Below, piece after piece: positions 1 through 33,327 of a stretch of DNA of 33,327 bases; within the stretch, counting starts at the first letter, position 1; each line of letters begins with the position of its first letter. Below the pieces are notes generated by a model. The model had not been told where the DNA came from. It worked only from the letters and a program-made list of their open reading frames with translations, and searched no databases. Position numbers and translations under genes: made by a program. Where the stretch lies: the NCBI GenBank assembly GCA_016193465.1, contig JACPSE010000215.1, positions 1-33,327 on the forward strand, given 5' to 3'. The DNA comes from Deltaproteobacteria bacterium. Lineage in GTDB: Bacteria; Desulfobacterota; Binatia; UBA9968.

Positions 1-111
1 CACAACTACGCAACCGAGATCACCTCCACCATCGGGGAACAGAAAAAGACCAACCCCTATCTGCGATTCCACTCTCTGAGTGCCTTTCTCGCCGCCATGG
101 GCTATGAGTAG
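1..111 (+). CDS. C-terminal end of a probable hydroxyacylglutathione hydrolase (glyoxalase II-like), 5' partial
   Basis: The window opens inside a reading frame whose last 36 codons end at the TAG at 109-111. The residues TSTIGEQKKTNPYLRF resemble the substrate-binding C-terminal helix region of glyoxalase II enzymes, where a P-S/T-T-(I/L)-x-E-(E/K)-x-x-N-P-(F/Y)-L-R pattern is usual. These metallo-beta-lactamase-fold enzymes hydrolyse S-lactoylglutathione or related thioesters. The metal-binding domain lies outside the window, so the assignment rests on this short tail only. It ends 9 bases before the next start, so the two could be cotranscribed. Confidence 0.5.
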   Translation, partial: HNYATEITSTIGEQKKTNPYLRFHSLSAFLAAMGYE

Positions 112-120
112 GCGGCAGCC

Positions 121-636
121 ATGAGGCGTGAGGCAAGAGGAAGGCGAGAGCCGAGAGGCTTGAGGCGTGAGTCCCCTCCCGCCTGTTGCCTCCCGCCTAC
201 CGCCTTCTTCTATCGCCTGTTGCCTATTGCCTACTGCCTGTTGCCTGTTTTTCTTTTGTCCTGCGAGTCCGAACTGATCCGCCAACGGGAGGAGTTGATC
301 CGCCGCCAACAGGAAGAGATCGCGCGTCTGAAGCAAGAGAGCGCGGAGATGGCAGCAGCTCAGCAAAGGGAGGAGCAAAAAAGAGAGGACTGCAACCGCG
401 CCTTTCGCGATTTTGAAAAAGCCCAGGCCGTCAAAAAGCCCGGCGAGGCTGTCACGCTATACCGGCAGGGGCTTAGAATCTGTCCCGACGACGATGTGGC
501 CCATTACGAGCTGGGAAAAATCCTCCAGGAAATGGGACAGACTCAGGAAGCACAGATGGAGTTTGAGGCGGCGCTTAAAATTAACCCCGACTTTCGTGAT
601 GCCAGGCGGCAGTTAGAAGCATTACAAAGAAGATAG
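121..636 (+). CDS. TPR-containing lipoprotein with repeat-derived signal peptide
   Basis: The 171-residue product has an Arg-rich N-terminus, a hydrophobic stretch at about 28-47 and a lipobox ending in Cys48 (LLSC), so it is predicted to be an outer-membrane or periplasmic lipoprotein. Residues 50-95 form a charged coiled coil rich in Glu, Gln and Arg. Residues 95-168 contain about two TPR units (for example AHYELGKILQEMGQTQEAQ), a protein-protein interaction fold. The first 48 codons lie inside a repetitive tract: the hydrophobic core (RLLPIAYCLLPV) is a translation of TTGCCTN heptamers. There is no strong Shine-Dalgarno before the ATG at 121; an in-frame TTG at codon 14 is an alternative start that keeps the lipobox. 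The specific role is unknown. Confidence 0.7.
   Translation: MRREARGRREPRGLRRESPPACCLPPTAFFYRLLPIAYCLLPVFLLSCESELIRQREELIRRQQEEIARLKQESAEMAAAQQREEQKREDCNRAFRDFEKAQAVKKPGEAVTLYRQGLRICPDDDVAHYELGKILQEMGQTQEAQMEFEAALKINPDFRDARRQLEALQRR
124..260 (+). repeat. Composite repeat (GAGGCGTGAG block plus TTGCCTN heptamers), copy 1
   Basis: A block built on GAGGC/GTGAG units (124-177) runs into tandem heptamers of the form TTGCCTN/CCGCCTN (178-256). A second copy with the same order of blocks lies at 1539-1625. Here the heptamers are translated as the signal peptide of the TPR lipoprotein. Confidence 0.8.
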
Positions 637-684
637 TTCAAGGGTTTAAGGGTTAAAAGGTTCAAGGGTTCAAGGTTCAAGAGA
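637..684 (+). repeat. Short tandem repeat of GGTTCAA/GGGTTTAA units
   Basis: Immediately after the stop of the TPR lipoprotein there is a run of 7-8 base units such as GGTTCAAG and GGGTTTAA. A reverse-complement relative (CCCTTGAA, CCCTTAAA) lies at 9897-9937. The rest of the gap to the next gene (685-755) contains TTTGAAATCTGCAATCTG, which resembles a sequence at 14290-14309. Confidence 0.7.
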
Positions 685-755
685 TTTGAAATCTGCAATC
701 TGAGGTGTGAGATCCGCCCGCAGGGCGACAGGGCTGAAGGGTATAAGGTGGCAAG

Positions 756-1529
756 ATGAAGAAGCTCATTTTCTTACTGTTGTCATTGTGGTTGCTTGAG
801 GCACGGGCTTATTCCGTGGATGAAAAAAAGCTCGTCGACATGACCTATCCGTTCGCGGAGGAGACCCTCCACTGGCCGACCGCCCAACCTTTTAAGTTGG
901 AGAAGGTCAATGAAGGGGTGACCCCTCAGGGGTACTGGTACTCCTCTTATAACTACAGCGGGTCGGAGCACGTCGGCACTCACATGGATGCGCCTTTTCA
1001 TTTTGCTCAGGGAAAATGGACCACGGATCAGATACCGCTGGGGCAGACCATTGGCCCGGGTGCGATCATCGATGTCCGGCGCAAGGCCGAGGCAAATCGT
1101 GATTATCAATTGCAAGTGGTGGACATCCGGACATGGGAGCGGAGACATGGCAGGCTGCCGGATGGAGCGATTGTGCTTATGTACAGCGGCTGGGGAAAGT
1201 TCTGGGGCGACCGCAAGAGATATTTTGGCAGCGATCAAGAAGGGGATGTCACCAACCTTCGATTCCCTGGTTTTTCCAAAGATGCGGCGGCATTCCTCCT
1301 CAAAGAGCGGAAGGTTAAGGCCGTAGGGACCGATACTCCCAGCATCGATTATGGCCGTTCGCGCGATTTCATCGCGCACCAGATCTTTGGCCGGGCCAAT
1401 GTCCCCATCTTCGAGAATGTCGCCAGCCTGGATCGGTTGCCGCCAAAAGGGACGACGATCTTTGCGGCTCCGATGAAGATCAAGGGCGGGAGCGGGGCCC
1501 CCCTGCGAATCTTCGCGGTCCTACCTTGA
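756..1529 (+). CDS. Secreted cyclase-family metal-dependent hydrolase (kynurenine formamidase-like)
   Basis: The 257-residue product belongs to the cyclase family (PF04199), which includes kynurenine formamidase and other metal-dependent amide or ester hydrolases. The family signature HxGTHxDxPxHF is present as H72-V-G-T-H76-M-D78-A-P-F-H82-F and supplies the metal ligands. A hydrophobic N-terminus (KKLIFLLLSLWLLEARA) is a good Sec signal peptide with cleavage near residue 18, so the enzyme is probably periplasmic, unlike cytosolic KynB. An AAGGTGG sequence precedes the ATG at 756. The substrate cannot be read from the sequence, and no tryptophan-degradation gene is adjacent. Confidence 0.85.
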   Translation: MKKLIFLLLSLWLLEARAYSVDEKKLVDMTYPFAEETLHWPTAQPFKLEKVNEGVTPQGYWYSSYNYSGSEHVGTHMDAPFHFAQGKWTTDQIPLGQTIGPGAIIDVRRKAEANRDYQLQVVDIRTWERRHGRLPDGAIVLMYSGWGKFWGDRKRYFGSDQEGDVTNLRFPGFSKDAAAFLLKERKVKAVGTDTPSIDYGRSRDFIAHQIFGRANVPIFENVASLDRLPPKGTTIFAAPMKIKGGSGAPLRIFAVLP

Positions 1530-1538
1530 CAGCAGACA

Positions 1539-1625
1539 AGGCGTGAGGCGAGAGCCGAGAGGCGTGAGTCCCCTGCCGCCTGTTGCCTTCCGCCTTCTAT
1601 TATTGCCTACGACCTTCTTTTTGCT
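1539..1625 (+). repeat. Composite repeat (GAGGCGTGAG block plus TTGCCTN heptamers), copy 2
   Basis: This repeats the order found at 124-260: GTGAGGC/GAGAGCCGAGAGGC units, then GTGAGTCCCCT, then CCGCCTGTTGCCTTCCGCCT. Here it is intergenic and has no long open frame, so it shows what the element looks like when not captured by a gene. The remaining gap to 1723 holds only the Shine-Dalgarno GGGAGG before the TolC-like gene. Confidence 0.8.
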
Positions 1626-1723
1626 GCCGTCAGGCACTCCGCCTTTAGTCCTACCGTCTGGATTTTGCATTATAACGGCAAAAGCAATATAGTCCCCGCT
1701 GTTTTTAGCTACGGGAGGAAAAC

Positions 1724-3082
1724 ATGAAACACTGGCGAAAAAATTTGCTGTTCCGCGCTGGCTTTTATCTTGCGCTGTCTCTCTTTTTGTCTCCGGTCAT
1801 GACTCAGGCAGGCGAGGCGGCGGCTCCCGCTGCTGAAAGCTCGGCGGCCCAGACCGAAGCGCCGCCGAGGGATAAAGTCCTTAGGCTCGACGATGCCGTG
1901 CGCATCGCCCTGGAAAATCATCCCAATCTCAGGGTGGCAAGGGAGAGGGTCGGGGCGCAGCAGGCGGTTCTAGGTCAGGAGTTTGCCGCCTACTATCCCA
2001 CTGTTAGGCTCAGCAACTTTTACCGCACTAGCACATCGTCCGGAACGACCACGACCACTCAGGAGGCCTTTGATTTCTTCTCTAGTCAGGCCAGCTTTGA
2101 TATGACCCTTTACAATTTTGGCAAGCGGGAGGGAGCGGTTCAATCGGCCAGAGACAGTGTCGAAGCGACCCAGTATAACCTTAGGGCAAGTGTGAACGAT
2201 GTCGTTCTGGCGGTCAAGCAGGCCTATTATGGTTATCTTCAGGCTCAAGCGCTTGTCAGGGTAAGGGGAGAAACGGTTAAGAATCGCGAGCTGCTGGTGC
2301 GGCAGGCGCGCGGTTTTTTTGAGGTGGGAACGAGGGCGAAAATCGATGTGGCGCGAGCAGAGGCCAACCTCTACGGCGCGCAGGCCGATCTCATCGCCGC
2401 TCAAAACGCTGTGAAGATTGCGTGGACAACTCTCAAAAACGCCATGGGAATGCCCGATCTCCCCGAGCAACCAGTTGCGGAGGATTTGGCTATTCCACCC
2501 GTGAGTCTTCCGATAGACCGGGCCAGGCAAATCGCCTTCGACTCGCGCCCCGAGCTCAGGGGCTTCGAGGCGCAAAGGAAAGCGCAGGATGAAAAGATCG
2601 CCGCGGCAAGAAGGGGACATCTTCCAGATATCCTTTTTAGCGCGGATTATGGTCGGAGGAATACGAGCCGCGGCGGCAATACCTTTCCGCTTCAGCTCAC
2701 TTGGCAGGTGCAACTGAGCTTAAATATCCCTATCTTTGACGGTTTTAGGACCACTCATAAAGTAGAGGAGGCGCTGCGCAATTACCACTCGGTCAGGGCT
2801 CAGGAGGAGGAGAAGAAGCAACAGGTTGCATTGGAGGTGGAGCAGAGCTATGTCAATCTCGTCAACGCGCAGGAGAGAATCAAGGCAACTGATTCGGCCG
2901 AACAGGCAGCCAAGGAAAATTTTGATCTTGCCACTGGCCGCTACCAAGTAGGGGTCGGATCGATCATTGAGGTTACCGATGCCCAGACTCTCTACACCGA
3001 TGCGCAGACGAATCACATCCGGTCGCTTTACGATTATAAGATCGCCGAGGCGCAGTTGATCAGGGCGATGGGCAGGCAGTGA
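1724..3082 (+). CDS. TolC-family outer membrane efflux protein
   Basis: The 452-residue protein has a signal peptide ending near the TQAGEA region and two outer-membrane efflux protein repeats (about residues 47-230 and 255-445), each alternating long coiled-coil helices and beta segments as in TolC. Typical features include LDDAVRIALENHPNLRVARE near the first repeat and GSIIEVTDAQTLYTDAQ near the end of the second. It would trimerise to form the outer-membrane exit duct. A GGGAGG Shine-Dalgarno lies 5 bases before the ATG. It is the first gene of a three-gene efflux operon with the adaptor at 3174 and the RND pump at 4358. Confidence 0.93.
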   Translation: MKHWRKNLLFRAGFYLALSLFLSPVMTQAGEAAAPAAESSAAQTEAPPRDKVLRLDDAVRIALENHPNLRVARERVGAQQAVLGQEFAAYYPTVRLSNFYRTSTSSGTTTTTQEAFDFFSSQASFDMTLYNFGKREGAVQSARDSVEATQYNLRASVNDVVLAVKQAYYGYLQAQALVRVRGETVKNRELLVRQARGFFEVGTRAKIDVARAEANLYGAQADLIAAQNAVKIAWTTLKNAMGMPDLPEQPVAEDLAIPPVSLPIDRARQIAFDSRPELRGFEAQRKAQDEKIAAARRGHLPDILFSADYGRRNTSRGGNTFPLQLTWQVQLSLNIPIFDGFRTTHKVEEALRNYHSVRAQEEEKKQQVALEVEQSYVNLVNAQERIKATDSAEQAAKENFDLATGRYQVGVGSIIEVTDAQTLYTDAQTNHIRSLYDYKIAEAQLIRAMGRQ

Positions 3083-3173
3083 TACCAGGGACTGAGTCTG
3101 ATAAAATGAGGATTGCAGCGTTAAAGGGAAAGAGTTAAAAGGGGTAAAAGGGCGGGATAAAGGGGTAGACGAA

Positions 3174-4361
3174 ATGAAGCGATACCTTTGGATCGGTGTC
3201 ACTCTATTGGTCCTAGCGGCGATAGTGGGATATTGGGGACTCTCCTCCTGGTCCCAGACAAAGTCTGAAAGCGGATCGGGGTCTGAAAACAGGTCAGGTA
3301 GGAGATCCGAGGGTGGAAGGTCTGATAGAAGGTCCGGGGGGCAGCAGGTAGTGCCAGTCATGGTTGCCAGCGTGACGCAACAGAGCGTCCCTGTGCAGGT
3401 GCGGGTGATTGGGATAGTGGAGGCCTATTCCTCCGTGTCGGTCAGGTCCCAGGTCAACGGCACGCTCATGCGCGTCCATTTCAAGGAAGGTCAAGACGTA
3501 AAGAAGGAGGATCTTCTCTTCACGATCGACCCCCGTCCCTTTGAGGCCACACTTAAGCAGGCCGAGGCCAACCTGGCGAAAAATTCGGCTCTTGTGGAGA
3601 ACGCCCGCGAGCAGGCGCGCCGCTATGCGGAACTGGTCAAGAAGCAGTATGTGTCCCAGGAGCAGTACGATCAGATCCGCTATAATGCCAATGCCCTCGA
3701 AGCGGTAGTGGAGGCGGATAAGGCCGCTTTGGAGAACGCCAAACTTCAACTTAGCTACTGTTATATCTATTCCTCGATGGTCGGTCGCACCGGGAGTCTC
3801 CTGGTCTATGAGGGCAACTTTGTCCGGGTCAACGATAATACGCCTTTAGTGATTATCAATCAGACCAGCCCGATTTACGTGAGCTTCTCTGTGCCGGAGC
3901 AGAACTTGCCGGAGATTAAAAGGCGCATGGCAGCGGGAAAGCTCGCGGTTGAAGCGCTCATACCCCAGAACGCAGATCGCCCCGACCGGGGGGAGCTCAG
4001 CTTTGTGGACAACACGGTGGATAGGGTTACGGGAACCATTAAGTTGAAGGGGACCTTTGCCAACAACGAGAAGCGGCTTTGGCCCGGGCAGTTCGTCAAA
4101 GTAGCCCTGACGCTCGCCGTCGAGCCCAATGCGCTTGTCGTTCCATCTCAGGCCGTCCAGACAGGACAAAAGGGCCAACATGTCTTTGTGGTCAAGCCCG
4201 ATCTCGCAGTGGAATTGCGCCCGGTTGTCGTGAGCAGAACCGATGGCGGCCAGGCGGTGATTGAAAAAGGGCTCAAGCCCGGTGAGAAGGTGGTTACAGA
4301 CGGGCAGTTTCTCCTTGGCCCTGGGGCCAGGGTGGAAGTGAAAGGAGAGGTGGGATCATGA
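3174..4361 (+). CDS. RND efflux periplasmic adaptor subunit (MdtA/AcrA-type membrane fusion protein)
   Basis: The 395-residue protein has an N-terminal membrane anchor (about 5-24, no lipobox) and then the usual order of this family: lipoyl half, coiled-coil hairpin (about 125-185, QAEANLAKNSALVENAREQA), second lipoyl half, beta-barrel (about 220-310) and membrane-proximal domain ending GARVEVKGEV. It links the inner-membrane pump to the TolC-type duct. Between anchor and first lipoyl half (about 28-58) is an unusual Ser/Gly/Arg-rich linker encoded by GGTCTGA-like short repeats. Its stop codon overlaps the pump's start by four bases (ATGA), indicating translational coupling. The 90-base gap upstream is also filled with short AAAGGGG-type units. 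Confidence 0.93.
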   Translation: MKRYLWIGVTLLVLAAIVGYWGLSSWSQTKSESGSGSENRSGRRSEGGRSDRRSGGQQVVPVMVASVTQQSVPVQVRVIGIVEAYSSVSVRSQVNGTLMRVHFKEGQDVKKEDLLFTIDPRPFEATLKQAEANLAKNSALVENAREQARRYAELVKKQYVSQEQYDQIRYNANALEAVVEADKAALENAKLQLSYCYIYSSMVGRTGSLLVYEGNFVRVNDNTPLVIINQTSPIYVSFSVPEQNLPEIKRRMAAGKLAVEALIPQNADRPDRGELSFVDNTVDRVTGTIKLKGTFANNEKRLWPGQFVKVALTLAVEPNALVVPSQAVQTGQKGQHVFVVKPDLAVELRPVVVSRTDGGQAVIEKGLKPGEKVVTDGQFLLGPGARVEVKGEVGS

Positions 4362-7300
4362 ATATTGCGGAGCTCTTCATCCGCCGTCCTATAGCGACGA
4401 CCCTCATCATGATGGGCATTGTGATCTTCGGCCTGATGGGCTACCGAGCCCTCCCTGTAAGCGACCTCCCTACCGTGGACTTCCCGACCATCGTGGTGAG
4501 CGCGAACCTCCCCGGCGCCAGCGCGGACACGATGGCCTCAGCAGTCGCGACTCCCCTCGAGAAGCAGTTCTCCACCATCGCCGGCCTCGATTCCATGAAC
4601 TCCACCAATGCCTTGGGCCGGACCCAGGTCACGCTTCAGTTCAATCTAAACCGCGACATCGACGCGGCGGCTCAAGATGTCCAGGCGCAGATCGCCCGGA
4701 CCTTAAGAGACCTGCCGCCGAATATGCCCAACCCTCCCTCGTACCGGAAGGTCAACCCCGCGGATTTTCCCATTCTTTTCCTTGCCCTAAGCTCGGAGAC
4801 GCTTCCTCTGTCAACGGTCAACGAATACGCGGAGAATCTCCTGGCCCAACGCATCTCTATGGTGAGCGGCGTGGCCCAGGTAGATGTCTCCGGTTCACAG
4901 AAATACGCGGTCCGCATTCAACTCGACCCTAACGCGCTCGCTGCCCGACAGATCGGCATTGATGAGGTTCAGAACGCGGTTCAGAGGAGCAACGTAGACC
5001 TGCCCATGGGCACCTTACAGGGGCCCGATCAGTCCTTTACACTGCGGGGCACCGGGATACTCACCGATGCGGCGGCCTTCCGTCCTACGATTGTGACCTA
5101 TCGCAACGGCTCGCCCGTGCGCCTCCAGGATCTCGGCAATGTCATCGATAGCGTTGAGAACAACAGGCAGGCGACCTGGTACGACGACACTCGCGCCATC
5201 GTCCTTCAAGTGCTGCGCCAACCAGGCGCCAATGTCGTCGAGGTCGTGGACGCGGTCAAAGAGCTGCTGCCTGGCTTGCGCGAGCGGATACCGCCGTCCG
5301 TCAAGCTCGAGATCCTCTATGACCGTACCCAGTCGATCCGGGAATCGTTCCACGACGTCCAGTTCACTATGTTCCTGACCGTCTGTCTGGTGGTGCTCGT
5401 GATCTTTCTCTTTCTCCGCAATCTCTCGGCCACGATCATCCCCAGCCTGGCCCTGCCGATGTCGATCGTCGGCACTTTCTCAGTGATGTACCTGCTGGGT
5501 TACAGCCTGGATAACCTGTCGCTTATGGCCTTGACGCTTTCTGTGGGCTTTGTGGTGGATGATGCCATTGTTATGCTGGAAAATATCGTCCGTCATACGG
5601 AGAAGGGGGAGGGGGTCTTCGAAGCAGCTCTCAAGGGCTCAAAGGAGATCGGTTTCACCATTCTCTCCATGACGCTTGCGCTGGTCGCCGCCTTTATTCC
5701 CGTGCTTTTTATGAGCGGCATGCTGGGCCGGCTGCTGCGGGAGTTTGCCGTCACCATTTGCGTGGCGATCTTGGTCTCCGGCTTTGTTTCTCTGACTCTC
5801 ACTCCCATGCTCTGCAGCCGCTTCCTACGCCCGCCCCGGGAGCAGAAGCACAACCGTCTCTACGCCCTGTCGGAGCGCTTCTTCGACGGCATGGTGCGCG
5901 CTTATGAGACGAGCCTGCAGGCGGTCTTAAGGCACCGGCAGGCGATGGTGATATGCGGAGTTGTTGTCCTGGCGCTCACAGCTTACCTTTTTGTGGCCAT
6001 CCCCAAGGGCTTTATCCCTAGCGAAGACACCGGGCGCATTTCCGGCTCTACCGAGGCCGCGCAGGGCATCTCCTTCGATGCTATGGTGCGCTTGCACCAA
6101 CAGGTTGCCGCAATCATCGCCCAGGATCCCAATGTGGGCTCTTTTACCACCAGGGTTGGGGGTGGCTTCGGGGGCGCGGCGGGGAACACCGGAGGTTTCT
6201 TTATTCGCTTGAAGCCGCGCTCCGAGCGATCCTTGAGCGCGGATCAGATTATTCAGGAACTCCGGCCCAAGTTGGCCAAGATTCCCGGGCTCCGTGTCTC
6301 TCTGCGAAACCCTCCGCTCATTAACATTGGCGGCCGGATCGGCGCGGGCCTCTACCAGTTCACGCTGCAGAGCCCGGACACCCAGGAGCTTTACCAGTAT
6401 GCTCCTATTTTAGAGGAGAAGCTGCGGGCGCTCCCAGACATCCAGGACGTCAGAAGCGACCTGCAGCTCAAAAACCCTCAGGTGGAGATCGTCATCGATA
6501 GGGACAGGGCTGCCACCTTAGGGTTGCAGGCTCAAGGACTCTCGGCGCGACAGATTGAAGAAGCCTTTTATACTGCCTATGGCTCCCGCCAGATCTCAAG
6601 CATCAATACCCCCCAAGATCAGTACCAGGTGATCATGGAGCTGGACCCAAAATTTCAGACAGATCCCTCGGCCCTGTCCATGCTCTACATCCGGTCGAAC
6701 ACCGGCCAGGCCACAGGTTCGCTGATCCCACTCAGCGCCGTAGCGAGCTTAAAGCGGAGCGTTGGACCCCTCTCCGTCAACCATTCAGGCCAGCTCCCCT
6801 CTGTTACCCTCTCCTTCAACCTCAGGCCAGGCGTGGCTTTGGGAGATGGGGTGAAGGCAGTCAATGACCTTGCTCGAGAAACTCTGCCAGCCACTATAAG
6901 CACGAGTTTTCAGGGCACCGCCAAGGAGTTTGAGTCGTCGCTGCGGAGTTTATGGCTTCTCCTGGCGATGGCCATCTTGGTCGTCTACTTGGTGCTGGGA
7001 ATTCTTTACGAGAGCTTCATTCACCCCTTAACCATCTTATCGGGTCTTCCTTCTGCGGGCGTAGGCGCTCTGGTGGCGCTGATGATTTTTCGCATGGACC
7101 TCAACATCTACAGCTTCGTGGGGATCATCATGCTCATAGGCATTGTGAAGAAAAATGCCATCATGCAGATCGACTTTGCCTTGCAGGGACAAAGGGAGGA
7201 AGGGAAAACCCCATTGCAGGCGATCTACGACGGCTGCCTTGTCCGGTTCCGCCCCATCATGATGACCACGATGGCTGCTCTCATGGGCGCCCTGCCCATC

Positions 7301-7588
7301 GCGCTCGGTTTCGGAGCCGGCTCTGAGGCGCGCCGTCCGCTGGGTCTTGCCGTGGTGGGCGGCCTTCTCGTCTCCCAGCTTCTCACGCTGTATATCACTC
7401 CGGTGTTCTATCTCTACCTGGAATCTTTCTTGGAGATGGCGCGCGGCTGGGTGCGCACCAGGCACGCAGTGCCCGAGATCGAGGGAGCGCCCGAGACAAC
7501 GAAAGGATGGCGCCCCGAAGCTGCGGGAGGAGCAGCGCTGGGACCATCCCTGTTTGCCTGGTTCAGAAGAGGTGGCGCGCGAAAGTGA
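4358..7588 (+). CDS. RND multidrug efflux permease (HAE1/MdtB-MdtC type)
   Basis: At 1076 residues this has the standard length of a hydrophobe/amphiphile RND pump. It begins with FIRRPIATTLIMMGIVIFG (transmembrane helix 1), has two large periplasmic porter loops, and keeps the proton-relay residues: the Asp pair in helix 4 (D401-D402 in GFVVDDAIVMLENI) and the Lys in helix 10 (K931-K932 in IGIVKKNAIMQ). The sequence is closer to MdtB/MdtC-like pumps than to AcrB. It would expel drugs, bile salts or metabolites using the proton gradient. The last 50 residues after the final helix form a low-complexity basic tail. No regulator gene is adjacent. Confidence 0.95.
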   Translation: MNIAELFIRRPIATTLIMMGIVIFGLMGYRALPVSDLPTVDFPTIVVSANLPGASADTMASAVATPLEKQFSTIAGLDSMNSTNALGRTQVTLQFNLNRDIDAAAQDVQAQIARTLRDLPPNMPNPPSYRKVNPADFPILFLALSSETLPLSTVNEYAENLLAQRISMVSGVAQVDVSGSQKYAVRIQLDPNALAARQIGIDEVQNAVQRSNVDLPMGTLQGPDQSFTLRGTGILTDAAAFRPTIVTYRNGSPVRLQDLGNVIDSVENNRQATWYDDTRAIVLQVLRQPGANVVEVVDAVKELLPGLRERIPPSVKLEILYDRTQSIRESFHDVQFTMFLTVCLVVLVIFLFLRNLSATIIPSLALPMSIVGTFSVMYLLGYSLDNLSLMALTLSVGFVVDDAIVMLENIVRHTEKGEGVFEAALKGSKEIGFTILSMTLALVAAFIPVLFMSGMLGRLLREFAVTICVAILVSGFVSLTLTPMLCSRFLRPPREQKHNRLYALSERFFDGMVRAYETSLQAVLRHRQAMVICGVVVLALTAYLFVAIPKGFIPSEDTGRISGSTEAAQGISFDAMVRLHQQVAAIIAQDPNVGSFTTRVGGGFGGAAGNTGGFFIRLKPRSERSLSADQIIQELRPKLAKIPGLRVSLRNPPLINIGGRIGAGLYQFTLQSPDTQELYQYAPILEEKLRALPDIQDVRSDLQLKNPQVEIVIDRDRAATLGLQAQGLSARQIEEAFYTAYGSRQISSINTPQDQYQVIMELDPKFQTDPSALSMLYIRSNTGQATGSLIPLSAVASLKRSVGPLSVNHSGQLPSVTLSFNLRPGVALGDGVKAVNDLARETLPATISTSFQGTAKEFESSLRSLWLLLAMAILVVYLVLGILYESFIHPLTILSGLPSAGVGALVALMIFRMDLNIYSFVGIIMLIGIVKKNAIMQIDFALQGQREEGKTPLQAIYDGCLVRFRPIMMTTMAALMGALPIALGFGAGSEARRPLGLAVVGGLLVSQLLTLYITPVFYLYLESFLEMARGWVRTRHAVPEIEGAPETTKGWRPEAAGGAALGPSLFAWFRRGGARK

Positions 7589-7596
7589 CGGTTCTG

Positions 7597-7688
7597 ATTC
7601 GTGCTCGTGGCTCGTGTCTCGCGGGGAGGGGACGAACACGTAACATCAAAGGACTACTTCGAAGTGACACGATCACGAGTAACGATAG
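7597..7688. repeat. CTCGTGN-type inverted repeat, locus 1
   Basis: Units such as GTGCTCGTGGCTCGTG on the left and ACGAACACG / ACGATCACGAG on the right face each other around a core that contains the perfect palindrome ACTTCGAAGT. It fills the gap between two converging genes. Related loci are at 17424, 17883, 28699 and 31139. Confidence 0.75.
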
Positions 7689-7691
7689 TAG

Positions 7692-9614
7692 TTACCAACT
7701 GAACGGGTTCAACAGATCACGCAGTTTTCCGAGATCTTCTTTGATCTGCTCCAGCGCCCCTTTAGGCTCTTCCTCTCCGTCAGGCGACTTCTTCTTTTCC
7801 GCCACCTTCGTCTCCGCAGGTTTTTCTTTCACCTGAGGGGGACCCTTCACCACGGAGGCTGGGATGCTTGAAGGCTGGGAAGCTTCCAAGCTTTCTGGCT
7901 TTCCAGCTTTCTCGCTCTCTTTTGTTTTCTCCTCCGCATGATACTCTCCTGTCTCGAAGAACAGCGGCCCCTTCTCCTGCGGCAGCTTTGGAGCCAGTTC
8001 AACCTTCCCTCGACTATAAGGCTGGGAGGCTGGGATGCTTGAAGGCTGGGAAGCTTTCACGCCTCCTGGCGTCCCGGCCTTCTCGCTCTGTTTTTGTGGT
8101 TCGATCCCTTTTCGCTTCAACGCCTCGTCAATGCCGGCAATCAATTCTTTAGCGCTGGGGGAAGTGGTGGTCGCGGTTTTGGTGGCTGCCGGCTTTTGCC
8201 CTTGGCTATCCGATCTTCCGAAGATGGGTGCGGGCTCCGGCGGTGGAGGCAGCTCGGCCACATCTTTTCCTCCCTTCTTCAGGCTGGAGTCGATTTGGCC
8301 CACCAGCTCTCTCGTGTCAGTGGCAGGAGGGGCGGGCTCCTCGACCTTGGGAAGATCCGATGCCGGCGCTCTAGCGGCCGGACTCTGAGCCCCGACGTCA
8401 ATGCCTCTCCGGCTTAGGGACTCGTCTATCTTGCCTACCAGATGGGGGTCTTTGGGCGCTTCCGTCGTTGCCTTATCCTCCTTGGCAAACGGGTTGAGCC
8501 CGCGCCACAGAGAGGTAAAAAAGCCTGTCTGCGTCTCCCGCGCAGGCAAGCCGCCTGATTGCTCCTTCGCGGTTGCTATTTTTTTGCCGCCATCTTCTTT
8601 TTTTCCAGAGGAAGAGGCGAAGGGGTTCAGCGCATCCAGAGCCCGGCGGAACATTCCCTTTCCCTCGCCCGGCTCTTCATAAACCACCTCTTTCTTCGCC
8701 ACCAGGTTGAGCTCTTTCTGTTGCCTATTCCCTTCTGCCTGTTGCCTGCTTTCTAAAGCAGAAGCTGGCCTGCCGTCTCTCTTGAGCAGCAATGCCAGCG
8801 GGTCTTGTTTCTCTTTCGAGAGCTCTTCTAGCCGGAGCTGCGCGGTTTTCGTCAGAGGATCATCCGGATAGTGTTGGCTCAGCGCCTCATAGGCCAGGGC
8901 CGCCTTGAGCGGATTCTTCTCCAGACGATAGCTCTCCCCCAGATAGTAAAGCGCCTTGGCCGCAAGAGGCATTTGCGCGTAGCGCTTGAGAATGCCCTCC
9001 AGCCGGTCAATGGCAGCGGGATATTTCTTGTCGTTAAAATAGAATGTCGCGACATTGAATTCAGACTCTGAGAGATACTCAAGGCACTGGACAAGTTTCT
9101 CTCTTGCCGGCGCGGCGTAGGGGGAGCTGGCGTGATCCTTAACTACTGTCTCGAAGTAACCTTTGGCGATCTCCGTCATCTTCTGGTAGCGGTCGCTGCC
9201 GGTGAAATGTTCCAAGTGGGCCAGGCCGAGGTGGTAAACTACGAAGGGAATATTCTCGTTGCTCGGGTGCATGCCTTGGAATTCTTTAAAAGCCGCAATC
9301 GCCTCCGGGAGCTGCTTATTAAGGTAATAGGCCTCGGCGAGCTTTAGCTCGGCGGGCGCGAGTTGCGGGCTGAAAGGGAACTCGCTTTTTACCCTCTGGA
9401 AGCGGTCAATTGCGAGGGCATACTTCTTATTATTGAAGTAGGCCATCCCCTCCTCAAAAAGCGCCTCCGCCGTGGGATTGGACTGAACGGCGGTGGAGGA
9501 CCAGGGAAGGGAAGGAAGAGAAGGGAGAGGAATAGATGAGCAACCGGAGAGCAGGAGAATGAAGATGGCGAATAGCGAACTTATCCCACGCAGATTTTTT
9601 CTTTCACTTTGCAT
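7692..9614 (-). CDS. BamD-like TPR lipoprotein with long repetitive C-terminal extension
   Basis: Residues 22-25 form a lipobox (LSGC, Cys25). Residues 46-265 consist of TPR-like helices (ALFEEGMAYFNNKKYALAID, KLAEAYYLNKQLPEAIAAFK and onward) matching BamD, the lipoprotein of the BAM complex that inserts outer-membrane proteins. BamD is about 245 residues, but this protein has 640. The extra part is low-complexity and contains three LNPF boxes (329, 373, 635) and three ID-x-x-L modules (LVGKIDESLSRRGIDV at 392, LVGQIDSSLKKGGKDV at 437, LIAGIDEALKRKGIEP at 491). Several stretches are translated DNA repeats (about 288-300, 354-365, 517-533, 577-588). It follows two tiny membrane-protein genes with gaps of 2-3 bases. 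It may be a specialised BamD or a TolA/YbgF-like envelope protein. Confidence 0.8.
   Translation of the reverse strand: MQSERKNLRGISSLFAIFILLLSGCSSIPLPSLPSLPWSSTAVQSNPTAEALFEEGMAYFNNKKYALAIDRFQRVKSEFPFSPQLAPAELKLAEAYYLNKQLPEAIAAFKEFQGMHPSNENIPFVVYHLGLAHLEHFTGSDRYQKMTEIAKGYFETVVKDHASSPYAAPAREKLVQCLEYLSESEFNVATFYFNDKKYPAAIDRLEGILKRYAQMPLAAKALYYLGESYRLEKNPLKAALAYEALSQHYPDDPLTKTAQLRLEELSKEKQDPLALLLKRDGRPASALESRQQAEGNRQQKELNLVAKKEVVYEEPGEGKGMFRRALDALNPFASSSGKKEDGGKKIATAKEQSGGLPARETQTGFFTSLWRGLNPFAKEDKATTEAPKDPHLVGKIDESLSRRGIDVGAQSPAARAPASDLPKVEEPAPPATDTRELVGQIDSSLKKGGKDVAELPPPPEPAPIFGRSDSQGQKPAATKTATTTSPSAKELIAGIDEALKRKGIEPQKQSEKAGTPGGVKASQPSSIPASQPYSRGKVELAPKLPQEKGPLFFETGEYHAEEKTKESEKAGKPESLEASQPSSIPASVVKGPPQVKEKPAETKVAEKKKSPDGEEEPKGALEQIKEDLGKLRDLLNPFSW
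7858..8093 (-). repeat. Direct duplication of a GGCTGGGA-type repeat inside the BamD-like gene
   Basis: A stretch of about 60 bases starting CTGGGATGCTTGAAGGCTGG at 7861 recurs near 8033 with few changes. Both copies are read in the same frame and give ASQPSSIPAS in the protein (about residues 521-530 and 578-587), preceded by an SEKAG motif. The duplication lengthened the disordered tail. Confidence 0.75.
8523..8552. repeat. GC-rich palindromic element inserted in frame, copy 1 (BamD-like gene)
   Basis: The arms GCCTGTCTGCG and CGCAGGCAAGC are near-complementary around a short loop. On the coding strand it reads GLPARETQTG (residues 355-364). A related palindrome in ubiD at 19318-19349 gives GLPERVRSQAGG in the same frame. 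Confidence 0.55.
8718..8751. repeat. TTGCCTN heptamer tract within the BamD-like gene
   Basis: Heptamers of the form CTGTTGCCTATTCCC and CTGCCTGTTGCCT lie inside the coding region and are translated on the minus strand as RQQAEGNRQQKE (about residues 290-301). The tract sits at the start of the disordered extension. Confidence 0.8.
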
Positions 9615-9617
9615 TTT

Positions 9618-9716
9618 CTACTTCGATTTCTTTGGCCGGTCAAACCACCAAACTAGAGCAATCCCTACCAAACCAATCGCTGCAAGGACGGAAAAAATAA
9701 TGGTTAATTGATCCAT
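9618..9716 (-). CDS. Small single-pass membrane protein (32 aa)
   Basis: A 32-codon frame starts at the ATG at 9716 with AAGGGA nine bases upstream and ends three bases before the ATG of the BamD-like gene. Residues 4-25 (LTIIFSVLAAIGLVGIALVW) form one transmembrane helix, followed by a basic cytoplasmic tail (DRPKKSK), giving an N-out, C-in topology. It starts two bases after the stop of another small membrane-protein gene (9719-9835). The tight spacing, Shine-Dalgarno and clean membrane-protein composition argue that it is real. The function is unknown; it may help assemble a membrane complex. Confidence 0.6.
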   Translation of the reverse strand: MDQLTIIFSVLAAIGLVGIALVWWFDRPKKSK

Positions 9717-9718
9717 CG

Positions 9719-9835
9719 CTATTTTCCCTTATCAAAAAGAAGCCCCAAGAGCAAAAGGATCGAAGCTGCTGTAAAGCCAGAAATCAGAACCCAACTACCT
9801 ATCTTTGCTAAATTCTCCCGCTGCTTTGAATTCAA
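9719..9835 (-). CDS. Small single-pass membrane protein (38 aa), probable TTG start
   Basis: This frame reads from a TTG at 9835 to the TAG at 9719-9721. The product starts NSKQRENLAKIGSW and then has a hydrophobic segment (ISGFTAASILLLLGLLF) with a short DKGK tail. The amphipathic, charged N-terminus containing RENLAK followed by a single helix is a pattern seen in small bacterial membrane proteins of unknown function. A GGGG run lies about five bases before the TTG. An ATG at 9846 opens only a 16-codon frame in another phase. It lies two bases from the next small gene, so the two appear translationally coupled. The exact start is uncertain. Confidence 0.5.
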   Translation of the reverse strand: MNSKQRENLAKIGSWVLISGFTAASILLLLGLLFDKGK

Positions 9836-9896
9836 GCTGCCCCATCTTATATGGAACCCTGGTGCGGAGTCAAGGAGAAGCTGGCACCCGCCTCCC

Positions 9897-9937
9897 CAAA
9901 CCCTTGAACCCTTAAACCTTTCAACCCTGTAACCCTT
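9897..9937. repeat. Short tandem repeat of CCCTTGAA/CCCTTAAA units
   Basis: Units such as ACCCTTGAACCCTTAAACC continue into CAACCCTGTAACCC. They are the reverse-complement type of the tract at 637-684. The repeat lies in the 300-base region between the small-protein operon (minus) and the first porin (plus). Confidence 0.7.
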
Positions 9938-9942
9938 TTTCG

Positions 9943-9959
9943 CCCCCCCTCCCCCCCCC
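9943..9959. other. C7-T-C9 homopolymer tract (G-rich on minus strand)
   Basis: Seven Cs, one T and nine Cs follow one another. The minus strand therefore has a long G run with quadruplex or slippage potential, upstream of the minus-strand small-protein operon and of the porin promoter. Confidence 0.6.
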
Positions 9960-9980
9960 TAAAAAAAGTTGTTTTTTCCC

Positions 9981-10009
9981 TTGACAAGGGTTTCGATATT
10001 AGTTAAAAG
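9981..10009 (+). promoter_or_regulatory. Candidate sigma70 promoter of porin 1
   Basis: A perfect TTGACA at 9981-9986 is followed after 17 bases by TAAAAG at 10004-10009. A separate TATAAT at 10027-10032 lacks a good -35 partner. Either would give an untranslated leader of about 100 bases. Confidence 0.45.
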
Positions 10010-10135
10010 ACCTAAGACTTTGGTTATATAATAGGTTGATCCACGGGAAAATAGGGAATAAAGTTAGGACTTTTGATTGACTGTAGTAGGCTCTTAGGTG
10101 TATAAAAATATCAAATTATTGAAAAGGAGGACAAA

Positions 10136-11716
10136 ATGGACAAGCAACTGAGGATTCTAACGGCGGTCTGCTTCGCGCTTGCCGCTGTGATCTTCGCTAC
10201 GGCGCCGCTTCGGGCCGAAAGCGTGGATCAGAAGATCCAGGCATTGGAGCAGGAGCTAACGCGGCTCAAGTCAGAGCAGATGGAGTTAAAGAAGGAGGCG
10301 GTGGCGGCTGCTGCTGCTTTGCCGGTATTCACCTATCGTCGCGGTAGTGGTCTCACGATCGCGGCGGCGGACAAAAGCTGGTCTATGAACTTTGCCTGGA
10401 CCTGGAACGTGTTCATGCCCAACCATCCGGGGGGGAAGCCGGTGATCACGACGGAGACGGGGCCGGTTTCCGGGGATGTGATTAGGAGCAGGACCAACCA
10501 GAACTCCGGCCAGTTTGTTATCCGGCGCAATCGACCGGAGTGGACCTTCTGCTGGGCGGACTGCTTCTATCAGATGGAGCTCTCCATGGACATGGCTGAA
10601 GGTCCGGGGGAGACCGTAGCGAACGCTCGGGATAACAAGTTGTCTTTCCATTTTGAGAATTGGAATCCTTATTTGCCCCGTCTGCAAATCGGCACGAGGA
10701 TCGAGGGCGCTGTCTATCTTGGCAGGAGTTCTTCGAGCGGCTTTAGTTCCGAGCATAGCCTTGTGCCTTCCAGCAACGACACGACATCGACCGGTTCCTC
10801 CAGCGGCATTGGCCTTTGGTGGGAGGAGATACCGGTTGGCAGTGGCGATTTTACTTTCATGGCGCGCTGGCTTGACCGAGGCGTCGGTTACGTGCTTGGA
10901 GACCTTCGTGACACCAACAGAAAGGGGGCCAACCTCTATTTTCAAACGCGGCCCTTTAAGAATACCAAAAACCGATGGATTCAGGGTATAACGTTTGCCG
11001 TTGGCAGCTATTTGCAGCCGATTGACAAGCGGGCGAATAGTGTCAATGAGCTGGAGGACGGCTTTGAGGATGACAGCGGCGACACGATTGAGCTCATTAG
11101 TCGTGACGAAGAGGAGGCATCTCGTCTGCGGATACGGACTCATGACCGCCTGGGCCGGATCACAGTCTTCGATGCCAACCGGATTGGTTCGGGACTGCAC
11201 CATATGACCGGTCCGAGCCTGCGCTGGCAGGTTGGTCCTTATCAGTTTCAAGGGGTATGGCTGGCTGACAGATGGCAGGGTAAGCGGGATAGCTTTAGAG
11301 GGGTCAGGGGGGATGGTTGGAAGATAGAGAATGGTTTTTGGCTGTGGAGTCCGAAGGGCCCTTTCACCGGCTCAAGCAGCACTGCGGGCACAGTGCAATT
11401 GGGCTGGAGTTTTGAGCGCGAGGATGGTCGGTGCAACAGCCGGTTTGTGGGCAGTACTGGTGGGTGCGTGGCCGGTCCTGGCCAAGATCCGCATCAGAAC
11501 TCCTTCATAAACCGTGAATTAAACCTCTATTACATTATCTCGCGAGGGCTGAGAGTCGGCTTTTGGTGGAACTGGTGGAAAGCCCACAACACGCCTACCG
11601 AGACTCAGGTGGCCGTTGGCTGCAAGAGGAACATAGCGGCTGCTGAGGCTGGTAAGGAGTCTGGCCGGGAGTGTGATTGGCACACGCTCACCTTAGGATT
11701 GCAGTATGCCTTCTAA
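10136..11716 (+). CDS. Outer membrane beta-barrel porin-like protein, copy 1
   Basis: The 526-residue product has a Sec signal peptide (cleavage near LRA-ES, about residue 27), a short coiled coil (VDQKIQALEQELTRLKSEQM), and then a long beta-rich region ending in LGLQYAF. The terminal Phe is the usual C-terminal signal for BAM-dependent insertion. It contains paired cysteines (C139 and C143 in FCWADC, two in the GRCNSRFVGSTGGC segment, two near the end), suggesting disulfides, which is unusual for porins. The N-terminal coiled coil resembles that of OprO/OprP-type porins but the family is not certain. AAGGAGG lies seven bases before the ATG. A near-identical paralogue follows at 11988, and each has its own terminator. 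Confidence 0.8.
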   Translation: MDKQLRILTAVCFALAAVIFATAPLRAESVDQKIQALEQELTRLKSEQMELKKEAVAAAAALPVFTYRRGSGLTIAAADKSWSMNFAWTWNVFMPNHPGGKPVITTETGPVSGDVIRSRTNQNSGQFVIRRNRPEWTFCWADCFYQMELSMDMAEGPGETVANARDNKLSFHFENWNPYLPRLQIGTRIEGAVYLGRSSSSGFSSEHSLVPSSNDTTSTGSSSGIGLWWEEIPVGSGDFTFMARWLDRGVGYVLGDLRDTNRKGANLYFQTRPFKNTKNRWIQGITFAVGSYLQPIDKRANSVNELEDGFEDDSGDTIELISRDEEEASRLRIRTHDRLGRITVFDANRIGSGLHHMTGPSLRWQVGPYQFQGVWLADRWQGKRDSFRGVRGDGWKIENGFWLWSPKGPFTGSSSTAGTVQLGWSFEREDGRCNSRFVGSTGGCVAGPGQDPHQNSFINRELNLYYIISRGLRVGFWWNWWKAHNTPTETQVAVGCKRNIAAAEAGKESGRECDWHTLTLGLQYAF

Positions 11717-11736
11717 CGACTAGCTCTACAGTGGAT

Positions 11737-11770
11737 AAAAAAGGGGCGCTTTCTAGCGCCCTTTTTTTTT
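11737..11770 (+). terminator. Rho-independent terminator after porin 1
   Basis: GGGCGCT and AGCGCCC pair around a TTCT loop and are followed by nine Ts. The A run on the 5' side means it may also work on the other strand. Confidence 0.9.
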
Positions 11771-11850
11771 GCCCGGCCCTCCTACGACTCTAGTCTTATA
11801 AATTCCGCCTCAATCGCTATAGTCCGCGTAAAAACCCTACTTAAAGCGTA

Positions 11851-11879
11851 TTGATAGGAGGGTGCGATTCAAGTAATAA
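11851..11879 (+). promoter_or_regulatory. Weak candidate promoter of porin 2
   Basis: TTGATA and TAATAA are separated by 17 bases, about 110 bases before the porin 2 start. The -10 match is poor. The rest of the 11771-11987 gap contains a GAAGATCAAC direct repeat (around 11943-11962) and the Shine-Dalgarno AAAGGAGG. Confidence 0.25.
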
Positions 11880-11987
11880 AAACGGTACGCGACAGAGGAA
11901 AAATAAGTTATAGGTAGGCATCAACCCATTGGCGAATAACCTCGAAGATCAACGAAGATCAACGAGTGAAAATAAAAGGAGGCGAAG

Positions 11988-13568
11988 ATGAATAAGCGAC
12001 TGAGATTACTGACAGCGATCTGCTTCACGCTCGCTGCCTTCTTCTTGTTGGCAGTGCCGGTTTGGGCCGACAGTGTGGACGAGAAGATCAAGGCATTGGA
12101 AAACGAGCTAACGCGGCTCAAGTCAGAGCAGATGGAGTTAAAGAAGGAGGCGGTGGCGGCTGCTGCTGCTTTGCCGGAATTCACCTATCGTCGCGGTAGT
12201 GGTCTCACGATCGCGGCGGCGGACAAGAGCTGGTCTATGAACTTTACCTGGACCTGGAACTTGTTCAATCACAGCCATCCGGGGGGGAAGCCGGTGATCA
12301 CGACGGAGACGGGGCCGGTTTCTGGGGATGTGATTAGGAGCAGGACCAACCAGAACAACGCCCAGTTTACTATCCGGCGCAATCGACCGGAGTGGACCTT
12401 CTGCTGGGCGGACTGCTTCTATGAGATGTCACTCTCCATGGACATGGCTGAAGGCGCAGATGAGACCGTAGCGAACGCTCGGGATAACAACCTTTCTGTC
12501 CATTTTGAGAATTGGAATCCTTATTTGCCCCGTCTCAATCTCGGCACGAGGATCCCCGGCTCTGTCTATCTCGGCAGGAGTTCTTCGAGCGGCTTTAGTT
12601 CCGAGCATAGCCTAGTGCCTTCCAGCAACTCGACGACATCGACCGGTTCCTCCAGCGGTATTGCCCTTTGGTGGGAGGAGATACCGGTTGGCAGTGGCGA
12701 TTTTACTTTCCTGGTGCGCTGGCTTGACCGGGGCGTCGGCGTCGTGCTTGGAGAGCTACGTGATACCAACAAAAAGGCGGCCAACCTCTATTTTCAAACG
12801 CGGCCCTTTAAGAATACCAAGAACATGTGGCTTCAGGGTATAACGTTTGCCGTTGGCAGCTATTTGCAGCCGATTGACAAGCGGGCGAATAGTGTCAATG
12901 AGTTGGAGGACGGCTTTGAGGATGACAGCGGCGACACGATTGAGCTCATTAGTCGTGACGTAGAGGAGCCAACTCGTCTGCGGATGCGGACTCATGAACG
13001 GCTAGGCCGGATCACGGTGTTCGATGCCAACCGGATCGGTGGGGGACTGCACCATATGACTGGTCCGAGCCTGCGCTGGCAGGTTGGTCCTTATCAGCTT
13101 AGCGGGGTATGGCTGGCTGACAGATGGCAGGGTAAGCGGGATAGTTTCAGAGGAGTGAGGGGGGATGGTTGGAAGATAGAGAATGGTTTTTGGCTGTGGA
13201 GTCCGAAGGGCCCTTTCACCGGCTCAAGCAGCACTGCGGGCACAGTGGCATTGGGCTGGAGTTTTGAGCGCGAGGATGGCCGGTGCAACAGCCGGTTTGT
13301 GGGCAGTACTGGTGGGTGCGTGGCCGGACCTGGCCAAGATCCGCATCAGAACGCCTTCATCAACCGTGAATTAGACCTCTATTACTATATCTCGCGAGGG
13401 CTGAGACTCGGCTTCTGGTGGAACTGGTGGAAAGCCCACAACACGCCTACCGAGACTCAGGTGGCCGTTGGCTGCAAGAGGAACATAGCGGCTGCTGAGG
13501 CTGGGAAGGAGTCTGGCAGGGAGTGTAGTTGGCACACGATCAGCTTTGGATTGCAGTATGCCTTCTAA
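11988..13568 (+). CDS. Outer membrane beta-barrel porin-like protein, copy 2
   Basis: This 526-residue protein aligns without gaps to the one at 10136 and most residues are identical; the changes cluster in the signal peptide and in a few exposed-looking segments (for example NVFMPNHPGG versus NLFNHSHPGG). It keeps the signal peptide, coiled coil, all paired cysteines and the C-terminal LQYAF insertion signal. AAAGGAGG lies five bases before the ATG. The upstream regions of the two copies are unlike each other, so the tandem duplication is probably regulated differently at each copy. Substrate preference cannot be inferred. Confidence 0.8.
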   Translation: MNKRLRLLTAICFTLAAFFLLAVPVWADSVDEKIKALENELTRLKSEQMELKKEAVAAAAALPEFTYRRGSGLTIAAADKSWSMNFTWTWNLFNHSHPGGKPVITTETGPVSGDVIRSRTNQNNAQFTIRRNRPEWTFCWADCFYEMSLSMDMAEGADETVANARDNNLSVHFENWNPYLPRLNLGTRIPGSVYLGRSSSSGFSSEHSLVPSSNSTTSTGSSSGIALWWEEIPVGSGDFTFLVRWLDRGVGVVLGELRDTNKKAANLYFQTRPFKNTKNMWLQGITFAVGSYLQPIDKRANSVNELEDGFEDDSGDTIELISRDVEEPTRLRMRTHERLGRITVFDANRIGGGLHHMTGPSLRWQVGPYQLSGVWLADRWQGKRDSFRGVRGDGWKIENGFWLWSPKGPFTGSSSTAGTVALGWSFEREDGRCNSRFVGSTGGCVAGPGQDPHQNAFINRELDLYYYISRGLRLGFWWNWWKAHNTPTETQVAVGCKRNIAAAEAGKESGRECSWHTISFGLQYAF

Positions 13569-13587
13569 CGACTAGTTCTACAGTGGA

Positions 13588-13626
13588 TAAAAAAAAAGGG
13601 GGGCTTTTAGCCCCCCCTTTTTTTTT
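13588..13626. terminator. Bidirectional terminator between porin 2 and the converging lipoprotein gene
   Basis: GGGGGGCT and AGCCCCCC pair around a TTT loop, with an A run before and nine Ts after. It ends 11 bases from the stop of the minus-strand gene, so it can serve both. Confidence 0.9.
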
Positions 13627-13636
13627 GGCTAGTCTT

Positions 13637-14311
13637 TTAGCTTTTGTCTTGACTTTTATCGTCGTCGCTCCTTTCGCGCATTCTCTCTCTCACTACCCGC
13701 TCGATCTCATCTTCCATTTCTCGCCCGACCCATTCGGCGCTGGTTATAAGCTGCTTCAAGTCCATATCACGACCCCGGATCGTGGCCAGGCTGCTTTCGA
13801 TCTCATCGCGGATGTTCCCTCCAGAATCCCAAAATTTCCCGTCGTAGATCCGGTAATGGATATTCTCAAGCCAATCTCCTACTCCCCTGAGCCCGGCCTC
13901 GATCTCTTTGAGCCCTCTCTCTCGGTCGCCGTCCCGAGCCAGGACCAGCCCCAGATAGAGCTTGGCCATATGATCCCAATCGTAGCGCGAGCGCGCCCGC
14001 TCCAGCGCCTTTCGCGCCTCAGCGTGGTTCCCGGCGGCATATTGTGCCCTGCCCACGTAGGTCCACACGCCCTGGTTGAAGAGCGAGAAGTTGAGGTAAT
14101 AGTCGGGGTCCAGCTCAGCGGCGCGCTGGAAGCTTGCCAGGGCTGCTTTCGGCTGTCCCCGTTTTAGGGCGCTCCGCCCCGCCTGGATCTCGCTTCCCAC
14201 CTGAAAGGCGGTGCCACAGCCGGAGAAAAGGAAAGCAACAGGCAACAGGCAATAGGCAACAGGAAAAATTTTGCCTTTGGCAATTTGTAATTTGAAATTT
14301 GCAATCTGCAT
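13637..14311 (-). CDS. TPR lipoprotein with repeat-derived signal peptide
   Basis: AGGAGG lies nine bases before the ATG at 14311, so this start is well supported. The 224-residue product has a lipobox ending at Cys32 (LFSGC). Its hydrophobic core (FPVAYCLLPVAFLF) is a translation of TTGCCTN heptamers and the preceding MQIANFKLQIAKGK comes from a second AT-rich repeat. Residues 40-135 contain TPR helices (AALASFQRAAELDPDYY; EARKALERARSRYDWD). The C-terminal half (DSGGNIRDEIESSLATIRGRD) is related to that of the lipoprotein at 14850. The tail is very charged (DDDKSQDKS). The function is unknown; an envelope role is likely from the lipid anchor. Confidence 0.8.
   Translation of the reverse strand: MQIANFKLQIAKGKIFPVAYCLLPVAFLFSGCGTAFQVGSEIQAGRSALKRGQPKAALASFQRAAELDPDYYLNFSLFNQGVWTYVGRAQYAAGNHAEARKALERARSRYDWDHMAKLYLGLVLARDGDRERGLKEIEAGLRGVGDWLENIHYRIYDGKFWDSGGNIRDEIESSLATIRGRDMDLKQLITSAEWVGREMEDEIERVVRERMRERSDDDKSQDKS
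14234..14262. repeat. TTGCCTN heptamer tract encoding a lipoprotein signal peptide
   Basis: The plus strand reads CAACAGGCAACAGGCAATAG and onward, that is TTGCCTN units on the minus strand. They are in frame and form the hydrophobic region of the lipoprotein signal of the gene at 13637-14311. Confidence 0.85.
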
Positions 14312-14381
14312 AAGGTTTGTCCTCCTTGAGCTTAAGGCTAGCGCTTTTTTTTATGAAGTCAATATCCCCTAAGAGGGCAAG

Positions 14382-14480
14382 TTTGATTGTCCCAGGTCGG
14401 GCTGCTTTAAATCAATTACTGGTAAGCCCGTCTTTGTGAGGCAATCAAAAAAGGGGCGCCATCTCTGGCGCCCCTTTTTT
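14382..14480 (+). ncRNA. Candidate structured RNA ending in a perfect terminator
   Basis: No gene precedes the terminator at 14453. Instead there is a nested structure: TTTGATTGTC (14382) pairs with GGCAATCAAA (14440, one G-U), enclosing CGGGCT (14398) paired with AGCCCG (14425). CCAG (14392) could also pair with CTGG (14419) to make a pseudoknot. The terminator follows directly and the ORF at 14510 starts 30 bases later with its own AGGAG. This suits either a leader that attenuates 14510 or a small independent RNA; TTGATT (14383) with TTAAAT (14407) could be a promoter for a shorter RNA of about 60 bases. No clear antiterminator pairing is visible, and no known riboswitch family was recognised. 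Confidence 0.35.
14453..14480 (+). terminator. Perfect 9-bp terminator without an upstream protein gene
   Basis: GGGGCGCCA and TGGCGCCCC pair perfectly around TCTC, followed by six Ts and preceded by six As. The two flanking genes point away from it. Confidence 0.88.
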
Positions 14481-14509
14481 ATAGCTAGGTTTTATGCTAG
14501 GAGTACCCT

Positions 14510-14815
14510 ATGGCCGCCAATGTCTACGCAACACTAAAGCAGGTCCTTCAAGACTTTATCGCTCCTCAGCTTGAGGCGCTGAAAGGAGAGATTTCTTCCC
14601 TCCGGGCTGAATTTAGGAGTGAGATCAAAAGGCTTGATGAAAAAATCGAGGCCGTCAAAAACGAGTTGAAGGGTGATATCGCCCGTGTCGACGAAAAGCT
14701 CACTGCCCAGGTTGCGCGCATTGATGAGAAGCTTACCTTTACTAACAAACGTCTGGATGAAGCGCTGGAGATCCGCGAAAGGTTAGCGGCTTTGGAGGCT
14801 AGGGTAGGTCGCTGA
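14510..14815 (+). CDS. Small coiled-coil protein of unknown function
   Basis: The 101-residue product is almost entirely heptad-patterned coiled coil after a short N-terminal helix (YATLKQVLQDFIAPQLEALK). Repeated segments such as RLDEKIEAVKNEL, RVDEKLTAQ and RIDEKLTFTNKRLDE show internal duplication with a spacing near 11-14 residues. There is no signal peptide or membrane segment, so it is probably a cytosolic oligomeriser. AGGAG precedes the ATG by six bases. It lies directly downstream of a structured RNA and terminator, and 34 bases upstream of a TPR lipoprotein gene. Confidence 0.7.
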   Translation: MAANVYATLKQVLQDFIAPQLEALKGEISSLRAEFRSEIKRLDEKIEAVKNELKGDIARVDEKLTAQVARIDEKLTFTNKRLDEALEIRERLAALEARVGR

Positions 14816-14849
14816 CAACCGCTTGCAAAAGCAGCTTTATCGCAAAAGC

Positions 14850-15494
14850 ATGAGAAATCTCAGTCACCCTCGCCTCCTGGCCTTTGCCTATTTACTATTC
14901 GCCATTATCTGCTTATCTCTTTTCGGTTGCTCCACCCCTAGCTGGTATTTCGGTGTCGGAGGCAAGTACAACGAGGCGAAAACGGAACTCATGCGGCCGC
15001 GCGGGGCGGATCTCAACAGGGCCATTCTAAGCCTTGAGTCCATCGTGCGCGAGAATCCCACTTATCGAGATAGCTTGACCCTCCTCGGAATGGCTTATTA
15101 TCACAAGGCCCGGAATGAGGACGCTTTCCAGATCATCACGAGAGCCCTGGCGATCAATAGAGAGGACGAGATCGCCTGGTTGCTCTTGGGTCTTTTGCAA
15201 TTGAGGCTAGGAGATCACGAGAGGGGGCTTGAGAGCATCAAAGGGGGATTGACTTTGATGGGAAGGGCTATGCGGGACGACTCTGGCTATAGAGGCTATT
15301 CTAAGTGGGACCCAAGTGGCAGTGTGCGGTTGTCCCTGCGCAGGGCGGTTTTCTCGGCTACAAAAGGTTTGGAGGAAAGAGAGAACCTTGTACGGGCAAC
15401 GGAGGCCCTTTTTAGAGCCATTTTTAACGAAGAGTGGTTCCAGGTGAATAGGGACCGCGCCATAGAGCGGCGCGATACCGATCTAGGCAATTAA
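14850..15494 (+). CDS. TPR lipoprotein related to the one at 13637
   Basis: From the ATG at 14850 the protein has 214 residues, a hydrophobic segment and a lipobox ending in Cys27 (LFGC). An in-frame TTG at 14823 would add nine residues; the ATG places a basic residue next to the hydrophobic core, so it is preferred, though neither has a strong Shine-Dalgarno. Residues 45-125 contain TPRs (LNRAILSLESIVRENPTYRD, AWLLLGLLQLRLGDHERGLE). The C-terminal part (WDPSGSVRLSLRRAVFSATKGLEERE) parallels the segment DSGGNIRDEIESSLATIRGRD of the divergent neighbour, and both carry a GLxxIxxGL motif, so the two look like old paralogues. The role is unknown. Its stop overlaps that of the opposite-strand gene at 15491. 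Confidence 0.75.
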   Translation: MRNLSHPRLLAFAYLLFAIICLSLFGCSTPSWYFGVGGKYNEAKTELMRPRGADLNRAILSLESIVRENPTYRDSLTLLGMAYYHKARNEDAFQIITRALAINREDEIAWLLLGLLQLRLGDHERGLESIKGGLTLMGRAMRDDSGYRGYSKWDPSGSVRLSLRRAVFSATKGLEERENLVRATEALFRAIFNEEWFQVNRDRAIERRDTDLGN

Positions 15495-15739
15495 CGATCT
15501 CTCCTGTCTCTTGACCTCTCTCTCAGCCTGCCCCGTTCAGAACGGCGCGAGCTGCGGAAGGACTCCAAGATACCTCTCTCTCCATCGTCATCGTATCGCC
15601 GCCTAATCCCCGGGTGGTCCCCTGCTTTTTCAGCGGTCTGGACCTCCGTGTCAGCCTGAGAGAGGGCACAACCTAGGGGAAGTAGCATCAGGAAAAGAAG
15701 AAAAGCGCAATCAGCGATTGGAAATCTTCGCTTTCCCAT
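15491..15739 (-). CDS. Small Arg-rich lipoprotein
   Basis: The 82-residue product has a basic start (MGKRRFPIAD), a hydrophobic core and a lipobox ending at Cys24 (LPLGC). The mature part is short, hydrophilic and strongly Arg/Glu/Asp-rich (SRRSERGRLRERSRDRRDR), with no recognised domain. It starts three bases after the stop of the TSUP permease gene and is probably cotranscribed with it. Its end overlaps the converging TPR lipoprotein gene by four bases. It may bind anionic envelope components, but this is only inferred from charge. Confidence 0.6.
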   Translation of the reverse strand: MGKRRFPIADCAFLLFLMLLPLGCALSQADTEVQTAEKAGDHPGIRRRYDDDGERGILESFRSSRRSERGRLRERSRDRRDR

Positions 15740-15742
15740 TCT

Positions 15743-16525
15743 CTAGCCTAAAAGGGTGATCCAGATTCTCACCGTGATCACGCCTACCATCGCGGCATAA
15801 ACGTATCGAAGAGCGCGCGGGGAGACACGGCTGTGGACGCGCTCTCCGGCCAAAGCCCCGACGCTGGCGCCGATTACCACTGCAAGAGCCAATAGAAAAG
15901 GAATCTGCCCGGTGATGAGCTTGCCCAAAAAGCCGGAGAAGGTATTGATCATGGCGATGAAGAGAGTGCTGCCGATAGCGATCCGCGTCGGGACCTTCAG
16001 GATATAGATCAGCAGCGGGATAAAGATAAAGTTGGTGGCCCCAAGGAAGCCTACGACAATACCAATCACAGAGGAAAAGGCAGAGAGCGGGACAAGAGGA
16101 ATCACCACCTCCCCTACAGGAGTCTCCTCTCGATGAGCTGAGGGCGGTGAAAGAAACATCATCGCCCCGGCGACAAGGGCCACCACGCCAAAGAGGAGCA
16201 GTAGAAACCAGTCGGAAACCCACTTCGAAGCGGCGCCTCCCAGGAAGGAGCCCGCGGCCGAGGCTGCCCCGGCTACCAGAGCGAGCTGGCCGTGCACTCG
16301 TCCGCGCCGCCAATGCGCTGTTCCACCGAACAGGGCGGAAAAAAATACCTGCGTGACGACCACCGCGGCCACAGACTTCGCATCCAGACTTTCAAAGCCC
16401 AACAGGGGAGGCGCATAAAAAAGCAGGGGAAACATCAATACCCCTCCTCCCACGCCCAAAAGACCTGCCGTAAGGCCTCCTATTCCTCCGAGGAGGGCCA
16501 GGGCTGCAAGAAAGGCCAGGCTCAC
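15743..16525 (-). CDS. TSUP family (TauE/SafE) membrane transporter
   Basis: The 260-residue protein has about eight hydrophobic segments and the two-fold repeat of the TauE/SafE/TSUP family (PF01925). The N-terminal motif LTAGLLGVGGGVLMFPLL and the second-half counterpart VIGIVVGFLGATNFIFIPLLIY mark the two repeats. Members move sulfite, sulfoacetate or other organosulfur anions, and many are unassigned. Its start overlaps the end of the UbiA gene by four bases, so it sits in the ubiD-ubiA transcription unit. No sulfur gene is adjacent, so the substrate is open. Confidence 0.88.
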   Translation of the reverse strand: MSLAFLAALALLGGIGGLTAGLLGVGGGVLMFPLLFYAPPLLGFESLDAKSVAAVVVTQVFFSALFGGTAHWRRGRVHGQLALVAGAASAAGSFLGGAASKWVSDWFLLLLFGVVALVAGAMMFLSPPSAHREETPVGEVVIPLVPLSAFSSVIGIVVGFLGATNFIFIPLLIYILKVPTRIAIGSTLFIAMINTFSGFLGKLITGQIPFLLALAVVIGASVGALAGERVHSRVSPRALRYVYAAMVGVITVRIWITLLG

Positions 16526-17508
16526 CGGCCATCCCCTAACTGAAGGGTGATGAAAAGATCCCCCAGGATGGCCAGGAGATAGCCCACGCTCACGTAGGCG
16601 TTAAAATCGAAGAAGGCGCGGTTGATGCGGGAGAGATCGTCTGGCTTGACCAGACGGTGCTCCCCAAAAAGGATGAGCGCGACCACCGCCAGCCCCAGCC
16701 AATAAATGGTCCCCAGGCCCGCGTAAAAGCCCACCAGCGCCAGGAAGGTCACAGTCAAAATGTGGCAGAGACTCGATAGCCTTAAGGCCGGCGCCACGCC
16801 GAAGCGAACAGGGATCGAGTGCAGGCCGTGCCTTCGATCAAAGTCCAGGTCCTGAAGGGAGTAGAGGACATCAAAGCCGGCCAGCCAGAAGAGCACAGCC
16901 AGGCCGAGGAAAAAGGGGGTAGCGAGATCGTTCACACCATCCGGCATGCCGGTGACTGCGAGCCAGGCCCCGACAGGGGCCAGGGAGAGCGAGAGGCCGA
17001 GAAAGAGATGGGAGGTCCAGGTGAAGCGTTTGGTGAGGGAGTAGAAAAAGAGGATCGCCAGCGCCAGCGGGGAGAGGAACAGGCACAGGTAATTCAACTG
17101 ATAGGCGGCGTAAACGAAAAGCAGCGAGCAGAAGGCAGTAAGCAGAGCCGCCTCCCACACCTTTACCCTCCCTTGGGGCAGCTCCCAGCCCAGGGTGCGC
17201 GGGTTGAGCGCATCCAGTTGTCTATCTGCCAGCCGGTTAAAACCCATGGCCGCGGTTCTGGCGCCAACCATAGCGATCACAACCCAGAGCAGCGTTCTAA
17301 GGCTCACCGCATGGCCAGGCCAGGCTAAGGCCACAGAGGCGAGCGCAAAGGGCAAGGCAAAGACTGTGTGGGAGAAGCGGACAAGCTTGCCGTAGCTGTA
17401 AATCCTACGAAGTAGACCTATGATTGTGCTCGTTGCTCGTGCTCGTGATCGTGGCCCGTCCTCGACCCCCGTGCTCGTGGCTCGTGGCTCGTGCTCGTAA
17501 GGAGTCAT
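16522..17508 (-). CDS. ubiA: UbiA-family prenyltransferase (4-hydroxybenzoate polyprenyltransferase or MqnP)
   Basis: The integral membrane enzyme attaches a polyprenyl chain to an aromatic acid in quinone synthesis. Both Asp-rich motifs are present: N91-x3-D95-x3-D99 (NRLADRQLD) and the second motif QDLDFD at 219-224, which bind Mg-prenyl diphosphate. About eight or nine membrane helices follow. The pairing with UbiD downstream on the same strand suits either ubiquinone synthesis or the futalosine menaquinone route (MqnP plus MqnL); the sequence does not settle which. The first 28 residues (MTPYEHEPRATSTG...) are a translation of CTCGTGN repeats, and the conserved domain begins only at GLLRRIYSYGKL, so the true start may be shifted. 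Confidence 0.88.
   Translation of the reverse strand: MTPYEHEPRATSTGVEDGPRSRARATSTIIGLLRRIYSYGKLVRFSHTVFALPFALASVALAWPGHAVSLRTLLWVVIAMVGARTAAMGFNRLADRQLDALNPRTLGWELPQGRVKVWEAALLTAFCSLLFVYAAYQLNYLCLFLSPLALAILFFYSLTKRFTWTSHLFLGLSLSLAPVGAWLAVTGMPDGVNDLATPFFLGLAVLFWLAGFDVLYSLQDLDFDRRHGLHSIPVRFGVAPALRLSSLCHILTVTFLALVGFYAGLGTIYWLGLAVVALILFGEHRLVKPDDLSRINRAFFDFNAYVSVGYLLAILGDLFITLQLGDGR
17424..17504. repeat. CTCGTGN tract, locus 2 (5' end of ubiA)
   Basis: Units GTGCTCGTTGCTCGTGCTCG and GTGCTCGTGGCTCGTGGCTC fill the first codons of ubiA as annotated. Here the units run mainly in one direction. Confidence 0.8.
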
Positions 17509-17510
17509 AG

Positions 17511-17867
17511 CTATTCATTATCCAGGGACTGTGTCAGGCGCGTAAGCATCTGGCCTACTCTCTCATAGCCCAACCGAAGCTCCTCGTAGACCTGCTTCGA
17601 GATGTAGCCCAAATCCTTGGCCAAAAACAGTTGGTAACTGACTTCAGCCGCAGAACCTCTAGCAATCCCTACAAACTGCCTAAACTCACGGCTATTTAGC
17701 CTCATTGATCCCTCAACTAAATTCATTCCTACAGAGCTTGTAGCCCGCCTCATTTGCGAGACAAGACCAAAGCTTTCTTCTTTCGGGAATTCAGCCGTTA
17801 CCTTGTAGACTTTTAGGGTAAGCTCATGGGCGAGTTTGAAAACATCTAGTTCTTCGACCGATTTCAT
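17511..17867 (-). CDS. Four-helix-bundle protein (S23/IVP-like)
   Basis: The 118-residue protein matches the four helix bundle family first described from intervening sequences of 23S rRNA genes (PF05635). Diagnostic parts are LDVFKLAHELTLKVYKVTAEFP, LVSQMRRATSSVGMNLVEGS and the final LGYERVGQMLTRL. Such proteins form pentameric, positively charged barrels; a relative (Avd) works with diversity-generating retroelements, but no reverse transcriptase or variable repeat is seen here. It lies between ubiD and ubiA, bounded on both sides by CTCGTGN repeat tracts, which suggests it arrived as a unit. Its stop is two bases from the annotated ubiA start. Confidence 0.88.
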   Translation of the reverse strand: MKSVEELDVFKLAHELTLKVYKVTAEFPKEESFGLVSQMRRATSSVGMNLVEGSMRLNSREFRQFVGIARGSAAEVSYQLFLAKDLGYISKQVYEELRLGYERVGQMLTRLTQSLDNE

Positions 17868-17882
17868 TGGTTCAGCAGGATA

Positions 17883-18004
17883 TCGTGCTTGTTGCTCGTG
17901 CTCGCACTGGGTCGTGTTCGTTATTCGTGAGCCTGTTCGTCAAATATCGTGCTCGTGGCTCGTTTCTCGTGCTCGTACGAACACGAATCACGAACACGAG
18001 TCAC
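17883..18004. repeat. CTCGTGN-type inverted repeat, locus 3
   Basis: Forward units (GTGCTCGTGGCTCGTTTCTC) meet reverse units (ACGAACACGAATCACGAACA) near 17977, forming a long imperfect hairpin. It occupies the gap between ubiD (ending at 18001) and the four-helix-bundle gene. Confidence 0.8.
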
Positions 18005-19476
18005 GGTATCCCCAGTTTGTGCCAGATCGAATCAATATACTTCTTTGTCTTTTCGTCCATCACAATCGGCTCCGGCCACTCGCGCTCGAAGCCTTCACTC
18101 TGCCACTTCCGGGTCGCATCAATCCCCATCTTAGAGCCATAACCCATGAGCGGCGCGGCATGATCCAGGATATCTACCGGACCCTCAACGAAGAAAACAT
18201 CCCGTTTGGGGTCAATGTGGTTGCCAACGATCCAGGTCACTTCGCCGAGGTCATGGACATTGACGTCATGGTCAACAACGATAATAGTTTTCGTGAACAT
18301 CATCTGGCCCATGCCCCAAAGACCGTGGGCGATTTTGCGCGCGTGGGCCGGGTATTCTTTCTTGATCGAGACGACGGCCAGGTTGTGAAAGACCCCGTGC
18401 GCCGGCAGGTTCATATCTGTGATCTCCGGGAAGGTCAGGCGCAGCAGCGGCAAGAATATTCTCTCGGTGGCCTTCCCCAGGTAGACATCTTCCATGGGCG
18501 GGCGGCCAACGATGGTAGTAGGATAGATCGGCTTTTTCTTGTGCGTGATGCAGGTGACGTGAAAAACCGGATAGTCATCGGCTAAAGAATAAAAGCCCGT
18601 ATGATCGCCGAACGGTCCCTCTCGGCGCAGAGGTTCTTGCGGATCGATATACCCTTCGATGACAATATCGGAATTCGCCGGCACTTCGATGTCTACCGTC
18701 TTGCACTTGACCAGCTCGAGGCCCTTTTTTCTGAGAAAGCCGGTGAATAAGAACTCATCAATCTGATCCGGCAAAGGCGCGGTTGCGGCGTAGATAAAGG
18801 CCGGGTCGCCGCCGAGACAGGCCGCAAGCTCCATGCGTTGCCCGCGCTCCTTCTGCCTCTGGAAGTGGCGCGCCCCTAGCTTGTGGAGATGCCAGTGCAT
18901 GGCGGTCGTGCGGGCGTCAAACACCTGCATGCGATAGAGACCCACATTGCGGTTGCCGCTGGCAGGATCGCGCGAGATCACTGTCGGGAGGGTGATAAAC
19001 GGGCCTCCGTCTCCAGGCCAGCAGGTGAGGACCGGAAGGATGTTTAAATCGGGATCGCGATGGATGACCTCCTGACACTCGCCCGCTGCGACGACCTTGG
19101 GAGAGATCCCTCCCAGGCGCGCCAGCTCAGGCAGCATGCGGAGCTTATCCCAGAGCGATCCTGGCGGCTTCATGCGCGTGAGCCGTTCGATCTCGCGGGC
19201 GATCTCCTCGATGTCGCTGACTCCCAAGGCCAGGGCCATCCGCTTGGGGGAGCCGAAGGCATTGATGAGGAGAGGCATAGTCTTTCCGACGACGTTCTCG
19301 AATAAGAGCGCCGGGCCGCCTGCCTGCGAGCGGACTCGCTCAGGCAGGCCGCTCTTCATCACCCGGTCGGCGATCTCGGTAATCTCCAGCTCCGCCTTGA
19401 CCGGGTAGGCAACGCGCTTGAGCTCGCCTTCGCGTTGCAAAACTTGAACAAACTCCTCTAAGCTGTTATAGGCCAT
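18001..19476 (-). CDS. ubiD: UbiD-family decarboxylase (4-hydroxy-3-polyprenylbenzoate decarboxylase)
   Basis: The 491-residue enzyme is collinear with E. coli UbiD along its length and removes the carboxyl group of the prenylated aromatic ring using prenylated FMN. Recognisable parts are YNSLEEFVQVLQREGELKR at the start, NVGLYRMQVF, VKCKTVDIEVPANSDIVIEGY, EGPFGDHTGFYS (active-site Glu region) and SKMGIDATRKWQSEG near the end. It starts the operon that continues with the four-helix-bundle gene, ubiA and the TSUP gene. Residues 42-52 (SGLPERVRSQA) form an insertion relative to the usual ADRVMKAGGPALLFE segment and are encoded by a GC-rich palindrome. No ubiX is in the window. Confidence 0.92.
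   Translation of the reverse strand: MAYNSLEEFVQVLQREGELKRVAYPVKAELEITEIADRVMKSGLPERVRSQAGGPALLFENVVGKTMPLLINAFGSPKRMALALGVSDIEEIAREIERLTRMKPPGSLWDKLRMLPELARLGGISPKVVAAGECQEVIHRDPDLNILPVLTCWPGDGGPFITLPTVISRDPASGNRNVGLYRMQVFDARTTAMHWHLHKLGARHFQRQKERGQRMELAACLGGDPAFIYAATAPLPDQIDEFLFTGFLRKKGLELVKCKTVDIEVPANSDIVIEGYIDPQEPLRREGPFGDHTGFYSLADDYPVFHVTCITHKKKPIYPTTIVGRPPMEDVYLGKATERIFLPLLRLTFPEITDMNLPAHGVFHNLAVVSIKKEYPAHARKIAHGLWGMGQMMFTKTIIVVDHDVNVHDLGEVTWIVGNHIDPKRDVFFVEGPVDILDHAAPLMGYGSKMGIDATRKWQSEGFEREWPEPIVMDEKTKKYIDSIWHKLGIP
19318..19349. repeat. GC-rich palindromic element inserted in frame, copy 2 (ubiD)
   Basis: Arms GCCTGCCTGCGAG and CTCGCTCAGGCAGGC pair over 13 bases with a two-base bulge and a CGGA loop. 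It adds about 11 residues to UbiD without breaking the frame and resembles the element at 8523-8552. Confidence 0.65.
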
Positions 19477-19514
19477 ATGGCAGCAGGCTCAGCGCCTTTC
19501 GCGCTCTCGTTTAA

Positions 19515-21518
19515 GTGAAAACCTTTAATCCGAGAACCACTCATAAGTCAAGGATAGCCGGCCAGAAAAGCTCGGGCGCCGGAGCGCTCCGCTGGCTGAT
19601 AGCGATCCTCATAGTCCCAATTACCATCACGGTTTTTTCCCCTGCGTTAGAGAACGGATTCGTAGACTGGGATGACCACGCGACCCTGGTCGAAAATGAG
19701 CGCTACCGCGGCTTAGGCTGGCCCGCGCTTCGCTGGATGTTTACCACGTTCTACATGGGTCACTACCAGCCCCTTAGCTGGCTCACGTTTAGCCTGGACT
19801 ATCTCATTTGGGGACTGGACCCCTTCGGGTATCACTTGACCAATATCCTCCTTCATGCCGCCAACGCGCTTATCTTCTATTTTATCGCGCTTTCCTTGAT
19901 CTCTGAGGCCTTCAGCCCTGCCGTTTCAGAAGAGCTTCCCTTGCAGGCTGCGGCAGCGCTTGCGACCATTTTTTTCGCCCTTCATCCGTTGCGGGTTGAA
20001 TCGGTTGCTTGGGCAACCCAGCGGCGCGATCTCCTCTCTGGCGCCTTCTATCTCTTGACCGTTCTCTCGTATCTCAAGGCTGCCAGAGCAGAGAAGGCTC
20101 TACGGCGCCGGTGGCTGGCCGGAGCCATTGTGGTTTACAGCTTGTCTCTTTTGTCAAAATCCACGGGGATAACGCTCCCTATAGTCCTCGTCGTGCTCGA
20201 TGTCTACCCGCTCAGAAGGCTGGACAGAGATCCGCGCAGTTGGGTTGCGCTAGGTGCCCGCGGGATCTGGCGGGAGAAAGTTCCCTTTTTTCTCCTGGCT
20301 ATTCCCTTCGGGGTCGTCGCCCTGGCTGCGCAACAGGAGGCTGGAGCTTTAAAGCAGATAGAGAGCTATAGCTTCGCGTCACGCCTGGCCCAGGCTCTTC
20401 TTGGGATCACCTTCTATCTCTGGAAGACCATCTTTCCATTGGGGTTATCGCCGCTTTACGAGCTGCCGCGTCATTTCACTCCCTGGGACTGGCCTTTTTT
20501 GTTTAGCGGGGCGATGGTCGTTGCGGCGACTATCACTCTCTTTCTCCTGAGGGGGCGATGGCCGGCCGGATTGGCCGTTTGGGTTTATTATGTTGTGCTC
20601 CTGGCGCCTGTCTCAGGAATCGCGCAGAGCGGGCCACAGATCGCGGCTGATAGGTACAGTTACCTCTCGTGCCTCGGCTGGACATTGTTGGCAGGAGCGG
20701 CTTTTTTCTATTGCGCGCGTCTTCGGCTTATAGGGCGTCAAAGTCCGCGGATCTTCGTGTTTGCCGGCGGCCTCGCCCTTGCGGCCAGCATCTTCCTGGG
20801 AATCCTGACGTGGGGACAGGCGCAGGTGTGGCATAACTCCGAGAGACTATGGAGGCATGCCCTCGCTGTCACCGGAGGATCGAGCACGATCCACTACAAC
20901 CTGGCTGCGGTCTTGCACCAGCGCGGCGAGCTGGCAGAGGCCAAGGAGCATTACCAGAAGTCGTTGGAGCACAATCCCCTCGTCGCCGATGCGCACTACA
21001 ACCTGGGAAACGTCTTGGCTGAGCAGGCTCGATTGGAAGAGGCGATGGAACACTATCGCCAGGCTATCACTATAGACCCTCGTTATTGGGATGCGCACAA
21101 TAATCTCGCTATCTTACTTGAACAAACAGGGGGGATCGAGGAGGCGATGAAGCACTACCGCCGCGCTTTGGAGATCAACCCTGCTGCCGTCGAGGCGCAC
21201 AACAATTTGGGCCTGATCCTGGCCGGCCGGGGTGAATTCAAAGAGGCGGTTCTGCACTTTGAGCAGGCTCTGAAGATCAAGCCTGACCTTGCGGGGAGCC
21301 ACTACTCCTTGGGCAAGGTATTAGCCGCCCAAGGTCGTCTCGATAACGCGATTGAGCAGTTCCGCGAGGCCTTGCGGCTCCAGCCCGACTTCGCTGGGGC
21401 CCATGAGAACCTGGGCCGGGCGCTGGCCCAACAGGGCAAAAGAGACGAGGCGGTCAACCATTACCAGGAGGCCTTGCGGATTCTCAAATCACGCGCCAAA
21501 TCCTCTCCTCAAAGCTAG
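19515..21518 (+). CDS. TMTC/PMT-like multi-pass membrane protein with C-terminal TPR domain
   Basis: The 667-residue protein has a GT-C-type membrane domain (about residues 25-440, roughly ten or more helices) with the first-loop acidic motif FVDWDDHATLVEN, then HYQPLSWLTFSLDYLIWGL, YHLTNILLHAANAL and ALHPLRVESVAWATQRRDLL. These are hallmarks of bacterial relatives of TMTC O-mannosyltransferases. Residues from about 457 to 660 form six consecutive 34-residue TPRs (HYNLAAVLHQRGELAEAKEH onward). It begins at a GTG with no clear Shine-Dalgarno. The next gene, 17 bases on, is a GT2 enzyme that could make its polyprenyl-phosphate sugar donor. A role in protein glycosylation is inferred, not shown. 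Confidence 0.8.
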   Translation: MKTFNPRTTHKSRIAGQKSSGAGALRWLIAILIVPITITVFSPALENGFVDWDDHATLVENERYRGLGWPALRWMFTTFYMGHYQPLSWLTFSLDYLIWGLDPFGYHLTNILLHAANALIFYFIALSLISEAFSPAVSEELPLQAAAALATIFFALHPLRVESVAWATQRRDLLSGAFYLLTVLSYLKAARAEKALRRRWLAGAIVVYSLSLLSKSTGITLPIVLVVLDVYPLRRLDRDPRSWVALGARGIWREKVPFFLLAIPFGVVALAAQQEAGALKQIESYSFASRLAQALLGITFYLWKTIFPLGLSPLYELPRHFTPWDWPFLFSGAMVVAATITLFLLRGRWPAGLAVWVYYVVLLAPVSGIAQSGPQIAADRYSYLSCLGWTLLAGAAFFYCARLRLIGRQSPRIFVFAGGLALAASIFLGILTWGQAQVWHNSERLWRHALAVTGGSSTIHYNLAAVLHQRGELAEAKEHYQKSLEHNPLVADAHYNLGNVLAEQARLEEAMEHYRQAITIDPRYWDAHNNLAILLEQTGGIEEAMKHYRRALEINPAAVEAHNNLGLILAGRGEFKEAVLHFEQALKIKPDLAGSHYSLGKVLAAQGRLDNAIEQFREALRLQPDFAGAHENLGRALAQQGKRDEAVNHYQEALRILKSRAKSSPQS

Positions 21519-21535
21519 TTTAATCCTCGGCCAAG

Positions 21536-22291
21536 ATGTCAGAATCCGCCATTTATCTCTCCGTGATTATTCCCGCCTGCAATGAGGCCCAGAGGCTGCC
21601 TAAGACCTTAAGGAGATTGCAAGCCTATCTGTCCACCTGCTCTTTTACCTATGAGATTCTTGTCGTCTTAGATGGCCCGACAGACGACACGCGCGATGTC
21701 TTAGAGGCTACAGGCCGGGAGATAAAAAACCTCAAAATCGTGGACCACGCTGTCAATCGTGGCAAAGGGTACGCGGTCAGGGAGGGGATGCTCAAGGCCC
21801 GGGGCCAGGTGCGTCTTTTTACGGATGCGGATAATTCCACGGATATCTCTCACCTGGAGCGGATGCTTCCGCTGTTGGAGCAAGGTTTGGATCTGGTGAT
21901 CTGCTCGCGTCACCCCACAGACGCCGAGGGGGCAAGACAGGCGGTGTCACAGGCATGGCACAAACGCTTCTTGGGGATCATAGGGAATCTCTTCATCCGA
22001 CTCGTCGTGGTGCGAGGAATCAGGGATACCCAATGCGGCTTCAAGGCATTTCGTGATTACGCCGCTGAGAAGATATTCTCCCGGACGGTCATTGACGGCT
22101 GGGCTTTTGATGTTGAGGTCTTGGCCCTGGCGCGGGCGCTTAAATATCGGATAGGAATAGCTCCGGCCAATTGGGTCAATGATCCGAGAAGCCATGTAAA
22201 ATGGTCCGGGTATCTCCAGGTCTTGTGGGAGACAGCGAAGATTCGGAGAAATCTGGTCGCAGGCAGATATAGTCTGGGAGATGCCCCCTAG
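21536..22291 (+). CDS. GT2 glycosyltransferase, dolichyl/polyprenyl-phosphate sugar synthase type
   Basis: The 251-residue protein resembles the ALG5/DPG-synthase group of family 2 glycosyltransferases: LSVIIPACNEAQRLPKTL, ILVVLDGPTDDTRDVL (UDP/GDP-sugar binding), LFTDADNSTD (metal-binding Asp motif), GIRDTQCGFKAFRD and DGWAFDVEVLALA. Members transfer glucose or mannose to a polyprenyl phosphate on the cytosolic face. No C-terminal membrane segments are present, unlike many bacterial relatives. The adjacent TMTC-like protein is the probable user of the lipid-linked sugar; this pairing is inference from context. Confidence 0.85.
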   Translation: MSESAIYLSVIIPACNEAQRLPKTLRRLQAYLSTCSFTYEILVVLDGPTDDTRDVLEATGREIKNLKIVDHAVNRGKGYAVREGMLKARGQVRLFTDADNSTDISHLERMLPLLEQGLDLVICSRHPTDAEGARQAVSQAWHKRFLGIIGNLFIRLVVVRGIRDTQCGFKAFRDYAAEKIFSRTVIDGWAFDVEVLALARALKYRIGIAPANWVNDPRSHVKWSGYLQVLWETAKIRRNLVAGRYSLGDAP

Positions 22292-22398
22292 GAAATTTTT
22301 TCAAACGGCGATCATCAACTTTCTTGCTTCTAGAGACCGTTTTGGGCTATGTAGTTTAGGGCAAGGCCACCGTTCTTTTGGCGAAAGGAGGGCGCGAC

Positions 22399-23754
22399 AT
22401 GAGATATCAAAGCATGGGGGAGCTTAAAAAAAGCCTTGAGGGCGTTGTTGATATAAACGGCAAGGTGGGTGTTGTTGACCAAGAGAAGCTCCGCGGCCAG
22501 GCGATCGATCGGCTGGTTTTCAACGGGGTCTTTCATGAAAACGCCGAGATCAAACAGGCCGCCCGGGATATCGTGCGGCAGAGCGCTAAGACGCTGGGCA
22601 TCCGCCCCGCCTCTATTCTTCCTCTCTATGAAGCGAGGGGCCGGGGGGATTGCGGTGGGTTCACGGTTCCGGCGATCAATATCCGGGGGCTCACCTACGA
22701 TATGGCCCGTGCGGTCTTTCGGGCCGCGCTGCGTAACCGGGTGGGCGCGGCGATCTTTGAGATCGCCCGGTCGGAGATAGGCTATACCTATCAAAGACCG
22801 GCGGAGTACGCCCACGCCGTCATGGCGGCAGCGATCAAGGAGGGCTTTGCCGGTCCCCTTTTCATTCAGGGCGATCATTTCCAGGCGAGCGCAAAAAGTT
22901 TCGCAAAAAATCGCCAGGGCGAAGTCCAGGCGCTTAAGGAGCTCATCAAAGAGGCGATTGAAGCGGAGTTTTTCAATATCGACATCGACAGCTCCACTCT
23001 GGTGGACCTGAGCAAGCCCACTGTGCGGGCCCAGCAACAGGACAATTGCGAGGTGGCCGCGGAATTAACCGCCTTCCTGCGCCCTCTCGAGCCCAAGGGG
23101 GTCTCTATCTCCGTAGGCGGGGAGATCGGCGAGGTGGGGAAAAAAAACAGCACCGTGGAGGAGCTGGAGGCCTTTATGGAGGGATACCGCGAGGAGCTGG
23201 ACAAAAGGGACAAGAGATCAAAGGGCATTAGCAAAATTAGCGTCCAGACCGGCACAACGCACGGCGGCGTTCCCTTGCCCGACGGGACGATCGCCCGCGT
23301 AAAGCTCGATTTCGATACCTTGGGCAGGCTCTCCCAGGTGGCGCGCGAAAAATACGGCCTGGCCGGGGCTGTGCAGCACGGCGCCTCCACTCTGCCTGAA
23401 GAGGCATTCGACCACTTTCCCCGCCGGGAATGCGCCGAGATTCACCTGGCGACCGGCTTCCAGAACATGCTCTATGATGACCCCGGTTTTCCTGGGGAAG
23501 CGAAGAAGGAGATTTACGAATACTTGCGCAAGGAATGCGCGGCAGAGAAGCAAGAGGGTGAGACGGACGAGCAGTTTATTTATAAGACGCGCAAGAAAGG
23601 GTTCGGCGCCCTCAAGGAGAAGTTCTGGAGTTTGCCCGAGGAGTTCCGCCGGGAGATCGGCGGAAAACTTGAAGAGCGCTTTGAATTCCTGTTTAAAAAG
23701 TTAAACGTGGTAAATACCGTCTCCTTGGTCCGGGAGAAGGTGCCGCTTGATTGA
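22399..23754 (+). CDS. Class II fructose-bisphosphate aldolase family protein
   Basis: GGAGG eight bases upstream sets the start at the ATG 22399. The 451-residue product has a class II aldolase TIM barrel with metal-binding and phosphate-binding motifs: QGDHFQ (about 157-162), FFNIDIDSS, VGGEIGEVG (about 239-247), TGTTHGG and VQHGAST (about 324-330). It is much longer than E. coli FbaA (359); a long N-terminal segment (to about 80) and a charged C-terminal helical region (about 370-451) are added. It could act as fructose-bisphosphate or a related ketose aldolase. No glycolytic genes are adjacent. Confidence 0.8.
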   Translation: MRYQSMGELKKSLEGVVDINGKVGVVDQEKLRGQAIDRLVFNGVFHENAEIKQAARDIVRQSAKTLGIRPASILPLYEARGRGDCGGFTVPAINIRGLTYDMARAVFRAALRNRVGAAIFEIARSEIGYTYQRPAEYAHAVMAAAIKEGFAGPLFIQGDHFQASAKSFAKNRQGEVQALKELIKEAIEAEFFNIDIDSSTLVDLSKPTVRAQQQDNCEVAAELTAFLRPLEPKGVSISVGGEIGEVGKKNSTVEELEAFMEGYREELDKRDKRSKGISKISVQTGTTHGGVPLPDGTIARVKLDFDTLGRLSQVAREKYGLAGAVQHGASTLPEEAFDHFPRRECAEIHLATGFQNMLYDDPGFPGEAKKEIYEYLRKECAAEKQEGETDEQFIYKTRKKGFGALKEKFWSLPEEFRREIGGKLEERFEFLFKKLNVVNTVSLVREKVPLD

Positions 23755-23848
23755 AGGGGACCGCAGGTCGCCTGAGCGGTCAATCTCCTATCATTCAACA
23801 AGCCTTTAAGTGTGGCGCGAAGATGATGAGGCCTGAGAAGGGAAGGCA

Positions 23849-24544
23849 ATGATATACCTCTACGCCGTTATAGCCGGATCCTCCGACCTTCTATCTGGAT
23901 GGCTGGCCCTCCGAGAGCGGGCCAACAGAATCCAGCCCCGATACGTCATCGCATTTGCAGCCGGCGTCCTCCTGGCCGTGACTTTTTTCGACATCCTCCC
24001 CGAGGCTGATTTGAAATCGGACGCCGTCTTCCTGACCCTGGGCTTTGTGACGTTCTATGTCTTCGAGAAGGTGATGATGATTCACGCCTGCGGAGAGACC
24101 GAGTGCGAAACGCACCGCATCGGTCCTATCGCGGTGCTGGGCATGGCCCTCGACAATGTTGTGGATGGGCTTGGCATTGCAGTGGGCTACCGTATCGATC
24201 CGCTTCTCGGTCTGGCTATCACGCTTGCCGTGGTCTTCCATGAGATTCCCCAAGGGATGACTTCAGCGCTTATCATGCGTGACGCCCATTGGAGCCATCC
24301 TAAGACACTCCTTGCCCTCGGGCTCGCTGGCTTGCTCTATCCCGTGGGCGCGCTCCTTGCCGGCTTTATCCCCCTGGAGTTTCAGCAGAAAATGCTCGCC
24401 TTTATTGCGGGCGACTTCATTTACATCGGGGCCGGAGATCTACTGCCTGAGGCGCATCGAAGGTTCAATTGGAAAGTGATTCTGTCGGTGATCGTGGGGA
24501 TGGCGTTTATGCTCACCCTTAAGCTTCTGGTCCCGATCGTCTAG
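23849..24544 (+). CDS. ZIP-family metal transporter
   Basis: The 231-residue protein has about seven or eight hydrophobic segments and the two metal-site helices of ZIP proteins: DNVVDG (about 101-106) and HEIPQG (about 131-136), matching the HNxxEG and HExPhE/G patterns with substitutions typical of some bacterial members. These carry Zn(II), Fe(II) or other divalent metals into the cytosol. A short cytosolic loop HACGETECETH may sense or bind metal. A preceding GAGAAGGGAAGG run supplies the Shine-Dalgarno. It stands alone, followed by a strong hairpin at 24555. Confidence 0.87.
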   Translation: MIYLYAVIAGSSDLLSGWLALRERANRIQPRYVIAFAAGVLLAVTFFDILPEADLKSDAVFLTLGFVTFYVFEKVMMIHACGETECETHRIGPIAVLGMALDNVVDGLGIAVGYRIDPLLGLAITLAVVFHEIPQGMTSALIMRDAHWSHPKTLLALGLAGLLYPVGALLAGFIPLEFQQKMLAFIAGDFIYIGAGDLLPEAHRRFNWKVILSVIVGMAFMLTLKLLVPIV

Positions 24545-24554
24545 ATAGTAGTCA

Positions 24555-24593
24555 AGGGGGTCAGGAACTCTAAAGAAAAGTTCCTGACCCCCT
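24555..24593. repeat. REP-like perfect 15-bp hairpin
   Basis: AGGGGGTCAGGAACT and AGTTCCTGACCCCCT are perfect complements around a 9-base loop. No T run follows, so a factor-independent terminator is unlikely. GGGGTCAGGAAC-type palindromes are familiar as dispersed REP elements mobilised by Y1 (RAYT) transposases; no such transposase is in the window. Only one copy is seen here. Confidence 0.7.
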
Positions 24594-24604
24594 CTGGGAG
24601 TACA

Positions 24605-25771
24605 GTGGTCAAGAGCGGTCTCGAAGTATTACTGGAGGAACGCCCCTCGCGCCTGAAGGGCGCTCGCATAGCTCTGATCGCTAATCCCGCTTCTGTTGAT
24701 TCGCGCCTGAATCATTCCATCGACCTACTTTATGCCCGGAAAGATTTTCAGTTGATGCTGATCCTTGGCCCCGAGCACGGGGCGCGAGGGGAAGCCCAGG
24801 ACCAGATTGAGATGGGGGACTCGGCAGACGAGGCAACCGGGCTTCCGGTTTATAGCCTTTACGGAAAATCCTTGATTCCCACCCCCGAGATGATCCGCGA
24901 TGCCGATACATTGGTTTTTGATCTTCAAGATATCGGCAGCCGCTACTATACCTATATCTACACGATGGCCTACGCTATGCAGGCCTCAGCCCGGGATGGG
25001 AAGCGTATGGTGCTCCTCGACCGGCCCAATCCCATTAACGGCATTACCGTTCAGGGAAATGTCCTGGATCCTCGTTATGTCTCTTTTGTTGGCCTCTACC
25101 CGCTGGCTGTCCGGCACGGCATGACCGCAGGGGAGCTCGCGCTGCTGATGAACCAAGAGTTTCATATCGGATGCCGGTTGGAGGTCGTTCGGATGCGGGG
25201 CTGGCGGCGTTCCATGTGGTTTGACCGGACAGGCCTTCCGTGGGTAAACCCATCGCCCAATATGCCCACGCTGGAGAGCGCGACCGTCTATCCAGGCGGT
25301 TGCCTTATAGAGGGGACTAATCTCTCGGAAGGGAGGGGCACGACCCGCCCTTTTGAGTTTATCGGCGCTCCGTACATCAAGCCGCGACCGCTCGTTGACG
25401 AGCTGGAGAAGGAAAGGCTCAGCGGCGCGCGCTTCCGCCCGCTCTACTTTCAGCCGGTCTTCAACAAGTGGGCGGGAGAGCTCTGCGGCGGCATCCAAGT
25501 CCACGTGACCGAGCGGGCGGTTTTTGACCCGTTTCTGACCTATATCGCCGTGATCCGCGCAGCTTCACAGCTCCATCCGGACCGCTTCGAGTGGCGGAGT
25601 CCTCCTTATGAATACGAGCGCGAGAAACTCCCCATTGATATCCTCTGCGGCAATAGCCTGGTGCGGGAGCAAATAGAGACAGGACGATCCCTCAAAGAAA
25701 TCAAAATGTCCTGGCAGAAGGATCTCGGCGGTTTCAAAAAGCTCCGCCGAAAGTACCTGATATACGGGTGA
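24605..25771 (+). CDS. namZ: DUF1343 protein, NamZ-like exo-beta-N-acetylmuramidase
   Basis: The 388-residue protein is full-length DUF1343 (PF07075): GLEVLLEE, IALIANPASVDSRLNHSID, ILGPEHGARGEAQDQIEMGD, VFDLQDIGSRYYTYIYTM, LDRPNPING and WVNPSPNMPTLESATVYPG. The family includes NamZ, which removes MurNAc from the non-reducing end of peptidoglycan fragments. The start is a GTG with GGGAG a few bases upstream, and no signal peptide is seen, so it may act in the cytosol or the start may be wrong. MurU-like and AmgK-like genes 2 kb downstream on the other strand would use the MurNAc released. Confidence 0.85.
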   Translation: MVKSGLEVLLEERPSRLKGARIALIANPASVDSRLNHSIDLLYARKDFQLMLILGPEHGARGEAQDQIEMGDSADEATGLPVYSLYGKSLIPTPEMIRDADTLVFDLQDIGSRYYTYIYTMAYAMQASARDGKRMVLLDRPNPINGITVQGNVLDPRYVSFVGLYPLAVRHGMTAGELALLMNQEFHIGCRLEVVRMRGWRRSMWFDRTGLPWVNPSPNMPTLESATVYPGGCLIEGTNLSEGRGTTRPFEFIGAPYIKPRPLVDELEKERLSGARFRPLYFQPVFNKWAGELCGGIQVHVTERAVFDPFLTYIAVIRAASQLHPDRFEWRSPPYEYEREKLPIDILCGNSLVREQIETGRSLKEIKMSWQKDLGGFKKLRRKYLIYG

Positions 25772-25795
25772 TTCAGTCCGCTATCGTCCAACTCC

Positions 25796-25824
25796 TTGAT
25801 TGTAACTACAATTAGGACTACACT
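25796..25824 (+). promoter_or_regulatory. Promoter of the toxin-antitoxin operon, probably leaderless
   Basis: TTGATT and TACACT are 17 bases apart, and the -10 box ends six bases before the GTG start of the toxin. Transcription would begin at or next to the start codon, in line with the lack of a Shine-Dalgarno. Confidence 0.5.
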
Positions 25825-25830
25825 GTCTCC

Positions 25831-26124
25831 GTGTACGAAGTTGTCCTCTCGCCCGCGGCCCTCAGGCATTTTAAGCGACTGCCGGCCTCAGCGCGAAGTT
25901 TGCTCAAGAAGGCAATGGGTGAGCGGCTCGGCAGAGAAGATCCCACGCAGGAGGATCAAAACCGTTTTCGTATGAAGAGGGTCTCGCCCCATGCCGATTT
26001 TGAGCTAAGAGTCGAAGCCTGGAGGGTTTTCTATAGAGTGCAGGAGGCCCGGGTCATTGTCGAGCTTATCGGCAGGAAGAAAGGCAGTGTATTACTGATT
26101 GAAGGAAAGGAGTTTAAGCTATGA
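25831..26124 (+). CDS. RelE/ParE-superfamily toxin
   Basis: The 97-residue protein has the RelE/ParE fold pattern: YEVVLSPAALRHFKRLP (strand and first helix), SARSLLKKAMGERL, and the C-terminal strands FELRVEAWRVFYRVQEARVIVELIGRKKG. RelE-type members cleave mRNA on the ribosome, while ParE-type members poison gyrase; the FELRVEAWRVFYRV core, ending with a basic RKKG, fits the RelE side better. It starts with GTG and overlaps the antitoxin by four bases. The toxin-first order is the reverse of classical relBE and like higBA. Confidence 0.85.
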   Translation: MYEVVLSPAALRHFKRLPASARSLLKKAMGERLGREDPTQEDQNRFRMKRVSPHADFELRVEAWRVFYRVQEARVIVELIGRKKGSVLLIEGKEFKL

Positions 26125-26369
26125 AGATTGAGAGTCTTCGTGAGGTGAAGGCCAAGTTGAGCAAGATCGTGCGAGATTTGCCCTCAGACAGATCCGTGGT
26201 GATTACCAAAAACGGACGGCCATGCGCTGTGCTTTTCCCGGTAACAAAGGAAACGGATTTGGAAAGCCTGCTGCTTGCACAAAATAAAGATTTTTGGCGC
26301 ATGTTCGACCGCGCCCACAAGGAAGGAGAAAAAAAGGGATTCACGAGGCTGGACGAAGTGCCAGACTGA
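26121..26369 (+). CDS. Phd/YefM-family antitoxin
   Basis: The 82-residue product starts with SLREVKAKLSKIVRDL and the beta-hairpin VVITKNGRPCAVLFPV, the DNA-binding N-terminal domain of the Phd/YefM family. The C-terminal half (LLLAQNKDFWRMFDRAHKEG) would be the toxin-neutralising helix. GGAAAGGAG lies upstream in the end of the toxin gene. Its start overlaps the toxin stop (ATGA), supporting coupled synthesis and repression of the operon by the complex. Confidence 0.85.
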   Translation: MKIESLREVKAKLSKIVRDLPSDRSVVITKNGRPCAVLFPVTKETDLESLLLAQNKDFWRMFDRAHKEGEKKGFTRLDEVPD

Positions 26370-26498
26370 TACCCGACTCCCAGCTATCGTCTCTTGTCTG
26401 TTTTGCGATTTTGCCCTATTTTACACCCAACCAAGTTCGGCTGGGTCTCCTCATGTAGTCAAATGTGGGGAAACTCTCTTCGGATAGTTGATAGTAAC

Positions 26499-26687
26499 AT
26501 GCCAGAAGATAATCTCGAAGGATTCAAGGCTCGATTAGGCGCAGCAATTCAGCAGGAGATTGGTGCAACTCCTGTTGATGTCCTCATTCTTGGACCTAGC
26601 ATTGAGAAGAACAATCGGCGAAGCTCCGCTATCCTTTGCAGGAAATTAGGAAGGAGTCTTATCACGCAACCCATCGCCCGGAATTAG
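26499..26687 (+). CDS. Short hypothetical protein, possibly a gene remnant
   Basis: This 62-codon frame begins at the ATG 26499 with no good Shine-Dalgarno. It has a plausible helix (EDNLEGFKARLGAAIQQEIG), a hydrophobic strand (VDVLILGPSIE) and a basic helix. The strand-loop-helix start resembles the first unit of a nucleotide-binding domain but stops abruptly 35 bases before the ATPase element at 26723. It could be the 5' remnant of a longer gene disrupted when the element arrived, or a chance frame. No family was recognised. The interval 26370-26498 shows nothing else supportable. Confidence 0.3.
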   Translation: MPEDNLEGFKARLGAAIQQEIGATPVDVLILGPSIEKNNRRSSAILCRKLGRSLITQPIARN

Positions 26688-26688
26688 C

Positions 26689-26717
26689 TTTACTGGCCGG
26701 GGGGACTGTGGTATTAC
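26689..26717 (+). promoter_or_regulatory. Candidate promoter overlapping the left palindrome of the ATPase gene
   Basis: TTTACT and TATTAC are 17 bases apart, each matching four of six consensus bases. The -10 box runs into the TTACGCAA palindrome, so a protein bound there would block transcription. Confidence 0.3.
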
Positions 26718-26745
26718 GCAAATTGCGTAACGCAACTTGCGTAAT
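26714..26745. repeat. Left palindrome cluster (TTACGCAA/TTGCGTAA half-sites)
   Basis: Four half-sites in 32 bases: TTACGCAA (26714), TTGCGTAA (26723), ACGCAA (26730) and TTGCGTAAT (26737). The last base adjoins the ATG of the ATPase gene. Confidence 0.85.
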
Positions 26746-27921
26746 ATGAAAAACCCCTTTGAATACGGTGGCGTGGTCAGCGGAGAGGCCTTCTGCAATC
26801 GGGAGAAGGAAGTCACCGATCTGCTGCGGGCCATAGAGAACAACGAGAAGCTATTCGTGTTCTCCGAGCGGCGCTACGGTAAGACCTCGCTGATCCGGAC
26901 AGCGCTTGGCAAGCTACCGAAGAAGGGTGGCGTCTGCTCCTATGTGGATTTGTGGCCGACCGACAGCGAAGCCACGTTCGTCACCGCTATGGCCAAGGCA
27001 ATTACCGAGTCCACGAGCACTTCCGTGGACAAGGTGCTGGAGACGGCGAAGAGGTTCTTCGGCAGTCTCGCTCCCAGCGTGACGATGGACGAGGAAGGCA
27101 AGCCGGTGCTCACGTTCGGAATCAGCAACCGTGACAAACTCGGGCCGGCGTTAGATGAAGTGCTGGAAACCCCGGCCAAGATTGCGGCGAAGGGCAAGCT
27201 GAGCGTAGTGGTGGTGTTCGACGAGTTTCAGCAGATCCTCGAATACGGCAACGACCAGGTGGAACGGAAGCTCAGGAGCGTGATCCAAAATCATCGCCAT
27301 GTGAGCTATATCTTTCTCGGCAGCCGTAAGCATCTGATCCAGAAGATGTTTATGGATCGCTCCCGTCCTCTCTACCGGGCGGGTGGCCATTATCCGCTTG
27401 GACCGATCGCCGAGGAGCACTGGCAGCCGTTCATCCGCAAACGGTTCACCGACGCCGACAAGGTCATTAGTAAGGAACGCATCCATGACGTGTGCGAACT
27501 GACACACGGGCATCCGTTCTATACCCAGCACCTCTGTCATGTGCTCTGGGAACTGTGTGAGCCCAAGGCCGAGGTGAACGAGAAGATGATCCAGAGTGCC
27601 GTGCGGGTGTTGCTGGAGCGTGAGAACTATGCCTACACCACGCTGTGGGAGTCGCTGACCATTCCGCAGAAGCGGTTCTTAAACGGACTGGCCGGTGAGT
27701 CGGCTGGCGTGAAGGTCTTTGCCGGTGAGTTTGTGCGGCGGTATGGACTCGGCTCAGCCTCGAACGTGCAACGTGCGGTGGATGGTTTGTTGGAGAGGGA
27801 CATCATTGATCGAGACAATGGCTCGTTCCTCATCACCGACCGCTTCTTCCGTCTCTGGATTCAGGCAGCGCAAGTGATTTGACGTTACCAGCCTGTCGAT
27901 GACGCAGTTTGCGTTACGCAA
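26723..27921 (+). mobile_element. Putative 1.2-kb mobile cassette: ATPase gene bounded by 23-bp inverted repeats
   Basis: The left end (26723-26745) starts TTGCGTAACGCAA and continues CTTGCGTAAT directly into the ATG. The right end (27899-27921), read inward, starts TTGCGTAACGCAA and continues ACTGCGTCAT. They match at 20 of 23 positions in inverted orientation. Each end contains the palindrome TTGCGT-N-ACGCAA. An extra TTACGCAA half-site lies outside the left end. No transposase and no obvious target-site duplication are visible. Confidence 0.5.
26746..27882 (+). CDS. AAA/STAND-type ATPase with C-terminal winged helix (archaeal ATPase family-like)
   Basis: The 378-residue protein has the layout of PF01637-type ATPases: a FCNREKEV box at 16-23, a Walker A variant SERRYGKTSLI (40-50, first Gly replaced by Ser), Walker B LSVVVVFDEFQQI (D159-E160), a sensor-like SYIFLGSRKH, then helices with HPFYTQHLCH, and a C-terminal winged helix (SASNVQRAVDGLLERDIIDRDNG). 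No transmembrane part or effector domain is seen. The ATG directly follows a palindromic repeat and has no Shine-Dalgarno; a TTG three codons earlier lies inside the repeat. The winged helix could bind the flanking TTGCGTNACGCAA sites. The function is unknown. Confidence 0.8.
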   Translation: MKNPFEYGGVVSGEAFCNREKEVTDLLRAIENNEKLFVFSERRYGKTSLIRTALGKLPKKGGVCSYVDLWPTDSEATFVTAMAKAITESTSTSVDKVLETAKRFFGSLAPSVTMDEEGKPVLTFGISNRDKLGPALDEVLETPAKIAAKGKLSVVVVFDEFQQILEYGNDQVERKLRSVIQNHRHVSYIFLGSRKHLIQKMFMDRSRPLYRAGGHYPLGPIAEEHWQPFIRKRFTDADKVISKERIHDVCELTHGHPFYTQHLCHVLWELCEPKAEVNEKMIQSAVRVLLERENYAYTTLWESLTIPQKRFLNGLAGESAGVKVFAGEFVRRYGLGSASNVQRAVDGLLERDIIDRDNGSFLITDRFFRLWIQAAQVI

Positions 27922-27922
27922 A
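27899..27922. repeat. Right inverted repeat of the ATPase cassette
   Basis: It contains the perfect palindrome TTTGCGTTACGCAAA (27908-27922) plus ATGACGCAGT on its left, matching the left end in reverse orientation. It lies 16 bases after the ATPase stop. Confidence 0.85.
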
Positions 27923-27936
27923 TAGTGCACTACTTT

Positions 27937-28698
27937 TTATTTCAGATAGTGCAGCCGGACCTCGCCCCGCTTTAGCCGCTCTTCCGCCTCCTTGATCCTT
28001 TCCAACGTCCCTGTATCCTGCCAGTATCCGAAGAAGGGAAAACCGTAGAGACGGGCTCCCTGAGTCAGCATTCTAGGATAGGTGACTTTGGTGATGCCGA
28101 ACTTGGAAGAAGCTCCGGTCGATTCCATGTAATCGAAAACCTTAGGATCCAGGATTTGGACACCAGTGAACATGAATTTTGTCAGACCTACAGCCGACTC
28201 GCTTTCTGGGGCTTTGTGGCCCAGAAATCTCTGGATTCTTAGGTTCCCCGAGGTTTCAATAGGCCCGTACAAATCTGCCTGCGGATCTGGCCTCAAGACG
28301 AGAGTTGCCGTTGCCCCACGTTTTTGATGGCTCTCGATCACTTCGGCCAGGGGGAGGTCGATGATCACATCGCTGTTTATGACAATGAAGGTCTCATGCC
28401 CCAAGAAAGATCTGGCGCGCAAAAGTCCGCCGCCGGTGTCGAGCAGCTCTTTCTCTTCCGAATAGGTAATTCTTAGTCCCAGCTTTTTTCCGTCTTGCAG
28501 GAGCGCTTGGATCTTCTCTCCAAGATGATGCACATTGATGATGATCTCTGTGATCCCGTAATGTCTAAGAAGCAGGAGCGGGTATTCGATCATAGGGCGG
28601 CCGGCTACAGGGATAAGCGCCTTGGGAATCTTCTCGGTCAGGGGTCGGAGCCGTTCTCCATAACCAGCGGCAAAGACCATCGCCTTCATCTTACTCAT
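27937..28698 (-). CDS. murU: MurU-like sugar-1-phosphate nucleotidyltransferase
   Basis: The 253-residue protein is a compact nucleotidyltransferase: FAAGYGERLRPLTEKIPKAL (9-28, NTP-binding loop), PMIEYPLLLLRHYGITEIIINVHHL, LLDTGGGLLRARSFLG, VINSDVIIDL (metal Asp) and YGFPFFGYWQDTGTLERI near the end. Size, lack of an acyltransferase domain and the AmgK-like gene just upstream make MurU (MurNAc-1-phosphate uridylyltransferase) the best guess; mannose-1-phosphate guanylyltransferase or glucose-1-phosphate thymidylyltransferase remain possible. Its ATG adjoins a CTCGTGN repeat, so it has no normal Shine-Dalgarno; an ATG three codons in is an alternative. Confidence 0.83.
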   Translation of the reverse strand: MSKMKAMVFAAGYGERLRPLTEKIPKALIPVAGRPMIEYPLLLLRHYGITEIIINVHHLGEKIQALLQDGKKLGLRITYSEEKELLDTGGGLLRARSFLGHETFIVINSDVIIDLPLAEVIESHQKRGATATLVLRPDPQADLYGPIETSGNLRIQRFLGHKAPESESAVGLTKFMFTGVQILDPKVFDYMESTGASSKFGITKVTYPRMLTQGARLYGFPFFGYWQDTGTLERIKEAEERLKRGEVRLHYLK

Positions 28699-28758
28699 CG
28701 TGCTCGTGCTCGGTTATCGTGCTCGTTGACGAACACGAGCCACGAACACGAGCACGTT
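28699..28758. repeat. CTCGTGN-type inverted repeat, locus 4
   Basis: Forward units (CGTGCTCGTGCTCGG) meet reverse units (ACGAACACGAGCCACGAAC) near 28730. It fills the gap between the kinase and nucleotidyltransferase genes and forms the untranslated leader of the latter. Confidence 0.82.
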
Positions 28759-28765
28759 TTTCCCC

Positions 28766-29842
28766 TCATCTCATTTCCTCAAAGTGCGCGGCTAGGAGCG
28801 GCACGAGCCGCTCTGTTTGAGGCAGTCTTAGCAGGTTGCGCTTGAGCCGCTTGAGAGTTGGCGGCAGGTATTTTTTGTAGCCCGGTTTTCCTTTGACCAG
28901 GTCCAGATAGTGAAAACGACCGACGACTTTGAAGTCCCTCTGCAGGGCAGAGAGGAGATAGAGCTCAAAAAATTCATCCTTGGTTACTTTCTTCTCTCCC
29001 ATCTCCCCACGCTTCTTCAGATAGTAATCCAGTAGGGAGTCCTCCATATCGGGCCGGATAACGCGATCGGTTTCACGGTCATTTAGAAGAGAGGCCAGGT
29101 CGTATTGGGGCGGCGCCAGGAGGGCATCCTGAAAGTCAATGACAGCGATCTCCTCATCTGAGACCATCAGGTTCCAGCTATGGTAGTCTCTGTGGTTGAG
29201 ACAGGGAGGTTGGCTGTTCAGCCGGCGAGAGATCTCCTCAAAACTCTGCACCAATAGCTCTTTTTCTCTCGAGCTGATTGTGCCGCCCGGCCTTTTTTCC
29301 AGGCCGTACTCAATGAAGTGGCTAAACTCCCACATGTAAAGGCGGAAATCGAAGCGCTGCTCAAAAGCGATGCAGGAGTTGTCTCTTGCTTTTGTGCCGC
29401 CGATTTGGATCAAAAGAAGCTGGTCTATCGCCTTTTCATACCGCTGGATGACCTCAGAGGCGGAAAGGTCCTGCACGGTGTCCCAGAGAGAGCTGTCCCC
29501 TAGATCCTCCAAAAGAAGAATCCCCTCTTCGACCCAATGACCATAGAGCGCAGGAATGCGCACCCCGACTCGACCGAGGAAGCGGTGCAGATTGAGGAAA
29601 GGAAGCTCCTTGGGCGGCTCTTTGAAGATGGCTAGTTCCTCGGAGGAGAGAGGCAAGGAGCTCCCCACGAGCTCCATGACGATGACCGAGCGCGGAACGC
29701 GATGACCCTCCAATAGCGCCCGGTAGTAGCGGCGAGTTGAGGCGTCGCCCGCGAGGGGGGTGATCGAGCGGAGGCGAGCGCCGCTGCCAAAAGAGGCCTG
29801 GATTTTTTCCCCTACTAGTTCTTCGAGCGTTTTTTTTACCAC
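28766..29842 (-). CDS. amgK: AmgK-like aminoglycoside-phosphotransferase-fold sugar kinase
   Basis: The protein has 358 residues from the GTG at 29842 (AGAGAG just upstream). A longer frame reaches 30103 but would overlap the divergent gene and adds non-conserved residues. The fold is that of APH kinases: SITPLAGDASTRRYYRAL (nucleotide loop), LLLEDLGDSSLWD, the catalytic CLNHRDYHSWNLMV (about 212-225) and metal-binding VIDFQDALLAPPQYDLASLL (about 232-251). The HRDxHSxNL and DFQDAxxxPxxYDL signatures are those of AmgK, which phosphorylates MurNAc/GlcNAc at the anomeric carbon. It precedes the MurU-like gene on the same strand, as in known amgK-murU salvage operons. Confidence 0.85.
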   Translation of the reverse strand: MVKKTLEELVGEKIQASFGSGARLRSITPLAGDASTRRYYRALLEGHRVPRSVIVMELVGSSLPLSSEELAIFKEPPKELPFLNLHRFLGRVGVRIPALYGHWVEEGILLLEDLGDSSLWDTVQDLSASEVIQRYEKAIDQLLLIQIGGTKARDNSCIAFEQRFDFRLYMWEFSHFIEYGLEKRPGGTISSREKELLVQSFEEISRRLNSQPPCLNHRDYHSWNLMVSDEEIAVIDFQDALLAPPQYDLASLLNDRETDRVIRPDMEDSLLDYYLKKRGEMGEKKVTKDEFFELYLLSALQRDFKVVGRFHYLDLVKGKPGYKKYLPPTLKRLKRNLLRLPQTERLVPLLAAHFEEMR

Positions 29843-29896
29843 CGTCTCTCTCAGGCTTGTGTCTCTCTTTTCTCTCCGGTATATTACCTTTTCTGT

Positions 29897-31135
29897 ATGG
29901 ATTTTCCGAGAGCCCTTATCGTCCTTTTCCTTTCTATGGCAGTTTATCTGGTTTCGCAGATCTATCTCTTCTTTCGCATCCGGCTCTGGCTGCGGCATCG
30001 CTTCCAGGATCCGAAACGGCAACGGTTGCTCTCCAGCATCGTGGCCGCTTTTCTCCTCATCATGCTCTTCCCGCTCGCCTGGCGGCTGCTCTACGGTTGG
30101 CATTTCGACCAGACATATCCGACGCTTTTCCGCGCTCTGTTTGCTGTCTTTGCCATCTGGGCTTTCGGCTCGATTGGTGTTGCTCTTATCTTTCTGGGAT
30201 ACGATCTCTTTCGCCGGCTCGTTGCCTCCTATTCCCCGCGGCCAGTGGAATCGCCCGACCTTCGGCGGCGCGACTTTCTAAAAAAAGGGCTGGGTGTCGC
30301 AGCGGCAGCTCCGTTTCTCGTCTCCGGGTACGGGGTTTTGCTGGCACGGCACCGTTTCCAAACAGAACACTTCGACCTGCCCGTCAATGATCTCTCCTCG
30401 GCCCTCTCCCAGCTCTCCATTGTTCACCTTACCGACATCCACCTGGGTCCTTTCATGCCGCAGGAGGAGGTCGCCGCTTATGTGGAGGCCGCCAATCGCC
30501 TGGAGCCGGATATCATCGCGCTTACGGGCGACTTCGTTACAAGTAGGCTGGCGGAGGCTGAACCCTGCGTTCAAGCGCTTTCAGGCCTGAAGGCGCGCTA
30601 CGGAATCTTCGCCTGCTTGGGCAATCACGATGTCTATGCCCGCGCGGATGGCGAGCTTACCCGCCTGTTGGGTCAGAGAGGGGTGCGCGTGCTGCGCAAC
30701 GATGCGGTCTCGATTCGGATCGGCAACACGACGCTCAATATTCTCGGCATTGATGATCTGAGGTGGGGGAGACCTGATCTCTTACACGCCCTCGACATCG
30801 CCAAGAGAAAGCCAGGAGAGGTGCAGATATTACTCTCGCATCGCCCGGAGATTTTCCCGCAGGCCGCCCGAAAGGGGCTCGATGTCGTTCTTTCAGGTCA
30901 TTACCACGGCGGTCAGATCAAGCTTGCCCCTGACCCGGATAGTCTCTCCATTGCCCGTCTCATTACTCCCTATGCTGAGGGGCTGTTCCATCTGTCGCGG
31001 CGGCGCTTGGAGAGCTCCGGAGAAGGGGCCAACGATGCCGTGCTCTTTGTTAGTCGCGGGATTGGGATCACTGGCTTGCCTATCCGCATCAACTGCCCGC
31101 CGCAGATCGCCCACCTCACACTGCGGCGCGCGTAG
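29897..31135 (+). CDS. Membrane-anchored metallophosphoesterase (YkuE/YaeI-like)
   Basis: The 412-residue protein has three N-terminal membrane helices (about 5-27, 46-66, 79-103), a twin-Arg-like stretch LRRRDFLKKGLGVAAAAPFLV (starting near 122) and a calcineurin-like phosphoesterase domain with all metal motifs: LTDIHLG (D180, H182), ALTGDFV, CLGNHDVY, LSHRPEIF and SGHYHGGQ. Relatives hydrolyse phosphoesters such as UDP-diacylglucosamine or act on the outer membrane face. The RR motif after the helices is common in this group and places the catalytic domain on the periplasmic side. It is transcribed divergently from the kinase gene with a 54-base gap and no Shine-Dalgarno. Confidence 0.88.
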   Translation: MDFPRALIVLFLSMAVYLVSQIYLFFRIRLWLRHRFQDPKRQRLLSSIVAAFLLIMLFPLAWRLLYGWHFDQTYPTLFRALFAVFAIWAFGSIGVALIFLGYDLFRRLVASYSPRPVESPDLRRRDFLKKGLGVAAAAPFLVSGYGVLLARHRFQTEHFDLPVNDLSSALSQLSIVHLTDIHLGPFMPQEEVAAYVEAANRLEPDIIALTGDFVTSRLAEAEPCVQALSGLKARYGIFACLGNHDVYARADGELTRLLGQRGVRVLRNDAVSIRIGNTTLNILGIDDLRWGRPDLLHALDIAKRKPGEVQILLSHRPEIFPQAARKGLDVVLSGHYHGGQIKLAPDPDSLSIARLITPYAEGLFHLSRRRLESSGEGANDAVLFVSRGIGITGLPIRINCPPQIAHLTLRRA

Positions 31136-31138
31136 CGC

Positions 31139-31222
31139 CTCGTGTTCGTGATCGTGTTCGTTAAAGACTCACAAAAGTCTCTAGTACCCTGCGAGCACGA
31201 GAAACGAGCACGAGCCACGAGA
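31139..31222. repeat. CTCGTGN-type inverted repeat, locus 5
   Basis: Left units (CTCGTGTTCGTGATCGTGTT) and right units (GAGCACGAGAAACGAGCACG) flank a core with a small hairpin (AGACT...AGTCT). It separates two converging genes. Confidence 0.82.
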
Positions 31223-31251
31223 GATGGCCGGCGCCGCCGGTCCTAAACCTC

Positions 31252-31470
31252 TCAGGTGCCGCCAAAACCTATCGTTACCTTCCCCCCTTCGACGATGACC
31301 GGGATCTGGCGCCGGTTTTTTGAGTATTCCAGCATGCGCTTGAGACCTTCCTCATCCTTAAGCACATTGATGTAGTCGAAGAGGATCTTGCGCCGGGAGT
31401 ATTCCGCACGGGCTCCCGAAGTATAGGGTCAGAGGTCTTGACCGAAGATCAGAACTTTGTCTGCTGGCAT
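31252..31470 (-). CDS. Glutaredoxin-like selenoprotein (Sec-Pro-Tyr-Thr), UGA recoded
   Basis: Reading through one in-frame TGA (31429-31431) gives a continuous 72-residue protein ending at a TGA at 31252-31254. It starts at an ATG preceded by AAGGAGAG nine bases upstream. The sequence begins KVLIFGQDL-Sec-PYTSGARA (Sec14 where glutaredoxins have the first Cys of CPxC), continues as helix, strand, helix, and ends QIPVIVEGGKVTIGFGGT, with the cis-Pro (IPVI) and GG turn of the glutaredoxin fold. The Sec-x-x-Thr motif matches the Uxx-star type of glutaredoxin-like (seleno)proteins. A CGGGAG/CTCCCG hairpin begins 10 bases after the UGA, suiting a bacterial SECIS. Sec genes (selA-D) are not in the window. 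Confidence 0.85.
31394..31431 (-). promoter_or_regulatory. UGA Sec codon with putative bacterial SECIS hairpin
   Basis: Counting the UGA as bases 1-3, CGGGAG (14-19) pairs with CTCCCG (33-38). The 13-base apical region contains a GUG that could be exposed above a short CC/GG pair at about 20-28. Position and size agree with SelB-binding hairpins of bacteria. Confidence 0.55.
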
Positions 31471-31555
31471 AGATATTTACTCTCCTTAAGCCAGCAAAGA
31501 TCAAATTGCAAGAGACTCTATGCCTATGTTACCTTCCTAATACGGAGGAGAGCCT

Positions 31556-32527
31556 GTGACCTTTAAAGTCGGTATCGCGCAGATCAATCCGAGATTGGGA
31601 GATCTCCAGTCGAACCTGGCCCTTTACGAGGAAAAGATCCGTCAGGGAGAAAAAGAAGGCGCCGATCTTTTACTTTTTCCCGAGTTGAGTCTCACCGGCT
31701 ATTTTCTCCGCGACATGGTTCCCAACGTGGCGTTAAAACTCGCCTCGCCCGAGATCGAAGGGCTGAAGAAGCTCAGTCGAAAAATCAGCTTTGTGGCCGG
31801 GTTAGTGGAAGAGAGTTCGGATTACCGTTTCTACAATGCGGCGGTTTATTTCGAAGCCGGAGAGATCCGACATGTCCATCGCAAGGTCTATCTGCCGACC
31901 TACGGCATGTTTGATGAACAGCGTTATTTTGCTCGCGGGGATCGTGTGCGGGCCTTCGACTCGAAGTTTGGCCGTATCGCCGTGCTCATCTGTGAAGATC
32001 TCTGGCATCCCTCCACCGTCTACCTGGCTGCGCTTGACGGGGCGGTCGCGATATTGTGTCCATCTGCCAGCCCGCTTCGCGGCATCACGGATCAGCAGGT
32101 CCAGGATGATAATGCCCGTTACTGGGAATTGATAAACCGCGCGTACGCCGAGACCTTCAGCCTGTTTGTCATTTATGGAAACCGGGTGGGGTTCGAAGAC
32201 GGGGTGGGTTTTTGGGGGGGCTCAGAGCTTGTAGATCCATCCGGCCAGAGGCTTGCCAAGGCAAAATATTACGATGAAGATTTTGTTGTTGGCGGTGTAG
32301 CTCTGGAATCGGTCCGTCGCAAGCGGACCATGACGCCGCTTTTGAGAGATGAGGATTTGGATCTCACTATTAACGAGCTGGTGCGCATCCGGGGACGGCC
32401 ATCGTACAAAGAAGGCAGCGGGGAAAAAAAGGCAATAGGCAATAGGCAACAGGCAACAGGAAGAAAAAAAACGAGCAAAAGGGAGAGGAAAGAAGGCGAA
32501 AGCAAGAAGGCACGCAAAACGCGCTAA
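31556..32527 (+). CDS. Carbon-nitrogen hydrolase, glutaminase subunit-like partner of NAD synthetase
   Basis: The 323-residue protein is a nitrilase-superfamily amidase with the catalytic triad in place: E43 (LLLFPELSLTGY), K110 (HRKVYLPTYGMFDE) and C146 (IAVLICEDLWHP). It closely resembles the glutaminase domain of glutamine-dependent NAD synthetase, which feeds ammonia to NadE, and the synthetase gene follows 54 bases later in the same reading frame. GGAGGAG precedes the GTG start. The last 35 or so residues (KKAIGNRQQATGRKKTSK onward) are low-complexity, very basic and partly encoded by TTGCCTN repeats. In many bacteria the two domains are fused. Confidence 0.88.
   Translation: MTFKVGIAQINPRLGDLQSNLALYEEKIRQGEKEGADLLLFPELSLTGYFLRDMVPNVALKLASPEIEGLKKLSRKISFVAGLVEESSDYRFYNAAVYFEAGEIRHVHRKVYLPTYGMFDEQRYFARGDRVRAFDSKFGRIAVLICEDLWHPSTVYLAALDGAVAILCPSASPLRGITDQQVQDDNARYWELINRAYAETFSLFVIYGNRVGFEDGVGFWGGSELVDPSGQRLAKAKYYDEDFVVGGVALESVRRKRTMTPLLRDEDLDLTINELVRIRGRPSYKEGSGEKKAIGNRQQATGRKKTSKRERKEGESKKARKTR
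32431..32460. repeat. TTGCCTN heptamer tract (reverse orientation) in the glutaminase tail
   Basis: GGCAATAGGCAATAGGCAAC and onward lie in frame near the end of the gene and encode AIGNRQQATG. An oppositely oriented tract lies at 32549-32579. Confidence 0.85.
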
Positions 32528-32548
32528 CACCATTATTGTAGCTCTACT

Positions 32549-32579
32549 ATTGCCTACTGCCTGTTGCCTAATGCCTAAT
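32549..32579. repeat. TTGCCTN heptamer tract directly before nadE
   Basis: TTGCCTACTGCCTGTTGCCT and following units end two bases before the nadE ATG, leaving no Shine-Dalgarno. With 32431-32460 it forms an inverted pair about 90 bases apart. Confidence 0.85.
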
Positions 32580-32581
32580 TT

Positions 32582-33327
32582 ATGATTCAGATTCCGACCA
32601 ATGTCACGCTGCTCCGCCGGATCCTCGTCTCGTTCATCCGCAATGAGGTGGAGAAGGTCGGGGTCCATCGGGTTGTCATCGGCCTTTCCGGCGGAGTAGA
32701 TTCGGCTCTGAGCGCCATGCTCGCGGCTGAGGCCCTGGCGCCGAAGAATGTTTTGGCCGTTATGATGCCCTACAAGAACTCCAACCCCGAAAGCCTGGCC
32801 CATGCGGAGCTGGTAGTCAGGAAAAGCGCCATAGAATCTCTCACCGTGGAAATCACGCCTCAGATCGACGCCTATTTTGAGCGTTTTCCTGACGCGGACC
32901 AGAAGAGACGCGGGAACAAGATGGCGCGCGAGCGCATGACGATTCTCTACGACCATTCAGCATGGTGGAACGCCCTGGTTCTTGGGACGAGCAACAAGAC
33001 AGAGTTGCTCCTCGGCTACGGGACTCTTTACGGCGACATGGCTTCTGCCATCAACCCTCTGGGGGATCTGTACAAGACGCAGGTGTGGGCCTTGGCCGGG
33101 ACGGTCGGGGTACCAGAGGTGATTGTGCAGAAGAAGCCTTCGGCGGATCTTTGGGAAGGACAGACCGACGAAGGGGAGATGGGGTTCAGTTATCGCGAGG
33201 TGGATAGGCTTCTCTATCTTATGGTGGACATGCGCTATTCGCGAGCGGAGCTGATCGCTGCTGGCTTTGCCGAAAGTTTTATTGATGAGGTGACGCTCCG
33301 AATCATGAACTCGCAGTTCAAGAGGCG
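32582..33327 (+). CDS. nadE: NAD synthetase (NadE), 3' partial
   Basis: The frame opens at the ATG 32582 and runs off the window after 248 codons. It carries the pyrophosphatase loop [13 protein letters not shown] (SGGVDS at 36-41), the NadE segments [21 protein letters not shown] and [16 protein letters not shown], and [21 protein letters not shown], which together identify the amidating N-type ATP pyrophosphatase that makes NAD from deamido-NAD. It has no N-terminal glutaminase domain; that is the separate upstream gene in the same frame. The 54-base spacer contains two in-frame stops and TTGCCTN repeats. Confidence 0.93.

Follow-up and report, generated by a model that had tools for sequence, protein, structure and literature searches.

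A UXX-star family 1 gene with two in-frame UGA codons and a SECIS-like hairpin beyond its stop codon

Introduction

The closest described system is UXX-star selenoprotein family 1, a family of unknown function named in NCBIfam (NF041114). In the part of a 2026 review available to us, it is listed as 'Distant Grx-like protein 1' with the motif UxxT, and we take the table entry '2' to mean two selenocysteine (Sec) residues (PMC13188914). According to the same part of the review, Sec in such families may serve as a metal ligand or may meet unknown substrates. The portion of PMC2398784 at hand held no entry that could be tied to this family. The review also models the bacterial SECIS. Briefly, the upper stem has 4-16 bp, the loop has 3-9 nt with a G in the first two positions, the distance from the UGA is 16-37 nt and the folding energy is -7.5 kcal/mol or lower. 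In the sections drawn on here, bacterial SECIS elements are placed inside coding regions (PMC13188914).

Here, we analysed 33,327 nucleotides from a Deltaproteobacteria bacterium (assembly GCA_016193465.1, contig JACPSE010000215.1), hereafter the window. A first-pass annotation, made from the letters alone, had proposed an overlooked glutaredoxin-like selenoprotein of 72 residues, with a single in-frame TGA, at positions 31252-31470. We describe the locus as one further member of UXX-star family 1, with two in-frame UGA codons and a putative SECIS past the stop.

Results

A glutaredoxin-like gene with two in-frame UGA codons

The features of the locus are collected in Table 1. The first-pass annotation gave no strand. 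The plus-strand reading of 31252-31470 was discarded, since its translation yields no glutaredoxin. The gene is on the minus strand, where the ATG with a Shine-Dalgarno sequence was found as described; the start codon is the ATG at 31470 and AAGGAG (31487-31482) precedes it. A TGA is indeed present at codon 14, at the redox position of a Uxx-star glutaredoxin-like protein, in the motif U-P-Y-T. From this codon, the frame continues through IPVIVEGGKVTIGFGG, the C-terminus already recognised in the first pass, up to a second TGA at 31254-31252. This second in-frame TGA, at codon 73, had been mistaken for the stop codon. In the window, the gene finishes G-G-T-U-E-V-stop. Homologues likewise go on for two residues and then stop. 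Hence, the gene ends with the TAG at 31245-31243, not at 31252, and encodes 75 residues rather than 72. It contains two in-frame UGAs and no cysteine codons, which agrees with the earlier proposal of a thiol-independent redox protein.

Table 1. Positions of the UXX-star gene, its signals and its neighbours in the window. Family-locus counts refer to 16 loci, some of them on contigs that are cut.
Feature	Position	Strand	Basis and remarks
UXX-star family 1 double selenoprotein gene (putative)	31243..31470	minus	75 codons + TAG; translation, NF041114 107.9 bits
Shine-Dalgarno-like AAGGAG	31482..31487	minus	11 bases upstream of ATG; read from sequence
TGA codon 14, predicted active-site Sec (U-P-Y-T)	31429..31431	minus	TGA in 22/24, Cys codon in 2/24; Cys in 4/28 of second set
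TGA codon 73, predicted C-terminal Sec	31252..31254	minus	TGA in 24/24 and 28/28 sequences
TAG stop, codon 76	31243..31245	minus	stop here in 24/24 and 27/28 sequences
SECIS-like hairpin CCGGC(GGC)GCCGG	31228..31240	minus	beyond stop codon; loop at 16 nt from UGA-73
Candidate SECIS hairpin for UGA-14	31394..31418	minus	inside coding region; 8/8 designated pairs in window, otherwise weak
Amidase (carbon-nitrogen hydrolase), divergent neighbour	31556..32527	plus	Pfam, NCBIfam; beside UXX-star in 12/16 family loci
NAD+ synthase gene	from 32582, runs off window		adjoins amidase
AmgK-like kinase	28766..30103	minus	Pfam APH, NCBIfam; below AmgK cut-off; 15/16 family loci
MurU-like gene	27937-28698		after kinase; below NCBIfam cut-off; 14/16 family loci

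The stretch of 58 codons that separates the UGAs was compared with its counterpart in three congeners. The codon differences were 20 synonymous and 4 non-synonymous for G020, 19 and 8 for G019, and 17 and 10 for G021. Very probably, the product of 31243-31470 is a glutaredoxin-like protein of 75 residues in which two UGAs serve as selenocysteine codons.

The 75-residue reading matches NF041114 with 107.9 bits (cut-off 72, E 2.2e-31) across model positions 1-70 of 70. The score rises to this value from 104.4 bits once the two residues past codon 73 are included; the model covers both. The UxxT motif is present with TGA at U (U14-P-Y-T). So too is a C-terminal U-x-x-stop (U-E-V-stop), a feature that we take from the family name and the relatives. 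The broader Uxx-star subfamily model (NF041212) gives 84.2 bits, above its cut-off of 66, and the Pfam glutaredoxin model gives 33.7 bits (cut-off 22.9). Other assignments were rejected. UXX-star families 2 (NF041211) and 3 (NF047338) score 46.9 and 46.3 bits, below cut-offs of 100 and 97, respectively. The HUGP fusion model scores under its cut-off, and glutaredoxin 3 (TIGR02181) reaches 30.8 bits against a cut-off of 90. Nothing was found that distinguishes the window protein from UXX-star family 1. Given the full-length match above the NF041114 cut-off and the listing in the part of the review consulted (PMC13188914), the protein belongs, as a new member, to a family already known and does not found one of its own. 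The likeness to Uxx-star proteins noted in the first pass holds, although the family had already been named in NCBIfam and listed in that review. The gene adds one member to it.

The C-terminal UGA is steadier than the active-site UGA

Two sets of sequences were compared. The first comprised 27 loci, the window's copy included, which left 24 sequences after removal of three duplicates. The second comprised 28 of the best 30 loci, two without a match to the N-terminal expression being left out; as these are the best-scoring loci, the set is biased to typical members. The second set came from a wider search, in which 79 of 297 genomes drawn from the phylum matched, 74 of them above the cut-off.

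At codon 14, the two cysteine codons of the first set are both TGC. Taking both sets together, Sec and Cys are exchanged here in 6/52 sequences. The Cys homologues at position 14 that the first-pass annotation proposed to look for therefore exist. In two genomes, G010 and G023, codon 14 encodes Cys and the C-terminal TGA is retained. Codon 73 is steadier, with TGA in 52/52 sequences, and a scripted check found no locus of the first set without the C-terminal UGA. Exactly two codons and then a stop follow in 51/52; the exception, in the second set, has one extra residue before the stop. In the first set, codon 75 encodes Val in 22 sequences and Ile in 2, its third base being free, and codon 76 is TAG in 9, TAA in 8 and TGA in 7. 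In the second set, the stop three codons past the C-terminal TGA is TGA in 13, TAA in 7 and TAG in 7. Conservation thus extends past both UGAs; its lack downstream of the TGA was what the first-pass annotation had thought would speak against a selenoprotein.

In 20/52 sequences, another UGA begins nine bases after the putative Sec-UGA, and this second UGA of the pair presumably acts as the stop. In two loci of one genus (L029 and L032, from G014 and G015), the frame stays open beyond this third UGA into the downstream kinase gene. Reading the third UGA as well would fuse UXX-star to the kinase. Frame alone would leave it open in one case out of three, and L029 and L032 are closely related to each other.

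A hairpin past the stop codon has the shape and spacing of a SECIS

The window's hairpin past the stop codon has the stem, loop G and spacing (16 nt) of the published bacterial SECIS. At -7.0 kcal/mol, the bare hairpin falls just short of the published -7.5. Among the 24 sequences of the first set, 23 have the SECIS shape after UGA-73 (stem of at least 4 bp, loop G, 16-37 nt spacing) and 18 have both the shape and, for the bare hairpin, the energy. The difference from the described elements, as far as the review was consulted, is the position beyond the stop codon rather than inside the coding region (PMC13188914).

We also used a narrower rule that considers only sequence beyond the stop codon. 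The first set served to shape it; the second set is drawn from other genomes. By shape, the rule is satisfied by 22/23 sequences of the first set, compared to a mean of 4.0 and a maximum of 10 in 500 dinucleotide shuffles. By energy, the figures are 18/23, 0.5 and 3. In the second set, 24/28 sequences have the shape (mean 5.0 and maximum 12 in 300 shuffles) and 18/28 the energy (mean 0.5, maximum 4). Since the rule itself requires the loop G, the shuffles are the proper control, and not this G alone.

The letters of the stem vary among sequences with pairing kept. For a fixed structure, 78.0% of cells are paired, compared to 71.4% upon shuffling (2 of 500), and covariation is 0.224, compared to 0.161 (3 of 500). 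Pairs changed on both sides (5 versus 3.9 shuffled; 117 of 500) and pair types (13 versus 12.4; 243 of 500) are unremarkable. RNAalifold predicted no pairs in the post-stop alignment, and Rfam returned no matches at gathering score in the whole window. The longest stem has a mean of 7.0, compared to 4.2 in base-composition shuffles. We do not rely on this count because another stem is picked in the window, and because the combined p treats kin as independent. The z-score of the folding energy averages -1.3 over 23 sequences and is +0.5 in the window. These values are weak because G+C-rich letters refold on shuffling; the rule of shape and position separates the hairpin better than the energy z.

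A hairpin that is G+C-rich, directly 3' of a gene and, in the window, not stabler than its own letters when shuffled (z 0.5) could also be a transcription terminator or other 3' element. We consider this unlikely. No steady T run is seen downstream of the hairpin in the copies inspected by eye. Furthermore, the G in the first two loop positions keeps a steady distance of 16-20 nt to the UGA (22/23 and 24/28 sequences), and the narrower rule applied 20-28 nt further downstream finds just 2-7/23 by shape and 0/23 by energy.

The SECIS for the second selenocysteine hence seems to be positioned beyond the stop codon. It is likely that an entire family of bacterial selenoproteins relies on a SECIS outside the coding region, has the C-terminal Sec as its invariant centre, and tells Sec-UGA from stop-UGA only by distance from one hairpin. 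If so, the UGAs that start nine bases apart would act as a natural ruler for SECIS spacing. UXX-star family 1 would then offer natural sequences on which to test the distance rule for Sec decoding in bacteria.

A candidate hairpin after UGA-14

The first-pass annotation pointed to a hairpin 10 bases past TGA-14. The pairing stretch CGGGAG...CTCCCG does start there, but its stability in the window shows no excess over shuffles (z 0.72). The bulged hairpin has an energy of -8.7 kcal/mol and shuffles fold equally well. The perfect-hairpin SECIS rule finds no match after UGA-14 in the window. For the 24 sequences of the first set, the mean z against synonymous shuffles is -0.34, and all 8 pairs form in only 9. 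The second loop base is an invariant G. In this hairpin, 79.2% of cells are paired, compared to 71.1% upon shuffling (0 of 500). Covariation is 0.162, compared to 0.103 (0 of 500), and is not specific to the register, since sliding the 3' side by -3 scores as high (0.172). Together, these data point only weakly to a SECIS for UGA-14.

Sec machinery and other TGA-containing genes

The assembly to which the window belongs spans 4.5 Mb in 238 contigs and is rated 100% complete. Even so, the four genes for which the first-pass annotation had proposed a search all fall below cut-off in it: selB (best 189.7 bits, cut-off 242.25), tRNA-Sec, the selC product (best 45.8, gathering 47), selA (best 18.7, cut-off 267.9) and selD (best 72.1, cut-off 125). 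Six of the 20 tRNA-Sec candidates, including the best one, were scanned with ARAGORN, and all six are Ser or Leu tRNAs. Relatives do have the machinery. Of the 25 genomes of the family, own included, 20 yielded selB, 22 selA and 16 tRNA-Sec. All three congeners carry selA and selB, and two carry tRNA-Sec. In G020, selA, selB, tRNA-Sec and an ORF that we read as selD lie within 5 kb. Hence, one gap could remove them all. The order of the sel genes is not fixed, given that selA is on a separate contig in G021 and that tRNA-Sec lies away from selB in several family members.

We compared a 12.7 kb contig of G020 with the window's genome. Within the operon there were only short matches, mostly to a dispersed repeat. 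The segment just past tRNA-Sec aligned with contig 197 at 80% identity over 615 columns. This match is 235 bases from the contig end, and the side expected for the sel operon bears other genes. By place, loss and an assembly gap are indistinguishable. A short element between selB and the selD-like ORF of G020 (L066:9195-9265) has more than 20 matches in the window's genome, and this dispersed repeat might break assemblies at the sel operon.

Further genes of the same assembly contain in-frame TGAs. Of 14 AhpC-TSA matches, 7 have one (contigs 192, 113, 107, 93, 80, 63 and 10). We read five of these genes and found the TGA in W-U-P-Y-C, V-U-P-T-E, G-U-Q-Q-E, G-U-I-R-E and F-U-P-N-C. In all five it occupies what we take to be the expected site of the redox Cys. 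A second glutaredoxin-like gene, with TGA in U-A-S-C, is present on contig 137 (L090:2607-2840). Its scores stay under the UXX-star and YruB cut-offs, and it lies near an ORF that we take for a putative arsenate-reductase-like protein.

Four other genomes of the family (G010, G014, G022 and G023) have UXX-star above cut-off and no selB found. Among these, tRNA-Sec is seen in G022 and G023, selA in G014 and G023, and neither in G010.

As none of selA, selB, tRNA-Sec and selD reaches its cut-off although the assembly is rated complete, the UXX-star gene could be a relic, now truncated at codon 14 after loss of Sec decoding. We regard this as quite improbable. Past codon 14, differences to G020 are mostly synonymous (20 versus 4), and half of the AhpC-TSA matches have one TGA, at the redox site in the five read. 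The G020 genes are close enough for one gap to delete selA, selB and tRNA-Sec. In addition, three of the four other UXX-star genomes without selB still show selA or tRNA-Sec. Most likely, the organism decodes Sec and its sel genes are missing from the assembly rather than lost; an assembly gap is favoured by the selA and selB genes of the congeners and by the further TGA-at-redox-site genes. The first-pass annotation had held that absence of selB or selC would count against a selenoprotein. On its face this is what the assembly gives, yet we think that it is outweighed by the sel genes of congeners, the other genes with TGA at a redox site and the conservation past both UGAs. A genome rated 100% complete may thus lack every sel gene and still hold many putative selenoprotein genes, which makes a missing selB poor grounds for rejecting a selenoprotein.

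A predicted glutaredoxin fold with a putative selenocysteine tail

A structure model was built from ten aligned sequences. The best of five models has a mean pLDDT of 85.1 and a pTM of 0.69, and is the only one with a mean pLDDT above 80 (the other four range from 75.0 to 58.4). It matches glutaredoxins and NrdH-like proteins. The best Foldseek E is 1.1e-4 (3ic4), and the best VIA-align Z is 10.4, with an rmsd of 1.6 over 66 residues (3zij_B; several rows tied). Consistent with this, a sequence profile search also retrieves glutaredoxins. The window protein shares the fold, the position of the redox residue and the Pfam glutaredoxin match with glutaredoxin 3 and NrdH-like proteins. In contrast to these, it has no second Cys in the motif, and it has a U-E-V tail in place of the C-terminal helix. 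Since these matches stop at residue 71, the U73 tail is without a template.

The end of the fold matches at residue 71, and the normal use of UGA as a stop codon, would suit a 72-residue protein with one Sec at codon 14, but we find this reading very hard to credit, because two more codons and then a stop follow in 51/52 sequences, codon 75 keeps Val or Ile with a free third base while TAG, TAA and TGA are all used at codon 76, NF041114 spans the two extra residues with a gain in score, and a SECIS-shaped hairpin is spaced for codon 73.

We think it highly likely that the gene product is a double selenoprotein of 75 residues belonging to UXX-star family 1, with UGA-73 decoded via the SECIS past the stop codon and UGA-14 probably via the internal hairpin. 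In the proposed mechanism, SelB and tRNA-Sec would decode UGA-73 under the guidance of the post-stop hairpin, and a hairpin within the coding region would probably serve UGA-14. The glutaredoxin fold would bear the Sec of U14-P-Y-T at the start of its first helix, and the second Sec would sit two residues before the C-terminus (U73-E-V). What the data show directly is the sequence, the family match, the conservation, and how the post-stop hairpin is shaped and spaced; Sec insertion at the two UGAs of this organism, like all of the chemistry, is inferred. To our mind, the likeliest role is that of a small protein for redox chemistry or metal(loid) binding, with the C-terminal Sec as its indispensable group. 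U14, replaceable by Cys, could be the partner of this Sec in a diselenide or selenenylsulfide pair, or the two could be ligands. Judging by conservation, the two selenols may act as a pair, or U73 may be the essential group.

Gene neighbourhood

The neighbours that recur in loci of the family are given in Table 1; the gene is flanked there by the divergent amidase/NAD+ synthase pair on one side and by the AmgK- and MurU-like genes on the other. In other lineages (L022-L027), 0/6 loci match any of nine window proteins. Hence, we draw no function from the neighbourhood. The start of the kinase ORF (28766-30103) overlaps a phosphoesterase on the opposite strand (29897-31135). Most relatives align with it only from about residue 75-118. 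Given this and the overlap, the kinase probably starts later than its first ATG.
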